Shown: positions 1 to 14,361 of the stretch, in pieces
How the letters are laid out: every line of letters starts with the position of its first letter
Position numbering within the stretch: position 1 is the stretch's first letter
Source: Thiotrichales bacterium HSG1
GTDB lineage: Bacteria; Pseudomonadota; Gammaproteobacteria; Beggiatoales; Beggiatoaceae
Direction: 5' to 3'
NCBI GenBank assembly: GCA_030378125.1
Contig: JAUCGN010000024.1
Location: forward strand, 1-14,361
Length of the DNA stretch: 14,361 nt
Position numbers and translations under genes: made by a program
The notes under the pieces: model-generated
Databases searched by the model: none
What the model saw: the letters and a program-made list of their open reading frames with translations, nothing else
Told to the model about the DNA's origin: nothing

Positions 1-2118
1 GAACGTTGGGTAGCTATTAATCAACGCATTTCATTGTTGCTAAAAAACGGCTTGGGTGGCCTGAAATTAGTAGTAGCCGTTTTGTTTTTATTTCTGGAGG
101 GTCGAGTTGCTTTTTGGGTCGCAGCTGGCATTCCAATTTCACTTATGGGCATGCTGGCTGTGTTGTATTCAATTGGCGGCAGCATCAATATGGTCAGTTT
201 ATTTGCTATGATCATGGCTTTAGGAGTGATAGTTGACGATGCCATCGTGGTGGGAGAAGATGGTTTTACCCACTTTCAAACTGGAGAAAGGTCTTTACTA
301 GCAGCAGAAGGTGGAGCGCAACGCATGTTAGCACCGGTCACAGCTGCATCTTTAACCACAATTTCAGCCTTCTTACCCCTTATGATGATTGGTGGCACAA
401 TGGGAAATATTCTAGTTGATATTCCAATCGTTATGATCTGCGTACTCATCGCTTCTTTGATCGAATGTTTTTTAATTTTACCCGGTCACTTACGACAAAG
501 TTTTCACAAGCTAAAACATGAACAACCAACTAAAATAAGACAAAAATTAGAATATGGTTTTGACGTTTTGCGAGATAAATACTTTCGTCCTTTTATCAAG
601 TTGATTATTAATTTTCGTTGGAGTTTAATAGCAACCATGCTGTCTGCCATGTTATTAGCTATTGGTTTACTGGTTGGTGGTCGTATGGGGTTTACCTTCT
701 TCCCCTCTCCGGAAGGGAGCATTATCATGGCTAATGCTAATTTTGTGTCTGGTACTTCTCCTCAAAGAGTTGATAAGTTCTTAGTTCAATTAGAAAATAC
801 TTTGAATGCAACTGTTACGGAATTTGGAGAAGATATTCTTAATGTTGTCTTAGTAAAACACAGTGGTGGTAGTTCATCTAAAGGCAATGCTCGTTGGGGA
901 GAACAGTTTGGTTCATTAATGATAGAACTAACTATGTCAGATAAACGCACTGTGCGTAATAAACAACTAATTAAGGCTTGGCAGGCTAAAATAAATAAGC
1001 CGGTTGGTTTGGAAAGTTTGACTATAACTGAAAGACGTGGTGGACCACCCGGTCGAGACATTGAAATTCGTCTCAATGGTGTAGATGCAGACAAAGTGAA
1101 AGCAGCATCTATGGAATTAAAAAACCACTTGAAAACTTTTTCCGGCGTAACTGGAATTGAAGACGATATGCCATATGGTAGAGAACAATGGATATATTCT
1201 TTGACTGACTATGGTATGGCTCTAGGTTTAACAGTTGAATCAGTTGGTAAACAGTTGCGGTCTGCATTTGACGGTCATTTAGTACAAATTTTTCAAGATG
1301 GGCGAGATGAAATTGAGGTACGAGTAATGTTGCCGGATCGAGAACGCTATAGTTTATCCAGTTTAGAGAACTTTATGTTGCAACTTCCCAATGGTAATGC
1401 AATTCCATTTTCCACTGCGGTTAAGATAACAACCCAACGTGGATTTGAAGCTATCCGACATGCTCACGGCTTATTAGCGGCTCAGGTTTCTGCTGATGTT
1501 GATAAAAATGTTAATAATAACAATAAGATTTTAGCTAATTTAGAGAAAAACTTATTGCCTAATTTGGTAGCACATTATGGTATAAGTTACAGTTTAGAAG
1601 GTCGGGCGGCTGAACAGGCTGAAACTTTGGGAGATATGAAGCGTGGTTTGATATTGGCTTTAGGATTAATGTATATTATTTTGGCTTGGCAGTTTGCCTC
1701 TTATGGTTGGCCATTAATAGTTATGGCAGTGATTCCATTTGGTTTAGTTGGAGCAATTTTCGGACATTGGGTTATGGGTTTGGATTTAACAATATTATCA
1801 TTATTTGGTTTTTTTGGTCTGTCTGGTATTGTAGTGAATGATTCCATTGTATTAGTTACGTTTTATAAAGATTTACGCAAAAGTGGTATGCCAATAAGAG
1901 AGGCTTTAATTGAGGCTTCTTGTCAACGTTTACGGGCAGTACTATTAACTTCATTGACAACTATATTTGGTCTGATATTGTTGCTATTTGAAACTTCTAC
2001 TCAAGCTCAATTTTTAATTCCGATGGCAACCTCAATTGCTTTTGGTTTAATGTTTTCAACTGTATTAGTATTATTAGCATTACCAGCGTTGCTGTCAATT
2101 TATGAGGAATTTTTGTAA
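1..2118 (+). CDS. RND-family efflux permease (AcrB/HAE1-like), 5' partial
   Basis: This is an inner-membrane, proton-driven RND pump subunit that would work with a periplasmic adaptor and an outer-membrane channel. The reading frame is open from base 1 and the start lies upstream. About 705 residues are present against roughly 1030 in the family, so about 330 N-terminal residues are missing. The visible part starts just before the first multi-helix bundle. The proton-relay motif GVIVDDAIVV has its two Asp codons at 235-240. A periplasmic porter/docking region follows (about 690-1620, including RRGGPPGRDIEIRL), then the second helix bundle with GIVVNDSIVLV (about 1826-1858). The C-terminus is short and ends in a hydrophobic helix. 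The HAD gene follows after a gap of 9 to 27 bases on the same strand and is probably co-transcribed. The substrate cannot be told. The family call is secure; assignment to a drug pump rather than another HAE1 role is inference. Confidence 0.93.
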   Translation, partial: ERWVAINQRISLLLKNGLGGLKLVVAVLFLFLEGRVAFWVAAGIPISLMGMLAVLYSIGGSINMVSLFAMIMALGVIVDDAIVVGEDGFTHFQTGERSLLAAEGGAQRMLAPVTAASLTTISAFLPLMMIGGTMGNILVDIPIVMICVLIASLIECFLILPGHLRQSFHKLKHEQPTKIRQKLEYGFDVLRDKYFRPFIKLIINFRWSLIATMLSAMLLAIGLLVGGRMGFTFFPSPEGSIIMANANFVSGTSPQRVDKFLVQLENTLNATVTEFGEDILNVVLVKHSGGSSSKGNARWGEQFGSLMIELTMSDKRTVRNKQLIKAWQAKINKPVGLESLTITERRGGPPGRDIEIRLNGVDADKVKAASMELKNHLKTFSGVTGIEDDMPYGREQWIYSLTDYGMALGLTVESVGKQLRSAFDGHLVQIFQDGRDEIEVRVMLPDRERYSLSSLENFMLQLPNGNAIPFSTAVKITTQRGFEAIRHAHGLLAAQVSADVDKNVNNNNKILANLEKNLLPNLVAHYGISYSLEGRAAEQAETLGDMKRGLILALGLMYIILAWQFASYGWPLIVMAVIPFGLVGAIFGHWVMGLDLTILSLFGFFGLSGIVVNDSIVLVTFYKDLRKSGMPIREALIEASCQRLRAVLLTSLTTIFGLILLLFETSTQAQFLIPMATSIAFGLMFSTVLVLLALPALLSIYEEFL

Positions 2119-2145
2119 TTTTTAACATTGAGAAAATTTAGTAAT

Positions 2146-2910
2146 ATGAAAGAACTAAGAGCTTTATTATTTGATGTAGATGGTACATTAGCCGAAACGG
2201 AAAGAGATGCCCATCGAGTTGCATTTAATGCCACATTTGCAGAGTATAAATTAGATTGGAATTGGTCTGTAGAATTATATGGAGAGCTTTTAGCTGTAAC
2301 TGGTGGTAAAGAACGGATGCAATTTTATTTGGATAAATATCGTCCAGATTATCAACAACCAGATGATTTACAAGATTTTATAATTGAATTACATAAAAAT
2401 AAAACCAAACATTATAACAATATGTTAACTGAGAATCCTCTGATTTTGCGACCGGGGGTAAGACGTTTGTTAGAAGAAGCTCGCGTTAGGGGAATTAGGT
2501 TGGGAATTGCCACTACAACTACCCCAGAAAATGTGATAAGTTTACTGGAACATAGTTTAGCTCCTGATGCAGTATCTTGGTTTGAGGTAATCGCTGCTGG
2601 TAGCATGGTTGCAGCTAAAAAACCAGCCCCAGATATTTACAATTATGCTATGCAACAAATGAATTTACAAGCTAATCAATGCATTGCAATTGAAGATTCA
2701 CACAATGGCATTCTATCGTCACAAGCTGCCGGCATAACTACCTTGATTACAGTTAGCAATTATACTCGTAACGAAGATTTTAGTGGTGCTATGGTGGTAC
2801 TGGACAATTTAGGTGAACCAAATCAGCCTTTTACAGTATTAGATGGTGATGTTGGTGATTCAACCTATGTTGATATAGATTTTTTAACGTCTAGTAACAG
2901 TATAGGGTAA
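2146..2910 (+). CDS. cbbY: HAD-superfamily phosphatase, CbbY type
   Basis: This is a cytosolic HAD hydrolase of 254 residues, close to the usual CbbY length. All four HAD motifs are visible: FDVDGT (nucleophile Asp10, acid/base Asp12), the Thr run ATTTT at 122-126, Lys158/159 in AAKKP, and the acidic pair in IEDSHNG (Glu183, Asp184). The helical cap lies between motifs I and II and includes TGGKERM. CbbY proteins are known to dephosphorylate the Rubisco inhibitor xylulose-1,5-bisphosphate, which would fit a Calvin-cycle autotroph. That role is inferred, because no cbb genes are in the window and related HADs act on other sugar phosphates. A TTG at 2128 is in frame and would add six residues. 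ATG 2146 is preferred because the conserved core begins right after it, although its ribosome site is weak (GAG at 2130-2132). Confidence 0.85.
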   Translation: MKELRALLFDVDGTLAETERDAHRVAFNATFAEYKLDWNWSVELYGELLAVTGGKERMQFYLDKYRPDYQQPDDLQDFIIELHKNKTKHYNNMLTENPLILRPGVRRLLEEARVRGIRLGIATTTTPENVISLLEHSLAPDAVSWFEVIAAGSMVAAKKPAPDIYNYAMQQMNLQANQCIAIEDSHNGILSSQAAGITTLITVSNYTRNEDFSGAMVVLDNLGEPNQPFTVLDGDVGDSTYVDIDFLTSSNSIG

Positions 2911-2935
2911 TTTCTATTGAAGGAACTTGGTAATC

Positions 2936-2976
2936 GGGTATAAACGGTGGATAATGGTGAATTTTCACTTATACCC
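2936..2976. terminator. Inverted repeat between convergent genes, possible bidirectional terminator
   Basis: GGGTATAA at 2936-2943 is exactly complementary to TTATACCC at 2969-2976, with 25 bases between the arms. Inside the loop GTGAA/TTCAC forms a smaller nested hairpin. It sits in the 75-base gap between the stops of the HAD gene (+) and yebC (-), where a shared terminator is expected. No clean T-run follows either side, so the terminator function is only a guess. Confidence 0.35.
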
Positions 2977-2985
2977 ACCCTTAAC

Positions 2986-3735
2986 CTAACTCAACTGACT
3001 CATTATCTCATCGCTAATATCAGCATTAGAATAAACCTGCTGCACATCATCTATGTCTTCCAACATATCTATTAAACGCAACATTTTCTGAGCACCATCT
3101 AAATCCAAAGCAGAACTGGTTGAAGTTTTCCAAGTAATTTCTGCTTGAGTTGGGGTTAACTTGGCTTTTTCCAGTGCCTTTTTGACTGCATAAAAATCAT
3201 CATCAGGAGAAGTAACTACATCAAAAGAACCATCATTATTTTGTATTACGTCTTGAGCCCCAGCATCCAAAGCCACTTCCATTAGTTGTTCTTCATCAGT
3301 GTCAGTGGAAAAGCTAAATAAACCAACTTTTTCAAAAAGATAAGATACTGAACCATCAGTACCTAGATTGCCACCACATTTACTAAAAGCATGACGCACT
3401 TCGGAAACAGTACGTTTACGATTGTCAGTCATACAATCAACTATTACTGCAATTCCACCAAAAGCATAGCCTTCATAACGAATTTCTTCATAGTTATCAG
3501 CATCCTGATTGCCAGAGCCACGTTTAACTGCTCTAGCTATAGTATCTTTCGTCATGTTACCAGCTAAAGCCTTATCAATGGCAGTTCGCAGACGAGGATT
3601 AGAATCAGCATCGCCACCACCCAAACGAGCAGCAACAGTTATTTCTCGAATCAATTTGGTAAATAATTTACCACGTTTAGCATCCTGTGCACCTTTACGA
3701 TGTTGGATATTTGCCCATTTACTATGTCCAGCCAT
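2986..3735 (-). CDS. yebC: YebC/PmpR (TACO1) family protein
   Basis: This 249-residue protein is full length for the family. It opens with the signature [20 protein letters not shown] and continues with [25 protein letters not shown], a YEGYAFGG segment and the [19 protein letters not shown] block. Its C-terminal half is acidic, as usual. YebC proteins were first described as DNA-binding regulators (PmpR). Related proteins, including mitochondrial TACO1, assist translation, and bacterial members have been linked to relief of ribosome stalling. The start is well supported: a Shine-Dalgarno AAGGGA (plus-strand 3741-3746 read in reverse) lies 5 bases before the ATG and abuts the stop codon of the upstream lipoprotein gene, so the two genes are probably translated from one message. 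In many gammaproteobacteria yebC precedes ruvC; here it is the last gene before a convergent HAD gene. Confidence 0.95.
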
Positions 3736-3744
3736 ATTTATCCC

Positions 3745-4494
3745 TTATTGGCAGCCAAATTTTATGCCTACCTGTTTAGTTATTAATTTATCTCCATCAA
3801 ACAAAACTTGTTCCCCATCTGACGATATATCACTACTCGTAGTCACCGGCTCAAAACATTGTGGTGGTGAAATTGGCAATGGTAATGCCACTGGGGTAAC
3901 TTTCCAAGCCTTATCATTATTATAATTCACTAATATGATATAACCATCTGAATGCCATTTAATCCGCATTGGTTCATCAATATTCATCGTTTGAGTGTCA
4001 AATACATTCAAATTATTTGCATACAAAAACTCTATTGTAACCATCCCACATTCTGGACTATAAACATGTGCCAATTGTGAACCATTAGGTGATGGAATAA
4101 CAGTATGACGTACTTGAGCAGTTTCTTTTTTAGTGCAAGGTTGATTTTTATTATCTGGAGTTTCAATAATTAAAATTTCATTACCACTTTCAGCTATTTT
4201 ATCAAATCTTCTAGCTCCATTTTTCAAAATAGATTCAACTATGAAATACCCAGCTTGTTTCATATAAAAAATTTTTCCACTTTTATAATCACGCCATTCA
4301 GTAATATCACGTTGTTCCCCAGTTTTTATATTTTGTACTGAAATTTTATGTAAATCTTTCTTTGGATGGGAAGTTATAATAGCAGTTTCAGAATTATCAT
4401 CTGCCCAAACCACATTTTTACCTTGGGAAGGCTTGCTAATGTTACCAACACAACCTGCTAAAAGTATTATGAGTAAATATTGTATTATCTTCAT
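3745..4494 (-). CDS. Predicted outer-membrane lipoprotein of unknown function
   Basis: I do not recognise a named family. The protein begins MKIIQYLLIILLAGC, a short hydrophobic signal with a type II lipobox (LLAGC) that makes Cys15 the lipidated residue. Residue +2 is Val rather than Asp, so by the Lol rule the lipoprotein would go to the outer membrane. The mature part of about 235 residues is beta-rich. It carries repeated short strands and phrases such as SPNGSQLAHVYSPE and SSDGEQVLFDG, which resemble blades of TolB/WD-like propellers. That resemblance is weak and only suggestive. Mature cysteines are few (CTKKE, PECGM, PPQCF and a C-terminal GCQ). An in-frame ATG at 4509 would add MHGNN ahead of the signal; the later ATG at 4494 fits the signal peptide better. 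The gene ends 9 bases before yebC on the same strand, so they are probably co-transcribed. Confidence 0.75.
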   Translation of the reverse strand: MKIIQYLLIILLAGCVGNISKPSQGKNVVWADDNSETAIITSHPKKDLHKISVQNIKTGEQRDITEWRDYKSGKIFYMKQAGYFIVESILKNGARRFDKIAESGNEILIIETPDNKNQPCTKKETAQVRHTVIPSPNGSQLAHVYSPECGMVTIEFLYANNLNVFDTQTMNIDEPMRIKWHSDGYIILVNYNNDKAWKVTPVALPLPISPPQCFEPVTTSSDISSDGEQVLFDGDKLITKQVGIKFGCQ

Positions 4495-4559
4495 ATTATT
4501 ACCATGCATAAACTGTAAAATCCAAGATATTTTAGATAATAATATGTTAAAATTTCTAA

Positions 4560-5486
<927 letters not shown>

Positions 5487-5499
5487 ACTGGTAGTTATT

Positions 5500-5569
5500 G
5501 GGGTAACCACAAGGGATTACCCTTACAAACAATCATCTTATCGTAGGGGTAAACCTCTATGGTTGCCAC
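5500..5569. repeat. Two facing copies of a 27-base dispersed repeat
   Basis: The copy at 5543-5569 begins GTAGGGGTAAACC and ends GGTTGCCAC. The copy at 5500-5526 is the same element on the other strand, beginning GTAAGGGTAATCC when read in reverse. Aligned by eye they agree at 20 of 27 positions and are 16 bases apart, so the pair can fold into one long hairpin just after argB. Each copy is also weakly self-complementary (GGGTAA/TTACCC). The style matches the GTAGGGGCAACC-type short repeats scattered through large sulfur bacteria and cyanobacteria; that match is from memory. It may stop or stabilise the argB transcript, but no T-run is present. Confidence 0.6.
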
Positions 5570-5583
5570 TCTGTTTAGGCTAA

Positions 5584-5606
5584 TGGGTAGAATAAACAAC
5601 TGCCCA
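5584..5606. repeat. Short hairpin in the argB-relA gap
   Basis: TGGGTAG at 5584-5590 pairs with CTGCCCA at 5600-5606 (7 pairs, one U-G wobble) around a 9-base loop. It could be a worn copy of another short palindromic repeat or part of the relA leader. Nothing else structured was seen between here and the relA start apart from AT-rich sequence. Confidence 0.3.
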
Positions 5607-5650
5607 CTATATATGAATTTTGTTTAACGTAAGTAAGATTGTTCTCTTGA

Positions 5651-5678
5651 TTGCGAACAAATTTAACTAATTGATAAT
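5651..5678 (+). promoter_or_regulatory. Possible sigma-70-like promoter for relA
   Basis: TTGCGA (5651-5656) and GATAAT (5673-5678) are 16 bases apart, about 30 bases ahead of the relA ATG. The -10 box is good and the -35 box partial. In sequence this AT-rich such matches arise easily, so this is a weak call. Confidence 0.28.
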
Positions 5679-5709
5679 TTTTTTGAATTTAATTAATAAT
5701 TAACGACTA

Positions 5710-7872
5710 ATGGTAAGTACCACAAATTCCATAAATACAACTAGTCCTAATTTTGATTTAGGAAATTGGCTAGAAAATATTATTCAAAATCGTTCTGAAG
5801 CCGAAAAACAAGCACTTATTGATGCCTGTAATTGGGCAGAAGAAATCCATCAAACTCGCACTTATGCTGATAAACCCTATTTAATTCATGTTATTACAGT
5901 TGCTAATATATTGGCACAACTGGGCATGGATACAGATGTTTTAATTGCAGCTATTTTACATGATGTGATTGATAACGTAGACCTGTATGAGATAGAAAAA
6001 CGCTTTGGTTCAACAGTAATGAAATTGGTTGATGGAGTCGCCAAAATGAAGTTTATTGAAGAGCTAAATTCACAAATTGATACTCATAAACAGACTGAAC
6101 GCTTGCGGAAAATGCTGTTAGCAATGGCAGAAGACATAAGGGTTGTGTTGATAAAGTTAGCAGATCGATTGGATAATATGCGAACTTTACGTAATCAATC
6201 TAAGGAAAAACAACAACGTGCAGCCCATGAAACTTTAGAATTATTTGCTCCATTGGCAAATCGGTTAGGAATTTGGCAAATAAAATGGGAATTAGAAGAT
6301 TTATCATTGCGTTATTTGGAACCGGAAACTTATCAACGGATGGCAAAACTTTTAGATGAACGCCGTTTGGATCGGGAAAGTTATATTCAGCAAATAATGA
6401 CAAGTTTGAGTGATGAGTTGCTGAAAATTAATATCAAAGCAGATGTTTCCGGTCGTCCCAAACATATATATAGCATTTGGCATAAAATGCAACGTAAAGG
6501 AGTTGAATTTGAAGAGATTTTTGATGTAAGAGCAGTGCGTATTTTGGTCAAAACTGTAACTGAATGTTATATGGCTTTAGGCGTGATTCACAACAAATGG
6601 CAGCCAATGCGTAATGAATTTGATGACTATATTGCCAATCCTAAAAATAATAATTATCAATCTTTACACACCGCAGTTATTGGCCCAGAACAAAAAATAT
6701 TTGAAGTCCACATAAGAACTTTTGAGATGCATCACCATGCTGAACTTGGGGTGGCTTCACATTGGCGATACCAAGAAGACTTTAATAAGCAAGATGCTAA
6801 TTTTGAACAGAAAATAGCTTGGTTACGGCGTATGTTGCAATGGAAAGATGAAGATGCTGGTGATTTTATTGATCGGTTTAAATCGGAAATCTTTGAAGAT
6901 AGAGTGTATGTGTTATCGCCACAGGGTGAAGTAATGGATTTGCCGCAAGGTGTGACCCCATTGGATTTTGCTTATTATATCCATACTGAACTTGGACATT
7001 GTTGTCGGGGAGCAAAGATTAACAATCGCATCGTACCATTAACCTATATCTTAAAAAGCGGTGATCTAGTTGAAATTTTATCTTCCAATATAGAAAAACC
7101 AAGTCGTGATTGGTTGTTACCACAAGCTGGTTATTTAGCAACTTCTAAAGCCCGTTCCAGAGTTAGGCAATGGTTTAAAAAGCAAGATAATCATCAACAT
7201 ATAAATGAAGGCCGCAGTTTATTAGAACGAGTTTTACGCCGTTTAAATATAAGAGTTTGTAATTACGAACAATTATCTAAAGATTTGAACTTTAAATCTA
7301 TAGATAAATTATTGATTGCAATAGGTAAAGGTGAAGTTACTACTATTCAAATTGCCAATACTTTTCAAGAACAAGTTTTATCAGCTAAAAAACCAGTTAA
7401 AGCAATTACCGAAAATAAATCAGCAACTGAAATTCATGTTGATGGTGTGGGTGGTTTACTAACCAAGTTGGCAGGTTGTTGTAATCCTAAACCTCACGAT
7501 AGAATCATTGGTTATATTAGTCAAGAACGTGGAGTAGTTATACATCTTCGTGATTGTCCAAATGCTTTACGTTGGCAAGATGAGGGTAATAAGAGACTAA
7601 TTGAAGTGGATTGGTCGCAACCAAATAATCTGAAACCGTCTTATCCAATAAATATTCAGGTTAATAGTTTTGATCGTCCTGGTCTGCTATTTGATGTTTG
7701 TAATGTAATTACTAGAGAACATATCAATATTACTGCCACCGATAGTAAATCTCATAATAACCATGTTGACATGAATTTTACTTTGGAAATTAATGATTTA
7801 GAACAGTTATCTCGTACCTTATCAAAAATAGATAATTTAACTAACGTAATGAAGGTATGGCGCAAAAGTTAA
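5710..7872 (+). CDS. relA: RelA-type (p)ppGpp synthetase with a metal-binding HD domain
   Basis: This 720-residue long RSH protein makes (p)ppGpp from ATP and GDP/GTP on stalled ribosomes. Domains in order: HD (about 40-195), synthetase (about 240-355), TGS (about 397-462), zinc-finger-like region (GCC at 589-591, His612, Cys616) and a C-terminal ACT domain (about 645-718). The synthetase carries GRPKHIYSIWHKM, FDVRAVRI and NEFDDYIANPK. The EFDD acidic motif (303-306) is the one of monofunctional RelA rather than the RxKD of bifunctional SpoT/Rel. Unlike E. coli RelA, the HD domain still has its metal ligands: His60, His84-Asp85 and Asp152 in KLADRLDNMRTL. However, the catalytic Glu-Asp pair after HD reads Asp-Asn (HDVIDN), so hydrolase activity is doubtful. 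The ATG has no clear Shine-Dalgarno, but the next Met is inside the HD domain. The cyclase gene follows 67 bases later on the same strand. Confidence 0.93.
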   Translation: MVSTTNSINTTSPNFDLGNWLENIIQNRSEAEKQALIDACNWAEEIHQTRTYADKPYLIHVITVANILAQLGMDTDVLIAAILHDVIDNVDLYEIEKRFGSTVMKLVDGVAKMKFIEELNSQIDTHKQTERLRKMLLAMAEDIRVVLIKLADRLDNMRTLRNQSKEKQQRAAHETLELFAPLANRLGIWQIKWELEDLSLRYLEPETYQRMAKLLDERRLDRESYIQQIMTSLSDELLKINIKADVSGRPKHIYSIWHKMQRKGVEFEEIFDVRAVRILVKTVTECYMALGVIHNKWQPMRNEFDDYIANPKNNNYQSLHTAVIGPEQKIFEVHIRTFEMHHHAELGVASHWRYQEDFNKQDANFEQKIAWLRRMLQWKDEDAGDFIDRFKSEIFEDRVYVLSPQGEVMDLPQGVTPLDFAYYIHTELGHCCRGAKINNRIVPLTYILKSGDLVEILSSNIEKPSRDWLLPQAGYLATSKARSRVRQWFKKQDNHQHINEGRSLLERVLRRLNIRVCNYEQLSKDLNFKSIDKLLIAIGKGEVTTIQIANTFQEQVLSAKKPVKAITENKSATEIHVDGVGGLLTKLAGCCNPKPHDRIIGYISQERGVVIHLRDCPNALRWQDEGNKRLIEVDWSQPNNLKPSYPINIQVNSFDRPGLLFDVCNVITREHINITATDSKSHNNHVDMNFTLEINDLEQLSRTLSKIDNLTNVMKVWRKS

Positions 7873-7878
7873 AAGGAT

Positions 7879-7914
7879 TTGCCTTGAAATGTAATCAATC
7901 TAAAATTTTGGATT
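7879..7914 (+). promoter_or_regulatory. Relic promoter or operator-like site between relA and the cyclase gene
   Basis: TTGCCT (7879-7884) and TAAAAT (7901-7906) are 16 bases apart. The -10-like box lies inside an 18-base near-perfect palindrome, 7897-7914, whose arms AATCTAAAA and TTTTGGATT differ by one pair. A palindrome over a -10 box is a common operator layout, but the AT-richness makes chance likely. If real, the cyclase would have its own promoter as well as read-through from relA. Confidence 0.25.
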
Positions 7915-7939
7915 CTAAGAAGTAACAAAAGGTAATTTA

Positions 7940-10051
7940 GTGAATAAACACAGTATTCGTACCCGACTTTTAGTAACGATGTTAAGTCTAATTATAGTTT
8001 TGTTAACTATATTAACTTATGTGCAAATTAGTTCTCAACAATCTATTTTGGAAAGAGAATTAAAACATCATGAATTATCCTTAAAAAAGAAAATGCTGCA
8101 ATTGGGAGAAGTGCTTTCTGATAATTTGGCTAATCAAGTTGCGATTGAAATTACTGCGTTTAATTTTTCTAAAGTAACTGAATTAGTTAATCTTGCAGTT
8201 CAAAAAGATTCTTATTTGGAATATGGTATTCTGATGAACAGCGAACGTACTGCTCATTTACATACTCAAAAGCCAGAATTAGAATATGAAACTTTATCTG
8301 CTCCTGAAGATATTTTTGCGGCACAACAACAAAATAACTCTAGACAAAGCTTGCAGCAAGATAATGTAGAAATTATTGAATTTATATTACCTATTTCAAT
8401 AAGTAAGAATGTTTGGTTTTTACGTTTAGGTTTTTCTATGGCCACAGTTGCAACAGAAATTTCTATATCCAGACAAGAAAAAAATGAACAAATTCATATG
8501 ATGATAGTTCGTTCTATAATTACCACTATGTTGTTTTTATCATTAAGTACAATTTTAATCGTAATGATTGCAGCCAAAATTTCTAAACCTTTAGTCGAAT
8601 TAACCAATGTTGCTAAAGAACTAACTAATGGAAACTTTGCAGTTAAAATTCCAGTTTGTTACAAGTGTGGGAATAATAGCAAAGACGAAATCGCAGTTTT
8701 AGCTACAACTTTCACTAATATGGCAAAGAATTTAGAAACTTCCTACCAAAAATTAGAAAAATACAATAAATCTTACGAACGTTTTGTGCCACATGAATTT
8801 CTTAATTTTCTTAATAAGGAAAGCATCGTTGACATAAACTTAGGAGATCAAGTTGAAAAAGAAATGACAATTTTATTTTCTGATATTCGTGACTTTACAT
8901 CCATATCGGAAAAACTAACTCCAGAAGATAACTTTGATTTTATTAACACTTATCTTGGTTACATGGAACCAGTTATTCTTCAATATCAAGGTATTATTGA
9001 TAAATATATCGGTGATGCCATTATGGTTTTGTTTCCCACTAATGCCGATGATGCACTCAAGGGAGCAATTGCAATGTTAAAAGTATTGGCAAAATATAAC
9101 AATACCTTACGATATACTGAATTTGGTAAAATAAATATTGGCATTGGGTTACATACCGGAAAATTAATGTTGGGTATAATTGGTGGACAAAGTCGTATGG
9201 ATGGTACGGTTATTTCTGATGCGGTCAATTCGGCATCTCGAGTTGAAAGTTTAACTAAATTTTATGGAATATCACTACTGATAACCGAATACACTTTCAA
9301 AAAATTAACTGACCCTTCTCAGTATTCCATACGAGTGACGGATATTACTAAAGTTAAAGGAAAAACTTCAAAAATAATGGTTTATGAGGTATTTGATACA
9401 GATAGTCCTGAAAATATTGCCTTGAAGAATGAAACTTTAAAAGATTTTGAATCCGGGTTTGCGTTATATCATGATGATAAGATCGCTGATGCGAAACCAC
9501 TTTTTGAGTCAGTTCTACAAGTTAATCCTAACGATACAGTAGCACAAGTTTATTTAGAACGTTGCCAAAAAATTTTAAGCACAACAATGCCGGAACAACC
9601 GCTTATTCTCATTGTTGATGATATGCCAACCAATATACAAATATTGCTTAAAGTTCTCAGCAAACACAACTTTAAAATATTTATCGCTAAAGATGGAGAA
9701 ACGGCTCTTAAAATGGCATCAATTAAGAATCCTCATTTAATTTTGTTGGATATAATGATGCCGGGAATGAATGGATTTGAAGTTTGTAAGCAACTCAAAA
9801 AAAATTTAAACACTAAAAATATTCCGGTAATTTTTACAACTGCTCTATCAGAACAAAAGGATAAGGTTAAAGGATTTAAACTGGGAGCAGTAGACTATAT
9901 AACCAAACCTTTTGAAGAAAAAGAAGTTTTATCACGCATAAAGATCCATTTAAAACTTTATTTTTTGCAACAACAAATTCAAATGAAAAATGTAGAATTA
10001 AAAATTCAAAATGAGCAACTTAAAGGGACAATTAATGCTACTGGAATATAG
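7940..10051 (+). CDS. Membrane-bound class III adenylate cyclase with C-terminal receiver domain
   Basis: This 703-residue signalling protein probably makes cAMP. Order: transmembrane helix (about 9-30), periplasmic sensor (31-186), second helix (about 187-212), HAMP (213-268), class III cyclase (about 307-485), a short TPR-like stretch (about 500-545), receiver (about 554-672) and a terminal coil. The cyclase shows both metal Asp residues (Asp315 in FSDIRDFT, Asp359 in DKYIGDAIM), the transition-state pair Asn430/Arg434 in DAVNSASRVE, and Lys355. Thr423 stands where class IIIa enzymes have Asp; this Lys/Thr pair is typical of class IIIb, whose studied members respond to bicarbonate. The receiver has Asp560-Asp561, phospho-acceptor Asp604, Thr634 and Lys656, so a partner histidine kinase is expected elsewhere. 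The start is GTG with AAAAGG 7 bases upstream. A CYKCG pair (240-244) lies in HAMP. The tail stops soon after the receiver's coil, which may be a truncation. Confidence 0.9.
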   Translation: MNKHSIRTRLLVTMLSLIIVLLTILTYVQISSQQSILERELKHHELSLKKKMLQLGEVLSDNLANQVAIEITAFNFSKVTELVNLAVQKDSYLEYGILMNSERTAHLHTQKPELEYETLSAPEDIFAAQQQNNSRQSLQQDNVEIIEFILPISISKNVWFLRLGFSMATVATEISISRQEKNEQIHMMIVRSIITTMLFLSLSTILIVMIAAKISKPLVELTNVAKELTNGNFAVKIPVCYKCGNNSKDEIAVLATTFTNMAKNLETSYQKLEKYNKSYERFVPHEFLNFLNKESIVDINLGDQVEKEMTILFSDIRDFTSISEKLTPEDNFDFINTYLGYMEPVILQYQGIIDKYIGDAIMVLFPTNADDALKGAIAMLKVLAKYNNTLRYTEFGKINIGIGLHTGKLMLGIIGGQSRMDGTVISDAVNSASRVESLTKFYGISLLITEYTFKKLTDPSQYSIRVTDITKVKGKTSKIMVYEVFDTDSPENIALKNETLKDFESGFALYHDDKIADAKPLFESVLQVNPNDTVAQVYLERCQKILSTTMPEQPLILIVDDMPTNIQILLKVLSKHNFKIFIAKDGETALKMASIKNPHLILLDIMMPGMNGFEVCKQLKKNLNTKNIPVIFTTALSEQKDKVKGFKLGAVDYITKPFEEKEVLSRIKIHLKLYFLQQQIQMKNVELKIQNEQLKGTINATGI

Positions 10052-10067
10052 GCTAGGAATGTTAAAT

Positions 10068-10105
10068 GATTGTCTGAATTAGGATTTTAAGGATTAAAGA
10101 ATTAT
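10068..10105. repeat. Worn copy of a GATTGTCTGAATTAGGAT-type dispersed repeat
   Basis: The stretch starts GATTGTCTGAATTAGGAT and continues into AAGGATTAAAG. Its AGGATTTTAAGGATTAAAG core shares words with the large repeat block at 10731-11250 (AGGATTTTAA, GGATTAAAG). I recall this style of repeat from large sulfur bacteria, cyanobacteria and Bacteroidetes. It lies between the cyclase stop and the transposase remnant. Confidence 0.45.
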
Positions 10106-10123
10106 AGCAAAGCTAGTACTCCA

Positions 10124-10602
10124 TCAACCTTGTATTGATGGATAAAGTGATTTAAGTTTTATTCGAGCATCTTCAGTGGAAAAACGCCAGTTAACACAAA
10201 CAGTATCTTGGTTCCGTTTCCCATAGCTTTATTTCTGATCGCAAAATTTCTTGCTCTGGGATTCGTCGATTCAGACATTGGCGACTTAAAACGCCGATTT
10301 CTATTTCTGCCATATTAAGCCAACTGCCATGTTTTGGAGTATGATGAATTTCCAAACGTTCTGCAATTCGTCTAGCTTGGTTCAAATGTGCTATACAGTG
10401 AACCAAGCTTATGTGTATTAAGATTATCCATAACCAATATAATTTTTTTATCTGGATAATGTTCGTCAACCAAATCCTTCATCAAATGTGCCCAATCAAT
10501 TTTGGTGTGTCTGTCTGTGACCTCAACATGTCGCCATCCTTCCAGTGGTGCAGACAGCATAAATAGATTGCTCACACCATTGCGTTCGTATTCATAATCA
10601 TA
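10124..10602 (-). pseudogene. IS630-family transposase remnant (truncated, frameshifted)
   Basis: Three frames join into one IS630-type DDE transposase C-terminal half. Frame one (10602 to about 10375) reads YDYEYERNGVSNLFM, PLEGWRHVEVTDRHTK and VMDNLNTH, holding the second catalytic Asp. Frame two (about 10380 to 10200) reads ARRIAERLEIHHTPKHGSWL and NMAEIEIGVLSRQC, holding the catalytic Glu. Frame three (about 10200 to 10124) reads VNWRFSTEDARIKLKSLYPS and ends at TGA (complement of 10124-10126). The first break, at about 10375, follows FEPS and gives TAG; the second is near 10200. Everything N-terminal of YDYEYE, including the helix-turn-helix and first catalytic Asp, is absent, and a stop closes the frame just upstream (at 10642-10644). 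No terminal inverted repeats could be found. It cannot be active and marks the left edge of the accessory tract. Confidence 0.88.
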
Positions 10603-10688
10603 TTTTTCAACTCCTTTTTTCTTTAAAACATAGTAAATTAATTAACAGCAACTTTGCTTATCATTATGAACAGAAAAATGTAGAGAAT

Positions 10689-10723
10689 GTAGGATGGATA
10701 GGAGCAAAGCGTAAATCCACCAT
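10689..10723. repeat. GTAGGATGGAT...ATCCACCAT short palindromic repeat
   Basis: The arms GGATGGAT (about 10692) and ATCCACCAT (10715-10723) enclose a GCAAAGCGTAA centre. It matches in form the GTAGGGTGGATTAGCGCAGCGTAATCCACC family of intergenic repeats seen in many proteobacteria and cyanobacteria (recognised from memory). It is imperfect and lies alone between the transposase remnant and the large repeat block. The stretch 10621-10688 holds nothing I recognise. Confidence 0.5.
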
Positions 10724-10730
10724 ATATTTT

Positions 10731-10811
10731 TTGAACAAGATTACATAGATTAAAGGATAAAACATGATTAAAAACCTTATTCCAGATTTAATCCTGCCTA
10801 TCTTTTAATCC
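10731..10811. repeat. Left inverted arm of the repeat block
   Basis: This arm of about 81 bases begins TTGAACAAGATTACATAG and ends CTTTTAATCC. Read in reverse complement it aligns along its whole length with 11169-11250. The longest exact shared run covers a GGTTTTTAATCATGTTTTATCCTTTAATC-like segment of more than 25 bases, and differences are a few substitutions and one single-base gap. It overlaps the first bases of tandem unit 1. Confidence 0.8.
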
Positions 10812-11223
10812 GTTAAATCCTGTTCAATCACCTAACTGGCGAACTTCCATGAAAAAGATTAAAAACGTTTGAACAAGATTTAACGGATTTAAGGATAGAC
10901 AGGATTTTAAACCAATATGTTTTTGATTTAATCATGTTTTATCTTTTAATCCGTTAAATCCTGTTCAATCAGCTAACTGGCGAACTTCCATGAAAAAGAT
11001 TAAAAACGTTTGAACAAGATTTAACGGATTTAAGGATAGACAGGATTTTAAACCAATATGTTTTTGATTTAATCATGTTTTATCTTTGTAATCCGTTAAA
11101 TCCTGTTCAATCACCTAACCGGCGAACTTCCATGAAAAAGATTAAAAACGTTTGAACAAGATTATACAGGATTAAAAGATATTCAGGATTAAATCTGGAA
11201 CAAAGGTTTTTAATCATGTTTTA
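10801..11223. repeat. Three tandem 141-base units
   Basis: The units start at 10801, 10942 and 11083, an exact 141-base period, and the next start (11224) begins a partial fourth copy inside the right arm. Units 1 and 2 differ at a single base (C versus G, near unit base 31). Unit 3 matches for about its first 80 bases and then switches to the sequence of the outer arms. Each unit carries its own inverted arms (TTAATCCGTTAAATCCTG and the reverse-strand match of AGATTTAACGGATTTAA) around a fixed CTAACTGGCGAACTTCCATG centre. The near identity of units 1 and 2 implies a recent duplication. It is too long-period to be CRISPR and codes for nothing convincing. Confidence 0.9.
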
Positions 11224-11250
11224 TCCTTTAATCCTGCATAATCTTGTTCA
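11169..11250. repeat. Right inverted arm of the repeat block, overlapping the CHAT gene end
   Basis: This is the partner of the left arm at 10731-10811, in opposite orientation, so the whole 520-base block is bounded by long inverted repeats like a MITE-style element or a palindrome-forming repeat. The arm runs past the stop codon of the CHAT-STAND-TPR gene (11228-11230) and covers its last seven codons or so. Confidence 0.8.
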
Positions 11251-14200
11251 CAATCCCATCAACCTTCTCCTGCAATTCCCCAATATTAACTCCCCATTCT
11301 GCCAGCCACCGTTTTAAACTACTAAGTTCTGGAAGTTGTAATAGTTCGTTAAGTTTTGGTAGTGGGTAAATTGTGTCTTTTTCCTTAGCTTGTTGCATAT
11401 GAATAGCAAGGTTGCCTAAACATTCACCGCCAAGTAGTCTTTGTTGATTACCTGTCACAATATAATAAGCAATTTGAGCAAGCCGATGCCCAACCCCCTC
11501 CTCAACTTCCCCAACTCCATGCAAATAATTAGACAAATTACCATGAGAAATAGCTCTATCTTGAGGATTTGGCAACCGTTCACAAATAGCCAATGCTTGC
11601 CGTTCTTGTTCTATAGCATGTGACATATCGCCACGTTCTTTCCAAACATTAGCGAGGGCGGAAAGTACTTTGGCCTGATTTGTTAAATCATTTTTATTAG
11701 TAAAGACCTGCAAACAACTTTCCAATACTTGCTGTGCTTCATCCAAGCGTTCCAATTCTATCAAAGGTTTATAACGATTAAACCGAGTTCTAGCTAAAGC
11801 CTCTTCACTTTCACCAGCAGCTTGCTCAACTTGTCCTGTTTCAGTCAGCAAATCAAGACAGTCTTGCCAATGTTTTAATTGTAAGTGAGCGTAAATAGCA
11901 ATATTCAACCCACTAATAAAGGCACTAGTTAAAATATCGGTATCAGGTGCAGCAGCTAATTCTTCTCCTTGTTGACTCCGTTTCCACCAATCTCTAATTT
12001 TAGCCAGATGTTGTTCAATAGTTGGTAAAGCAGTTTCTACTTTTCCCAACATAATATCTATCCGCAGAGCTTCTAACTCATTACCAATTATATCAACTTC
12101 TGTTTTACCAGCTTTGCGTTCAGCTTGAGCAGAACGTTGAAAGGTCTCACGAGCCTCTGGCAATTGTCCCACATCACGAAGTGCAATGGCCCAATTCTGG
12201 CAAATCCAAGCTACATCCACCCAATTTTCCGCAGCTTCAGCCTCACTTGCAGACAATTTATACAAAGGCAAAGCCAGTTGTGGTTGAGCTGATTTGTTTA
12301 ACGCATCAGCCAAATAGGTACGCATCTTCCAACGCATTTTTCCAGCCGGCACTTGTTCAACAACAGTTTCTAATTCCGCAATAATAGCCTGTAATTGTTG
12401 GGGATTGTTGGTACTAGTCACCACAGAACTAGCAAAACTACCCAAAGCCTCAAATGCCTCCGCTCGTACTAGATAAGTTATCGCTCGCCGCCCCATTTCA
12501 GTTGCAGTTGTCTTATCCGAACCACGCACAGCCTTAAAAATACCAGCATACTGTTCCCCATAAGCTTGGCCAGTCTGCTTGGCATCTCGTTCCCCACAAT
12601 CTTCCGAATGCTCCTCCATCCAAACAGTACAACGTTCCCGCACTAACTCATGGAAACTATATACCGCCTTTTCAAATTTACCTTCTTGTTGCAACAAACC
12701 TGAATTGGTGAGTTCTTTTAATAATGGGCCGATAGCTGGTGAATCGGGAGTATTTTTAATTTTTTCTAATCTTTCTAATAAATTATTTATTTGTACAAGT
12801 AATTCTGGTGATTCACTTTGTGCTTTAGCCAACACCTGTTCCAATGCTTCTGGATTTTCAGTATATGGCAATAGCATTTCCATTTCTGATGACATAGCTT
12901 TACCAGACCAAACTTTATCCAACACAAAATACGGAACATCTTCCAAAGCCCGTGTCACCACCCACAACAACTGCCGAGCCTCCACACTCAACCGCTGCAC
13001 CAACAAATCCACCGCCCCAATCGCCACATCCTCCAAATACTTCTGCTCCTCCGCATCATCCTCCAACCGAGAAAAATGCTTAAAACCCTGCTCCTCCAAA
13101 CTAGCCAACGCCGTAACCAAACCATCCCTATCAACTGCCAAATCCCCCAAACGCTGCATAATCAACGGATGACCATGACTAATATCTAAAACTTTATTAA
13201 CTAAATTTCTATCAGTCAAATCCCCATGCCACAACCGATTCAACGCCTTATGACTCTGCAAAAACAACCGAGCCTCATTATCTGGCAACGGTCCCAACAG
13301 AAGAAGACCTTCCAGGTTTCCAAAACCTGGAAGGTCTGGGTTTAAAATCCGATGCCGACAAGTAATCAACACCCGTGAAGAACCCTGTAACTGTTGGCAA
13401 AATGCCGTCAACAAAGCCGTCCACTCTGGGTCTTTACAAGAATTATCCTCCAACAAATTAGTCTCAAAATTATCAATCACCAACAGGATAGGATAATCAT
13501 TCAATACCGCTAATAAATTCTCCCGCATCGTCTCATAACGAGCTGATTCCTGCTGAGGCAAATAAATCTTGCGATACTCATCATCCTGACACAATTCTCG
13601 ATAAGCCTTACTCAACCGCACCAACAACAAATCAATCTGCTGATAAAAAGCCTCGGCATTCAACGTTTGACCACGAGACTGCACCACCAACACCAAATCA
13701 AACTGATTATGCCATAAATTAATTGCTTCAGCCGCCAACGCAGTTTTCCCTAAACCAGCCAAACCTTGCACCAACACCACCGATGACTTATCCGCAGCCA
13801 ACCAATTCCGCTTTAATTTAGTCAACTCCTGACTCCGCCCCACAAAATGCGATCGAGCCTTAAACCCATATTTAGCATCACTCAACAAAGGCTGAAATCG
13901 TTGCTCTGGATACCGCTTTTGTTCCGAATTCCGCTTATTAGCCGCTTGCAACAACCATCGATCCTGCCCAAACAACAACGGTGTAACATGTTCAATCGCT
14001 GCAATAGTCGTATCCTTCGCCAACTCACTCCGAGCCATCGCCAAAGCCGCATCCGCCACATGCTGTTCCGCCAATAAATACTGATAAAACAACACCGCCA
14101 ATTGCCGAGCATACTCATCTCCCACCGAATATCGCATCGCCACTACCTGCGGAACTCCCGCCAACAACAATGCCAACGCCGTGCTAGTATAACCATCAAG

Positions 14201-14361
14201 ACCTACTTCAAGACCTACTAGGTTTCCAAAACCTAGTAGGTCTGGTTTTGAATCTAGTTTTGATTCTGATTTAAAAAAATCTCCCGAATGACAAGCAGAT
14301 AAAAACACTAATTGCGGTACAAAACCACCAGCCTGCTGAAACAATTGCACCAAACTAGCCC
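11228..14361 (-). CDS. CHAT protease-like / NB-ARC (STAND) ATPase / TPR protein, 5' partial
   Basis: The frame is open to the window edge and the start lies outside; residues here are counted from the TTG at 14353. First comes the C-terminal part of a CHAT caspase-like domain, with the catalytic Cys21 in LVFLSACHSG and the usual tail (LALLLAGVPQVVAMRYSVGD, then AALAMAR). The catalytic His should be just upstream. Next is FVGRSQEL (170-177) and an NB-ARC/STAND NTPase with Walker A GLAGLGKTA (Lys203), Walker B LLVIDNFE (Asp294), VLITCRHR and GHPL (394-397). A winged-helix-like region (about 440-600) is followed by TPR-type helical repeats (about 650-1000). STAND proteins use NTP-driven oligomerisation to switch on effectors, and CHAT domains are predicted or proven proteases in some defence systems. 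A sensor (TPR) to protease switch is the natural reading, but it is inference. Two palindromic elements are inserted in frame, and the last codons come from a repeat. Confidence 0.92.
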   Translation of the reverse strand, partial: ASLVQLFQQAGGFVPQLVFLSACHSGDFFKSESKLDSKPDLLGFGNLVGLEVGLDGYTSTALALLLAGVPQVVAMRYSVGDEYARQLAVLFYQYLLAEQHVADAALAMARSELAKDTTIAAIEHVTPLLFGQDRWLLQAANKRNSEQKRYPEQRFQPLLSDAKYGFKARSHFVGRSQELTKLKRNWLAADKSSVVLVQGLAGLGKTALAAEAINLWHNQFDLVLVVQSRGQTLNAEAFYQQIDLLLVRLSKAYRELCQDDEYRKIYLPQQESARYETMRENLLAVLNDYPILLVIDNFETNLLEDNSCKDPEWTALLTAFCQQLQGSSRVLITCRHRILNPDLPGFGNLEGLLLLGPLPDNEARLFLQSHKALNRLWHGDLTDRNLVNKVLDISHGHPLIMQRLGDLAVDRDGLVTALASLEEQGFKHFSRLEDDAEEQKYLEDVAIGAVDLLVQRLSVEARQLLWVVTRALEDVPYFVLDKVWSGKAMSSEMEMLLPYTENPEALEQVLAKAQSESPELLVQINNLLERLEKIKNTPDSPAIGPLLKELTNSGLLQQEGKFEKAVYSFHELVRERCTVWMEEHSEDCGERDAKQTGQAYGEQYAGIFKAVRGSDKTTATEMGRRAITYLVRAEAFEALGSFASSVVTSTNNPQQLQAIIAELETVVEQVPAGKMRWKMRTYLADALNKSAQPQLALPLYKLSASEAEAAENWVDVAWICQNWAIALRDVGQLPEARETFQRSAQAERKAGKTEVDIIGNELEALRIDIMLGKVETALPTIEQHLAKIRDWWKRSQQGEELAAAPDTDILTSAFISGLNIAIYAHLQLKHWQDCLDLLTETGQVEQAAGESEEALARTRFNRYKPLIELERLDEAQQVLESCLQVFTNKNDLTNQAKVLSALANVWKERGDMSHAIEQERQALAICERLPNPQDRAISHGNLSNYLHGVGEVEEGVGHRLAQIAYYIVTGNQQRLLGGECLGNLAIHMQQAKEKDTIYPLPKLNELLQLPELSSLKRWLAEWGVNIGELQEKVDGIVNKIMQD
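13305..13337. repeat. 33-base palindromic element inside the NB-ARC domain
   Basis: AGACCTTCCAGGTTT (13305-13319) and AAACCTGGAAGGTCT (13323-13337) are perfect 15-base complements around a CCA loop. Translated on the minus strand it yields residues 339-350, PDLPGFGNLEGL, between VLITCRHRI and LGPLPDNEARLF, two segments that should be close together in an NB-ARC fold. Similarity to the second copy extends about a dozen bases past the right arm (CTGG, then TTTAAAATC here). Confidence 0.95.
14196..14219. repeat. Perfect 12-base tandem duplication beside the second palindrome
   Basis: TCAAGACCTACT occurs at 14196-14207 and again at 14208-14219. The second copy runs into the left arm of the palindrome. 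In the protein it appears as VGLE-VGLD. It may be slippage at the palindrome edge or a trace of the insertion event. Confidence 0.9.
14211..14243. repeat. 33-base palindromic element inside the CHAT domain
   Basis: AGACCTACTAGGTTT (14211-14225) and AAACCTAGTAGGTCT (14229-14243) are perfect 15-base complements around the same CCA loop. It encodes residues 37-48, PDLLGFGNLVGL, in the same frame phase as the other copy. It lies between the catalytic LSACHSG and the YTSTALALLLAG strand. The only differences from the first element within the 33 bases are the central triplet of each arm. Confidence 0.95.

Follow-up and report, generated by a model that had tools for sequence, protein, structure and literature searches.

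The two 33-bp palindromes that lie within a CHAT gene in the window (the whole 14,361-nt stretch analysed, from Thiotrichales bacterium HSG1) are very probably REPs of a RAYT lineage (TnpAREP; HUH/Y1 single-strand transposases) which occurs in several phyla. The best explanation overall, and one held almost as firmly, is that these palindromes are REPs of that lineage, with a variable base triplet as their putative address. The sequences provide a family of copies whose arms pair and which are linked to RAYT genes; many single RAYTs are surrounded by copies with one triplet, and the triplet is statistically associated with a RAYT dipeptide. Binding and mobility of the element are putative steps built upon these.

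Two palindromes in one CHAT gene

The host gene (11228–14359, minus strand) is an open reading frame which runs off the contig end and encodes a protein with Pfam matches to CHAT, AAA/NB-ARC-like and TPR domains. Both elements are perfect 33-bp palindromes with the general layout AGACCT-NNN-AGGTTT-LLL-AAACCT-NNN-AGGTCT, the loop being CCA in each. Element A (13305–13337; CHAT site 2, between strands of the AAA-like domain) carries the triplet TCC at 13311–13313 and its complement GGA at 13329–13331. Element B (14211–14243; CHAT site 1, in the loop that follows LSACHSG) carries ACT at 14217–14219 and AGT at 14235–14237, and is adjoined by a partial arm copy, AGACCTACT, at 14199–14207.

The first-pass annotation had described two such palindromes at these positions in one CHAT-STAND gene, in the same codon phase, with perfect 15-pair stems and compensated arm changes, and each of these points is borne out. 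With the triplets left free, the pattern has just two exact matches in the window; none of 200 dinucleotide shuffles yielded one, even with three mismatches allowed. Both elements lie in the same phase of the minus-strand reading frame and are translated in frame as PDLPGFGNLEGL and PDLLGFGNLVGL. Folded as DNA, they form 15-pair hairpins (-15.8 and -14.1 kcal/mol; z -7.4 and -8.1), and triplet and opposite arm change together between the copies (TCC/GGA versus ACT/AGT). Plain local duplication within the CHAT gene was rejected because the two triplets differ. An Rfam search of positions 12800–14361 returned two weak matches, both below the gathering score and regarded as chance; one of these, to flavi_FSE (E 0.06), overlaps the second element.

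A dispersed family and its RAYT lineage

The annotation had proposed a pattern search for covarying arm triplets, and the search recovers 21 copies in the genome from which the window comes. Copies occur in 20 of 24 family relatives, with up to 369 in one of them, and exact copies are also present in Bacteroidota, Chloroflexota and Desulfobacterota; the element is found in all 49 named genomes, which were picked because they hold it. Perfect palindromes make up 142 of the 195 unique copies, and the arms covary across the family. The commonest reading phase of the 33 bp (11 codons) gives DLxGFxNLxGL. Spread inside coding DNA, as had been suggested, does occur, but accounts for few copies: under a lenient rule, long open reading frames contain 4 of the 21 own-genome copies and 27 of the 195 unique ones. 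The element is thus short, multi-copy, largely intergenic and palindromic, as REPs are. The GT[AG]G tetranucleotide is absent from the foot of the hairpin; the ends are AGACCT and AGGTCT, and the inner foot is the variable triplet. For comparison with a MITE of a DDE transposon, which has terminal inverted repeats and a target-site duplication, the flanks of the 21 own-genome copies were aligned by eye of the pattern, and they show no common sequence. Among the open reading frames adjoining palindromes, response regulators, a very common family, form the largest cluster (12 of 118 loci).

The copies are linked to a particular lineage of RAYT genes. An AGACCT copy lies inside or within 300 bp of the RAYT gene at 29 of 70 RAYT loci, compared with 3 of 30 other Y1_Tnp loci having a copy anywhere in about 3 kb. 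When 33-bp palindromes of any hexamer frame are counted, the figure is 47 of 70, other RAYTs of the lineage being accompanied by different palindromes built on the same plan. Some of these RAYT genes are themselves interrupted in frame by a palindrome copy. Around many single RAYTs the surrounding copies share one triplet; L224, L229, L246 and L247 have mixed triplets, and for others no triplet was found. In Bacteroidota, AGACCT copies are present in 18 of 61 RAYT-positive genomes and in 8 of 235 RAYT-negative ones (RAYT called at E 1e-40).

In the alignment of these proteins the HuH motif NHFH is invariant and the Y motif reads YIHxNP; together with the Y1 fold, these are the marks of a RAYT/TnpAREP. 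The top fold match is TnpAREP 4er8 (E 7e-8), which is matched in sequence too, and other fold matches include the IS200/IS605 transposases 2vjv and 2xo6. Matches to NCBIfam REP_Tyr_transpos fall below the cut-off in all six RAYTs compared with it. The window's own genome, which is 63% complete, contains only a weak match to the RAYT profile (E 2e-6). In viral contigs, 51 stretches carry 68 exact copies, and no RAYT match was found in those stretches; the RAYT search gave one locus in viral contigs and two plasmid records, too few for a test.

The triplet and a RAYT dipeptide

The triplet follows a dipeptide aligned to residues 96–97 of E. coli TnpAREP, neighbours of those which recognise the GTAG guide. 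RP accompanies GAC/GTC, KN mostly TCC and PN mostly CCA. In the first set, 20 of the 70 RAYT loci scored below 130 and were left unaligned; 37 of the 50 aligned had a triplet. In the held-out set, 52 of 83 RAYTs gave no clear triplet and were excluded, having either no palindrome that passed the filter (33–34 bp, 13/15 pairs, arm symmetry 5/6) or no triplet in more than 50% of readings. Among the remaining 31, RAYTs less than 50% identical shared a triplet in 16 of 17 pairs with the same dipeptide and in 31 of 413 other pairs. The link persists in pairs below 50% and below 40% identity and between RAYTs whose palindromes differ in hexamer frame; L231/L234, and L387 within the PN clade, change dipeptide and triplet together. 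Across all 68 labelled RAYTs, just 41 of 96 same-dipeptide pairs share a triplet.

Scored against a table of first-set labels, 4 of 21 predictions were wrong (DY, SP, QK and one of two GR); with a shorter, earlier wording of the prediction, from which DR, SP and QK are missing, two EH rows (AAC) also miss. Some of the excluded held-out rows would fit (L383 and L384, PN/CCA; L388, KN/TCC; L391, RK/TCG), others are non-fitting or ambiguous (L412, KP/GAC; L364, KN/GCA; L377 and L381, PN/CTT; L372; L423), and all seven KH rows are among those excluded. Mutual information over 19 RAYTs did not pick out the dipeptide, whose columns ranked 9th and 16th. In a column scan of 68 RAYTs the top ratio fell on a near-invariant G, for which the denominator was zero, and the next on the first residue of the dipeptide. 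Whole-genome triplet counts agree with the link only partly: RAYT L234 is flanked by ACT, yet the exact copies in its genome (G004) number 8 for ACT and 18 for GAC, and L235 goes with TCC, yet its genome (G018) has 7 TCC and 15 GAC copies. Each of these genomes carries several RAYTs.

On this comparative evidence we think it fairly probable that the triplet is read by the dipeptide. Each 33-mer consists of two inverted 15-nt half-sites, each a hexamer, a triplet and a near-complementary hexamer, around a 3-nt loop. In the proposed mechanism, one address would be present in both halves, in inverted orientation, and this would be why the arms covary. The RAYT may bind the single-stranded hairpin, its dipeptide reading the triplet where other RAYTs read a GTAG guide, and may then cut the element and move or copy it via single-stranded DNA; a copy within a gene would survive if it kept the frame within a tolerant loop. 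A more specific form, which we favour somewhat less strongly, is a two-residue code: dipeptide 96–97 would specify, in any hexamer frame, which three bases serve as the address where the REP hairpin has its foot, and a change of dipeptide would re-address the enzyme, with flanking copies following and old in-gene copies remaining as fossils (L231/L234).

Alternative readings and known systems

The peptide could instead be conserved for a function in the CHAT protein, its palindromic DNA being accidental or otherwise caused. The same two sites are indeed occupied in four listed homologues besides the window protein, sometimes twice, but the motif is absent from 115 of the 120 homologues listed, including the closely related P0003 and P0005, which have it at neither site; conserved domain sequence was rejected because of these 115. 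Occupancy of the two sites varies from zero to one or two copies among relatives, and unrelated proteins contain the same peptide, all of which makes a functional peptide exceedingly improbable. The annotation had proposed to see whether homologues lack the motif; these 115 do, and in close relatives the two sites carry the element with other triplets and copy numbers; the HSG11 orthologue has one more arm-type repeat like AGACCTACT at CHAT site 1. The two sites look like tolerant loops, and the structure predicted for the protein, modelled with inserts only, has low-confidence loops. The element in the CHAT gene is most likely a tolerated passenger.

For the family as a whole, the palindromes might be selected as host binding sites or terminator-like hairpins and neighbour RAYTs by chance. 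Their very stable folds and mostly intergenic positions would suit such a role, as would the eight RAYT-negative Bacteroidota genomes with copies, one of which holds 17; copies within RAYT genes, triplets common to one RAYT's surroundings, the dipeptide link and the patchy distribution over phyla all argue the other way, and we regard this reading as very unlikely. Perfect complementarity of the arms could also arise by template switching in hairpins, one arm being repaired from the other without both halves being read. The frequency of perfect palindromes (142/195) and the arm repeats next to CHAT site 1, which suggest slippage, are consistent with this, but it leaves unexplained why separate copies near one RAYT have a triplet in common and why triplet and dipeptide are linked, and appears improbable. 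Co-inheritance along RAYT lineages, producing the link with no direct recognition, is doubtful to a slightly lesser degree: RAYT and REP travel side by side, and on the tree only RP reached p 0.03, other dipeptides having too few independent pairs. It is opposed by the survival of the link at low identity and across hexamer frames, by the joint switches of L231/L234 and of L387 within the PN clade and by the position of the dipeptide between guide-reading residues.

Recognition of REPs by RAYTs, and the origin of new REP families, are known for few enzymes; in the available text of PMC8266576, E. coli is the sole earlier case with experimental REP interaction data, to which that study adds two group 3 enzymes. 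The present set offers dozens of natural pairs of enzyme and address, along with a statistical test on held-out RAYTs and one near-isogenic switched pair. Should the code hold, a REP family could be matched with its RAYT by sequence, address switching would be testable via two-residue swaps, and single-strand transposases would possess a small, readable protein–DNA code. In-frame copies also explain a peptide common to unrelated proteins as a DNA element. In-frame REPs, and REPs within RAYT genes, are already known; a literature search found no report of an address triplet or its two-residue partner.

The annotation had likened the elements to those of Rickettsia. The likeness stands in so far as both are in-frame palindromic repeats, but the system is best read as REP/RAYT, which is nearer, since copies of the palindrome flank RAYT genes of this one lineage. 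Intragenic GTAG/CGTC REPs and Rickettsia palindromic elements (PMC3733652, as excerpted; the latter compared by description only) similarly place in-frame palindromes in many proteins, sometimes at two sites per gene, but those REPs differ in sequence and carry a GTAG or CGTC tag, CGTC being reported for some Rickettsia elements too; the present element has no such tag. IS200/IS605 elements (IS608, ISDra2) share the fold and the guide-sequence logic; here, in contrast, there is no two-ended IS, but 33-mers standing alone and a RAYT gene that has copies on its flanks. REPtrons, in the portions available of PMC2817692 and PMC8266576, where REP and RAYT are described as coevolving, share dispersed palindromes, a flanked RAYT gene and the HUH/Y1 fold; the present element differs in lacking a GT[AG]G head, in its variable triplet at the inner hairpin foot, in two nested levels of palindromy and in one AGACCT frame spanning several phyla. 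Two subclasses in the accessible sections of PMC6006769 each fit in part. Subclass 2.4 (RAYT group 4) shares REPs inserted in frame in the gene for the RAYT, between the HuH and Y motifs, symmetric REPs, an NH[IFV]H motif (NHFH here) and a range of several phyla including Bacteroidetes, but has double-foot GT[AG]G REPs and YIxNNP, where the foot here is not GT[AG]G and the Y motif is YIHxNP. Subclass 2.6 (RAYT group 5) shares atypical flanking structures that recur elsewhere in the genome, a non-conserved region of guide-reading residues and a YIH-type Y motif (YIH[QN]NP); it has NH[LIV]H in place of NHFH, is dominated by Bacteroidetes and, in those sections, is reported with no in-gene insertions.

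The palindromes of the CHAT gene

Both palindromes of the window lie within the minus-strand ORF 11228-14359, which is truncated by the contig end and matches CHAT, AAA/NB-ARC-like and TPR families. The copies at 13305-13337 (site 2, triplet TCC) and 14211-14243 (site 1, triplet ACT) are exact 33-bp elements in a common codon phase, as the first-pass annotation had described, and their translations are PDLPGFGNLEGL and PDLLGFGNLVGL. They share the invariant letters AGACCT, AGGTTT, AAACCT and AGGTCT, and each triplet is matched by its complement in the opposite arm. With up to three mismatches allowed, this pattern was absent from shuffles of the window.

The peptides had been proposed to be insertions, and homologues without them were found: the strict motif DLxGFxNLxGL occurs in 5 of 120 CHAT homologues (the best 120 of 492, the window's own counted), and the homologues P0003 and P0005 are empty at both sites. 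Halobeggiatoa HSG11 (P0002) has one copy at each site, Parabeggiatoa HSG14 (P0004) one at site 1 and two at site 2, and Thiomargarita (P0006) two at site 1 and none at site 2; P0007 carries two near-identical peptides at site 2, and P0009, which stops short of site 1, has none there. At the DNA level the site 1 triplets are ACT in the window, GCC in HSG11 and HSG14, and GAC twice in Thiomargarita, and those of site 2 are TCC in the window, GTC and ACT in one mixed copy in HSG11, and GAC twice in HSG14. Site 1 of genome G002 is reduced to GCAGGTCT, which may be a deletion scar. The AlphaFold model (mean pLDDT 74) places site 1 within residues 32-57, where pLDDT is below 50 throughout, and site 2 within residues 335-351, which lack secondary structure and fall below 50 at 339-342. 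The two site 1 copies of the Thiomargarita gene (L191) lie in a 51-bp tandem duplication, and the site 1 loop of P0007 holds three tandem copies of another peptide (GFGKSASLHSRNN...).

A dispersed palindrome family

The pattern suggested for a genome search gave 21 copies (up to three mismatches) in the window's own genome (2.22 Mb, 63% complete) and none in the control. Among 39 other genomes scanned, 20 of 24 from the same family held 1 to 369 copies and none of 15 from the same class outside the family held any. An exact scan of named genomes yielded at least 118 stretches; by record titles, the matches listed include Bacteroidota, Chloroflexota, Desulfobacterales, Geobacteraceae, Methylococcales, Calditrichaceae, Gracilimonas and one Oscillatoriales bin, with 1 to 132 copies (up to one mismatch) in each of 49 palindrome-bearing named genomes. 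Among the matches listed, the triplet is nearly fixed in some genomes (GTC in G082, CGT in G062, TGA in G077, ATA in G103) and mixed in others (G018, G087, G340).

Because the fixed letters served as the search key, their conservation holds by construction; the key leaves the triplets free, and their pairing does not follow from it. The compensated arm changes claimed for the two CHAT copies extend to the family: the three free positions form Watson-Crick pairs in 171, 180 and 177 of 195 unique copies, with 63 combinations of the two arm triplets, and all 15 positions are paired in 142. Several own-genome copies (L142 at 2876, L146 at 2658, L147 at 3059, L150 at 3019 and L152 at 3084) have inverted stretches similar to TTTTCAGATAAA ... 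CTGAAAAACTAT on either side and may lie inside a larger MITE-like element. IMG/VR contigs hold 68 exact copies in 51 stretches (L309-L359), most commonly with triplets CCG, GCC, GCG and GAC, and viral contigs are possible carriers of palindromes between hosts.

The annotation had further suggested that the element spreads inside coding DNA. Some copies do lie in frame within genes, but they are a minority: under a lenient ORF rule, 27 of 195 unique copies and 4 of 21 own-genome copies fall in long ORFs. Nine of 19 palindrome-holding ORFs had Pfam matches and ten had none; the matches were SpoIIE/PAS/GAF, HpcH/HpaI, amidohydrolase, PMT, polysaccharide deacetylase, DUF1156, FGE-sulfatase (twice) and a metallophosphatase-NACHT protein (L005), whose degenerate copy may be due to chance. 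In the HpcH/HpaI protein the element occupies a variable loop, and among the matches listed the motif is present in 4 of 120 homologues, the query's own entry counted. The same loop holds other insert-like peptides in P0126, P0133 and P0138, homologues of the L126 protein (e.g. VIASETKQSPIS), which may resemble other REP translations.

Association with RAYT genes

When ORFs from 118 palindrome loci were clustered, six loci, all from Bacteroidota, proved to encode a Y1/HUH transposase, with a palindrome nearby outside the gene in five and in frame within it in four. All six RAYTs tried matched NCBIfam REP_Tyr_transpos below its cut-off, and the sole PDB sequence match, TnpAREP 4er8, likewise ranked first when the model was searched with Foldseek. 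A profile built from the six (A1) matched 50 of 55 palindrome-bearing genomes at E 0.001, the window's own genome giving a weak match only. An AGACCT-type copy lies inside or within 300 bp of the gene at 29 of 70 RAYT loci (inside it at 10); for other Y1_Tnp loci of relatives, counting copies at any position in the locus, the figure is 3 of 30. Among 296 Bacteroidota genomes, copies with up to one mismatch occur in 18 of 61 RAYT-positive (E 1e-40 or better) versus 8 of 235 RAYT-negative genomes, as raw counts uncorrected for relatedness or genome size and with two of the 18 (G073, G100) first reached via palindromes. The RAYTs belong to Beggiatoa-type genomes, Geobacteraceae, Chloroflexota and Bacteroidota, a spread that makes transfer of the RAYT-palindrome pair between phyla probable. 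Two RAYT frames (L090 1272-2741, L139 5712-7184) stay open across an in-frame palindrome and run into a further protein, putatively coproporphyrinogen oxidase.

Many RAYTs that lack AGACCT copies have other palindromes of similar build at their flanks, in which a hexamer, a triplet, a near-complementary hexamer and a short loop are followed by the reverse; examples are AAACCC.GAA.GGGTCT, AGATGC.GGC.GCACCT and AGAGTG.GTT.CACTCT. The first set gave 122 33-bp palindromes beside RAYTs, from 47 of 70 loci, and at least five of six arm pairs (G-T allowed) form in 108 of them versus 155 of 2440 shuffled arms. Such pairing recurred, with no symmetry filter, in 59 of 66 held-out palindromes from 38 of 83 loci. 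In a free single strand the long hairpin is far more stable than the mini-hairpins, which may therefore matter only together with the enzyme. With the symmetry filter on, 32 copies lie inside RAYT genes at 29 of 153 loci, 30 of them between the HuH and Y motifs, in phase 2 (23), phase 1 (7) or phase 0 (2). One HSG11 RAYT (L275) is flanked by two tandem arrays of an AAACCT.TGA.AGGTTT palindrome, with 14 copies in total at a spacing of about 61 bp.

Triplet, dipeptide and proposed recognition

Copies near a given RAYT often agree in their triplet (GAC three times at L231 and five at L233, GCC three times at L225, ACT three times nearby at L234, CCA three times at L241); neighbouring triplets are mixed at L224, L229, L246 and L247, and palindrome arms are mismatched at L270-L272. 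L231 (Thioploca, G068) and L234 (HSG11, G004) are syntenic and share an upstream flank; beyond the start Met the proteins show 11 residue differences and an 8-residue gap, and every flanking triplet differs, GAC versus ACT. The palindrome within the gene is a full GAC copy in L231 and a remnant with GAC still legible in L234. The residue differences include the dipeptide after LFQ, RP in L231 versus KN in L234.

In the first set, the two dipeptide columns took the top ranks in a pair-based column scan of 35 RAYTs but not in a cruder one of 19. The triplet-dipeptide hypothesis was set down before new genomes were searched, and 31 of the 83 held-out RAYT loci had a clear triplet. Below 50% identity, held-out pairs shared the triplet in 16 of 17 cases with the same dipeptide versus 31 of 413 with different ones (0 of 5000 shuffles reaching this); below 40%, in 8 of 8 versus 24 of 304 (4 of 5000). 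Of 21 held-out RAYTs whose dipeptide was already known, 17 had their triplet in the first-set table, compared with a mean of 3.3 and a maximum of 9 in shuffles. For all 68 RAYTs the figures are 41 of 96 versus 55 of 2043 pairs. RP goes with GAC (7) and GTC (5), KN with TCC (5), ACT (1) and CCC (1), PN with CCA (5) and TGG (1), EH with AAC (3) and GCC (1), and DR with CAC (2); ER has three different triplets, and RA, RG (twice) and SP also go with G[AT]C. A RAYT tree from which the motif columns were left out shows 10 changes of RP and 12 of G[AT]C, and six independent pairs on well-supported branches gave a mean of 5.7 concordant and none opposed (p 0.03). The concordant figures for KN (3.0 of 5), PN (1.6 of 3) and KP (2.0 of 3), none opposed, come from too few pairs.

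The window triplets TCC and ACT stand beside KN-type RAYTs in relatives (L235 and L234). Genome-wide triplet counts fit the RAYT only in part, with exact copies numbering 8 ACT and 18 GAC in G004, 7 TCC and 15 GAC in G018, and 17 GAC but no ACT or TCC in G068; this could reflect old copies and the presence of several RAYTs in one genome.

PMC2817692, PMC3733652, PMC6006769 and PMC8266576 already describe REPtrons, in-frame intragenic REPs and REPs that interrupt RAYT genes between the HuH and Y motifs. Searches by sequence and RAYT recognition found no report of the AGACCT family, its variable address triplet or the dipeptide; supplements, like preprints and most subscription papers, were outside their scope, and a REP of this kind may be among those in Table S1 of PMC6006769.

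By analogy with its family, the RAYT would bind, cut and copy the element. The HMMER alignment with E. coli TnpAREP puts the dipeptide on P96-R97, with W94-Q95 preceding it and E100, H101 and R104 following, residues that PMC6006769 mentions in relation to GTAG reading; PMC8266576 locates the contacts around beta 4 and also elsewhere. The inner hairpin of the 33-mer is AGGTTT-LLL-AAACCT (LLL, loop), and the triplet occupies its 5' foot. Since the dipeptide lies between the GTAG-linked residues and the triplet is at the guide position, the triplet may be read as a diversified guide. Canonical REPs carry their guide at that hairpin foot, whereas the 33-mer has the triplet there instead, and from its layout it may be regarded as a symmetric, double-foot REP.
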